Of a stretch of 33,413 bases of DNA, positions 1-33,413 are shown piece by piece. The notes beneath the pieces were generated by a model. It ran no database searches. It had not been told where the DNA came from and saw nothing but the letters and a program-made list of their open reading frames with translations. Positions within the stretch are counted from its first letter, which is position 1. Each line of letters begins with the position of its first letter. The translations under genes and the position numbers were made by a program. Source of the DNA: Minisyncoccota bacterium (GTDB lineage Bacteria; Patescibacteriota; Minisyncoccia; Phycocordibacterales; PALSA-1337); the NCBI GenBank assembly GCA_028713005.1, contig JAQTPC010000001.1:1-33413 (forward strand). The letters run 5' to 3'.

Positions 1-173
1 TCCCGCTTGAAACGGCGATAATTTTTGTCGATCTCGGCCTGCCGTTTCAGGATGGCTCGTTGCGCCTGCGCCGCGAGTTTTGCCTGAACTTTGGCGTAAT
101 CGGCGGCCTGCTTCGCATCCACCACCGCCTGTTCAAAGGTGAACAATGACTGATCGGCAAATGATGTATTCAT
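1..173 (-). CDS. Hypothetical protein, N-terminal part (runs off window), Ala/Gln/Lys-rich helical
   Basis: Minus strand ATG at 173: MNTSFADQSLFTFEQAVVDAKQAADYAKVQAKLAAQAQRAILKRQAEIDKNYRRFKR...; overlaps the upstream stop as ATGA (170-173). Confidence 0.55.
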   Translation of the reverse strand, partial: MNTSFADQSLFTFEQAVVDAKQAADYAKVQAKLAAQAQRAILKRQAEIDKNYRRFKR

Positions 174-475
174 TTGCGACGCGGGTTGAGGATTTTCACC
201 TCGGCATGAGGTGAGACACGAAACAGCTTTGGTGGCGGTTGAAACCGCACCGGCTTGTCGAACCTTGTTTTGAAGTCCCGCACCCGCTGGTTCATGATGA
301 CAACCGCCGAACAATCATTGACGCGAATGACCCGGCACAACCGTTCGTTGAATCGGAAGACATCCCCGGCCCGCAACCGGAAGGGATGTTCCGCAACCTG
401 CCAGATGATGCCGAATTCGGCTTGGTTCGGATCGTGTCCGTTGCGCTTCTTGCCGGGTGGTGGTTTCTTTTTCAT
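170..475 (-). CDS. Hypothetical protein (101 aa)
   Basis: Intact ORF; start overlaps the upstream gene stop by 4 nt (472-475), consistent with translational coupling. Confidence 0.6.
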   Translation of the reverse strand: MKKKPPPGKKRNGHDPNQAEFGIIWQVAEHPFRLRAGDVFRFNERLCRVIRVNDCSAVVIMNQRVRDFKTRFDKPVRFQPPPKLFRVSPHAEVKILNPRRK

Positions 476-801
476 AACCCGAAGTCCTCCATCGTAGAAG
501 CAATGCCGTCCTCGTCGTCACCCAACAATTCGACGATGCCAGCTTTCATGGCGGCACGGTCGGGATCGGGCTTGGCATCCTTGGGGCAACAGGGACACCG
601 CATGACATTGAAGATCGAGCTGCCGAACTCATAGCCAACGACCTTCAATTTTTCCCGATAGCGGTCGAGCAGCCTTGATTTCGGTGATAATTCTGTCCAC
701 GCCTTCGCTTCGGTGTGGGACAGGTCGGTTTCAAAGATGGCGTCGTGCCGCAGGTGATATGTATCCCACGGCTCGCCACAGGTGGTGCAATGAACATCCA
801 T
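472..801 (-). CDS. Cys-rich (zinc-ribbon-like) hypothetical protein; start re-assigned to ATG at 801
   Basis: MDVHCTTCGEPWDTYHLRHD...RCPCCPKD; CxxC pairs; AAAGGAGA Shine-Dalgarno just upstream of 801. Confidence 0.65.
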   Translation of the reverse strand: MDVHCTTCGEPWDTYHLRHDAIFETDLSHTEAKAWTELSPKSRLLDRYREKLKVVGYEFGSSIFNVMRCPCCPKDAKPDPDRAAMKAGIVELLGDDEDGIASTMEDFGL

Positions 802-880
802 GATGAATCTCCTTTCGGTGTGTGGTTGAAATGAACCCTGAATACCCAACGTGAAGAATGCCATGCCGTCACGAGGAGGA

Positions 881-913
881 AGGAGACGGGTAAACTTGCC
901 GAGAGAGGCAAGT
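881..913 (-). promoter_or_regulatory. Repeated hairpin+tail element, copy 1
   Basis: Minus-strand read: ACTTGCC TCTCTC GGCAAGT TTACCCGTCTCCT; same motif at 3857, 4806 and 10366. Confidence 0.75.
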
Positions 914-970
914 GACAAATCAAATCTGAATCAGAAAATGTAGAAATTGACGCGCCCCCAACAATGAAAG

Positions 971-1636
971 ATGATTTTTCCCATGCTCAAGGGCACTCAA
1001 ATTATTCAGCAAATTCAAATGGTCTTTGAAATCTGTGGTGGGTGGTGGTCAGCCATGAGCGGGGCCATTTCAATCCCATTCGGCTTCATCGCGCTTTTTG
1101 CAGAGGGAAATCCCAGGACCTATTTTGCGGCGCTTGCCTTTATTGCCCTCTGGGTTTTCGCCATCGGCGTTGTCCGAAAGAACTACAAGATACTGGTGAT
1201 ACAGAAACCTGAAAGGACTCGGGCGTTGTTGACAAAGATGGTTGACAGCATTCGCTCTGAAAAGCCCATCAGGACCGGATCTGTTGCCAATGACTATTGG
1301 AGAAGCATGCAGCCTGCCGATCCTATCGGTGCGCTGATAAAATTTTCAGATGAGATTCAAAGTGAAGACGATCTCAAATGGCTCTGCGGGGAATTCATTA
1401 AGCTTGGATATGTCAGCCCTTTCAAGCCATTCGAGCCGCAGTTGGGAAAAGATGTTGCTTGGCTGCCCATATTAAAGGAAGCGCGACTGAACCAGCATGA
1501 GATAAAAGATCAGGGCCGGCTTCTTCAGTTCCTTGCCTTAACTTGGACAGGCAAAGAAATGTGGAAACAGGGGCAAGCGCGTGTGACGGCAAACCCGACC
1601 CTCGAAAATGAAACCGTTTCGGTGAGGAACGAATAA
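971..1636 (+). CDS. Hypothetical membrane protein (two predicted N-terminal TM segments), divergent cargo gene
   Basis: 221 aa ORF with hydrophobic stretches (AMSGAISIPFGFIALFA; YFAALAFIALWVFAIGVV); followed by a terminator. Confidence 0.6.
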   Translation: MIFPMLKGTQIIQQIQMVFEICGGWWSAMSGAISIPFGFIALFAEGNPRTYFAALAFIALWVFAIGVVRKNYKILVIQKPERTRALLTKMVDSIRSEKPIRTGSVANDYWRSMQPADPIGALIKFSDEIQSEDDLKWLCGEFIKLGYVSPFKPFEPQLGKDVAWLPILKEARLNQHEIKDQGRLLQFLALTWTGKEMWKQGQARVTANPTLENETVSVRNE

Positions 1637-1637
1637 A

Positions 1638-1662
1638 AGCCCCGCGACTGAATCGCGGGGCT
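1638..1662. terminator. Bidirectional terminator-like hairpin between convergent genes
   Basis: AGCCCCGCGA-CTGAA-TCGCGGGGCT perfect 10-bp stem. Confidence 0.75.
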
Positions 1663-1667
1663 ATGAA

Positions 1668-2411
1668 CTAAAGAACGAACTCTTGCTGTTGCAACGACGA
1701 TTGAATCCGCTCCACTTCAAACGGCGCGGGCGGCTCTCCCTGTTCCTTCGCCTCCGGCGTCTGTGGCCGTAAGACATAGGGAAGCCAGGGAGCGATGTAA
1801 TGGATGTTCGACCACGCTGCCCAATACTCACTGGACAGCGTGTTGCCGTGGATGACTCGTGTGGGAATACCCCACAGTGTTGTGTTGATGAACGCCATGT
1901 CGCAAGCCGTGCGATTGATGTCAATCGCCGTCACCCGCAACCGGCGTCTCACCTCCGGCGAACACGCTTCACCCACCGACAGAATCATCGCTCCCGCACC
2001 GCAGGCCGGTTCACAGACAGTGATCGGCCCTTCAGTCGGCAATGATTCCATATCGCCCATCGTCATTTTTGCCATTAGGTCGCAGACGTGTTTCGGCGTG
2101 TGAAATTCGCCGTTCCATTTTTGTCCCTTCGTCGAGATGGCGCAATCCATGTAGTAGCCGCCCAAAATGTCCTCGAACGGTTTGGATTCCATCTCGCTCA
2201 CCAGTGCGCCAAGTGCTTTCGCGAACAATTCCAAGCCAGCTTTGTCCCATTGTTTGGCTTCCTCCAGATATTCCGCCTCGCGCGTCTGCGCGGCGACCGC
2301 ACAGGCGGCGAGACGGATGAAGGCGTCAAAGACACGGCGCGTGTCGTGACGGCGGAACAAGGGTTCAAGGATGGTTCGGAAATCGCTCAGTGGCGATTTC
2401 CGGGCACTCAC
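1668..2411 (-). CDS. N6-adenine DNA methylase-like protein (HsdM-fold, motif I present)
   Basis: EFHTPKHVCDLM and CEPACGAGAM (motif I); GTG start at 2411 overlaps upstream stop (GTGA); no NPPY/NPPF motif seen. Confidence 0.65.
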   Translation of the reverse strand: MSARKSPLSDFRTILEPLFRRHDTRRVFDAFIRLAACAVAAQTREAEYLEEAKQWDKAGLELFAKALGALVSEMESKPFEDILGGYYMDCAISTKGQKWNGEFHTPKHVCDLMAKMTMGDMESLPTEGPITVCEPACGAGAMILSVGEACSPEVRRRLRVTAIDINRTACDMAFINTTLWGIPTRVIHGNTLSSEYWAAWSNIHYIAPWLPYVLRPQTPEAKEQGEPPAPFEVERIQSSLQQQEFVL

Positions 2412-2728
2412 AAAGCGCCTTCCGGTATTGGTTCCTGAAGTTCTTGAAGCACCCGCTCTATTTCCCCCGTGGTGATTTCCCATGACCGATGTGGCAAAGC
2501 CGCGATGACCGCCCATTTGAAGCGTTGGTGGAAGCTTACCGCCTGTTCGTCATTCCTGCAATGATCGGCCAGAATGGCAAGGGCCAGTTGGGCCGGCCCG
2601 CTGCCTCCATAGCCCCATTCAAACCCCGTTGGACTGTGATTCCACAGGTCCAGCCGGGGATTCAAGCGGCGTCCGTCCACCGTGACGATGACGGCATACC
2701 CCTCGCGCCGGCCTGAATACTGTTTCAT
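2408..2728 (-). CDS. DUF6166-like protein
   Basis: NHSPTGFEWGYGGSGPAQLALAILADH is characteristic of DUF6166 proteins; 4-nt overlap with the primase gene. Confidence 0.75.
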   Translation of the reverse strand: MKQYSGRREGYAVIVTVDGRRLNPRLDLWNHSPTGFEWGYGGSGPAQLALAILADHCRNDEQAVSFHQRFKWAVIAALPHRSWEITTGEIERVLQELQEPIPEGAL

Positions 2729-3762
2729 TTCAGGCCCTCCACGATGTCCGCCAACTCGTCGTCGGTGAGATGTTCGGGTTCCATGTCAGGCCGTTCAAAC
2801 TGATGCACCCGGACGTAACAGAACTTGGACAGACGAACCACGATGTCCTCTCGCCCGGTAATGCCCGCCTCATTTTCATCGAGCATGATGATGATGTGAC
2901 TGTCACGCTTGACGTAGTGCCGGATCATTTCCTCCTGCACTGAAGACATGCTGCTGCCCATGAGGGCTACGACTTTCTTGTAGCCGTGGTCATGGATTTT
3001 CATGCAATCGAAGAAACCCTCGACGATGAGCAATGGTTTGTCGGCTGGCTCTCTGAACGCCCGGTCAATGTTGAACAACTCCTGCGATTTCTTGAATCCC
3101 GGCGGGAGCTTGTATTTTTCCGTGTCCTTGTCCGGTGGTTCACCGGGGAAGCGACCGGCATACGCCACGACTTCACCCTTGGGGTTGTGGATGGGAATGA
3201 CGATTCGGCCGGTCATCATGCCTTTGGAGCAGAAACCGATTCCAAAATCTATGATGGTTTCCTCGGACAATCCGCGCTCAACGAGATACGGATGTTTTCG
3301 GTCCAGCTTGTCCAACCGAAACTTCAAAGGCGTATTGGGCTCAGCCTTTTCTGCTGGGGCCGGTGATGTGGCCGTCCGTGTCGCCGGCCTCGGCGCTGGC
3401 TTGGATGTCGGTGTAGCTTCATCGGTTCCGCTTTCATCGTGGTCTGCGGACATGGCCTCGGGATCGAGGTTGAACCATTCGATGGCTTTGAGTGCCGCCG
3501 CATGAATGCTCACATCTTCCATCTCGGCGATGAAATCGAGGACGTTCCCGCCGTGCTTGCACTCGCTAAAGCAATTCCAGATATTCTTGCTGATGCTGAT
3601 ACGGAACTGCGTCGGGTTGCTGCCCCGATGAATCGGGCACGGGCCACTCAAGCTGTCAGTGCCACGCTTGAACTTGTCCAGGATGCCGTAGTGCGTGAGC
3701 ACCTGCTCCATGCTGATTGCTGTTTTGATGGCTTTGAAGTCAACGTAAGGTGTTTTAGACAT
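2725..3762 (-). CDS. DNA primase-like protein (CHC2 zinc finger + Toprim)
   Basis: CPIHRG..FRIS..KNIWNCFSECKHGGNVLDFI (CHC2), LLIVEGFFDCMK and IIIMLDENEAG (Toprim); start at 3762 with AGGAGA SD. Confidence 0.85.
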   Translation of the reverse strand: MSKTPYVDFKAIKTAISMEQVLTHYGILDKFKRGTDSLSGPCPIHRGSNPTQFRISISKNIWNCFSECKHGGNVLDFIAEMEDVSIHAAALKAIEWFNLDPEAMSADHDESGTDEATPTSKPAPRPATRTATSPAPAEKAEPNTPLKFRLDKLDRKHPYLVERGLSEETIIDFGIGFCSKGMMTGRIVIPIHNPKGEVVAYAGRFPGEPPDKDTEKYKLPPGFKKSQELFNIDRAFREPADKPLLIVEGFFDCMKIHDHGYKKVVALMGSSMSSVQEEMIRHYVKRDSHIIIMLDENEAGITGREDIVVRLSKFCYVRVHQFERPDMEPEHLTDDELADIVEGLK

Positions 3763-3853
3763 GATTCTCCTATTGGTATTTGGTTGTGATTGAACTACTG
3801 GCGGTTCGGAAATGAACCGCATTCACAGGCCATGCTACCGCCGGGCAGAAAAA

Positions 3854-4774
3854 TCAGGAGACGGGTAAAGTTGCCGAATCTGGCAAGTCGAGAAGCGGAG
3901 ACAATTCGCCAGTTTTGCCATTACGAAAGACGGGGGAGAACAAATCTTTTTCCAAAACTGATGTGTCGGCAAAAAGGAACAGGCCATGGCCACGCTTTAA
4001 TTTGGAACACGCATCAAGAAGTGACTGCACTCTCGCGGCAATGGTCGTGACGGTAAGAACACGGAAACGATGAATACCAAGCTGGCGCACATGAACCTTG
4101 TTGCTCCATGTTGATTCGTATGCGAGCAACTTGCGACGAAAGGATGTTTGAAAAAGATTTTTGCGGACAACAGGCATCGTCCCCCGGTCAGCCTCAAGGA
4201 AGAAGTAGGCCCGCTCTGGTCGGCCTGCGCGGTCGGTGAATTCCAAGGCAAACACGCGGTCGGGGATGACACCGAGCTTCATGCCACCCTCAATCTTCAC
4301 CCACCACTGGAAAGGCTGTTTGGCTGCGGGAAGATCCAGTTCGTCTTCGTAGAGCAACCGAACACCATGTTTCAGACAGGCCCGTTCAATGGACAGCATT
4401 GTCTCGGACACCAGCAGCGCATGTTCAAGAAATACCTGGCCCACCGTCCGGTTTTTCTCGCTCCACAAATGACTGTCGCCGAATTCCTGCTTCAACAGCA
4501 TTCCACCCTTGGTGCTCAAGCCATATACGATGGGGCGGGTGCCGGGCTGGTCATATCTTTGGAGTTGGACGCGGGGCCGCTCCAAGAATCCGTGATGATA
4601 CAGCAACTTCAATCGCCGCAGCACTTGCAGGGAACTGCTGCCAGTCAGGGCGATGATCTGAAGGGAATTCAAAAAGCGATGCCGGTGAACGAGTCGGATG
4701 ATGGTGCGGTCGCGCCCGGTCAATTGCATCGGGGCGACGGCGGCGCGCTTGAAACGGGGAAGTCTTTTTTGCAT
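3854..4774 (-). CDS. Replication-relaxation family-like winged-helix protein
   Basis: N-terminal wHTH: LTGRDRTIIRLVHRHRFLNSLQIIALTGSSSLQVLRRLKLLYHHGFLERP..., then a C-terminal domain typical of mobile-element replication-relaxation proteins. Confidence 0.7.
   Translation of the reverse strand: MQKRLPRFKRAAVAPMQLTGRDRTIIRLVHRHRFLNSLQIIALTGSSSLQVLRRLKLLYHHGFLERPRVQLQRYDQPGTRPIVYGLSTKGGMLLKQEFGDSHLWSEKNRTVGQVFLEHALLVSETMLSIERACLKHGVRLLYEDELDLPAAKQPFQWWVKIEGGMKLGVIPDRVFALEFTDRAGRPERAYFFLEADRGTMPVVRKNLFQTSFRRKLLAYESTWSNKVHVRQLGIHRFRVLTVTTIAARVQSLLDACSKLKRGHGLFLFADTSVLEKDLFSPVFRNGKTGELSPLLDLPDSATLPVS
3857..3888 (-). promoter_or_regulatory. Repeated hairpin+tail element, copy 2
   Basis: Minus-strand read: ACTTGCC AGATTC GGCAACT TTACCCGTCTCCTGA (one stem mismatch); upstream of the primase gene. 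Confidence 0.75.
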
Positions 4775-4805
4775 CCCGCCACAATGACGGGGATGAGGAA
4801 AAGGC

Positions 4806-4838
4806 GGGAGACGGGTGAACTTGCCAATGGTGGCAAGT
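4806..4838 (-). promoter_or_regulatory. Repeated hairpin+tail element, copy 3
   Basis: Minus-strand read: ACTTGCC ACCATT GGCAAGT TCACCCGTCTCCC; about 30 nt before the replication-relaxation gene start. Confidence 0.75.
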
Positions 4839-5111
4839 TACTACTCAGCTTTTTTATTAATTTTCCCTACAAATCATACGTTCAATGAGTTTTCTCGCTT
4901 AAAAACTACACTAATTCTTGTTTTTTATTGCCATTGAAAAACAGTTTTGCTAAAGTGATTAGACCTCGGAAGGCCGCATGGTGGAATGCGGTGGTGGGGA
5001 AGCTATGATTTATGTGTTTTTGGCACATGAATTAAGCTGGTTCCAAGCCATAACGAATATGCCAGTCGTGGTTTTGGACAAGTTACATAATCGCAAAATA
5101 GAAGTTGTATT

Positions 5112-5339
5112 ATGAAAACACCTAGAAAGCGGACTTCGTTAGTAGTAGTTAATGCGTTGGTTGCAGTTTTGAAAGATTGCAAAAACTTGGTAGTAAGTTC
5201 CTACAGGCTTGTAAAAGCCACACTGGCATTCTTGCCCAAGCATCTCCTAGTCTCCTTGCTAGTCTCCTTAATACTGGTTGCGCTTGCCGTATTGGAGCGC
5301 CTCATTATACGGGGAGATTTTGACCGCTGGATCGCGTAG
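5112..5339 (+). CDS. Small hypothetical protein with one TM segment
   Basis: 75 aa: basic N-terminus then HLLVSLLVSLILVALAVL; followed by a terminator-like hairpin. Confidence 0.45.
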   Translation: MKTPRKRTSLVVVNALVAVLKDCKNLVVSSYRLVKATLAFLPKHLLVSLLVSLILVALAVLERLIIRGDFDRWIA

Positions 5340-5363
5340 TCAATCTGCTCTGCTGATTCCAAT

Positions 5364-5397
5364 CCCCGTTGCTGCCTTGGTGGCAACGGGGGTCTTT
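5364..5397 (+). terminator. Terminator-like hairpin
   Basis: CCCCGTTGC-N10-GCAACGGGG followed by GTCTTTT. Confidence 0.6.
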
Positions 5398-5615
5398 TGG
5401 ACAAAAGTAAACCCACCCTGTTTTGGCCAGAGTGGGTTCGGTGAACCCTTATTGGGGCGTGATAGAAGGCACGCCTCAATAAGTCGTTCTAAATCAATCT
5501 AGCACGATGCGTTTAAGCCTGCAAATGGCAACGCCCTGTTTCTTTTGAAAACAGGTCAAAGCATTTTTACGAATTGCAACGGCCACGGTTAAGTAATTTG
5601 CATAAAATTGGCTGT

Positions 5616-6902
5616 CTAGTCAACTACTAACAGTTCAAGCCACCCTTTCAACTTGGCTTCAATCTCACCACGCGGCATCGCAAACCGCCCACGCGACCGG
5701 GCAATGATTTCGTTTCTCCGGCCGGTGTAGCTTTCCAGCGGCGGCAGCATTCTTGACCGGAATGGCTCTTGGTTCGCGCCTTCGACGAGCAGCTTCACTA
5801 CGGCTTCATATCGCTCTAAGTCGGCTAGGGCCGTGGCCGAAATCGTTTTGCCGAATTCCTTCGTCATCAATTCCGCATCGGGATAGCCGATGCGGAAGGC
5901 AATCAGTGTTCCCACGTTGCCAAACACCGCCTGCCGGATCGTTTCAGGTAGTTGATCAATGTATTGATGAGACAACGTAAGGCAGAGCCGGTATTTGCGT
6001 GCTTCTGCCAGAATCGAGGCAAAGGCATCCGTCGAAAAGTTCTGGAACTCGTCAATGAACAGGTAAAAATCCCGGCGTTCGGATTCCGGCTTGGTGGAAC
6101 GCGCCATTGCACCAAGCTGGAACTGCGTCACCAAGAGCGATCCAAGCAGGTTTGCCTTGTCGTGCCCGAGCTGGCCTTTGGACAGATTGGCGATGAACAG
6201 CCCGGCGTTGTTCATCACATACGGAATATCAACCTTGCTCTGAACCTGTCCCAGGATGTTGCGGATGACGGGATTCAGCAGGAACTGACCGATTTTGTTC
6301 TGTATCGGCGCAATGGCTTCCTGTTTAAAGCGCTCGTCGTAGCTCTCATATTCTTCGACCCAAAACGATTTGATGAACGGGTCTTTGATCCGCTCCACCA
6401 CGCGGGCACGGTAGTCCCGGTCGGTGAGCAGCCGATTGACGCCCAACAGTGTTTCGTCCCGGCAATCGAGCAAAGCCGACACGGCATTGTAGAGAATGTA
6501 TTCAAGCCTCGGTCCCCACGAATCCCGCCAGATGCCCTTGAACGCTGCCACAATGCCGGATGCGACTAGGTGTCGGCTATCAGGTGGGACATCGTGAATC
6601 ACATTCAAGCCGACGGGAAATTCGATGTCGCCCGGATTGAAATACACGACGCCATCCGCCCGTTTGGGCGGAATGTGATTCAACAACTCCTCGGACAAGT
6701 CCCCGTGTGGATCAATGACCCCCACGCCATGCCCCAAGGCGATGTGCTGCAAAATCAGATTTCGCAGCAGGGTCGTCTTGCCGGAGCCGGTTTTCCCGAT
6801 GATATAGATATGCTGGCGCTCATCCACGGCGGCAATGCCAAAGGGCTGGGGTTCGCCCCAGCCATGCCGTTCGCCGATGGTGATGTGTGGTTGATTGTTC
6901 AT
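5616..6902 (-). CDS. Type IV secretion system DNA-binding ATPase / TraD-VirD4-like coupling protein
   Basis: Walker A IIGKTGSGKTTLLRN, GVIDPHGDL, Walker B FYLFIDEFQNF, LSHQYIDQL; probable start ATG 6902 (MNNQPHITIGERHGW). Confidence 0.85.
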   Translation of the reverse strand: MNNQPHITIGERHGWGEPQPFGIAAVDERQHIYIIGKTGSGKTTLLRNLILQHIALGHGVGVIDPHGDLSEELLNHIPPKRADGVVYFNPGDIEFPVGLNVIHDVPPDSRHLVASGIVAAFKGIWRDSWGPRLEYILYNAVSALLDCRDETLLGVNRLLTDRDYRARVVERIKDPFIKSFWVEEYESYDERFKQEAIAPIQNKIGQFLLNPVIRNILGQVQSKVDIPYVMNNAGLFIANLSKGQLGHDKANLLGSLLVTQFQLGAMARSTKPESERRDFYLFIDEFQNFSTDAFASILAEARKYRLCLTLSHQYIDQLPETIRQAVFGNVGTLIAFRIGYPDAELMTKEFGKTISATALADLERYEAVVKLLVEGANQEPFRSRMLPPLESYTGRRNEIIARSRGRFAMPRGEIEAKLKGWLELLVVD

Positions 6903-6965
6903 GGTGCCAGAACCAGCCACCGCACTCCTGCCGCAATGAACAATCCGGCCTGTGGTGGATTTCAT

Positions 6966-7490
6966 ACGGACGCGCCGGCAGAAGTGCTTTGGGGCACGCC
7001 GGCGAGGTAATGAGTGGCTGGTTGTGAAATCCGAACGGGGAAGCCATCGTAGCATGGGGCTCGAAAAACGGACGCGCCGGTTGGCGCGGCTGTTTCAAAA
7101 GAGCGCCTAGTCAGGCGACGCTTTCTCCCTACGAGTAGTGTCTTGACCAGTCTGGTCGTGACGCTCGTTGCCCCGTCGTCCATTCCACGCTTCCGGCGTG
7201 AACCGGTCGCGTGAGCGGACTGGTGGTCGGGGCGATGCCCCTCCTTCCAAAACCAGTCCCCCAACGTGTCGGCGGGTAAGGGCGCTAGCCCGTCCCGACC
7301 GACTGACTTCTTGCTGGCTAAAGGACGACGGTTAGTGTCCTTTAGCCCGGCTAGCCCGTAGGGAGAAAGAAGTCAGTCGGGCGGTAGCCGACGACACGTT
7401 GGGGAGGTCGTGGTGCGGCGGTTAAGCCGTGCCAGTCAATCGTCACGGCGCTAGCCCTCACATATCTTATATGTCGCCCGTTAAAACGGG
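6966..7490. other. Hairpin-dense non-coding region, candidate origin of transfer or replication
   Basis: At least eight short perfect inverted repeats plus a large nested palindrome; adjacent to the T4SS ATPase; no convincing coding ORF. Confidence 0.5.
7259..7404. repeat. Large nested inverted repeat
   Basis: Arms CCCCAACGTGTCG (7259-7271)/CGACACGTTGGGG (7392-7404); CCGACTGACTTCTT (7299-7312)/AAGAAGTCAGTCGG (7367-7380); GGCTAAAGGAC (7316-7326)/GTCCTTTAGCC (7337-7347). Confidence 0.9.
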
Positions 7491-7568
7491 GTGAAATTGC
7501 CACTTGCGCCATCTGGTTTGCGCTTATTTCTTTACATCACCTGCCTATTGGATTTTAGTAACCGCGGT

Positions 7569-8321
7569 ATGCGAACAATTGACGATATTTTGAATTTTCG
7601 CGGGGACATTCCGCCATTTCTCGTGCATCTCACCAGGGATTTTGAAGACATGAACGCCAAGGCGAGACTCAATAAAATTTTAGAGGAACAAAAGCTGCGA
7701 CCAAGCGACAACAAGATCAGTGACGCCAAATTTGGAATACATAATCTGGGCTGGGCGCAGGAAAAATTAACCCGCTATTTTGGGGCAGTATGCTTTACCG
7801 AAACCCCGCTGAACGAGATTCATTGCCTGCTTGAAATTCAATACCGCAACGTCAATCTACAGCCTTATGGGTTGGTATTCCTGAAGGAAAAGTTGAAGGA
7901 AAAATCGGTCGGGCCGGTATTTTATTTCAATAATGAATACCGGGACAAGACCAGTGTCATTCGCAAGCTGTGTGAGTTGATTGAAAGCGATGATGTAACC
8001 GACCAAGAAGCGGCGGCGCGGCTTTTGCCAATGATCAGTAACTTTGGAAATAAAATCACGCCGATAAACAACATGGCGCAGGATGGCAGAGTGGACTTTT
8101 TATGGGAACGAGAATGGCGGCTTGCCAGTATTTACGCTCCCCTTAATTTCGATTTGGCCACGGACGTATTCATCGGATTGTGTCCGCACACTGAAATCGA
8201 GGAATTTGAACTGGCATATCCAAATGTTATGTTTATTGATCCGCGTCGAAACACAAAATGGTATGCCACAAAACTGATTGAAGCCCGCCAGCGGCTTAAT
8301 CTTAAGGTTTCCGTCGTATAG
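7569..8321 (+). CDS. AbiGi/DUF2971-like protein (possible abortive-infection or toxin-antitoxin component)
   Basis: PFLVHLTRDFE..., RYFGAVCFTETPLNEI..., VFYFNNEYRD..., FLWEREWRLA motifs; ATG 7569 (a GTG at 7491 is also possible). Confidence 0.5.
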   Translation: MRTIDDILNFRGDIPPFLVHLTRDFEDMNAKARLNKILEEQKLRPSDNKISDAKFGIHNLGWAQEKLTRYFGAVCFTETPLNEIHCLLEIQYRNVNLQPYGLVFLKEKLKEKSVGPVFYFNNEYRDKTSVIRKLCELIESDDVTDQEAAARLLPMISNFGNKITPINNMAQDGRVDFLWEREWRLASIYAPLNFDLATDVFIGLCPHTEIEEFELAYPNVMFIDPRRNTKWYATKLIEARQRLNLKVSVV

Positions 8322-8339
8322 CCAGCTCCCGACAACGGT

Positions 8340-9200
8340 ATGGTCCAGATTGATCCCATAGAATTCATCGGCGCATGGAAGTGCCTAGAGCAAGTCATAA
8401 AATTATCCGGAGAAAAACGAGGGCAGAAGGCCACCAAAGATGAAGCTGAATTTTTGATCAAAGCACTCATCGAGGTGCATTACATATCGGGACGGCTGGG
8501 CTTCCGCCAATCCGTAGAATTATGCAATCGGTTGCTTGACCAGCTAAAAGATCCGGCATGCCATAGGATATGGTCTTCGGCAGGCATCGGACGTTTTAGT
8601 TATACGATGCCAAAAGAGATTCCATTGCCGGATTTTGAAAGCGTCTATTGGCAGGTCGAAGGTGTTGCTTCTGAAGTCAGAAAGGAAATGGCAGCAATTC
8701 GACTTGCAGTTGTCTTTGGCGGAAAAATGAAAAATTTGGATCAAGAAAAACCGTTTGGCGATTCTGTTTATCAAAATTTCCCCGGCGCAAGAAGCGACAT
8801 CAAAGATGCGTATCAATCTCTGTCTGTCGGATTGAACACTGCTGCGATATTCCATTTGATGCGCGTCACGGAACATGGAGTGCGTGCGCTTGCCAAAGCA
8901 CAGACCCTAAATCTCACGTTTGCTTGTCCGATAGAGTATTCGACCTGGGGACAAGTGATTGGCGCGATTGACGACAAATTAAAACAGTTAAAGAAAGGCC
9001 AGAAGTCAAATGCCAGGGAAGAGGAATTGCAGTTTTACAGCGAATTAGTCGCGGAAACCCGCGCCTTTCAAATTCTGTGGCGCGATCCCGTGATGCACGT
9101 CCGTTCAAGATTCGACAGACCGGACCAAGCAGAGGATGCTTTCCAGCATGTTCTCCGCTTTATGACGGCATTATCCAAACGGGTTTCTGAAGCCACCTGA
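8340..9200 (+). CDS. Hypothetical protein with C-terminal RX4H motif (HEPN-like)
   Basis: 286 aa; ...ETRAFQILWRDPVMHVRSRFDRPDQAEDAFQHVLRFMTAL; R codon 9081-9083, H codon 9096-9098; 18 nt after the previous gene. Confidence 0.5.
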   Translation: MVQIDPIEFIGAWKCLEQVIKLSGEKRGQKATKDEAEFLIKALIEVHYISGRLGFRQSVELCNRLLDQLKDPACHRIWSSAGIGRFSYTMPKEIPLPDFESVYWQVEGVASEVRKEMAAIRLAVVFGGKMKNLDQEKPFGDSVYQNFPGARSDIKDAYQSLSVGLNTAAIFHLMRVTEHGVRALAKAQTLNLTFACPIEYSTWGQVIGAIDDKLKQLKKGQKSNAREEELQFYSELVAETRAFQILWRDPVMHVRSRFDRPDQAEDAFQHVLRFMTALSKRVSEAT

Positions 9201-9234
9201 AATCCAGTAATCTTTTCTCGAAGTGCCAAATTTC

Positions 9235-10218
9235 CTAGAACTTAAATTTGAGTTGTAATGTGACCGCGTGAGTAAAATAGGATGAATTGAAGGCGTCGTA
9301 AGAATAGCCAAGATCGAGTGAAGCTTTATTCCAACTGTATATCACGTCCCCGCCGAACCGCGCCCAATCCTGATGTGTCTCGCTTTGTCCAGGAGCGGTG
9401 CTGAAATTGATATTACGCAGCCACGTTCCGTAAGTAGAAACACCCCATTTTGGCGAAATTTTATATGCCAATCCGAGTTTGACCGCCACATTTCCTTGAA
9501 ACGTGGACGTGGTTGTTCCGAGCGGAACATTTACGGTTTGATTTTGGTTGTAAGTATAAGACGGCGACAAAGAAACTTGCAGGTTTGTCGTCGCATCAAT
9601 GGCATAGTTGGCACCGCCTCCCCACGCCCAACCCGACATTTGGCTGAAAGCAGGCTTGGCGCCCAACCCGGAGCTGCTGTCGGTTGCCGTATATCCGGTT
9701 TTGCCAAAGACAGACAACTTGCCGCCGAAAAGATTTGTCGTCACATCATGCCCAATTTGAAGCGATGGATTGATAGATATGGATTGAGAGGTGTCGGAGC
9801 CAGAAAGTGACTCTACGCTGCTGCCGCTGACGGCGAGGCTAGGCGACAAAGTGAAGCCAAACGGAGCACTGAACATCGTGCTTAATGTTCCGCTATTCTT
9901 CTTTGTGTGTGAACCATTTTGAAAAGAATGCGTGAAGCCAAACCCATATTGAACTGAAAAGGTTTTCAGTGACCACTGTTCCCATTCACTTTCATTCGTC
10001 TCGGTCTGGGGTGGATTCAAATTCGGATTTTGCATCAATAATATTTGTGAGGGACTCGGGGCAGGACCGGATATAACTTTATTTTGCAGGAGGAATTGCT
10101 GGTTCCACTGATCCGCTAAATCAGGGGTGAAATCCTGTGCTTTGCAACGGATGACCCATAGATTGAAGACAACTAGGCATGTGATTATGATGCGACAATT
10201 TCCATTGTTCGTTTTCAT
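9235..10218 (-). CDS. Secreted outer-membrane beta-barrel-like protein
   Basis: Signal peptide (IIITCLVVFNLWVIRCKAQ), alternating amphipathic strands, C-terminal ...AVTLQLKFKF ending in Phe; probable start ATG 10218. Confidence 0.65.
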   Translation of the reverse strand: MKTNNGNCRIIITCLVVFNLWVIRCKAQDFTPDLADQWNQQFLLQNKVISGPAPSPSQILLMQNPNLNPPQTETNESEWEQWSLKTFSVQYGFGFTHSFQNGSHTKKNSGTLSTMFSAPFGFTLSPSLAVSGSSVESLSGSDTSQSISINPSLQIGHDVTTNLFGGKLSVFGKTGYTATDSSSGLGAKPAFSQMSGWAWGGGANYAIDATTNLQVSLSPSYTYNQNQTVNVPLGTTTSTFQGNVAVKLGLAYKISPKWGVSTYGTWLRNINFSTAPGQSETHQDWARFGGDVIYSWNKASLDLGYSYDAFNSSYFTHAVTLQLKFKF

Positions 10219-10365
10219 TGTAATGAACCCTTTCTGTTTGTTGTTGTTGGCTACCTCTAATTCCAATGAGTCCCTTGGTATGAAGAATTCACCCTCGAGC
10301 CCCATACACAGAAGCCTTTATAGCCGCCCTCTAGCATGAATCAAGATAATTTTTCGCATAAGTAA

Positions 10366-10397
10366 ACTTGCCTGATTTGGCAAGTTTACCCGTCTGC
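10366..10397 (+). promoter_or_regulatory. Repeated hairpin+tail element, copy 4
   Basis: ACTTGCC TGATTT GGCAAGT TTACCCGTCTGC. Confidence 0.75.
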
Positions 10398-10431
10398 ACC
10401 ATTCCGACTGCAATGGTTACTCTGCGTGTAT

Positions 10432-10653
10432 ATGAAAAAAATATACGCAAAACCAAATACGTCCCTCGTTCCGCAACCTCGTTCGTTTACCCGGCGCATT
10501 AAGCAAATGTTGGCCAGTGCTCGCAAGCGTCAATATCCAGTTTTTACGGGCGACTTAAAACAAGAGGTCATACAGTTGTTAAAAGATCTCGAACATAGAA
10601 TTGAAATCCTTGAGCGTGAAAAAGCGAGTGAGACAAAGCGTGGCCAGAAGTAG
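10432..10653 (+). CDS. Small basic/coiled-coil hypothetical protein
   Basis: MKKIYAKPNTSLVPQPRSFTRRIKQMLASARKRQYPVFTGDLKQEVIQLLKDLEHRIEILEREKASETKRGQK; downstream of element copy 4. Confidence 0.5.
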   Translation: MKKIYAKPNTSLVPQPRSFTRRIKQMLASARKRQYPVFTGDLKQEVIQLLKDLEHRIEILEREKASETKRGQK

Positions 10654-10662
10654 GCGATCAAA

Positions 10663-10773
10663 TCAGTTCTTGTCCGGCATCCCAAACTCATTTTTGAAGT
10701 GAGCGTAGATCAGCGCGGCTGCACGCTCAGCATTACGCAATGATTCTCTAACTTCGTCCAAGTCCCGTAGCAA
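10663..10773 (-). pseudogene. Possible truncated C-terminal gene remnant
   Basis: Open frame LLRDLDEVRESLRNAERAAALIYAHFKNEFGMPDKN* with no ATG and an in-frame upstream stop at 10795-10797. Confidence 0.35.
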
Positions 10774-10779
10774 GATTGA

Positions 10780-10807
10780 TTGACATCTTTTGACTCAAGA
10801 GTAATAT
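10780..10807 (+). promoter_or_regulatory. Sigma70-type promoter
   Basis: TTGACA - 16 nt - TAATAT, upstream of the peptidase gene. Confidence 0.6.
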
Positions 10808-10846
10808 CACTACTAGGCAGCAGAAACCTTAACAAAAGGAGATCAT

Positions 10847-11668
10847 ACGAAAACTACATTATTCATCATCGTTAGTGCAATACTGACACTCTGTGTAGTA
10901 TCAGTATTCGCACTAGAAACCAACACTACAACTTACGTGTATGCGACTTGGGTCAATCCGGGTCACACGGCAGAAGAGGTGGTCATTTCAAATGCTCTGG
11001 TCATCATCGAAAAGCAAATTGAAGCAAAAACGGGCTTTAGATTCAACACCAACAGTCACGTGCAAGTTAGTTTATTGCATGAATTATACGATGGCGTTGA
11101 TCCGCAACGTCAGATTGCATCTCGATATGTCATTGAAACGGAGACCTTACAGTTTCCGATATCACTAACGTATGATTTCAATCGTGACCACAAGCCATCG
11201 TTGATGAACTCTGATCCACGTGTTCTCGCAAATAACCCAAGTTTCAACGACTTGGCATGTCATGAGCTCGGACATGTTCTCATGGATCAAGTCAGTCGTA
11301 GAAATGGTCTTGGTCCGTTTTTTACAGTTGATTATTTCAACCTCTGTTCTCGGTCACATCAGTTTGGTATCAATATCATGGCCGAGGGAACGGCGACATA
11401 TTTTCAACGAAAAATGCATCCAACCGGGGAAACTTTGTCACAGTTTGTTTTTTCACCATATGACATTGATACGCCAACCATGTTTGATTATGTTCTTATG
11501 GTGAACCAAGGCGGTCAGTGGGTTGTCACTGACATCCTGGAAAAACATGGTGAACGTGGACTTATCTGGATGCTCAAAAATCCACTCAATGTTCTGGGGC
11601 CGATACGGACAGCTGTTACTGATTATCGTGCACGAGCTCTACATGAGCTTGCAAAAGAGCGTTGGTAA
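10847..11668 (+). CDS. Secreted zincin metallopeptidase-like protein; likely N-terminus at a non-canonical ACG
   Basis: HELGHVLMDQ (HExxH) and MAEGTATYF; in-frame signal peptide (T/M)KTTLFIIVSAILTLCVVSVFA upstream of the ORF-track GTG (10937); AAAGGAG 5 nt before ACG. Confidence 0.65.
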   Translation, partial: TKTTLFIIVSAILTLCVVSVFALETNTTTYVYATWVNPGHTAEEVVISNALVIIEKQIEAKTGFRFNTNSHVQVSLLHELYDGVDPQRQIASRYVIETETLQFPISLTYDFNRDHKPSLMNSDPRVLANNPSFNDLACHELGHVLMDQVSRRNGLGPFFTVDYFNLCSRSHQFGINIMAEGTATYFQRKMHPTGETLSQFVFSPYDIDTPTMFDYVLMVNQGGQWVVTDILEKHGERGLIWMLKNPLNVLGPIRTAVTDYRARALHELAKERW

Positions 11669-11678
11669 TTTTCACACA

Positions 11679-11706
11679 AAGACCGATCGAAAGATCGGTC
11701 TTTTTT
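11679..11706 (+). terminator. Rho-independent terminator
   Basis: AAGACCGATC-GAAA-GATCGGTCTTTTTT. Confidence 0.85.
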
Positions 11707-12547
11707 ACTCTCTGATCCTCACTGAAAAGTTAGGATTGTCTGCATATCTTATAGCCTTATCATTGATGAAGTATTTCGTCCGAGCATCTGTAAATGAAAG
11801 ATCTGTATCAATAAGACCGAGGTCATAGGCTAGTTTATCAGAATTCGCAGGGAATAGGATCCGTAGACTCAAAAAGGGAATACTGTGTGGTGTAATCTTA
11901 TTTATATGAGCTGCAATATTTGTCGTGCATGTGTTGGTGAGTGTATTATAAAATTCCGGATGTTCCTTGAGTGTGTTCGCACGGTTTATCATATCAAGAA
12001 AAAGCGCTCGCTCTTTTTCGATTGAAGCCTTGATAGGATAGACGTAGACTTTGTCTTTTCTATAGTTAGAACGAAGTTTGATGACATCACGTTCGTCGGC
12101 AATAACATACATGAGTTCATATTGGTTGAAAAGACCACTGATGGGGCTAAATGATTCACCCTTTTCTTTTCGTATTTCTATAGAAATAGAAATAAATTCA
12201 TTATTTTCAAATTCAAAGCTTAGAAAAGTATGTGCAGATCCTGGGATACCAGAAAATGGCTCTACTATATACCAGACCTTGACCAGTTTATTTATGTTAA
12301 AAGTCTTGTCATAATAATTTGGAGTAAATGAAGTGGTTGAAGCGTAGGTGAAGTTTCGTATATCGTGTATTGAAATCAAATTACCTTTGATATCTGCGTA
12401 TGAAAGAATAGCTTGGTCTGTTGTCCATGAGCGATCATTGGACGGCGAAGTAGTGAAATGGACATACGTAAATAGTGCAGCGAGTAATACTGCAATGCTT
12501 GCAATGATAAAGAACGCCCATTTAATTAGTTTTAAAATAAATCGCAT
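11705..12547 (-). CDS. DUF4105-like (Lnb N-terminal periplasmic) protein
   Basis: N-terminal TM; AHTFLSFEF, YPIKASIEKERALFLDMI..., FYNTLTNTCTTNIAAHIN. Confidence 0.65.
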   Translation of the reverse strand: MRFILKLIKWAFFIIASIAVLLAALFTYVHFTTSPSNDRSWTTDQAILSYADIKGNLISIHDIRNFTYASTTSFTPNYYDKTFNINKLVKVWYIVEPFSGIPGSAHTFLSFEFENNEFISISIEIRKEKGESFSPISGLFNQYELMYVIADERDVIKLRSNYRKDKVYVYPIKASIEKERALFLDMINRANTLKEHPEFYNTLTNTCTTNIAAHINKITPHSIPFLSLRILFPANSDKLAYDLGLIDTDLSFTDARTKYFINDKAIRYADNPNFSVRIRE

Positions 12548-12555
12548 AGTAAAAG

Positions 12556-13479
12556 TTAATCAAATATATCTACAAGATATGTATCGATAGTTCTTTGATC
12601 GACATCGTAGAAGTTTTTATTTTGAGTGTGTAAGAAAGTGGCGAGTTTTATACCGACAAAACGCCAGTGCCATGGTTCGTAGACGAAGTAGCCATTGTTT
12701 TTTGGATACGAAAGTATGAAACCGTACTTATACGCATTTTGTGTCATCCATTGGTAGGCTTTGGTGCCATCGAATGTATCTTCGAGTACACCACCAAGAC
12801 CAGGGGTGATGAAATCAAGAGCGGTACCGAGCTGATGCTCAGAGTATCCTTGGTCTGCTGAGAAAGAGTTTGCGGTGCCAGCACCATAAACAACGGTATA
12901 TTCACCCTTGAGTGCACGTTGTTCTGCAAATGAACGATATGCTGAAAATGCGTACAGGGTGACACCTGATGAAGCAGCATCGTTAATCATTGAAAGCACA
13001 TGTGGCAATACATCTGTATGGATGAGCAACTGCTTGTTTTCGTTGTATTCATTTGCTTTCGGTATCTCTGAGAGACGTGCGGGGACATAGTTGTCACTTA
13101 AAAAGAATACTTTTGAATATTTTTTGAGAAGTTCAGGGTCAGTTTTAGAAAGTTTTTGTAGCGTAGTCAGTGTGCCTGAGAGTGTGCCAACTTGATTTTG
13201 AAAGCCACCAAGCTGTTGCTGTATAGTGCCAACATGCTGTTGTTCTGCAGACAATGCGCTAGAAAGTGTAATGTGACTTTGTTCTATGGTTGCTTTGAGA
13301 CTTGCTGTAGTAGATGCAAGATCAGAATTAAGTGTTGTGATTTCAGATGATAGACCATTTATTCTCGTCGAAAGTATGTTCATCCTGATGAGTGAATAAA
13401 CAGCAACAGCTACAATAACTGCACCAACGATACCAAAGCCAATGATGAGGTGTTTTTGCTCGTGAGTAAATGATTTCAT
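12556..13479 (-). CDS. D-alanyl-D-alanine carboxypeptidase (VanY/M15B family) with N-terminal TM and coiled coil
   Basis: AFSAYRSFAEQRAL, SEHQLGTALDF, EPWHWRFVG (zinc-ligand motifs of VanY). Confidence 0.85.
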   Translation of the reverse strand: MKSFTHEQKHLIIGFGIVGAVIVAVAVYSLIRMNILSTRINGLSSEITTLNSDLASTTASLKATIEQSHITLSSALSAEQQHVGTIQQQLGGFQNQVGTLSGTLTTLQKLSKTDPELLKKYSKVFFLSDNYVPARLSEIPKANEYNENKQLLIHTDVLPHVLSMINDAASSGVTLYAFSAYRSFAEQRALKGEYTVVYGAGTANSFSADQGYSEHQLGTALDFITPGLGGVLEDTFDGTKAYQWMTQNAYKYGFILSYPKNNGYFVYEPWHWRFVGIKLATFLHTQNKNFYDVDQRTIDTYLVDIFD

Positions 13480-13520
13480 TACCTTATTATATATTAAAAT
13501 CTGATGTTATGTTTAGTAAA

Positions 13521-13548
13521 AAACACCCCCAAATTTCTAAGGGGGTGT
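13521..13548 (-). terminator. Terminator for 13577-14416
   Basis: ACACCCCC-N10-GGGGGTGT with T-run on minus strand. Confidence 0.7.
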
Positions 13549-13576
13549 GTGTAATAACGTGGCTGCAACTCGATGT

Positions 13577-14416
13577 TCAATATGGACGGCCAAGTGAATG
13601 TAGTTTTGCTCGTGCTGCGTCACAGAACCAAGGGTCAGCGAATGGATCGTCGATGATGCGATACAAACCATCGATGTCGTATTGATTCCAGATAGTTAAT
13701 GGATCAAGCACAATTTTAACATTGCCGACATAAGTTTCTGCTGGAATGCACATTACTCCGTGCTCAACAAGTAACCGAAGTGCAACTGATCGCCTCACAA
13801 GCTCGTTAAGACGTAACTCGTAATACGCTTGCCACAAATCACGGGATACCTGAGTTGATTGGGTCTGCTCAGGAATTTTTGCTGGATGCTTCCAGAATGG
13901 CTCAGCGATGAGGTATGCCAGTGGCATCGCTGTTTCAGGACGATAGTCTTGTAAGGTATCAACAAGGCCATTGTTAAGGACTGGTTTGTCCCATAGTATC
14001 AGCACTGAGTTGATGATTTTTGTAACGCCATCTTTTTTCCGTAAGAGTGCGGCTAGGTCCTCATTGCTTAAATTTGGACGGGGACCAGTTTGCCGTGAAT
14101 AGTAGAGAAGGGCGAGTAAGTCACCCTCAATCCAGTTTGGCACCTGTATCTCTTTATTCAATTTACCAACACTAATTGGCGTAAGGAGACGATATTTGAG
14201 CTCAGAGTTCGTTACACATTGATAATACACAAGCGAATCAAAGATGCTGGATAATTTCTGACCAGCCATTTGAGTATTATAGAACTTGAGTTTATGGAAA
14301 CTGCTGATCGTGAGACAAGCAGAGTTGTATTGGGCATCGTGCGTCTGCCCAAACGAGTTGGAGCAGACGCTGATCACGAGGCTGATCAGTGCCGTTATGA
14401 CAAAGTACTTCTTCAT
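13577..14416 (-). CDS. Hypothetical secreted protein
   Basis: Signal peptide MKKYFVITALISLVISVCSNSFGQ; 279 aa ORF. Confidence 0.6.
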   Translation of the reverse strand: MKKYFVITALISLVISVCSNSFGQTHDAQYNSACLTISSFHKLKFYNTQMAGQKLSSIFDSLVYYQCVTNSELKYRLLTPISVGKLNKEIQVPNWIEGDLLALLYYSRQTGPRPNLSNEDLAALLRKKDGVTKIINSVLILWDKPVLNNGLVDTLQDYRPETAMPLAYLIAEPFWKHPAKIPEQTQSTQVSRDLWQAYYELRLNELVRRSVALRLLVEHGVMCIPAETYVGNVKIVLDPLTIWNQYDIDGLYRIIDDPFADPWFCDAARAKLHSLGRPY

Positions 14417-14554
14417 TGGTAATTCCTATGTGGTTGGTTGTTTACTGTTCCTATTGGTAACAGCATCTGACCCAATAGTACATCATTTTTTGCAAAGTGG
14501 CAATGATGTCACTGTCCATATAGACCGCCGTAAATGGCGTGGTACTATTACAAT

Positions 14555-15490
14555 ATGAAAAAAATATTTATACTCATCGCTATACTCTGCGGATTGATCG
14601 TACTGTTACTCGTAGCCATGCTCAGTTTCGGTATGATCGGTATCGGTCCTACTCCATCGGAAGATGCTCCAGTTACAATTGTGCCTAACACTGCTTTGCA
14701 TGACGCGACATTCCTCATTGGCGGGCAGTCAGTCACACTTAAAGACGGAAAATCAGAAATGCCTACTGCACCAGGATCAATCGGGGAGATTTCAACCGAA
14801 TATTTCGGTAATGATGTTGTATACGACTTCAACGGTGACAGCATTGCAGACCGCGCTTTTATTGTTGCTCAGTCAACTGGTGGCACCGGTGTGTTTTATT
14901 ACGTAGTTGCTATCCTTAGCAGTTCAAAGGGTAACATTGGTTCAGAGGGATATTTTCTCGGCGATCGCATCGCACCTCAGACTACTGAAATGAACGGTAA
15001 TATCATTGTTGTAAATTATGCAGATAGAAAGCCGGCTGACAGTTTTACTACACCACCATCAGTCGGTAAGACAGTTCGTTTGATACTTGATCCAAAAACA
15101 ATGACATTTGGCATCGTGGCAAATAACTTTGAAGGCGAAGCAAATCCTGCTCAAATGACGTTGACACAGCAAAAATGGAATTGGATAAGTATAAAATATA
15201 GTAATGGAGCAAATATTACCCCAAAGATTCCAAGTAAATTCTCTCTGACATTTAAGAAAGATGGTACCTTTAGTGCATCGACAGATTGTAATGGTGTTGG
15301 TGGTGAGTATAAAACAACAGGTTCAACAATAGTATTTGATAAGATGATGTCTACTCTCATGTATTGTGATGGTTCACAAGAAGGTGATTTTAGTAAAGCC
15401 ATTGGGGAAGTAAGCGCATACCGCTTTACCTCAAAGGGCGAACTTATTTTCGACCTCAAGCAAAATAGTGGGACAATGACATTTAATTAA
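14555..15490 (+). CDS. META domain-containing protein
   Basis: C-terminus FSLTFKKDGTFSASTDCNGVGGEYKTTGSTIVFDKMMSTLMYC (META/HslJ-like); N-terminal TM; start at 14555. Confidence 0.75.
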   Translation: MKKIFILIAILCGLIVLLLVAMLSFGMIGIGPTPSEDAPVTIVPNTALHDATFLIGGQSVTLKDGKSEMPTAPGSIGEISTEYFGNDVVYDFNGDSIADRAFIVAQSTGGTGVFYYVVAILSSSKGNIGSEGYFLGDRIAPQTTEMNGNIIVVNYADRKPADSFTTPPSVGKTVRLILDPKTMTFGIVANNFEGEANPAQMTLTQQKWNWISIKYSNGANITPKIPSKFSLTFKKDGTFSASTDCNGVGGEYKTTGSTIVFDKMMSTLMYCDGSQEGDFSKAIGEVSAYRFTSKGELIFDLKQNSGTMTFN

Positions 15491-15499
15491 TAAAAATTT

Positions 15500-16558
15500 A
15501 TGGTCAATCGCAAACTACAACTTCAATTCTTGCTCGTTCTCTTGATCGGTACACTGATACTTTCGTTCTTTATCTTCAAACCATTCCTTGCACCACTTGC
15601 ACTGGCTATAGTATTTTCTGTTGTTCTACAGCCGCTATATAAGTTTGTCTTGCGCCGTATAGGCAATAGGCCTTCGATCGCGTCGTTACTCACAGTTGTT
15701 TTGAGTATCCTCTGCATATTTATTCCTGCAGCTCTCCTCGGTACGCAGGTATTTCAAGAAGCCCGCAACTTGTATGGATCACTTGCTCAAAATGGCGGTG
15801 GAACAAATACACTTGTGACAATTATTCAGCATGCAGGGCATAGCCTCAATGGATATTTTCCTGGAGCCGAGTCTGCTTCAGTAGATTTTTCAAGTAATGT
15901 CGATGAATATGTTAAACAAGGCCTGAGTTGGTTCGTAAACAATCTTGGTAATGCACTATCAGGAGCGTCAGCACTCGTGCTCGATCTTTCAGTCTTTGTT
16001 ATCGCTCTATACTACCTGCTCAAAGATGGATATAAGCTCAAAAAAGCAATTGTAGCCCTCAGTCCTCTCGAAGATACTGCTGATGAACGTGTATTTAGTA
16101 AACTCGGTATTGCGGTCAATTCGGTCATCCGAGGCAATCTGATTATAGCTCTAATTCAGGGTTGTATGACTGCAATTGGGTTTACTATTTTTGGTGTGCC
16201 GAATGCCTTTTTATGGGGAACAGTGGCTTCAATTGCTTCACTTGTTCCTGGTATGGGTACAGTGCTCGTACTTGGTCCAGCTGTGCTCTATCTATTCTGG
16301 TCAGATCATACTATTGCAGCCGTCGGCCTTATTGTCTGGGGAACCTTCGCAGTGGGACTCATTGATAACTTGCTTGGCCCAAAGCTCATGGGAAAGGGTA
16401 TGGAACTTCATCCGCTCTACATACTGCTTTCAGTTCTTGGTGGTATCGCTTTCTTTGGTCCCATAGGTATCTTTCTCGGACCGCTTGCACTCAACCTCCT
16501 CTTTGCGTTTATCGAAATATATACGTTTTTGACACATCAGATTATGAGTGATAAATAG
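15500..16558 (+). CDS. AI-2E family transporter
   Basis: Multi-TM; FKPFLAPLALAIVFSVVLQPLY, IPAALLGTQVFQEA, GVPNAFLWGTVASIASLVPGMGTVLV... Confidence 0.85.
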   Translation: MVNRKLQLQFLLVLLIGTLILSFFIFKPFLAPLALAIVFSVVLQPLYKFVLRRIGNRPSIASLLTVVLSILCIFIPAALLGTQVFQEARNLYGSLAQNGGGTNTLVTIIQHAGHSLNGYFPGAESASVDFSSNVDEYVKQGLSWFVNNLGNALSGASALVLDLSVFVIALYYLLKDGYKLKKAIVALSPLEDTADERVFSKLGIAVNSVIRGNLIIALIQGCMTAIGFTIFGVPNAFLWGTVASIASLVPGMGTVLVLGPAVLYLFWSDHTIAAVGLIVWGTFAVGLIDNLLGPKLMGKGMELHPLYILLSVLGGIAFFGPIGIFLGPLALNLLFAFIEIYTFLTHQIMSDK

Positions 16559-16654
16559 GAAAAATCGCGTAATAAAATCAGGTTTTGATTCGTCACCACC
16601 TGTGATAGGAACCTGGTCGAATCCTATTGTATTATTAATATTAATATAACTACC

Positions 16655-17029
16655 ATGACCTTTAACAAAATTGTATTTGGCGGTATCTTGGTCCTTGTAT
16701 TCGCATTCGGCGTAGCGTTGTACTCAATGCCTCACAGTGCGTTTGCTTCAGCTGTCTCGACACTTGCCGGCCGTGATCTTACGACAGGTTCGCGTGGCGA
16801 CGATGTTGCAGATCTGCAAGGATTGCTTGGTGAGCAAGGATATCTGGTCATGCCCGTTGGTGTGCCATTCGGTTATTTTGGTCCATTGACCAAGACTGCT
16901 CTTGCAAGCTACCAGGCATCAATCGGAGTTTCTCCTACAGGATACTATGGTCCTATTACGCGCATGAAGATGGTTCAGGTATTTACGACACATGGATGGA
17001 TGGCACTCCTCGCAAGCGTTAATCGTTAA
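16655..17029 (+). CDS. Peptidoglycan-binding-like domain protein, secreted
   Basis: LTTGSRGDDVADLQGLLGEQGYLVMPVGVPFGYFGPLTKTALASYQASIGVSPTGYYGPITR. Confidence 0.75.
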   Translation: MTFNKIVFGGILVLVFAFGVALYSMPHSAFASAVSTLAGRDLTTGSRGDDVADLQGLLGEQGYLVMPVGVPFGYFGPLTKTALASYQASIGVSPTGYYGPITRMKMVQVFTTHGWMALLASVNR

Positions 17030-17041
17030 TAGAAAAAGAAA

Positions 17042-17066
17042 AGACGCTCACGGTGGGCGTTTTTTC
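17042..17066 (+). terminator. Rho-independent terminator
   Basis: AGACGCTCACGGTGGGCGTTTTTTC. Confidence 0.65.
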
Positions 17067-17095
17067 TTTGCATGTAAATCATCTGGACAATAAAA

Positions 17096-17120
17096 ATCCC
17101 CGCCGGCAAAGGTGGGGATT
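17096..17120 (-). terminator. Terminator for 17141-17647
   Basis: Minus strand AATCCCC-N12-GGGGATTTTTA. Confidence 0.65.
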
Positions 17121-17140
17121 GTGATTGAAACTAAACAACA

Positions 17141-17647
17141 TTATTGCCGTGGAAAATAGAGATTGTCGAGATTAAGGCGACGAACGTTTACGTGCTCGAT
17201 ATCAACATCGAACATAACTGAGAGTTTTTTGAATACTCCAGTCAAAGTTTCAATCTCATCACGCTCGATGACTTCGCCAGAAATGATACTGCCACCAGGC
17301 CTGTTGATTTCAAAGAAATGCATCGGCATAGGTTTGGTTGCGTGATACATATTCAATCCGCAGATTCGACGCTCCGGTTCCACGGTGCCGGTAAGCATCT
17401 GAACAGCAGCTAAGAAGTGCTTGCAGACTAGGGAAGGAGTTTCTCCGTTACCCCCGCCTGTGAATACGTATGTATCCTGTGTGAGAGGGTGGCCGATATG
17501 TGTTTTAAAGTCGTGCATCGGACCTTCGAAACGTCTGAACCAGTCGATGTTAAACGGCTTTGTCAGTTGGCTTAAGTCAGTGAGCATGGACATGTCGAGA
17601 CCGTTAAGTCCATCTGTTGAACTTTTGGTGAGAGCTTCAGTTTTCAT
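17141..17647 (-). CDS. Hypothetical protein
   Basis: 168 aa ORF with flanking terminator. Confidence 0.55.
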   Translation of the reverse strand: MKTEALTKSSTDGLNGLDMSMLTDLSQLTKPFNIDWFRRFEGPMHDFKTHIGHPLTQDTYVFTGGGNGETPSLVCKHFLAAVQMLTGTVEPERRICGLNMYHATKPMPMHFFEINRPGGSIISGEVIERDEIETLTGVFKKLSVMFDVDIEHVNVRRLNLDNLYFPRQ

Positions 17648-17727
17648 AGATCAAATTCCTTGGGTTGTTTTGTTTTGCTGTTCAAATTATATATTAACAT
17701 GTTTTGCATATAAGGTCAACATGGCAA

Positions 17728-17755
17728 AAAAGCCCACCGATAGGGGCTTTTTTGC
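17728..17755 (-). terminator. Terminator for 17777-18772
   Basis: AAAAAAGCCC-ACCGATA-GGGGCTTTTTT. Confidence 0.65.
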
Positions 17756-17776
17756 TTAATTTTTTAGAGAGACTAT

Positions 17777-18772
17777 TTAGATACCTGCTGTCGTAGTAAA
17801 TGAGAATTCATTTGTACGGCTTGTATTTCCAGTAGAGTCCTTTGACTCATATACCATGTAATATTGTGTACTTGTTGCAAGACCAGTAACTGTTATAGCG
17901 TGCGCACTTACGAGTGAAGTGTTCTCAACGAACGCAGTAGTACTCGCTGCTACATTGACTGGTGTACTTGTTGAGTAATAGGCCTTTGTTGTTGCATTCT
18001 CATTTGTCTTCCATGAAAGCTGAACGGTTGTTGAACCAATGATAGCAACTGCATTTGTGATGACTGGCGCACTCGTATCAGTGGTTGTAGCAACTACAGG
18101 ATAGTTCTTGGTAGTAAATGATGTTTGAGCTGAGGTGGCAGTATTTCCTGCAGCATCACGTGAACGAATGACCATGTAATATGTTGTACTTGCAGATAGT
18201 GGACTGAGGACGACAACATGATCTCTGTTTAATGATGTTTGTAGGACTACCTTGGTCGTACTCGCAGATAAATCGACAGGAGTGTTCAAACTATAGAACA
18301 CCGTCGTGTCAGATTTTTCGTTGGTAAACCAACGGATAACGGCATCTGTGATACGAGGATTGATACTGAGAGCACCTAGGATAGGCGCGGTTGTATCTGT
18401 CGTTGTACCTGTGCCAGGTGTACTTGTAGAATGTTCCTTGTCGTATTTCTTACCAATACCGAAGGGAAGATTACATTCATCTCCTATTGAGACTGTCGTA
18501 TTGTGTTTGATCCAGCCTGGTGCGATGAGATGACCGAAGGCACGGACACAACTCTTATTATCTTTTTTGTTGTTTTTATCCGTATCTTTCTCAACCTTTA
18601 CCTGTACTTTGGCTTGATCATTTTTTACCTGTTCATTTTTATTTGAGCGATTTTCATTGTCACTGTTGCCTTTGCCATTATCTTTTGCAAATGTAGACAA
18701 TGGACTCAATATGAGAGTTCCTACCAGTAGACTACCGCTTATGAGTGCTCCAATTTTTAAATATTTTTTCAT
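17777..18772 (-). CDS. Secreted protein with two fibronectin type III-like repeats
   Basis: Signal peptide; repeats TDTTAPILGALSI...STTYYMVIRSRDAAGNTATSAQTSFTT and TDTSAPVITNAVA...STQYYMVYESKDSTGNTSRTNEFSFTT. Confidence 0.75.
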   Translation of the reverse strand: MKKYLKIGALISGSLLVGTLILSPLSTFAKDNGKGNSDNENRSNKNEQVKNDQAKVQVKVEKDTDKNNKKDNKSCVRAFGHLIAPGWIKHNTTVSIGDECNLPFGIGKKYDKEHSTSTPGTGTTTDTTAPILGALSINPRITDAVIRWFTNEKSDTTVFYSLNTPVDLSASTTKVVLQTSLNRDHVVVLSPLSASTTYYMVIRSRDAAGNTATSAQTSFTTKNYPVVATTTDTSAPVITNAVAIIGSTTVQLSWKTNENATTKAYYSTSTPVNVAASTTAFVENTSLVSAHAITVTGLATSTQYYMVYESKDSTGNTSRTNEFSFTTTAGI

Positions 18773-18961
18773 GATTTTAAATGTGTATAATTAATGCTAA
18801 TAAAATGTACATCGTGTGTACCGTGCGACCTTTTCACACATTAAGGTAGACGAGATGGGGCATATATTCTTACCTAGACAGGCCAAATTCAACGTTGTAT
18901 CATGGAAATACGTTAATATGAATAATAAGGTAAGATTTGACTGCCATATACGTCTTTACCC

Positions 18962-19492
18962 ATGAACACTCGAGTGAAAGACCGATTTGTACAAATACAT
19001 ACAGAGCATGCGGATTCGATATTTCGATTTTGTTTTTTACGAGTGTCTGACCGAAATGTGGCTATAGACCTCACTCAAGATGTATTTATGCGCTATTGGG
19101 ATAACTTGATTAAAGGAAACAATATACAGAATGATAAAGCTTTTTTATTTACCGTCGCTCGAAATATCATTATTGATTGGTATAGAAAGAAAAAATCAAT
19201 TTCCCTCGATGCGCTCCAAGAAGAAAACGATGATCCAGAGGAGTTCGCCTTGATAGAAGATAATGCGAAAGGTGCCCTTGAACTCAGTACAGAAAGTCGT
19301 TTCTTGCTCGATAAAATCAAATCGCTCCCACATACGTCACAGCAAGTTCTCTATTTTAAATATATTGAGGATTTGAAGCCAAAAGAGATTGCAGAGATTC
19401 TACATATAAAAGAGAATGCAGTGTCCGTCCGAATATTCCGAGCCCTTGAAGATCTGCGAAAATTGACCGGCTACGATATACCGCCACAATAA
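18962..19492 (+). CDS. RNA polymerase sigma factor, sigma-70/ECF family
   Basis: VAIDLTQDVFMRYWDN (region 2), FLFTVARNIIIDWYRKKK, LPHTSQQVLYFKYIEDLKPKEIAEILHIKENAVSVRIFRALEDLR (region 4). Confidence 0.85.
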   Translation: MNTRVKDRFVQIHTEHADSIFRFCFLRVSDRNVAIDLTQDVFMRYWDNLIKGNNIQNDKAFLFTVARNIIIDWYRKKKSISLDALQEENDDPEEFALIEDNAKGALELSTESRFLLDKIKSLPHTSQQVLYFKYIEDLKPKEIAEILHIKENAVSVRIFRALEDLRKLTGYDIPPQ

Positions 19493-19497
19493 ATTGT

Positions 19498-20502
19498 ATG
19501 AAAAATAACCACATCAAAAACACCATAGTTGAAATAAAGAAGATATCTCTCACACACCAAGAGAAATCGGCGCTTTTTGATGTGCTTGATTGGTATGCTG
19601 AATCAAATCCTTCGGTTAAAAGTCCATATTCAATCTCAACATGGACTCATCAGTTGAGTAGACCATTGACCTATGTTCTCACTAGTTTACTCATCGTTCT
19701 TCTTGCTGGAGGCAGTAGTGTATTTGCGAGTGAAGGAGCGTTACCTGGTGATATCCTTTATCCGATCAAGATACATGTTTCTGAGCCACTTAAAGTTGCG
19801 CTTGCAACCTCACTTGAAGCAAAACAACAGGTTAAGGTTGCACAAGTTGAAGAGCGTCTCAAAGAAGCTGAGACATTGGCGGTTCAAGGCAGACTTACAT
19901 CATCAACATCTATTGAGATACAACAGGCTGTAGCAATGCGGGTGAGTGACGTGCATGATAGTTTGTCTGATAAAAATAAAAATCATCTTGAAGTTACACT
20001 CGCTGCACATGAAAATGTCTTGGAATCAATTAAGAAACACTCTTCTGATAGTGAAAAAACAAATATTGAAAATGTTCAAATTGCCTTGCGTCAAGATACA
20101 GAAGTAGCAAGCGCAAGCAGTGTTAGTAGTATTATGTTCGCTGCTAAAGTTGCTCCAATGAGAAGTGCGAAGATCAATCCTTCAGCATCAACGGCATTCA
20201 GTGAGAGAAAAGATAAAGTTCAAAAAGCTATTCAGGATGTTGATCAGAAAATTCATAACAATAGTAAAAATAACGATAGTGCAGATTCGTTTGAGCAGTC
20301 AATCTTAAATACCGCTTCAAGCTCAATACAAAATGCACAGACCAAGCTCAACCAAGCGGAAGACAATCATTCAAATAATAATGACGATGAGGCCAATGCT
20401 CTCATTGATGTGTCAGAAAAGAAAGTCCAGGAAGCATCTATCTCTATTGATCGTGGCCTAGAGTTGGGGAAGTTGAAGTGGTCAAATAGGGGGAACAAGT
20501 AA
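19498..20502 (+). CDS. DUF5667-like membrane protein, sigma-linked
   Basis: Directly follows sigma gene; TM then SEGALPGDILYPIKIHVSEPLKVALATSLEAKQQVKVAQVEERLKEAETLAVQGRL. Confidence 0.7.
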   Translation: MKNNHIKNTIVEIKKISLTHQEKSALFDVLDWYAESNPSVKSPYSISTWTHQLSRPLTYVLTSLLIVLLAGGSSVFASEGALPGDILYPIKIHVSEPLKVALATSLEAKQQVKVAQVEERLKEAETLAVQGRLTSSTSIEIQQAVAMRVSDVHDSLSDKNKNHLEVTLAAHENVLESIKKHSSDSEKTNIENVQIALRQDTEVASASSVSSIMFAAKVAPMRSAKINPSASTAFSERKDKVQKAIQDVDQKIHNNSKNNDSADSFEQSILNTASSSIQNAQTKLNQAEDNHSNNNDDEANALIDVSEKKVQEASISIDRGLELGKLKWSNRGNK

Positions 20503-20526
20503 GGTTGTGAGAACATATCTATAACC

Positions 20527-20555
20527 TTGACGTGTATACCCCTAGGGGGTATACT
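20527..20555 (+). promoter_or_regulatory. Promoter with embedded CsoR-type palindromic operator
   Basis: TTGACG - 17 nt - TATACT; palindrome GTATACCCC-TAG-GGGGTATAC at 20534-20554. Confidence 0.75.
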
Positions 20556-20561
20556 ATACGT

Positions 20562-20828
20562 ATGAAAAAAGAGATCAAAAGTGCATCTCAGCGCCGTCTG
20601 TCGATTATCTCCGGACAAGTTCGTGGTATACAAGATATGGTCGAGCAGGAAAAATATTGCGTAGACATCATCACTCAAATTGAAGCTGTACGCGAGGCAC
20701 TTTCTGGCGTTGGGGATTTGATATTGCAAAATCATCTAGAAACTCATGTAACTGAACAGATCAATAATGGTGAAGAAAAAAAAGCTGTTACAGAGATTCT
20801 GAAGATTTTTAAGTTGGCCCAAAAATAA
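20562..20828 (+). CDS. csoR: CsoR/RcnR (DUF156) family metal-sensing repressor
   Basis: RRLSIISGQVRGIQDMVEQEKYCVDIITQIEAVREAL...LQNHLETHV; start at 20562. Confidence 0.85.
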   Translation: MKKEIKSASQRRLSIISGQVRGIQDMVEQEKYCVDIITQIEAVREALSGVGDLILQNHLETHVTEQINNGEEKKAVTEILKIFKLAQK

Positions 20829-20829
20829 T

Positions 20830-21240
20830 ATGAAATACCTATCTTCATTCATTTTGGTAGGATTTCTGAGTGTACTATTTTTTGGTTTTTTGCCGATGAA
20901 TCATGATATTCATGGTGACATGAATGTTGCTGAACAACCATGTCCAATCATTTCACTAATAAATACTCTCTGTGGAACGAGTGGATCATTTATGTTGTTT
21001 GATCATATATCTGCACTTCAGTCACTTTCAAATATTCCACTTTCACCAACTATTTTAGGACTCAGCTTGATTGCGGTTTTTATGTATGCACTGATTCATT
21101 TCCTTCAAATACGTAACGTGCAACGTATAATTATACTCAAATTTAAACCAGTATCTCATGAGTCATATCTGGCACTTAGATCATTTTTCAAAGTTCGCTC
21201 ATGGCTTTCATTATTTGTATTGAGCCCTTCATTCATATAA
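20830..21240 (+). CDS. Small His/Met-containing membrane protein of copper operon
   Basis: Two TM segments, MNHDIHGDMN motif; 1 nt after csoR. Confidence 0.6.
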   Translation: MKYLSSFILVGFLSVLFFGFLPMNHDIHGDMNVAEQPCPIISLINTLCGTSGSFMLFDHISALQSLSNIPLSPTILGLSLIAVFMYALIHFLQIRNVQRIIILKFKPVSHESYLALRSFFKVRSWLSLFVLSPSFI

Positions 21241-21272
21241 CGCATTATTATTAGTTGTTATATTGAATTACT

Positions 21273-22643
21273 ATGGCACATAAAAAAATCATACTACACA
21301 TCAAAGGAATGCATTGTCGGTCGTGCGAAATACTTCTCGAACAAAATATCAGCGAGGTTGAGGGGGTGAAAAAAATCATCACAAATTATAAGAAGGGTAT
21401 AGCTGAAATAGAACATTTTGGTGATACTCCACGTATGCGCGAGATAGAAAAAGCTATCAATAATGCGGGTTACACACTTGGGCTTGAGGATAAAAAGCAT
21501 TTTTTCTCACGAAATCCAAAAGATTATGCTGAGCTTGCTGTTGCCGCCTGTTCATTATTTCTGATATACACAGCACTTCGCGTACTTGGTGTATTTGATA
21601 TCAATCTAAACCTAAGCGGTACTCCAGGGCTTGTTGGCGTACTCCTTGTCGGTCTTACTGCGGGTGTTTCAACCTGTATGGCCCTCATTGGAGGTCTTGT
21701 GCTCGGTATTTCTTCACGACATGCTGAACTACACCCAGATGCCAGCACAAAGGAAAAATTTCGACCACATATTTTCTTTAATCTCGGTCGACTCGCTTCG
21801 TATGCGCTCCTTGGAGGCTTTATCGGTCTTCTAGGTTCTGCATTCAAGCTGTCCTCGCCGGTACTCGGATCAATCACTTTGATTCTCGGTATCGTTATGT
21901 TATTCCTTGGACTCAAACTCACGGAAATCTTTCCAAAACTGCATAACAAAGGTCTTGTGTTACCAAAAGCGGTCAGTAAATTCTTTGGCCTGAAAACTGA
22001 AACAAAAGAATATAGCCATCGCGGAGCATTCATCACTGGTGTGCTGACATTCTTTGTGCCGTGTGGATTTACCCAAGCGATGCAGTTATATGCAGTCAGT
22101 ACGGGTAGCTTCACCCAAGGCGCATTGATCATGGGAATATTTGCTCTCGGCACATTGCCGGGAATCATTGGTATCGGAGGTTTAACTTCCGCTATACGGG
22201 GTAGTTTTGCTCGTCACTTCTTCAAATTTGCTGGCCTTGTCGTTGTTGCTCTTGCATTCTTTAACATCATCACCGGTTTCAATCTCACTGGTTGGTCACT
22301 TCCTTCACTACCATCATTTGGTTCAATCACGCAGAGTGTCGGTGGTTCATCAAATAGACCGGTTGAGATCATTGACGGCAAACAAGTTGTATATATGACA
22401 CAAGAGGTTGGAGGTTATAGCCCAAATAAATTCACTATTAAAAAAGGTATTCCAGTGCTTTGGAAAATCACCAGTGAAAGTCAATTCACCTGTGCAGCAT
22501 ATATCTCGATGCCGTCTAGTGGTATACGTAAGCCGTTGAAGCTCGGAGAAAACATCATTGAATTTACCCCAACACAGACTGGGGTTATGAAATTTACCTG
22601 TTCAATGGGCATGTACACGGGCGTATTCAATGTGATTGATTAA
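21273..22643 (+). CDS. HMA domain - TauE/SafE-like (UreH/DsbD-type) membrane domain - cupredoxin-like C-terminus fusion
   Basis: GMHCRSCE (HMA); GVLLVGLTAGVSTCMALIGGLVLG...TFFVPCGFTQAMQ; C-terminal YSPNKFTIKKGIPVLWKI...FTCSMGMYTGVFNV. Confidence 0.8.
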   Translation: MAHKKIILHIKGMHCRSCEILLEQNISEVEGVKKIITNYKKGIAEIEHFGDTPRMREIEKAINNAGYTLGLEDKKHFFSRNPKDYAELAVAACSLFLIYTALRVLGVFDINLNLSGTPGLVGVLLVGLTAGVSTCMALIGGLVLGISSRHAELHPDASTKEKFRPHIFFNLGRLASYALLGGFIGLLGSAFKLSSPVLGSITLILGIVMLFLGLKLTEIFPKLHNKGLVLPKAVSKFFGLKTETKEYSHRGAFITGVLTFFVPCGFTQAMQLYAVSTGSFTQGALIMGIFALGTLPGIIGIGGLTSAIRGSFARHFFKFAGLVVVALAFFNIITGFNLTGWSLPSLPSFGSITQSVGGSSNRPVEIIDGKQVVYMTQEVGGYSPNKFTIKKGIPVLWKITSESQFTCAAYISMPSSGIRKPLKLGENIIEFTPTQTGVMKFTCSMGMYTGVFNVID

Positions 22644-22668
22644 CTATTCTTGATAATACAAATATTTT

Positions 22669-24945
22669 ATGACTAAAAAAACACTACAAGTAAAAGGGAT
22701 GCATTGTGCCAGTTGTGCCACTATCATCACCCAGAAAGTATCAAAACTCGAAGGAGTGAAATCAGTGAATGTAAACGTTGCGACTGAGAAAGCACAGCTC
22801 GAATTTGATCATCAAGCAATTGATGTAAATAAAATGAATGCAGAGATCAAAAAGCTCGGCTATGAGTTTGTCGCTGAGTCAATGAACATGTCACCAGAAG
22901 ACCATTCAAAACATCTTGGTTTGAATCAAACAAAGAATGAAAAGATACAGGAGTTATCACGTATGAAAAACAAGATTTTATTTGTGATGCCAGTAGCACT
23001 CGTGGTATTCGTTCTTATGCTCTGGGATATTGCTTCAAAAACGCTTTTGTTTGTACCGAAACTTCCTATTCCTATGGAGATATTCAATGCAGTAGGTATG
23101 GTACTTGCAACCGTGGTTATGTTCTGGATCGGTCAACCGTTTCTGCAAGGTGTAGTACGCTTCATAAAGTACCGTGTGGCAAATATGGATACATTGATTG
23201 GTATAGGTACACTGGCTGCATATAGTTACAGTGTCATTATTACGTTGCTACCTCAGGTTCGCGAGACACTCAGTCTTCCTGAGTATACTTACTTTGATGT
23301 GACGATAGTCGTCATTGGCTTTGTTATATTTGGTAAATATCTCGAAGCACGCTCAAAACTACGCACAGGCGAGGCTATAGAAAAGCTCATGGGACTACAG
23401 GCAAAAACTGCACTTATATTTAGAAATGGTAATGAAGTTGAAATACCTGTAAGCGAAGTGAAAATTGGTGATATCATCATCGTCAAACCAGGCACAAAAA
23501 TACCAGTCGACGGAAGGATCGTCGAAGGCACATCGTCTATTGATGAATCTATGATCACTGGAGAGCCTATACCAGTCGACAAAAAAATCGGTGATCTAGT
23601 GGTCGGTGCAACAATCAATAAGCAGGGGAATATCAGATTCAGTGCTACAAAGATTGGATCTGATACAGTCTTGTCGCAAATCATAAAGATGGTTGAGGAA
23701 GCACAAGGATCAAAAGCACCTATTCAAGCAATGGCTGATAAGATATCGGCTATATTTGTGCCGGTTGTATTGGGTATTGCAGGACTTACTTTGATCACCT
23801 GGTTGACTGTTGGTGCACCGGCAATTGGATTTTCTGCGGCTTTATCGTACGGCATTCTTTCATTTGTAGGTATCCTTGTCATCGCATGTCCGTGTGCACT
23901 TGGCCTTGCAACACCTACAGCCATCATTGTTGGTGTAGGTAAAGGTGCAGAGTACGGTATTCTGATCAAAAATGCTGAAGCACTAGAGAAGCTGAGTAAA
24001 GTTGATACGATTGTGTTCGATAAGACAGGTACCATAACCAACGGCAAGCCTGAAGTAACTGATATCATTGTTTTGGATTCAGCATGGAATGAATCCCAAA
24101 TTCTTAGTCTAGCAGCTAGTATTGAAAAACTCTCAGAGCACCCTTTAGCCGAGTCTATCGTTTTGAAGGCCAGTGAACAAAAATTAGCTCTTGAAAAAGT
24201 GGATGACTTTGTTGCACTCGAAGGTGTTGGAGTAAAGGGCACTATTGGTAGTAAGAATATTTACGTTCACAAGCCATCATCAAATAATACTTCTACAATT
24301 TCTCAACTGAAAACACTACAGGAACAAGGCAAAACTGTTGTTGTTATTGAAGTCGAGTCAAAAATAATTGGTCTCATAGCTTTGAGTGATACATTGAAAT
24401 CAGAAGCCAAAGAAGCGATTGCAAAACTACATAAAAGGGGGATCAAAGTCGTCATGCTCACTGGTGACAATCATCTTGCTGCGCAGTATATCGCTACTCA
24501 AGCAGGTATTGATACAGTCATCGCTGAAGTTATGCCAGCGGAGAAAGCGGGTAAGATCAAAGCTCTCCAAGCAGAAGGTAGGGTTGTTGCAATGGCAGGT
24601 GACGGTATAAATGACGCCCCTGCACTCGTCCAAGCGGATGTGGGAATAGCTATGGCAACTGGTACAGATATTGCTATCGAGTCTGCTGGCATAACTCTAC
24701 TCGGCGGAGATATCAGTAAACTTTCTCAAGCATTTGAGCTGTCACGCGCTACCATGAGAACAGTAAAGCAGAATCTCTTTTGGGCCTTTATATATAATGT
24801 CGTGGGTATACCAATAGCTGCCGGGTTATTGTTCCCAATCTGGGGCATAGTGCTCAATCCAATATTTGCTGGGTTAGCCATGGCAGGCAGTAGTGTGTCA
24901 GTGGTGACAAATTCGCTTCGTCTTAAAACTAAGAAACTGAAATAA
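22669..24945 (+). CDS. copA: Copper-translocating P-type ATPase
   Basis: GMHCASCA (HMA), [44 protein letters not shown]. Confidence 0.93.
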
Positions 24946-24956
24946 TTTTCGTAACA

Positions 24957-24985
24957 AAAAACACCTCAAACGAGGTGTTTTTTGT
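24957..24985 (+). terminator. Rho-independent terminator
   Basis: AAAAACACCTC-AAAC-GAGGTGTTTTTTG. Confidence 0.8.
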
Positions 24986-25007
24986 TTAACGGACGATGAA
25001 ATGCAGT

Positions 25008-25766
25008 CTACTTGTTGTCTTTGTTTATCCAACCGAAGAGACTAAATTTGTCCTCATGAGCCTTAACGTATGCTTGCAAGCGTACCTGTTCAGCCTGGAG
25101 AGCGCTGATCTGGAGACTGATCTCTGTACGGTCAGAGGTACTTATTGTGCTACTGAGAAGAGCTTTCAAATCTTCAAGAGCTTGTGTTGTTGAAGCGATA
25201 CCTGCACGGATCTTACCAAGATTTTTGTAATCGCTACCAAAGAAGAATGTTCTGAGGCTGCCACGATTGTCTACTTTCGTCATAGCTGAAACAGTTGTAC
25301 TCGCAGAGTCATTTTGTGACATTGCTATCGCACGAACCTGAGCACCGATACCACCTTCACGGTCAGCGACACTGAGTAGTGAACGTACAAATGCCGAAAC
25401 AACACTGCGATGTTCTGCGCCTGAAGCCTTGTCAGCATCACGTCCATTGCGAGTACTTGATGCTGAATCGTCATCGTCACTGTCTCGACGTGTACTTGTT
25501 GCCTTTCCTTTTTCTAAATCTCTACTTTCACCCTTATTCTTAAACTGTATTGATGTAGTAGAACGAGTATCTTCAGTGTCGTTGTCGTCATCATCTGATA
25601 AACGCGCATTCGCACTGACACCAGTGGAGACATTTAGGGCATTAACACGAACATCTCCGCTCGCACTCGTATCACTTTCAATTTCGAGACCTCGTGCTGA
25701 TACAGTTGATATGCCCCCAGAGATGATGAGTGCGGTAAGTAATAGAACTATATGCTTATTTTTCAT
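25008..25766 (-). CDS. Secreted Ser/Thr/Asp-rich hypothetical protein
   Basis: Signal peptide MKNKHIVLLLTALIISGGISTVSA; DDDDN/STR-rich middle, helical C-terminus. Confidence 0.6.
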   Translation of the reverse strand: MKNKHIVLLLTALIISGGISTVSARGLEIESDTSASGDVRVNALNVSTGVSANARLSDDDDNDTEDTRSTTSIQFKNKGESRDLEKGKATSTRRDSDDDDSASSTRNGRDADKASGAEHRSVVSAFVRSLLSVADREGGIGAQVRAIAMSQNDSASTTVSAMTKVDNRGSLRTFFFGSDYKNLGKIRAGIASTTQALEDLKALLSSTISTSDRTEISLQISALQAEQVRLQAYVKAHEDKFSLFGWINKDNK

Positions 25767-25885
25767 AAAAATTAATATTTGACTGATAACGTGACTGTTT
25801 GAAGTGTAGCTTGCATTTGTTGCAAGTTCAACCTATTCAATCTATACTCTAATGACGCTTATTTGCTCAAAATATTACATTTTAT

Positions 25886-27298
25886 ATGCCTAGAACATAC
25901 ATAAAGGACCTTGCGAATCATATCGGTCAGGAAGTAACCATTAAAGGCTGGGTCGACATACGTCGCGACCAAGGTAAGCTTATTTTCTTTGATTTTCGTG
26001 ATATGACTGGCAAAGTTCAGGGTGTTATTCTTCCAAATGCCAAGGCTGCACATGAAGTCGGCTCAAAACTGCGTCCAGAGTGGGTTGTTGAAGTAAAGGG
26101 AAAGATCAATCAGCGTCCCGAGAAAAATGCTCAGAAAGACAAACAAAACGGCACCATCGAGCTCGAAATACTTGATATTGTTATCTTGAACGAGGCAGAA
26201 ACACCTCCATTCGATATTTCAAGTGAAGGCAAAGAGATCAATGAAGAAGTCCGTTTGAAATATCGTTACGTCGACCTTCGTCGTGAACGCATGCAAAAGA
26301 ACATCCGTAATCGTTCAAAGGCTATTCAGGTTATCCGTGAGTTCTATACTGGCGAGAATTTCACTGAAGTTGAGACTCCATACATGACTAAGTCAACACC
26401 AGAGGGTTCTCGCGACTACATTATCCCTTCACGTCTGTATCAAGGTAAGTTTTACGCACTCCCACAGTCACCACAGCAGTACAAACAGCTTCTTATGTCT
26501 GCTGGTTTTGAACGTTATTTCCAGATCGCTCGCTGTTTCCGTGATGAAGATACTCGTGGTGATCGTCAACCAGAATTCACTCAGATTGACTTGGAGATGA
26601 GTTTTGTTGTTCAAGAGGACGTCATGGCTATCAATGAACGCATGATTATCGAGCTTGTAAAGAAGCTCTATCCTGAAAAGGAAATTCAGCAAGTACCATT
26701 TCCACGTTTGTCATATAAAGAGGCAATGGAAAAATATGGCAACGATAAGCCTGATCTGCGTAAAGACAAAGAAAATCCAAACCTCCTCGCTTTTTGCTGG
26801 GTTATTGATTTTCCATTCTTTGAAAAGGTAGAGGAAGATGCAAAGGCGGGCGTAAAAGAAGGTTGGACATTTACACACAATCCATTCTCTGCGCCGAAGC
26901 CTGAGTTCATTCCTGACCTTATGGAAGGCAAGAACATTGGAGGTATCGTCGCTGCACAGTACGACATGGTCTTGAATGGTTATGAGATTGGTGGTGGTGG
27001 TATACGCAATCATGATCCAAAAGCACTTATCAAAGTCTTTGAGACTATGGGATATGCAACTGAACGTATTGAAAACAATTTTGGTCACATGCTCAAGGCT
27101 CTCGCTTCGGGTACACCTCCACACGGCGGGTTGGCATTTGGTTTTGATCGCCTTATGATGTTGCTCCAAAATGAACCGAATATCCGCGAGATTATCGCTT
27201 TTGCAAAAACTGGTGAGGGACGTGATCCGATGATGGATGCACCAGCAGAGGTTGAGCAAAAACAGCTCAGGGAGTTGGGGATCAAGTTCGGTAAATAA
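25886..27298 (+). CDS. aspS: Aspartate--tRNA ligase lacking the GAD insertion
   Basis: OB-fold VTIKGWVDIRRDQGKLIFFDFRD; YRYVDLRR; FQIARCFRDED.RGDRQPEFTQID; GLAFGFDRLMMLL. Confidence 0.93.
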   Translation: MPRTYIKDLANHIGQEVTIKGWVDIRRDQGKLIFFDFRDMTGKVQGVILPNAKAAHEVGSKLRPEWVVEVKGKINQRPEKNAQKDKQNGTIELEILDIVILNEAETPPFDISSEGKEINEEVRLKYRYVDLRRERMQKNIRNRSKAIQVIREFYTGENFTEVETPYMTKSTPEGSRDYIIPSRLYQGKFYALPQSPQQYKQLLMSAGFERYFQIARCFRDEDTRGDRQPEFTQIDLEMSFVVQEDVMAINERMIIELVKKLYPEKEIQQVPFPRLSYKEAMEKYGNDKPDLRKDKENPNLLAFCWVIDFPFFEKVEEDAKAGVKEGWTFTHNPFSAPKPEFIPDLMEGKNIGGIVAAQYDMVLNGYEIGGGGIRNHDPKALIKVFETMGYATERIENNFGHMLKALASGTPPHGGLAFGFDRLMMLLQNEPNIREIIAFAKTGEGRDPMMDAPAEVEQKQLRELGIKFGK

Positions 27299-27302
27299 AA
27301 GA

Positions 27303-27329
27303 AAATGGCGCTTAATCGGCGCCATTTTT
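27303..27329 (+). terminator. Rho-independent terminator
   Basis: AATGGCGC-TTAATCG-GCGCCATTTTTA. Confidence 0.75.
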
Positions 27330-27349
27330 AGTGGTAAGATGTAATTCCT

Positions 27350-29155
27350 ATGAATACAGAGCAAGAAGACAAAACAGAAGAAAAGAAGATAACAAAAGAA
27401 GGTATTTATACTGGCTTTAGTGTCATGTTTAAATATTTGAAAGGATATCGTAGAGATATCATTATTTTGAGCATTATTGGCGTACTCTCCGCACTTGGAA
27501 ACGGCGTTATACCATACATCGCTGGAAGTTTTTTTGATTCTATAAGTAATCCGAGTGTAACTAGTTTGTTCGGCTATGTAATCCCACTGTATGTTAGCTT
27601 GTTGATTTTATGGTCGATTGTCCAATGCCTGACTTATTTTATGGATTGGCGTATCAATATCATGAGTCAGTATATCTCTAATACAATCTGGCTTGAGTAT
27701 ATCTCAAAAGGCTTTGGTTTCTTGCTCAACCTGCCTGTTGCTTTTCATAAGAAAAATAAGATTGGCGAGATTGGTAACAATATAAATTATGCAGCAAACA
27801 GTTTGGAAACTATTGTCAGCAATGTCGTGATTGATCTTTCGCCTCAAATATTGAGTATCGTCATTGCATTTGGGATTGCGCTTTACATCAAACAAGTCCT
27901 CGCGCTTTTTCTGATGATCGGTGTCGTTATATATGTATTCGTATTGCTAAATAAGGTGAAGCCTTTGGCAAAATATCAAAAAGAATACTACGATCATATT
28001 TCAAAGATGTGGGGAGATGCATACGATACAGCTGGTAATGCGCTTGCGATTAAGCAGGCAACCTCTGAGCAATATGAGCAAAATAAACTTTTAAAGGGAA
28101 TGCTCGCAGCGGTTCCTATGTGGATGAAACAGACAAAAGTGTGGGGAAATCTCAGTTTGTATCAGCGTATCACTATTCTGGGTACACAGATTCTTATATT
28201 TATTTTTTCTGTTTATTATATACATCAAGGAGCCATGACTCTCGGTGAACTTCTTGCATTCAATGCATACGCAGCAATGGTATTCGGCCCGTTTACAACT
28301 ATCGCGCGAAACTGGCAAACAATCCAAAATGGCATCATAAATATCCAAGAGACAGAAAAGATACTCGCCCTTCCGACTGAAAATTATGAGCCTATTGACG
28401 CTCCTGTTATCGATATTCGTGGAGATATTGATTTCAAAAATGTCTCATTCCAATACGATGAAGGTAAGTCTGTTCTTCAAGATATTTCATTTTCTATTAA
28501 AGCAGGTGAGATTATCGCTCTCGTTGGCGAGTCTGGTGTCGGTAAAAGTACTCTGATTGACCTTATCTCTGCATATCATTTTGCTAATAGCGGAGATGTC
28601 TTCATTGATGGGTATGATGTCAAAACACTAAATTTACGAAAACTCCGCCAAGCCATCGCTGTTGTGCCACAGGAAGTTGTTCTCTTTAATGACACAATTG
28701 AAACAAATATTAAATACGGTAACTTTGAAGCAACACACGAAGAGATTCGTGAAGCTTCACGTAAAGCTCACGCACTCGATTTTATCGAAAAATTCCCTGA
28801 GCAGTGGAAACAGCTCGTTGGTGAACGTGGTATCAAGCTTTCGGTTGGTCAGAAACAGCGCATCGCAATTGCACGCGCTATTCTCCGTAATCCAAAGATC
28901 CTTGTTCTCGATGAACCAACATCAGCCCTTGATGCAGGTACAGAGAAGATCATCACGGAATCTCTGGACAAGCTCATGACGGGTAAAACGACATTTATCA
29001 TCGCTCATCGCCTCAGTACTGTCCGAAAAGCTGATAAAATCCTTGTTTTCAAGGAAGGAAAGATCATAGAATCAGGAAAACATGATGAATTACTCAAGAT
29101 TGAGGGTGGAGAGTATAGGAGACTATATGAGTTACAGATAGGTTTGCACGCGTAA
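27350..29155 (+). CDS. ABC transporter, fused permease and ATP-binding protein
   Basis: VGESGVGKSTL (Walker A), LSVGQKQRIAIARAIL (signature), ILVLDEPTSALD (Walker B), IIAHRLST. Confidence 0.92.
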   Translation: MNTEQEDKTEEKKITKEGIYTGFSVMFKYLKGYRRDIIILSIIGVLSALGNGVIPYIAGSFFDSISNPSVTSLFGYVIPLYVSLLILWSIVQCLTYFMDWRINIMSQYISNTIWLEYISKGFGFLLNLPVAFHKKNKIGEIGNNINYAANSLETIVSNVVIDLSPQILSIVIAFGIALYIKQVLALFLMIGVVIYVFVLLNKVKPLAKYQKEYYDHISKMWGDAYDTAGNALAIKQATSEQYEQNKLLKGMLAAVPMWMKQTKVWGNLSLYQRITILGTQILIFIFSVYYIHQGAMTLGELLAFNAYAAMVFGPFTTIARNWQTIQNGIINIQETEKILALPTENYEPIDAPVIDIRGDIDFKNVSFQYDEGKSVLQDISFSIKAGEIIALVGESGVGKSTLIDLISAYHFANSGDVFIDGYDVKTLNLRKLRQAIAVVPQEVVLFNDTIETNIKYGNFEATHEEIREASRKAHALDFIEKFPEQWKQLVGERGIKLSVGQKQRIAIARAILRNPKILVLDEPTSALDAGTEKIITESLDKLMTGKTTFIIAHRLSTVRKADKILVFKEGKIIESGKHDELLKIEGGEYRRLYELQIGLHA

Positions 29156-29233
29156 GGCACCACAATTGAGGTGTTGGTCGTACTAATGCTAGAATGTAAC
29201 AACGTTCGCTTACTTTAGTAATTTATATATTTT

Positions 29234-29506
29234 ATGACAAAAGAAATAAAAACAATCATTGCGCTTGTAGTATTGATTGCAGTCGTGATTATTGGTTGGT
29301 TATGGTACGGTTCATCAAATAATGCACAGGCCCCTGCAGGACAAAAGCAAGTTAGTAGTTCTAGACAACAAGTATATGTACCTGCGGATGCTGGTCTCAC
29401 AACATCGCCATCTGATACCTCAGATGCTGCATTACAAAGCGACATGGGCTCAGTGAATGCTCAGATGAAGAGTCTCAACACTGATACCTCAAACATTTCA
29501 AACTAG
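29234..29506 (+). CDS. Small membrane-anchored hypothetical protein
   Basis: TIIALVVLIAVVIIGWLWYG TM then Ser/Gln-rich tail. Confidence 0.55.
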   Translation: MTKEIKTIIALVVLIAVVIIGWLWYGSSNNAQAPAGQKQVSSSRQQVYVPADAGLTTSPSDTSDAALQSDMGSVNAQMKSLNTDTSNISN

Positions 29507-29537
29507 CATTTATTATCAGCACACATTTATTATCTAT

Positions 29538-30485
29538 ATGAAAAAAATTATCTATATAAAAAGTACCGCTATTGCGACTGCAGTTGCATCGCTCGCTCTT
29601 GTTGTACCTGCTTTTGCGCAGACTCCAACAAATGGCACAGCAAATCATCCCTTGCTCGTCAATAAAATGATGCAGGTTCGTGCAGGTACACAAGCAACAA
29701 CTACTCGTCCGATTGTAGGGGCAAAGATGATGGGTAAAATCGCGAGTTCAACAGAGGCGAGAAAAGAGGCACGTGATATGCGCCAAGCAAGCTCTACTGC
29801 AAATCGCATGGAAAAGGGTAATCAGCGTGGTGACAATATGATTGATCAACGTATACAAAGTCTGACTGCACTTCTTGGTCGTATTCAGGCTATGAAACAT
29901 GTATCTGATAGTGACAAGGCTCTTTTGAGTACTTCAATACAAGCAGAGATTGCAGCACTTACTGATTTGAAAGCAAAAATTGCAAGCGATACATCAACTT
30001 CAACTCTAAAAGATGATGTCAATTCAATCACAAAGTCGTATCGCATATATGCTCTTGTTGAACCACAAGCACAGATCATTGCAGCAGCTGATCGTGTACT
30101 TGGAATCGTCGATTCACTCAAAATAATTGAGGCAAAGGTGCAAGCACGTTTAGCTTCAAGTACTACAGCTTCATCAACCTCACTGCTTGCTGATTTTGAT
30201 ATTCAAATCTCATCTGCAAGTACGCAAGCAAAGGCTGCTGTAAGTTTGGTCGCTAGTCTCAAACCAGATAATGGCAGTGACACTGTTGCAGCTTCAAATA
30301 AGTTAGCTTTGCAAAATGCTCGGGCAAATGTAGTTTCAGCTCAAAAATCCCTTCAGATGGCAGAAAAAGACATTCGCAGTGCGATTGGTGAATTTAGTAA
30401 AGGCAATAAAGATGTGAATTCACGCCGTCCTGCACCACGACCAGGTACAACTACACCACCTACATCTACTACGACACTTCAGTAG
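29538..30485 (+). CDS. Secreted coiled-coil hypothetical protein
   Basis: Signal peptide ...AIATAVASLALVVPAFAQ; Ala/Ser/Thr-rich helices; Pro/Thr tail. Confidence 0.6.
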   Translation: MKKIIYIKSTAIATAVASLALVVPAFAQTPTNGTANHPLLVNKMMQVRAGTQATTTRPIVGAKMMGKIASSTEARKEARDMRQASSTANRMEKGNQRGDNMIDQRIQSLTALLGRIQAMKHVSDSDKALLSTSIQAEIAALTDLKAKIASDTSTSTLKDDVNSITKSYRIYALVEPQAQIIAAADRVLGIVDSLKIIEAKVQARLASSTTASSTSLLADFDIQISSASTQAKAAVSLVASLKPDNGSDTVAASNKLALQNARANVVSAQKSLQMAEKDIRSAIGEFSKGNKDVNSRRPAPRPGTTTPPTSTTTLQ

Positions 30486-30507
30486 TTCACTCATATATCG
30501 TCAAAAG

Positions 30508-30535
30508 TACAACCTCTAACCGGGTTGTATTTTTA
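30508..30535 (+). terminator. Terminator-like hairpin
   Basis: TACAACC-TCTAACC-GGGTTGTATTTTTA. Confidence 0.65.
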
Positions 30536-30615
30536 GTTATCCACAAAGAGGCTCTGAAGTAGGTTAGCTGTGATATAATAGTTTATAAGTTAATAGCCAC
30601 TCATTTATATTAAAA

Positions 30616-30954
30616 ATGGAAACATACTCTCTCAATCAAAATCCAATACCACAGGTACCTATGACTGCAGAAGAGCGCCATCGTTTTATGAACCTTTCGA
30701 TTGTTGCAGTAGCGATTGCTCTGATTATCGGTATTTTATATTGGTGGACAACAACTGGTAACAGTATTGCTCCTGCATCAGTTGATACTCAAGCTGAACT
30801 CCGTGCTCAAGTTGCAGCTATCCTGAGAAGTGCACCTGTAGAAGCTTCACAGCAGGATATAGATAGGGTGGCATCACAACTCAGTGCGACAAAGCCTGGT
30901 GTTGCAAGCAACGCTGACATACAAGCTATGTCAAACGCCCTCAGAGCAAAATAA
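30616..30954 (+). CDS. Small membrane-anchored hypothetical protein
   Basis: TM IVAVAIALIIGILYWWTT; 112 aa. Confidence 0.55.
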   Translation: METYSLNQNPIPQVPMTAEERHRFMNLSIVAVAIALIIGILYWWTTTGNSIAPASVDTQAELRAQVAAILRSAPVEASQQDIDRVASQLSATKPGVASNADIQAMSNALRAK

Positions 30955-30969
30955 TAGTTGAACTAATCT

Positions 30970-31006
30970 AAAAAAATACCCTGAACAAAATTCAGGGTAT
31001 TTTTTA
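30970..31006. terminator. Bidirectional terminator between convergent genes
   Basis: AAATACCCTGAA-CAAAA-TTCAGGGTATTTTTTA. Confidence 0.85.
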
Positions 31007-32503
31007 TTATTCCAGCATAACTGCCGGTTCTCCTTTTTTATGTGAAAATGCAGAAGCATTTCCTTTGATCCACAATGCTGCGATAGCACCGATAAGCACG
31101 ATAACGGCTGACACCTCGAAGACTGTAGCATACGCAGCCACTTGCGCTTTGAGCTCGATAAGACCAATCGCTTGCCCAATATCAGTTGGCGATGTGGCGT
31201 TGATGCTGCTATTTTGGGCGATTTCAATGACTTTATTTGTAGAGATATTTTTGATCAATGTTCCAGAAAGAGCGATACCGAATGCACCAGCGATATTGCG
31301 TGCAAGTGCGAGAATCGATGATGCAACACCGACTTCCTCAGTAGGAACGCTGTTGGTAACCATACTGGTACGTTGAGCCATGCCGAAACCAAGACTAAAT
31401 GCCATGATTGAAAGAGGAATGACGATATCAAGAGTACCTGACCGAGGATCAAGCAACATTGAGAATAAGAATATACCAACGCCAGCTCCAAAGGTACTGA
31501 GCGCAATGATATAGCTTGGCTTCACTCTGCCTATTAAACGGCCACCAAGGGGTGCTGAGACCATAAAACCTGCAGCCATAGGGATAAAGAGGTATCCCGC
31601 CTCCGTTGCGCTCATACCAAGGAATGTTTGTGCAAAAATAGGTATAAGGAAGACGCTACCCATCATACCCATGAATACAATAAAGTTATTGGCGAGGACG
31701 GTATTGAACGTGGAGCTCTTGAAAAATTTAAAGTCGACAATGGCGTCTTCATGGTCTCGCTCAATCAAATAAAATGCCGCTGAAAATACTGCGATAATGA
31801 CATACGATAATATACTATTGCCTGACATCCAACCCCAATCTGTACCTTTATCGAGCAGAAGAACAAGAGATGCTAGTGCACCGCCAAGCGTCACTGCGCC
31901 CCACCAGTCAAAACGATAAACTTTCTTTTCTGAAACTGATTCATGAACGAAGGCAAGAGCCATAGCAAGGCCGATCAAGCCAACAGGGAGGTTCAATAGA
32001 AACACCGCGCGCCAATTGAATAGGTCAATGAGCGGACCACCGATGAGTGGACCGAGAACTGCGGAAGCAGCAAAGGCTGATGACCAGATGCCGAGTGCCT
32101 GAGCTCTCTTTTTTGGATCAGTAAAAGTGACAGCAAGGATGGCCATTGCAGTTGGATAGTCAGCTGAACTTGCGATAGCCTGGATAACACGAAACACAAT
32201 CATTGATGAGAAATTCCATGCAAGTCCAGCAAATACCGAACTAATAATGAATATCAAAAAGCCAAGTATATAGACTTTTTTTCGGCCAATACTATCACCG
32301 AGTTTGCCCCATACTGGTACAAACACTGCATTAGCGATGATATAGGCGGTCGCTATCCATCCTCCAGTGGAAACACTCACGCCAAAATCGCTAATCATCT
32401 TTGGTAATGCCAAATTGACGATTGTCTGGTCAAGGCGACCGAGAAAGGTTCCTATGATGACTGTCGCAAGGACAAGCCACTCGAAATTGGAGTTATTTTT
32501 CAA
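31007..32503 (-). CDS. MFS transporter, DHA2 (EmrB/QacA-like) family
   Basis: GTFLGRLDQTIVNLALPKM, GWIATAYIIANAVFVPVWGKLGDSIGRKKVY, multi-TM. Confidence 0.88.
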   Translation of the reverse strand: MKNNSNFEWLVLATVIIGTFLGRLDQTIVNLALPKMISDFGVSVSTGGWIATAYIIANAVFVPVWGKLGDSIGRKKVYILGFLIFIISSVFAGLAWNFSSMIVFRVIQAIASSADYPTAMAILAVTFTDPKKRAQALGIWSSAFAASAVLGPLIGGPLIDLFNWRAVFLLNLPVGLIGLAMALAFVHESVSEKKVYRFDWWGAVTLGGALASLVLLLDKGTDWGWMSGNSILSYVIIAVFSAAFYLIERDHEDAIVDFKFFKSSTFNTVLANNFIVFMGMMGSVFLIPIFAQTFLGMSATEAGYLFIPMAAGFMVSAPLGGRLIGRVKPSYIIALSTFGAGVGIFLFSMLLDPRSGTLDIVIPLSIMAFSLGFGMAQRTSMVTNSVPTEEVGVASSILALARNIAGAFGIALSGTLIKNISTNKVIEIAQNSSINATSPTDIGQAIGLIELKAQVAAYATVFEVSAVIVLIGAIAALWIKGNASAFSHKKGEPAVMLE

Positions 32504-32515
32504 GGCAAATAAATA

Positions 32516-33136
32516 TTAGTTACTATAGATCCACACTTTTGATGACATACCATTTTTTATCTGAGGGAATGCGGTAACATCAAATCTGATTTTAACGTCG
32601 AATTGGTTGATCTGTCGCTTGTCGGAAATATTGAATACGACATCTTCCTGTCGTGCTGAGGCACTGATCTCGTCTACAACACCCTGGAAAGTTCGTGAAC
32701 CAAATGCATCGAGTGTGAATACAGCTTGATCTCCAATCTTGATTGAGCTCAAGCCTTTATCTTCATCGATGTGGGCGACTACGCGGAGATCATCTGGATT
32801 TACTACTTTTACTACTGCTACACCGGGAGCAATAGTCGTGCCGATAGCTGTATCTGTATCCGTTACAACACTTGTTGCAGTTGTTTTGAGGAGCTCATTG
32901 CCAACGCGTGCTACAACGGTATCTGGACCAACGACGTCACCGACGTTTACGTAAACCTCTTGAAGTACTCCTGGAGCAGAAGGTGAGATAGTTGTTATAG
33001 AAGCTGAGACAATAGCCTTGTCTGTGTATACACGGCCCATAGATGTTAGCCAGTAACCAAGTCCTGCAGTACCACCAATAATGATGACGGCAAGCATTCC
33101 TGTGGTGACCCAGATATTTGAAGTAAGTTTTTTCAT
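32516..33136 (-). CDS. HlyD/EmrA-like adaptor protein, short form
   Basis: N-terminal TM, GVLQEVYVNVGDVVGPDTVVARV half-lipoyl, VVNPDDLRVVAHIDEDKGLSSIKIGDQAVFTLDAF. Confidence 0.75.
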   Translation of the reverse strand: MKKLTSNIWVTTGMLAVIIIGGTAGLGYWLTSMGRVYTDKAIVSASITTISPSAPGVLQEVYVNVGDVVGPDTVVARVGNELLKTTATSVVTDTDTAIGTTIAPGVAVVKVVNPDDLRVVAHIDEDKGLSSIKIGDQAVFTLDAFGSRTFQGVVDEISASARQEDVVFNISDKRQINQFDVKIRFDVTAFPQIKNGMSSKVWIYSN

Positions 33137-33157
33137 AAGAATGTATATTGCGTTAAA

Positions 33158-33413
33158 TTAGTAGGTATCAGCGCCGAAGTGAGCGACTATATCACCGTCT
33201 TGTACACCTTCAAGTATCTCAGTGTAGCCATCTGAGCCTGTGATACCAGTGGTAACCTGCTGCTGTACGAATGTGCCCTCTGTATCTCTAACTAAAACAT
33301 ATTTTTGGTCTCCCTTGGTGATAAGTGCGCGCGTAGGAACAGCAATAGCGTTGGTTGATGTTGCGGTAGTGATCAGGGCGTTTGCGGTTAATCCTGAACG
33401 AATACGCGGGTCA
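33158..33413 (-). CDS. Efflux periplasmic-adaptor-like protein, C-terminal fragment (runs off window)
   Basis: Minus frame: DPRIRSGLTANALITTATSTNAIAVPTRALITKGDQKYVLVRDTEGTFVQQQVTTGITGSDGYTEILEGVQDGDIVAHFGADTY*. Confidence 0.65.
   Translation of the reverse strand, partial: DPRIRSGLTANALITTATSTNAIAVPTRALITKGDQKYVLVRDTEGTFVQQQVTTGITGSDGYTEILEGVQDGDIVAHFGADTY

Follow-up and report, generated by a model that had tools for sequence, protein, structure and literature searches.

A palindromic promoter motif shared by mobilizable elements of Verrucomicrobia and neighbours, with XRE1 as its candidate element-encoded regulator

The window, i.e., the whole 33,413-nucleotide stretch of DNA analysed here, carries four copies of a short palindrome followed by a CGTCT block, and each of these copies would form the upstream half of a regulated promoter of its own. 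The explanation that we favour, with somewhat better than even confidence, is a regulon of −35-less promoters on mobilizable elements, read by an element-encoded protein, here named XRE1, probably as an activator. The motif has a defined promoter architecture, is confined to such elements, is linked to XRE1 and co-varies with the XRE1 subgroup; that XRE1 binds the motif and activates rather than represses, we infer from sequence comparison.

Results

Four copies of the motif in the window

An earlier note on this DNA had described four hairpins with a one-sided tail, and all four were indeed found in the claimed orientations, with a loop of 6 nt that differs in sequence in every copy (Table 1). 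The hairpin-plus-tail layout was present in 4/4, except that the first T of the tail, as written in that note, is the final base of the stem. The distance from tail to start codon, claimed to be about 30-95 nt, was measured as ~80, 94, 32 and 34 nt for copies 1-4, respectively. Beyond this description, a −10 box was found at a fixed distance downstream of each copy. When the full pattern was searched in the 840,691-bp genome of the same organism, allowing ≤3 mismatches, it returned 4 matches, exactly those of the window, while the reversed control returned 0; two further copies with a different tail lie on another contig of this genome (G000:C25).

Table 1. Motif copies, their −10 boxes and associated genes in the window
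Feature	Position	Strand	Remarks
Copy 1, palindrome and CGTCT block	882-913	minus	ACTTGCC-TCTCTC-GGCAAGTTTACCCGTCTCC; upstream promoter half of Cys-rich protein gene
−10 box of copy 1, CATTCT	855-860	minus	motif position 53
Cys-rich 109-aa protein gene	472-801	minus	behind copy 1
Copy 2, one stem mismatch	3857-3888	minus	ACTTGCC-AGATTC-GGCAACTTTACCCGTCTCC; upstream half of primase promoter
−10 box of copy 2, TAGCAT	3832-3837	minus	motif position 51
DnaG-type primase gene (CHC2 zinc finger and Toprim)	2725-3762	minus	behind copy 2; leadered, own Shine-Dalgarno sequence
Copy 3	4807-4838	minus	ACTTGCC-ACCATT-GGCAAGTTCACCCGTCTCC; upstream half of relaxase promoter
−10 box of copy 3, CATTGT	4781-4786	minus	motif position 52
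PF13814 MOBC-type relaxase gene, 306 aa	3854-4774	minus	behind copy 3; ATG at motif position 64
Copy 4	10366-10397	plus	ACTTGCC-TGATTT-GGCAAGTTTACCCGTCTGC; upstream promoter half of 73-aa protein gene
−10 box of copy 4, TACTCT	10418-10423	plus	motif position 52
73-aa protein gene	10432-10653	plus	behind copy 4; ATG at motif position 66
VirD4/TrwB-like coupling protein gene	5616-6902	minus	same element; coupling-protein domains

The genes behind the copies recur in related loci. A relative of the Cys-rich protein (72%) adjoins the primase gene in L007/L009, and the start codon of the window's primase was set by comparison with the L007 relative. The copy-2 site is also found upstream of the primase in L013, L016, L045 and L012; in the window, this site overlaps the 3′ end of the relaxase gene. 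The 306-aa protein scored 70 bits against PF13814 (cut-off 25.3), and its gene is predicted to be leaderless, likewise in L012, L018, L019 and L030. The gene of the 73-aa protein is also predicted to be leaderless, and the relatives of this protein in L027 and L030 have the same motif promoter. No copy was recognised upstream of the coupling protein gene of the window, where relatives do carry one.

Promoter architecture across relatives

Alignment of 117 non-redundant motif instances from relatives yielded a consensus consisting of the palindrome TTGCC-N6-GGCAA, then CGTCT, then 22 nt, and then a σ70-type −10 box. The latter, scored as NAnnnT, was located at position 52 in 74/117 and at position 51 in 37/117 instances (111 in sum), compared to ~5 per position elsewhere, and TATAAT-like hexamers occupied the −10 place in 63%, against 7% in the control. 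A −35 box was not enriched, since TTGACA was found at the −35 place in 15% and in the control in 13%. The palindrome is centred near −54, and the CGTCT block spans approximately −39 to −35, i.e., the vacant place of the −35 box. It is to be noted that a centre near −54 is somewhat more upstream than that of a standard class II site. ORF starts peaked at +64 and +66, and several of the motif-driven genes, including two in the window, are thus predicted to be leaderless, starting at the predicted transcription start.

In the relatives, this promoter precedes genes of relaxase, coupling protein, primase, ligase, ArdC, MTase, recombinase and XRE proteins. Because the motif is conserved before orthologous genes of related elements and is followed by a −10 box at a fixed distance, the suggestion that it comprises an operator together with a co-conserved promoter part is strongly supported. 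The earlier note had named random placement or a generic host repeat as grounds for refutation; the copies were instead found clustered on element contigs in 31 genomes, which favours the motif.

Conservation of the CGTCT block came close to that of the palindrome (C28 in 117/117, T29 in 113/117), as would be expected if a dedicated sigma factor recognised a bipartite promoter made up of CGTCT and the −10 box, the palindrome being an additional site. However, no sigma-factor gene recurred among the gene clusters of the motif loci, and we know of no sigma −35/−10 pair with a spacing as large as 22 nt, so that such a factor appears very improbable.

The same alignment bears on the possibility, also raised earlier, that the hairpin is an RNA element within the 5′ untranslated region. 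The stem of the window copies is perfect (one mismatch in copy 2) and the variable loop has a constant length, as an RNA hairpin might; counted from the first base of the palindrome, however, the predicted start is 64 nt downstream, and both relaxase genes and two genes of the window begin there. Changes in the stem comprised 15 GU versus 30 AC, i.e., no RNA-like G-U bias, compensatory swaps were almost absent, and a search of RNA families gave no Rfam match for the element. Since there is no G-U excess and the palindrome is upstream of the start site, the chance that the hairpin acts in RNA is regarded as negligible. A single-stranded DNA promoter of the Frpo kind was likewise rejected, as folding beyond that of shuffled sequences was limited to the palindrome itself, the −10 box having a mean pairing of 0.36.

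The mobile element family and its hosts

The element is a member of an integrative/mobilizable family, characterised by a MOBC relaxase, a VirD4-like coupling protein and, in the relatives, a serine recombinase. The serine integrase of the relatives is absent from the window, which stops at the contig end. Scans with the relaxase as single-protein query returned nothing, and the relatives were found through alignment of the coupling-protein pair. Close relatives were located in Verrucomicrobia subdivision 3, where the motif precedes transfer, replication, anti-restriction and recombinase genes. Viral contigs scanned with the exact motif pattern gave no match, and in 99 relatives of the window's own genome the strict pattern was absent; a looser pattern gave mostly isolated matches in these 99, with one clear element-type match (G043).

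The GC content of the window drops from ~53% to ~40% near 10.7 kb, and the gene at 9235-10305 presumably resembles an outer-membrane barrel; a chimeric assembly was considered for these two reasons. However, a different contig of this genome also bears motif DNA, at a tRNA-Ser, and a genome of the same family carries element fragments on a 416-kb contig. Real transfer into the host genome is therefore plausible, with chimeric assembly as the alternative.

XRE1 and its RuvC-fold partner

The earlier note had proposed the 306-aa ‘winged-helix’ protein as the ligand of the sites. This protein is in fact the PF13814/MOBC-type relaxase. Relaxases may regulate their own operons, and in the window the promoter of this gene does carry a copy, while its product has a winged-helix-like N-terminal start. 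In contrast, 14 loci carry a member of the relaxase family with no strong motif (>22 bits), and contigs with the XRE/RuvC pair carry the motif although they have no relaxase. Thus, the ligand is better sought in an XRE regulator, and regulation by the relaxase is highly improbable.

Across contigs, occurrence of the motif indeed tracked XRE1 and not the relaxase. XRE1 was present on 22 motif-bearing contigs, with the motif in its own promoter on 14/15 contigs, and a motif-independent search of new genomes found a motif promoter at 8 of 13 XRE1-family genes. A RuvC-fold gene followed XRE1 on 23/23 contigs; its product mostly lacks the first catalytic aspartate and matched no Pfam family. Motif positions 7/12, the tail and the spacer varied by XRE1 subgroup or by whole contig, a co-variation that could also reflect shared element ancestry. 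XRE1 is ~111 aa long and matched Pfam weakly (HTH_3/HTH_31, HTH_3 being below cut-off). Its AlphaFold model (pLDDT 82.6) retrieved only XRE-type proteins as top folds, with ClgR, C.BclI, DdrO and P22 c2 nearest (probability near 1, E-values 0.1-1), and the model thus predicts an XRE helix-turn-helix fold.

XRE1 is absent from the contig of the window and was not found in its own genome, where the only XRE gene seen to have a motif promoter was of the XRE2 type; some other motif loci also had no XRE1 on the analysed stretch, their contigs being short. An off-contig XRE1 of subgroup B would presumably serve this window. A different element-encoded reader of the site, chiefly the second XRE family (XRE2), was considered as well, and appears rather doubtful. 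In G117, G151 and the own genome (C25), the motif is part of the promoter of the XRE2 gene, which starts at or near +64, and in the own genome XRE2 was the sole gene of its kind found. Membership in the regulon, however, does not prove that XRE2 is the reader; XRE2 proper occurred on just three motif-bearing contigs, against the 22 of XRE1, and the dialect of the motif tracks the XRE1 subgroup.

XRE1 could also be the ligand but act as a repressor, such that the element is silent while integrated and loss of binding turns the regulon on, in the manner of SetR and SXT. Many XRE proteins are repressors, and DdrO and P22 c2 are among the folds nearest to XRE1. SetR itself, an HTH_3 protein with a leaderless message, is the repressor of SXT (PMC4542580). 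On the other hand, the position of the motif ahead of the core bound by the polymerase, together with the lack of a −35 box and an unobstructed −10 box, fits recruitment better than blocking; we consider repression unlikely.

Discussion

On the activator reading, the operator would be the double-stranded DNA TTGCC-N6-GGCAA, bound by an XRE1 dimer that would help RNA polymerase onto promoters devoid of a −35 box; XRE1 would also act at its own promoter, and its RuvC-fold operon partner may participate. XRE1 is most likely the master regulator, and probably the activator, of a regulon similar to those of SetCD and AcaCD. The SetCD regulon of SXT/R391 ICEs consists of −35-less promoters adjoining the activator site (PMC4344509), and the AcaCD regulon is that of IncA/C plasmids and the islands mobilised by them (PMC4207636). 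As in these systems, one short site recurs ahead of numerous genes for transfer, recombination and accessory functions on a transferable element, the site adjoins a −35 place with no recognisable −35 box while the −10 box is present, and the regulator, here a candidate, is encoded by two genes of the element. SetC/SetD and AcaC/AcaD are FlhCD-like, whereas the candidate described here pairs an XRE protein with a RuvC-fold protein and has no homology to SetC/SetD or FlhC/FlhD; similar working is therefore possible, yet it does not amount to membership in those regulons. The sequence of the site, the host phyla and the many predicted leaderless starts also set apart the present family, which is known from sequence.

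Likeness to other regulators is partial. The controller (C) proteins of restriction-modification systems, such as C.Csp231I with its site CTAAG-n5-CTTAG (PMC4824078), are also small XRE-fold proteins with a short palindrome in their own promoter. However, they serve one restriction-modification operon through paired operators, and it is their own regulator gene that has a leaderless message; here, a single palindrome with a CGTCT block is found at many element promoters, leaderless messages are predicted for other genes of the regulon, and XRE1 is coupled to the RuvC-fold gene rather than to a restriction-modification operon. Like SetR, XRE1 is a candidate HTH_3-type regulator of an integrative element that acts at its own promoter, but SetR, at 215 aa, includes a LexA-like protease domain and has four operators close to the gene that encodes it (PMC4542580), unlike the shorter XRE1 with candidate sites spread across the element. 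Regarding mobility genes, streptococcal IME_Class_8 combines a serine integrase, a PF13814/MobC relaxase and a VirD4 coupling protein (PMC5357655), the same triad as in the relatives of our element, of which the window itself has the relaxase and the VirD4-like coupling protein; the present family nevertheless belongs to a different phylum and has a much larger gene set.

As a more speculative extension, to which we attach low confidence, the XRE protein and its RuvC-fold partner without the catalytic aspartate might form one complex and constitute a novel class of master activators of mobile elements. Recognition of the palindrome would then fall to the XRE dimer, while CGTCT would be recognised, and RNA polymerase contacted, by the pseudo-resolvase or by the complex. 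The partly leaderless regulon would be shared by elements from several phyla, among them a lineage of tiny genomes that is probably Patescibacteria.

A limited literature search found no description of transfer control in these elements. For a mobile element family of Verrucomicrobia and neighbours that has received little study, the present analysis supplies a promoter code together with a candidate regulator; the code allows genes and cargo of the elements to be located and element boundaries to be called. The constant pairing of XRE with a pseudo-RuvC protein also raises the question of whether a resolvase fold was recruited as a transcription factor.

Promoter architecture of the motif

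The earlier note had reported four motif copies in the window, all of which were confirmed, and had offered two readings, namely an operator with a co-conserved promoter part, or a 5'UTR RNA element. Alignment of 117 non-redundant instances, anchored on the motif (palindrome TTGCC-N6-GGCAA and tail CGTCT), bore out the former by revealing a -10 block at fixed distance: NAnnnT occurred at position 52, counted from the first palindrome base, in 74 of the 117 and at position 51 in 37, compared with roughly 5 at any other position. A TATAAT-like hexamer occupied the -10 place in 63% (control, 7%), whereas TTGACA was not enriched at the -35 place (15%; control, 13%); no conservation was seen upstream of the palindrome. 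Transcription starts about 7 nt after a -10 box, which places +1 near motif position 64, the palindrome centre near -54, and CGTCT at -39 to -35. ORF starts peaked at motif positions +64 and +66. Of 106 cases, 77 had an ORF of at least 100 codons beginning within 200 nt on the tail side, versus 28 in the other direction. Since the relaxase gene starts exactly at +64 in the window and in four related loci (L012, L018, L019, L030), its messages there should be leaderless.

A start at position 64 would leave the hairpin untranscribed and outside the message, which argues against the RNA reading. At stem positions 2-6, 503 combinations were Watson-Crick, 15 GU and 30 AC, giving no sign of G-U tolerance, and swaps of the kind C-G to G-C were almost absent; such variation looks like that of half-sites for a DNA-binding dimer.

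Distribution of the motif and its element family

A search with the coupling protein and one viral-contig relative retrieved 80 genome loci, the closest of which (66-86% identity) were mostly from Verrucomicrobia, above all subdivision 3/Limisphaerales. Their neighbouring genes encode the PF13814 relaxase, primase, DUF6166, a Cys-rich protein, an ATP-dependent ligase with WGR domain, ArdC, an N6-MTase, a serine recombinase and an XRE regulator; the window order of coupling protein, relaxase, primase and DUF6166 recurs in L013, L018 and L019. The PF13814 domain is that of the MobC relaxase; in streptococci, IME_Class_8 elements combine the three mobility genes found in the relatives, for a serine integrase, MobC and VirD4 (PMC5357655).

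A position matrix trained on the related loci found 81 copies above 18 bits in those loci and none in shuffled sequence. Neither random placement nor a generic host repeat, the alternatives raised earlier, was borne out: the motif clusters on element contigs in 31 host genomes, with few matches in the reversed control, and in the window's own genome (840,691 bp, 97.8% complete) the full pattern is confined to this 113,562-bp contig, of which the window is the left end. A genome this small suggests a Patescibacterium. Dialects differ between elements; L012 copies resemble ACATGCC...TTTGCCCCCCTAC, and all four L010 copies have a 5-nt spacer.

The first ~10.7 kb of the window has element-type genes and roughly 42-60% GC, the remainder being near 40%. 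An assembly chimera keeps some probability for this window but is made less likely by the same-family genome G043, where a 416-kb contig bears pieces of these elements together with four motif promoters. In G043, eight identical copies of a 37-bp direct repeat, CCTGCATAATAGTGTCGCAAAAAGGAGATTGTGCAAC, delimit 0.3-6 kb units resembling captured foreign DNA, and several of these units look like element pieces, motif promoters included. None of the 60 relatives searched, a set outside which G043 lies, had this repeat.

Coordinates of features in the window and related contigs
Feature	Location	Remark
Coupling-protein gene	window 5616-6902	
Nested inverted repeat	window 7259-7404; L005:261-405	~150 nt; also >30 other loci
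Outer-membrane-barrel-like gene	window 9235-10305	odd in tiny-genome host
Shift in GC and gene content	window about 10660-10850	element's right junction or assembly join
Motif clusters	G109:C51, G112:C357, G112:C165, G125:C241	also several in G115
Tandem XRE1-family pairs	G174:C130, G174:C285, G311:C322, G110:C84	~860 bp apart
Cas9 region beside XRE1/RuvC-fold pair	G151:C17 (L187, 2175-8275)	Cas9 1050 aa
tRNA-Ser(GGA) 3'-end repeats	L184 2586-2605, 5897-5916	20 bp; flank XRE2 islet on C25
Repeat CCTGCATAATAGTGTCGCAAAAAGGAGATTGTGCAAC	G043:C5 (L204) 858, 2953, 4462, 7372, 13356, 14796, 15773, 16064	

Candidate readers of the motif

Among motif-bearing genomes, the motif lay ~77-110 nt upstream of the XRE1 gene on 14 of 15 contigs, the exception, G110, having a weak match. 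A motif-independent search of 293 genomes turned up 13 XRE1-family genes in additional genomes, eight with the motif 92-116 nt upstream; of the five without it, three were the leading gene of a tandem pair. The relaxase, earlier proposed as ligand, fared poorly: 14 relaxase loci lacking XRE1 had no motif above 22 bits, and the motif did occur where XRE1 was present with neither a relaxase nor a coupling-protein gene on the contig. XRE1 subgroup A accompanies G7/C12 and CGTCTT, and subgroup B, with a few extra helix-turn-helix residues, A7/T12 and often CGTCTCC (position 7 versus subgroup, p = 0.0014); spacer length shifts jointly in all copies of a contig. Promoter position, co-occurrence and co-variation, which are associations, point to XRE1 as the reader; dialect sharing is also expected among elements of common ancestry. 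The dialect in the window resembles that of subgroup B, so an XRE1 of this subgroup is predicted to lie past the left end of the contig.

XRE1 was not found in the window's own genome, where only an XRE2 gene, with its own motif promoter, was seen. XRE2 is a live rival as reader, because motif promoters precede XRE2 genes in other genomes too. Its islet also holds an OLD/AriA-like ATPase gene and has two motif promoters in all, with no recombinase gene seen within it.

The same small gene follows XRE1 on 23 of 23 contig entries (22 distinct), at a gap of at most 83 nt. The modelled structure of its product resembles RuvC resolvases (Foldseek E 4.5e-8), but only four of 21 sequences retain the first catalytic aspartate, namely that of G327 and those of the three tandem pairs that were aligned (G174:C285, G311 and G110); this partner may participate in regulation. 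In the tandem pairs the motif precedes the second gene only (weakly in G110), and a RuvC-fold gene follows it where checked. In L187 the XRE1/RuvC-fold pair is directly adjoined by a Cas9 gene, which comes with a likely Cas1 gene and a repeat array; a serine recombinase gene lies at the opposite side.

Nested inverted repeat upstream of the coupling-protein gene

Most related loci, including those without hairpin promoters, keep this repeat (outer arms CCCCAACGTGTCG/CGACACGTTGGGG), which had no Rfam match. Among 27 sequences, double-sided changes at 10 of 33 predicted pairs and the near absence of G-U in the inner stem fit folded DNA better than RNA. It may serve the MOBC relaxase as a transfer origin.

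Relation to known systems

The proposed mechanism, like every claim made here, draws on sequence comparison: an XRE1 dimer would sit on the palindrome and replace the absent -35 contact; in a variant, the RuvC-fold protein would bind CGTCT alongside it. The nearest folds to XRE1 included ClgR and C.BclI, and also the repressors DdrO and P22 c2, all with weak E-values; because of these repressors, some probability, although a small one, is left to XRE1 reading the site and repressing. Activation by XRE1 would resemble the similarly laid out SetCD promoters, where a 19-bp site takes the -35 place without a recognisable -35 box, in class II activation (PMC4344509), and the pairing of two genes is reminiscent of SetCD and AcaCD. 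C proteins, with a palindromic operator within their own promoter and leaderless messages, offer an XRE-fold precedent (PMC4824078). A limited literature search returned no description of the site or the candidate regulator pair, neither of which matches any described system compared here; the layout itself is of a known kind, a transferable-element regulon with -35-less promoters.
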